A stretch of DNA of 6,331 nucleotides, taken from the NCBI GenBank assembly GCA_023150055.1, contig JAKLLP010000130.1, positions 1-6,331 of the forward strand, given 5' to 3'. The translations under genes and the position numbers were made by a program. Positions within the stretch are counted from its first letter, which is position 1; each line of letters starts with the position of its first letter. The DNA is from Gammaproteobacteria bacterium. GTDB lineage: Bacteria > Pseudomonadota > Gammaproteobacteria > Steroidobacterales > GCA-2729495. The notes under the pieces are model-generated. The model searched no databases. It was not told where the DNA came from and saw only the letters and a list, made by a program, of their open reading frames with translations. Positions 1-6,331 of this stretch are shown one piece after another.

Positions 1-198
1 ATGGCGCGGGGCGGGATCTATCCGCGAAACCTCTGCCTCGAGGAGCCCCCTTTCACCGAGCCCCAGCAACTCGAACTGGTCAAGCACCAGGTCAACAAGA
101 TGGTCGAATGGGGCGTGTATACCCCGCCGCGTGACTGGGAGCCGTACACCGTCAGCGAGGATGTCTCGGAACGGCTGCGCAGGACCGGTAACGAGTAG
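1..198 (+). CDS. C-terminal part of an unidentified protein, possibly an NMT1/THI5-like ABC transporter substrate-binding protein (5' end outside window)
   Basis: An open frame of 65 codons starts at the first base of the window and stops at TAG 196-198. The ATG at base 1 is probably an internal Met, since nothing upstream is visible and the frame may continue outside the window. The fragment is charged and mostly helical in character, with the stretch LVKHQVNKMVEWGVY near residues 26-40. The final segment is rich in Glu and Arg. A helix followed by a short tail of this sort resembles the C-terminus of periplasmic substrate-binding proteins of nitrate/sulfonate/thiamine-precursor transporters, but this is a resemblance by eye and not a firm assignment. 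The gene is convergent with the methyltransferase gene, with only 19 bases between the two stop codons and no clear terminator hairpin there. Confidence 0.5.
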   Translation: MARGGIYPRNLCLEEPPFTEPQQLELVKHQVNKMVEWGVYTPPRDWEPYTVSEDVSERLRRTGNE

Positions 199-217
199 CA
201 GTTGCTGTGCCGGGAAA

Positions 218-841
218 TCAGGGCGGACGGCGAAACCAGTAACGGTCGACGAGAGCCGTGCGCCCCATGAAGAGAGGCATCCGGGTCATGAGCTCGCTGT
301 CGACCGAGTGCAGGCGCACTTCAGGGGCGAAAAGCGCAGTGATCTCGTCGCTGCGGATCCTGTGCGGCCCGATCGGCCACCAATCCCACCAACCGCGTCG
401 GCCGCAATGCGTCAGCACGAAGTCACCGCCCGGTGCGAGCCATTTCAACAGCTGGCTCCTGTAGATTCTGCGCATGTCCCCACCCAGGCTGTGCAGGCAC
501 CCGACATCGAGCACCACGTCATAGGGATGCGGGGGCTCCCACCTGGTAATGTCAGCCTCCACGGCGTCGATGTCGAGGCCGTCGACCGCAGCCCGTCGCC
601 TGAGCATCGCGACTGCCTGGGGCATGAAGTCTATCGCCGTCACCCGGAAACCGCGCCTGGCGAGATAGAGCGAGTAGGTTCCTGCCCCGCAACCGACGTC
701 GAGCGCAGTTCCAGGCGCGTCTCTCCCCGCCAGGGCACGTACCAGCAGCTCGGGTGGTTCTTCCCGGTGCCAGGGCAGGTCCTGGGGGGTCTTTGCTGAT
801 CGGTATAACCGTTCGAATACCTTGCGGCTCTGGTCGCTCAT
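218..841 (-). CDS. Class I SAM-dependent methyltransferase
   Basis: The 207-residue protein is the size of a stand-alone Rossmann-fold methyltransferase and should act in the cytoplasm, transferring a methyl group from S-adenosylmethionine to an unknown acceptor. The SAM-binding motif I reads ALDVGCGAG at residues 46-54. The acidic residue after strand 2 is Asp71 (VTAID), and a second acidic motif follows at residues 94-98 (VEADI). Strand 4 is YDVVLDVG (107-114), and strand 5 is preceded by LLKWLAPGG (131-139). A Trp-rich segment, WWDWWPIGPHR (151-161), probably lies at the acceptor side. The start ATG at 841-839 has only a weak AGG upstream. The gene is third in the minus-strand block, 93 bases downstream of the nitrilase-like gene, so it may be co-transcribed or have its own promoter. 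Thiopurine methyltransferase-like and small-molecule methyltransferases are the nearest types; the substrate cannot be read from sequence. Confidence 0.9.
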   Translation of the reverse strand: MSDQSRKVFERLYRSAKTPQDLPWHREEPPELLVRALAGRDAPGTALDVGCGAGTYSLYLARRGFRVTAIDFMPQAVAMLRRRAAVDGLDIDAVEADITRWEPPHPYDVVLDVGCLHSLGGDMRRIYRSQLLKWLAPGGDFVLTHCGRRGWWDWWPIGPHRIRSDEITALFAPEVRLHSVDSELMTRMPLFMGRTALVDRYWFRRPP

Positions 842-913
842 GATGGAACCTGGCTCGCTGGCGTAGTGGAAGAGATATTACATCGCCTCGAGCAAACGAT
901 GTCGGTGACAAGA

Positions 914-925
914 TTTCCCGGGAAA
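914..925. other. 12-bp perfect palindrome TTTCCCGGGAAA in the gap between two minus-strand genes
   Basis: The sequence is its own reverse complement over 12 bases. It sits in the 93-base gap between the stop of the nitrilase-like gene and the start of the methyltransferase gene. It could be a dimeric regulator site ahead of the methyltransferase gene. It has no spacer for a loop and no U-tract, so it does not look like an intrinsic terminator. It may also be chance in GC-rich DNA. No function is established. Confidence 0.3.
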
Positions 926-934
926 AGACCTTGA

Positions 935-2011
935 CTACCGTTTCGTCAACGCACCGCGTTGCTGCAGACTCGCCACGGAGTCGGCGAATACCTTTGCCGT
1001 GCCGGTGTCATCCATCGGGGGGAGATTCTTCGGCCAGATTCCTTGCTGGTAAATACCCTGGTAGATCTCGGTGCGCAGGTAAGGCAGCCAGTTCTGAAAA
1101 CGCGCGGTCTGACGATAATGGCGCAGGGCGTCTATGTTGATTTCCGATGCGACATAGCAATCGTCCACCACGCTGCTCTGGCCGAGGATCTCGCCCTTGT
1201 AGCCGACGATCATGGACCTGCCGCCCAGGGCGCCGCCGATCACCGTCGGCGGATTGCCGGGCATGATGAGTGCCCCGGTATTGGGGGCTATCACGTAAGC
1301 CGTGTTGTCGACGGCCCTGGCGCGGTTCTGTATGTCCCAGATGTCACGCGATACCCACGGCTCCGGCAGAGAGCCGCGGTAGAGGATCTCGGCGCCGTTC
1401 AGGGCAAAGCCTCGGTAGCTTTCCGGAAACGATCCTTCGACTCCAACACTGCCGGCGATATTGCCAATCTCGGTGTGTGCCACCGGGAAAAAAGCGTCCG
1501 GTCCGTCACCGTTTTCCCGGGTCCACTGGTCGTAGACGTCGTGTGGAGTAGTGGAGTGTTCCACGAACAGCACCACGTTCTTCCGGTGTCGGTAAATGAC
1601 CTGGCCACTCGGATCGAGGAGGAACACCGTGTTGAAAAATCGCTGCGGGTACTGAGGCAGCTTTTCTTTGAGCTGGGCAAGAATGTAGATGCCGTGGTGC
1701 CGCGCCTTCTCGCCCAGGAACTCGGTTTCCCAACCAGGAATGTCCGCAGCCATTGTTGCGGCGTATTCGGCTGATGACAGGTGCAGAATTTCATCCGCAA
1801 AACCCTGGATGCAACCTTCGCCGAGGGCGACCAGGCGCACCGGCAGCTCCAGGGAGCAGATATGGCATACGAGGTCGAGCATGTTGCCGACATGTGCGAG
1901 GTTGCGCTCGACTTCCTGGCGCCGGACAACGTGTCGGACAGTGGTCTGCAAGGCGACGGCAACATAGGGATCGAGCATCGGCATGTCTACGGTACCTGGG
2001 GGTCTGTTCAC
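935..2011 (-). CDS. Nitrilase-superfamily (carbon-nitrogen hydrolase fold) protein lacking the catalytic cysteine
   Basis: The 358-residue protein has the nitrilase layout and a length typical of true nitrilases rather than the shorter amidase branches. The catalytic Glu is E65 in VALGEGCIQGF, and the Lys is K144 in YRHRKNVV. The nucleophile region reads IAGSVGVEGSFPESYRGFALNGAEIL in two overlapping parts: GSVGVEGSFPES (187-198) and RGFALNGAEIL (200-210). The FPE and the R-(x)-FALNGAEIL strand align with the family, but the Cys of the usual Cys-Trp/Tyr-Glu/Asp is G190, encoded by GGA, two substitutions away from a Cys codon. Hydrolysis through a thioester is therefore unlikely. Cys67, two residues after E65, does not occupy the nucleophile position. 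The GTG start at 2011-2009 overlaps the UbiD-like stop as GTGA, which favours this start and translational coupling. In-frame ATGs at codons 10 and 12 are alternatives. The stop is TAG at 937-935. A structural or regulatory role beside the decarboxylase is inferred. Confidence 0.87.
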   Translation of the reverse strand: MNRPPGTVDMPMLDPYVAVALQTTVRHVVRRQEVERNLAHVGNMLDLVCHICSLELPVRLVALGEGCIQGFADEILHLSSAEYAATMAADIPGWETEFLGEKARHHGIYILAQLKEKLPQYPQRFFNTVFLLDPSGQVIYRHRKNVVLFVEHSTTPHDVYDQWTRENGDGPDAFFPVAHTEIGNIAGSVGVEGSFPESYRGFALNGAEILYRGSLPEPWVSRDIWDIQNRARAVDNTAYVIAPNTGALIMPGNPPTVIGGALGGRSMIVGYKGEILGQSSVVDDCYVASEINIDALRHYRQTARFQNWLPYLRTEIYQGIYQQGIWPKNLPPMDDTGTAKVFADSVASLQQRGALTKR

Positions 2012-3420
2012 CTGAGAGCTTCAGGCGAGAGGTAATCGGCGAGATCGATGTCGTCTGCGCCGGGAGTGATTGGCCGGACGAGCGTGTCGCGCAGATCCAT
2101 GTCCATGGTGGCGTCGATACCGAGCCGCAGCGAGCCACGCCCCGGAATGGATACGCGGTCCAGTTCCCAGCTCTCTACACCAGGAATCAACAGGAGTTTT
2201 CCTGGGTGGGAGACGCGGGTCCAGATAGCCCACTCGACGTCCTCGAGGCTGTCCGTGTTGATGTCGGTGTCGACGATGATGATCCGCCTGGTGATACGGT
2301 TCAGTGGAAATATGCTCCCCGGCAGTTCGAATGCCCGACGCAGCAGCTCGGCAGGTTCGTCGTCGGATTGCTTGTCGATCGCTATGGCGATGTGAACCAT
2401 GGGTCCCAGCCGCGGTTCGGTAAAAACATTCACCCGCCGAATGGAAGAGGACAACTGCATCAGGCGCGATGCGATATCAACCTTGATGCCGTAGACCGCA
2501 ATATCGCCGATGTTGTTGTGCTCCGGGTTGCGGCCGGCCATGATCGCGTAGAACAAGGGCTGGTGGCGATGCGTGATCGCGGTGACGCGCGTGATCGGTG
2601 CGGACTCGGGACCGTATTGACCGGCATATTCGCCGAGCGTGTTTTCGATGCGACGGGAGAAGTCGACTTTTCCCTCGATGATGAACTCGGCGCCCGCGGG
2701 CACCAGCAGGTCGCTGGTGCGGGCTTTCATCATCTCGATCGGCGCGCCTTTGAGGCCGCCGGCGACATCGAACTCGGAGATGGTCGGGGGTAGCTTGCAG
2801 GCGGCTGCGAACAACGACGCTGGCTCCACCCCTATGGCAAGCGCGATCGACATCTCCTCGCCATTGGTTTCCGCATGGTGATAGAAACGGCGGAGATCGG
2901 ACAGGGAGCTCGCATTGATGGCGCAGATATCCTTGCCGAGTATCAGCGTCCGGTAAAAGCCCGCATTGAGCACGCCGGTCCTGGGGTGCCGGGCGATCCC
3001 CAGTGCCGCCGTTATGAACGGCCCGCTGTCGCGTTCGAAGAAGTGCGGGACGGGCAGCTCGAGCAGGTTTATGTCCTCGCCCTGGCGCACCACTTCGGCG
3101 GCCGGACCGCTGTCAACCGTGCAGTGCGCGATTGGAGCTGCTTTTGCCGCTTCCACCCGGCGCGCCATATCTGCATGACCGAATCCGGCGTCCGCCACCG
3201 AGCCATCGAGACCGAGGGCAAACCGCTCCACCCGATTGAAGAATCCACCGACCAGTGGAAACGGGCTTCCTTTCACGGATTCAAACTGGTATGCCTTGCC
3301 TGTCGCCTCGAGCTTTGCCATGACGGCTGGCATTTCAAAGCGCGGATCGATCTCGCGCTCGACGCGGACCAGGTCTCCGCGATCTTCGAGCAATTGCTTG
3401 AGCGCACGCAGGTCGGGCAT
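2008..3420 (-). CDS. UbiD-family (prenylated-FMN-type) decarboxylase
   Basis: The 470-residue protein matches the length and full layout of UbiD decarboxylases, which use prenylated FMN to (de)carboxylate aromatic or unsaturated acids. The cofactor/metal region has N152 and R157 in LNAGFYR, the same five-residue spacing as Asn168/Arg173 of fungal Fdc1. A His pair at 181-182 and E216 in SEFDVAGG are candidates for the remaining metal ligands. The two catalytic acids correspond to E259 and E264 in IENTLGEYAGQYG, where many relatives have EGPFGE. The C-terminal part contains the family-typical VDTDIN (383-388) and SHPGK (404-408). The ATG at 3420-3418 is chosen because AGAGGA lies 7 bases upstream; an in-frame GTG 12 codons earlier has no such site. 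No UbiX-type flavin prenyltransferase gene is in the window, so the cofactor must be made elsewhere. The stop overlaps the start of the nitrilase-like gene. The substrate is unknown; this need not be the ubiquinone-pathway enzyme. Confidence 0.93.
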   Translation of the reverse strand: MPDLRALKQLLEDRGDLVRVEREIDPRFEMPAVMAKLEATGKAYQFESVKGSPFPLVGGFFNRVERFALGLDGSVADAGFGHADMARRVEAAKAAPIAHCTVDSGPAAEVVRQGEDINLLELPVPHFFERDSGPFITAALGIARHPRTGVLNAGFYRTLILGKDICAINASSLSDLRRFYHHAETNGEEMSIALAIGVEPASLFAAACKLPPTISEFDVAGGLKGAPIEMMKARTSDLLVPAGAEFIIEGKVDFSRRIENTLGEYAGQYGPESAPITRVTAITHRHQPLFYAIMAGRNPEHNNIGDIAVYGIKVDIASRLMQLSSSIRRVNVFTEPRLGPMVHIAIAIDKQSDDEPAELLRRAFELPGSIFPLNRITRRIIIVDTDINTDSLEDVEWAIWTRVSHPGKLLLIPGVESWELDRVSIPGRGSLRLGIDATMDMDLRDTLVRPITPGADDIDLADYLSPEALR

Positions 3421-3427
3421 CCGTTGT

Positions 3428-3433
3428 TCCTCT
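3428..3433 (-). promoter_or_regulatory. Shine-Dalgarno site of the UbiD-family gene (decides its start)
   Basis: On the minus strand the bases read AGAGGA followed by 7 bases and then ATG at 3420. This is a near-ideal ribosome binding site. The competing GTG at 3456 has no purine-rich site in front of it, so the shorter protein is preferred. Confidence 0.75.
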
Positions 3434-3471
3434 GCCGCAGTTGATTTGCTGAACACCGAGGTCAGGCCGCT

Positions 3472-3477
3472 ATTCTA
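3472..3477 (-). promoter_or_regulatory. Possible -10 element for the UbiD-led operon
   Basis: On the minus strand this is TAGAAT, five of six matches to TATAAT, about 50 bases upstream of the preferred UbiD-family start. No convincing -35 hexamer is seen 16-18 bases further upstream, so it would need an activator or is chance. It lies in the 207-base spacer (3421-3627) between the divergent UbiD-family and NAD(P)-binding genes, the only place in the window where a promoter for the three-gene block is expected. Confidence 0.25.
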
Positions 3478-3614
3478 GAGGTAGGGCTGGCGGACAGGGG
3501 ATCGGCGGCCTGGCGAGTGACCGCAGGGCAGGCACCGAGGCTGCATGCCGGCTAGCGCAGAGGTGGCGCCGGAAATTGCTAAAGTTGTCCCTGGTGTTGT
3601 GAACTGGACAGTGC

Positions 3615-3620
3615 GGAGGA
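3615..3620 (+). promoter_or_regulatory. Shine-Dalgarno site of the NAD(P)-binding protein gene
   Basis: GGAGGA sits 7 bases ahead of the ATG at 3628, a strong ribosome binding site. It fixes the start that includes the signal-peptide-like N-terminus. Confidence 0.8.
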
Positions 3621-3627
3621 GCCGTCA

Positions 3628-4457
3628 ATGCAGTTTTGCGGACGATTCTATTACCCGGTGATTCTCGCAGGCCTGATGGCGGGATGGGCCCCCTCGCTCA
3701 GTGCGGCCGAGGCCGGCGGATCGGCTGGTAATGACCCTTCTCCGCTCGTGGTCGTGGCGGGAGCCACCGGCAAGACCGGACGCCTGACGCTTGGCGCGGC
3801 CGGGGCAAAGGGCTACCGGCTCCGCGCGCTCGCCCGGGACCCCGAGCGGGCAAGGCAGGAGATCGGCGATTCCTTTGAGTGGGCCCGGGCCGACGTGCGC
3901 GACGCGGACTCGCTGCGGCTGGCCCTGCAGGGGGCGACCTACGTGATCTGTGCCATTGGCGCCACCGAGAGATCCGGGCCGAACAGCCCCGAGTTCGTCG
4001 ACTATGGCGGCGTCCGGAATCTTACTGACGCTGCCCGCGAGGCCGGTGTGCGCCACTTGGTGCTGGTGTCTTCTGTCGGTGTCGATGGTGGTGGTGGCGT
4101 CTTCAGCTGGATTCTCAATACCTTGATCATGCCTGGGATTCTCGACTGGAAGGCTAAAGGGGAGGACCACCTGCGGTCGAGCGGGGTTCCGTTCCCTACA
4201 CCATTCTGCGGCCTGGCGGGCTGACGGATGATGAAGGGGGCAAGATCGGCATCCGTATCGCACCGAGGGGCCTGCTCGGGGGTGGCACGATTGCGCGAGC
4301 GGACGTTGCCGCTGTTGCCGTCCATGTCCTCGGACGGACGGATGCGGTCGGCAGGACCCTGGAACTGTCAGGCGACGACAAGGCGCCCGTGCTGAGCTGG
4401 CAACAGCTGCTGACCTCCGTTCCGATCGATGAACCGCCCGGTGCTACCAGCCGCTGA
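3628..4457 (+). pseudogene. Frameshifted NAD(P)-binding atypical SDR / NmrA-like protein with N-terminal signal peptide
   Basis: The reading frame opens at ATG 3628 and ends early at TGA 4222-4224, giving 198 residues. The rest of the domain continues in another frame to TGA 4455-4457. Residues 41-52 read VVVAGATGKTGR, the glycine-rich NAD(P)-binding loop of atypical short-chain dehydrogenases. LVLVSSVGVDG follows at 144-154. After the break, the other frame supplies PYTILRPGGL, the usual SDR continuation of SGVP, and runs to ...PPGATSR. The cause is a duplicated GTTCC at 4186-4195; removing 5 bases gives one 274-residue frame without other changes. The N-terminus has a hydrophobic run (residues 8-20) followed by APSLSAAEA, a plausible Sec signal peptide cleaved near residues 26-29. 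That is unusual for a nucleotide-dependent enzyme and implies a periplasmic or membrane-linked role. The unbroken remainder suggests a recent mutation or a sequence error. The truncated product would lack the C-terminal third. The gene may simply be intact in the organism. Confidence 0.85.
4186..4195 (+). repeat. 5-bp tandem duplication GTTCC x2 causing the frameshift
   Basis: Two adjacent copies of GTTCC occur within the SGVP codons of the NAD(P)-binding gene. With one copy the codons read gtt ccc tac acc (Val-Pro-Tyr-Thr), the family consensus. With both copies the frame is thrown off and stops 30 bases later. This is the signature of replication slippage or a read/assembly artefact. Confidence 0.85.
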
Positions 4458-4492
4458 ACTAGCCGTTGCAGGGCCGAAAGCTGGCCGGGCAA

Positions 4493-4506
4493 GCGCTGCA
4501 GAGCGC
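4493..4506. terminator. Weak hairpin between convergent genes
   Basis: GCGCT and AGCGC form a 5-bp stem with a GCAG loop, in the 107-base gap (4458-4564) between the convergent NAD(P)-binding gene and the hydrolase gene. GGG upstream and CCC downstream could lengthen it across a bulge. A second small stem, GGCC-(7)-GGCC, lies just before it at 4472-4486. No T-tract follows on either strand, so a role as intrinsic terminator is only possible. Nothing else is seen in this gap. Confidence 0.2.
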
Positions 4507-4564
4507 CCCTCGCTGATCGAGCCGACGCGGCGACTTGCACCGGTGATGAGGGTTGCGGGCAGGG

Positions 4565-5236
4565 TCAGCGTCCCTTGCGCGCGGTCAGCCAGTCCCGGAC
4601 GGTAGTGAACGGTTCGACATCGGCATACTTCAACATCATGTCGCAGAGGTTTGCGAAATGGGGGATCTCATGACGATCGGCCACGCATTCCTCGACGACG
4701 ACGGTGCGATACCCGCGCGAAAGTGAATCGACGGCACTCGCCCGCACGCATCCCGATGTGCTTCCCCCGGTCAGTATGACGGTGTCGACCTGGTGCCAGA
4801 CCAGCAGGGACGGGATCGGTGTCTCGTGGAAGACGCTCGCCATGCGCTTGTTGAAAATCGCATCTCGCTGCCGGTCGATGGCGAGACGCGGATCGAGTTC
4901 GGCGCGAGCCGAGCCGAGCTTGATGTTTTGCAATGAGTCGGGCGTGTCGGACCTCGTGCCCCAGACACCTGCGTCGTCGGCATTGTCCATGTAGGCCACG
5001 TACGTCCAGATGACCGGCATGGCGCAGGATCGCGTCAGCGCGGAGAGTTCGTTGATCCAGGCGAGTTGCCGGGGATGGGTCTCGTAGGCGGTCGAGAAAG
5101 TGCTGGTGTCCGTATAGGCGCGCTGCAGGTCGATGTTGATCAATGCCGCCTTGCGGCCAAAACCGAAGCGGGCGCGATTCGGCCGGGAACGCACTTGTTC
5201 CCAGTACTGCCGGGCGGTGAGCTTGGATGTTTCCAT
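4565..5236 (-). CDS. Cysteine hydrolase of the isochorismatase / N-carbamoylsarcosine amidohydrolase family
   Basis: The 223-residue protein belongs to the isochorismatase-like cysteine hydrolases, cytoplasmic enzymes that split amide or ether bonds of small molecules. The triad is complete: D36 in ALINIDLQRAYTD, K130 in FNKRMASVF, and the nucleophile C163 in TGGSTSGCVRASAVD, where the usual cis-peptide precedes the cysteine region. The C-terminal block DRHEIPHFANLCDMMLKYADV (within 187-207) is the pattern of N-carbamoylsarcosine and maleamate amidohydrolases, so an amide substrate is more likely than isochorismate. The start ATG at 5236-5234 is chosen because homology begins shortly after it and a promoter-like pair lies about 40 bases upstream. 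The ribosome binding site is poor. The frame stays open upstream to 6295, but that part is antisense to the ribonucleotide reductase. It is divergent from the reductase gene and convergent with the NAD(P)-binding gene. The exact substrate is unknown. Confidence 0.92.
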   Translation of the reverse strand: METSKLTARQYWEQVRSRPNRARFGFGRKAALINIDLQRAYTDTSTFSTAYETHPRQLAWINELSALTRSCAMPVIWTYVAYMDNADDAGVWGTRSDTPDSLQNIKLGSARAELDPRLAIDRQRDAIFNKRMASVFHETPIPSLLVWHQVDTVILTGGSTSGCVRASAVDSLSRGYRTVVVEECVADRHEIPHFANLCDMMLKYADVEPFTTVRDWLTARKGR

Positions 5237-5275
5237 GGTGCGACTCGGCGCCGGTCCCGGCGGGTTACCATCAAA

Positions 5276-5304
5276 ATCGTAAACACCGGCTCCACGCCCG
5301 GCAA
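5276..5304 (-). promoter_or_regulatory. Candidate sigma-70-type promoter for the cysteine hydrolase
   Basis: On the minus strand TTGCCG (5304-5299) and TACGAT (5281-5276) are separated by exactly 17 bases, each matching four of six consensus bases. Transcription would begin near 5269, leaving a leader of about 33 bases before the ATG at 5236. It lies in the 222-base divergent spacer (5237-5458), where a promoter is expected. For the plus-strand reductase, only a lone TAATAT at 5341-5346 without a -35 partner is seen. Confidence 0.35.
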
Positions 5305-5458
5305 CGCCCGAATGACCGATGGCCCGATCGACGAGCGCGTTAATATCGAAGCTGGCGTCCACCAGGGCAGGGATGCACGGAGCAGGCAGGGGGCTGGCGG
5401 GGCTAGTGCCGTTGCGGCGCTGCTGCTGCCGTCTCCGGGGATACTCTGGAAAGAAGCC

Positions 5459-6331
5459 ATGACCACTCCTGAGGACGACTGGCCCGAGATCTCCCAACGC
5501 ATATGGGCGGCCCGCTACCGCTGGGACAAGGAGGCCGACATCCGCCAGAGCTGGCGCCGTGTAGCCTCGGCCGTCGCCTCGGTCGAGCAGACGGATCAGC
5601 CGGGCTGGGCGAGACGATTCGAGGATCTTCTCACGGGGTTCCGCTTTCTGCCGGGCGGGCGCATCCTGGCGGGTGCGGGGACACCACACCAGGTGACGCT
5701 CCTTAATTGCTTCGTGATGGGGACGGTCGAGGATTCGCTCGATGGCATCTTCGAGGCGCTCAAGGAGGGCGCCCGGACAATGCAGAGCGGCGGTGGCATC
5801 GGCTACGATTTTTCGACGCTGAGGCCCTACGGCTGGCCCGCCAGGACGAGTGGCACCATAGCTTCCGGCCCCGTCTCGTTTTTGCGGATATGGGATGCGA
5901 TGTGCGCCACGCTGTTGTCCACCGGCGCCCGCCGGGGCGCGATGATGGCCACCCTGCGCTGTGACCATCCCGACATCGAACGTTTCGTGGATGCCAAGCG
6001 CGAGGCGGGCGCCTTGGCGCACTTCAACCTGTCCGTACAGATTACCGATGACTTCATGGCAGCCGTCAGGGCGGGGGCCGACTGGCCGCTGGTGTATCCC
6101 ATGGCGACAGGAGAAAGCGCCTCTGGGCCCGTCCTGGACCGTGTCTGGAGCGCCGACCGGCGGGCGCAGAAATGTCGGGTCGCGCGTGTCGTCCCTGCCC
6201 GCGAGCTTTGGTTGCGAATCCTGCGCGCCGCTTACGACAGTGCGGAACCAGGCGTGCTGTTCGTCGACCAGATCAACCGGGAGAACAATCTGCACGATCA
6301 GGAGCAGCTGTCGGCAACGAACCCCTGCGGA
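5459..6331 (+). CDS. nrdJ: Class II (adenosylcobalamin-dependent) ribonucleotide reductase, N-terminal 291 residues (3' end outside window)
   Basis: The frame is open from ATG 5459 to the last base and lacks a stop only because the window ends. The enzyme reduces ribonucleotides to deoxyribonucleotides in the cytoplasm using a thiyl radical made with coenzyme B12. Residues 64-69 (LPGGRI) and TLLNCFVMG (80-88) hold the first redox cysteine, C84. SGGGIGYDFSTLRP (110-123) and STGARRGAMMATL (154-166) are core barrel motifs, and FNLSVQITD (189-197) carries the substrate-contacting Asn-Leu-Ser-Val. The last residues, SATNPCG, contain N288 and the radical cysteine C290; the following Glu is beyond the end. 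There is no N-terminal ATP-cone, so dATP inhibition of the classical type is not expected. The class II call rests on the overall pattern; the C-terminal part needed to confirm it is missing. An in-frame ATG at 5312 exists, but the family-like N-terminus begins at 5459. A GGA 8 bases upstream is a modest ribosome binding site. Confidence 0.93.
   Translation, partial: MTTPEDDWPEISQRIWAARYRWDKEADIRQSWRRVASAVASVEQTDQPGWARRFEDLLTGFRFLPGGRILAGAGTPHQVTLLNCFVMGTVEDSLDGIFEALKEGARTMQSGGGIGYDFSTLRPYGWPARTSGTIASGPVSFLRIWDAMCATLLSTGARRGAMMATLRCDHPDIERFVDAKREAGALAHFNLSVQITDDFMAAVRAGADWPLVYPMATGESASGPVLDRVWSADRRAQKCRVARVVPARELWLRILRAAYDSAEPGVLFVDQINRENNLHDQEQLSATNPCG

Follow-up and report, generated by a model that had tools for sequence, protein, structure and literature searches.

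A nitrilase-fold protein family with glycine in place of the catalytic cysteine, encoded next to a UbiD-family decarboxylase

The nitrilase superfamily is defined by its nucleophile, a cysteine. What can a nitrilase-fold protein do that has a glycine at this position? The question is raised by a stretch of 6,331 nucleotides of gammaproteobacterial DNA (contig JAKLLP010000130.1; called the window in the following), which encodes such a protein on its minus strand. The gene and the codons of its active-site positions are:

935 to 2011, minus strand: nucleophile-less nitrilase-fold (CN_hydrolase) gene, the Gly gene or G family, called from the open reading frame and PF00795
1817 to 1819, minus strand: Glu65, position of the catalytic base, Glu in 121/121 proteins and common to the Cys families
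1580 to 1582, minus strand: Lys144, position of the oxyanion lysine, Lys in 121/121 proteins and common to the Cys families
1559 to 1561, minus strand: Glu151, position of the second active-site glutamate, Glu in 121/121 proteins and common to the Cys families
1442 to 1444, minus strand: Gly190, codon GGA, position of the catalytic cysteine, Gly in 121/121 proteins and 39/39 genes

Counted from the GTG at 2011 the open reading frame comprises 358 amino acids. Translation may start at this GTG or at an ATG at 1984 or 1978, and the homologues of the protein begin at one of these two internal ATG codons. In a profile search PF00795 covered residues 35-300 with an E value of 3.9e-26 and a score of 92.4 bits (gathering score 23.2). 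The predicted model of the protein has the alpha-beta-beta-alpha fold of the solved members of the superfamily; its Gly loop (residues 181-190) is less certain, with a pLDDT of 73, and is predicted without the helical turn found at the same place in the model of a Cys-bearing sister protein described below. The nucleophile motif C-x-E-x-x-[FY]-P-E reads G-V-E-G-S-F-P-E. Of the characters by which a nitrilase-superfamily member is recognized, the protein has the PF00795 score, the fold, the Glu and the Lys, and it lacks the catalytic Cys; the cut-off of the NCBIfam aliphatic amidase model NF009802 was not reached (42.7 bits versus 427). Sequence and predicted model thus bear out the original prediction that the fold is that of a nitrilase and that Gly replaces the catalytic Cys. 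That prediction had placed Glu65, Lys144 and Gly190 correctly, and Glu151 has to be added to it. Source annotations name some proteins of the family hydrolases or 'predicted amidohydrolase', which is probably wrong for the Gly clade.

A lost catalytic residue could point to a decayed, pseudogene-like copy or to a sequencing or assembly artefact, and the assembly of the window, at 73% completeness and 517 contigs, would leave room for the latter. A homologue search yielded 411 proteins, of which the best 120 were aligned with the window protein (65-99% identity; P0001, at 99% and with no other source given, may be the window sequence itself). Gly190, Glu65, Lys144 and Glu151 are each present in 121 of the 121 proteins of this alignment, and a close homologue with Cys at position 190, for which the original prediction had proposed to look, is not among these best 120 of 411. 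At the DNA level, 39 loci were retrieved from named genomes and 38 of them belong to the Gly type, giving Gly in 39/39 genes when the window is counted; by their titles these loci derive mostly from gammaproteobacterial metagenome-assembled genomes, in two cases from Alphaproteobacteria bins and in one from a Dehalococcoidia bin. The 39 codons of Gly190 are GGC (16), GGT (16), GGA (4) and GGG (3). In 32 of them a single base change would give a Cys codon; not one of the 39 encodes Cys. The dN/dS ratio (NG86), computed for 122 pairs of Gly genes, is 0.16 in the median and 0.42 at most, pairs with dS outside 0.05-1.5 and sequences containing N having been left out. Because all four Gly codons occur and 39 of 39 genes have Gly, sequencing error and drift can both be dismissed as the origin of Gly190, and the earlier judgement that a simple sequencing error is unlikely holds. 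Conservation, codon variety and dN/dS together led us to reject both error and pseudogene, an explanation that we consider scarcely credible. The replacement of the catalytic Cys by Gly in this family is confirmed.

A second cysteine might substitute for the missing one. The original prediction had itself named Cys67 as the residue that could overturn it; this position is variable, with Ala in 75 of the 121 aligned proteins, and Cys67 was discarded as a nucleophile. Cys52 is found in 119/119 proteins of the Gly clade. Of 117 sister proteins with the catalytic Cys, 103 have it as well; of 120 outgroup proteins, 1 does. Since most sisters with the catalytic Cys also have Cys52, the sequences make it unlikely that Cys52 serves as a replacement.

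The sister protein is encoded in part by the window itself:

1 to 198, plus strand: last 65 codons of the Cys-bearing sister gene (C family), 73% identity over 64 amino acids to the sister at locus L016, profile match with E 9.1e-31

The window therefore holds both genes. The earlier account, correct on the Gly position, had missed this gene end in the first 198 bases; the copy is convergent with the Gly gene, and the contig ends before the Cys position of the copy is reached. A complete sister (L016:12076-13209, Cys at 182) resembles the Gly protein in sequence (35-38% identity), in predicted fold and in neighbourhood. It differs in its Cys, its location on the opposite strand and its longer C-terminus. 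Of 118 aligned rows of the sister family, 117 have the Cys, and so do P0180, P0230 and P0237, which were left out of the alignment and whose Cys motif was read separately, giving 120/121 (query and best 120 of 469). P0213 is the single listed sister-family member with Gly at the Cys position; its Glu and Lys are intact and it stems from one contig. The nearest outgroup that we found, the L060 type, has Cys in 121/121 proteins (L060 and best 120 of 3597) together with the same Glu, Lys and second Glu as the Gly protein, which rules out Gly as a general trait of the wider clade. Of 23 mid-scoring paralogues in the same relatives 13 were retrieved; the 12 with a readable frame all have Cys, and L093 yielded no such frame.

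A tree (midpoint root, several long branches) placed 18 Gly rows in one clade (support 99/99), 18 sister rows in another (100/100) and two Ala-bearing rows in a third group; the branching order among the groups is without support. The Ala-bearing rows are L061 and L062, distant relatives in which Ala occupies the Cys position (MMAMEGSYPE and MMANEASYPE). Since the related families keep Cys, the sequences indicate that one clade has lost the nucleophile and that the loss is kept under purifying selection. The mean conservation of the Gly clade is 0.81, compared with 0.83 and 0.82 in the two Cys families; rows P0046, P0107, P0180, P0230 and P0237 were left out of this three-family comparison, and P0001, P0046 and P0107 were dropped before the counts of another analysis. 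At five positions both Cys families share one residue, at 90% or more, and the Gly clade has a different one (C190G, L202F, Y215L, N222R and D311Y). The Gly clade has eight fixed polar residues that stay below 50% in both Cys families: Thr23, Asp46, His50, Glu55, Thr155, Arg222, Asp284 and Tyr311. None of these occupies the nucleophile position.

The genome from which the window stems encodes further CN_hydrolase paralogues. L001 has the Cys. L003, L004, L006 and L007 lack it; two of these four have Ser for the Cys and Arg for the Lys, and the other two have a two-residue gap at the motif.

With which protein might the Gly protein work? Its neighbour in the window is:

2008 to 3456, minus strand: UbiD-family decarboxylase gene, directly upstream of the Gly gene, PF01977 with E 7.6e-54, TIGR00148

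A profile search found all three UbiD domains (PF01977, PF20695 and PF20696) in the encoded protein, and its score against NCBIfam TIGR00148 is 259.8 bits (cut-off 244.85). The solved structures nearest to it in sequence are 6h6x and 6h6v, which belong to the furan/pyrrole-carboxylate enzyme HmfF. In the window the stop codon of the UbiD gene overlaps the GTG start of the Gly gene. The same arrangement, UbiD directly upstream on the same strand, is present in all 38 Gly-type loci, thus in 39/39 with the window, and in the 38 loci the two genes overlap by up to 6 bases or lie up to 79 bases apart. The original prediction had proposed to check whether Gly is shared by all homologues that have this gene neighbour, and it is, in 39/39 loci. 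We also compared distance matrices, using a non-homologous neighbour enzyme, the molybdenum (Mo) enzyme, as control. In 15 loci the correlation is 0.91 for Gly-UbiD, 0.92 for Gly-Mo, 0.97 for UbiD-Mo and 0.81 for Gly-Cys sister; partial correlations in 22 loci are 0.58 for Gly-UbiD and 0.39 for Gly-sister. As Gly-Mo and UbiD-Mo are equally high, these correlations give no signal, and no special Gly-UbiD or Gly-sister coupling was seen relative to the Mo control in the 15 loci.

The linkage to the sister is looser. A search of 196 genomes (relatives and the window's own) found the Gly gene with more than 440 bits in 39 and the sister in 34 of these 39; families were sorted by bit score alone, and the partial matches G412:C1, G420:C86 and G485:C15 were left out. 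Wherever both genes lie on one contig they are convergent (31/31), their matches being 90-7441 bases apart. The Fisher p value of 2e-30 for co-occurrence ignores kinship and was not counted as evidence. In the genomes of the named loci (20 genomes for 20 of the 38 Gly loci) a sister of at least 522 bits is present in 19, one of the 19 being interrupted by stops; the two genome sets overlap, so that their counts are not independent. All 26 sister copies called in the 39 loci have the Cys, as has that of L051, the sole locus that matched the sister type only.

The five of 39 Gly-gene genomes without a full sister are the window's own, with its truncated copy, G406 and G460, where the Gly gene lies at a contig end, and G400 and G418. 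In G400 isochorismatase and PuuE-like genes follow directly after the Gly gene, where in L035 the sister stands between; in G418 there is no sister between the genes that flank it in L048. The sister was not found in either genome, assemblies that may be incomplete, and both retain the Gly gene with UbiD upstream. It is likewise absent from G385 of the 20-genome set, which may also be an incomplete assembly. Two genomes were counted as having the Cys gene only: in G407 the contig ends about 0.5 kb past this gene, and in G412 a fragment of the Gly family lies behind UbiD at the contig end, short of position 190. G400 and G418, where the sister is gone from its usual place and UbiD is retained, speak against a strict Gly-Cys pairing. 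Family-wide loss of the catalytic residue with a Cys paralogue in the same genome, as expected of a pseudoenzyme that regulates an active paralogue, is the rule and not universal (G400, G418 and G385 are without one).

These data bear on the possibility that the Gly protein is a regulatory subunit of its Cys sister, with mixed dimers or spirals that would tune activity or assembly on ligand binding; active and inactive paralogues pair in such regulation elsewhere. Against it, the Gly and sister genes are on opposite strands and form no single operon, the genomes just named do without the sister, as far as their assemblies go, and the Gly-Cys distance correlation of 0.81 is not raised. We regard this role as unlikely. 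Because the tie to UbiD holds even where the sister is missing, UbiD is the likeliest candidate for a partner and the sister the next. The idea that the protein serves as a binding or assembly partner would fit the invariant UbiD linkage as well as the neighbouring Cys sister gene.

The remaining genes of the window are:

218 to 841, minus strand: SAM methyltransferase gene, flanked by the Gly gene and the end of the sister gene
3628 to 4224, plus strand: NAD(P)-binding NmrA-like open reading frame, matching only positions 1-137 of the 184 of the Pfam model before its stop
4565 to 5236, minus strand: isochorismatase-domain hydrolase, PF00857 with E 8.4e-24; an isochorismatase family is also present in 6 of the 39 neighbourhoods
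5459 to 6331, plus strand: first part of a ribonucleotide reductase gene that runs past the window end, closest to adenosylcobalamin-dependent NrdJ among the NCBIfam models

Across the 39 loci the families that recur near the Gly gene are a TIGR03479-like molybdopterin oxidoreductase (22 loci), MFS transporters (15 and 6), a DsbA-like protein (15), an acyl-CoA ligase (13), Amidohydro_2 proteins (8 and 8), isochorismatase (6), cytochrome c (5), a PuuE-like deacetylase (5), Fe_bilin_red (5) and an F420/LLM oxidoreductase (3). The flanks extended to at most 10 kb and were often shorter, so that these counts are lower bounds. Our guess is that the cluster serves the catabolism of a nitrogen-containing ring or imide. 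The ferredoxin-dependent bilin reductase-like gene (PF05996, E 3.6e-16) occurs in five of the 39 loci (L048:6866-7567 on the minus strand, L043, L046, L047 and L051). The window's own genome has such a gene elsewhere (G000:C344:976-1650), and it was found in 20 of the 196 relatives, 15 of these being among the 39 Gly-gene genomes.

What the protein can do without its nucleophile may be judged from characterized relatives. The aliphatic amidase/formamidase branch (PDB 2plq, 4lf0, 2uxy and 2e2k) shows 21-22% identity to the Gly protein in structural alignments; the Gly protein differs in its Gly for the nucleophile Cys and in its linkage to UbiD. Beta-ureidopropionase shares the fold (8pt4, 2vhh) and is described in PMC10741476 as having a Cys-Glu-Lys-Glu tetrad and ligand-driven oligomers. 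The Glu, Lys and second Glu of this tetrad have counterparts in the Gly protein. In contrast to the Gly protein, its own Cys is present and needed, and Cys-less forms are laboratory mutants: human C233A and C233S are inactive according to the same text. As these Cys-to-Ala and Cys-to-Ser mutants are inactive and there is no obvious substitute nucleophile, no hydrolysis is to be expected, and by analogy the Gly protein is, with good reason, considered non-hydrolytic. Solved mutants without the nucleophile hold substrate, as their PDB titles state (6ypa, C146A with glutaramide; 8hpc, C171A), so that by analogy the Gly protein should bind and not cut. The analogy with beta-ureidopropionase is not clean with respect to assembly, because C233S with substrate formed larger oligomers in size-exclusion runs and its cryo-EM sample showed dimers only (PMC10741476).

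Possibly the protein is still a working enzyme. Glu65, Lys144 and Glu151 would then act directly on the substrate, perhaps helped by polar residues specific to the clade; they might, for instance, activate water, or isomerise or hydrate an unsaturated acid or amide on behalf of UbiD. This would be consistent with the invariance of every other known active-site residue, with the polar residues fixed only in the Gly clade (among them His50, Thr155, Arg222 and Tyr311) and with a conservation comparable to that of the Cys families. The inactive beta-ureidopropionase mutants (PMC10741476) speak against it, as does the modelled Gly loop, which is predicted with a pLDDT of only 73 and without the helical turn of the sister. 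We are rather doubtful of such an enzyme, and its more specific form, a natural Glu-Lys-Glu site with Gly that would catalyse a new non-covalent reaction coupled to the UbiD decarboxylase, seems improbable to us. One of the eight clade-specific polar residues may have taken on a new role.

The explanation that we favour, tentatively and at less than even weight, is that the Gly protein would be a ligand-binding, non-cutting and ligand-sensing partner dedicated to the upstream UbiD, with the Cys sister hydrolysing in the same pathway. The Gly protein, with Glu-Lys-Glu kept, would bind an amide or carboxylic-acid intermediate and leave it uncut; the pocket appears to be in use, because Glu-Lys-Glu is invariant. 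A carboxylate ligand would go well with Arg222, a residue fixed in the Gly clade where the Cys families have mostly Asn. The protein would then serve UbiD as a dedicated ligand-sensing partner, presumably co-transcribed and in physical contact with it, and the sister would probably carry out the hydrolysis in what may be a shared pathway. Several points weigh against this explanation. The adjacency of the Gly and UbiD genes may reflect no more than shared regulation or a shared pathway, and the distance correlations show no special coupling of the two. That Glu-Lys-Glu is fully retained may just as well be a sign that the chemistry is retained, and eight polar residues are fixed in this clade.

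UbiD-family decarboxylases with helper proteins are familiar from the VdcD-type small subunits and from phenylphosphate carboxylase, systems which like the Gly locus combine UbiD with a tightly linked second gene. We know of no UbiD with a nitrilase-fold helper. In a search of the open literature, neither a nitrilase-fold family lacking the Cys nor a pairing of UbiD with a nitrilase was described in the titles and abstract openings of the matches listed, and no paper was found there that combines UbiD, carbon-nitrogen hydrolase and gene cluster.

The Gly clade, which has lost the Cys but kept the other active-site residues and its place beside UbiD, is nature's counterpart of the Cys-to-Ala trap built by crystallographers. 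With it one can test directly what a Glu-Lys-Glu pocket does without its nucleophile, be it to bind, to sense or to catalyse, and the Gly protein is a candidate nitrilase-fold partner for UbiD enzymes.
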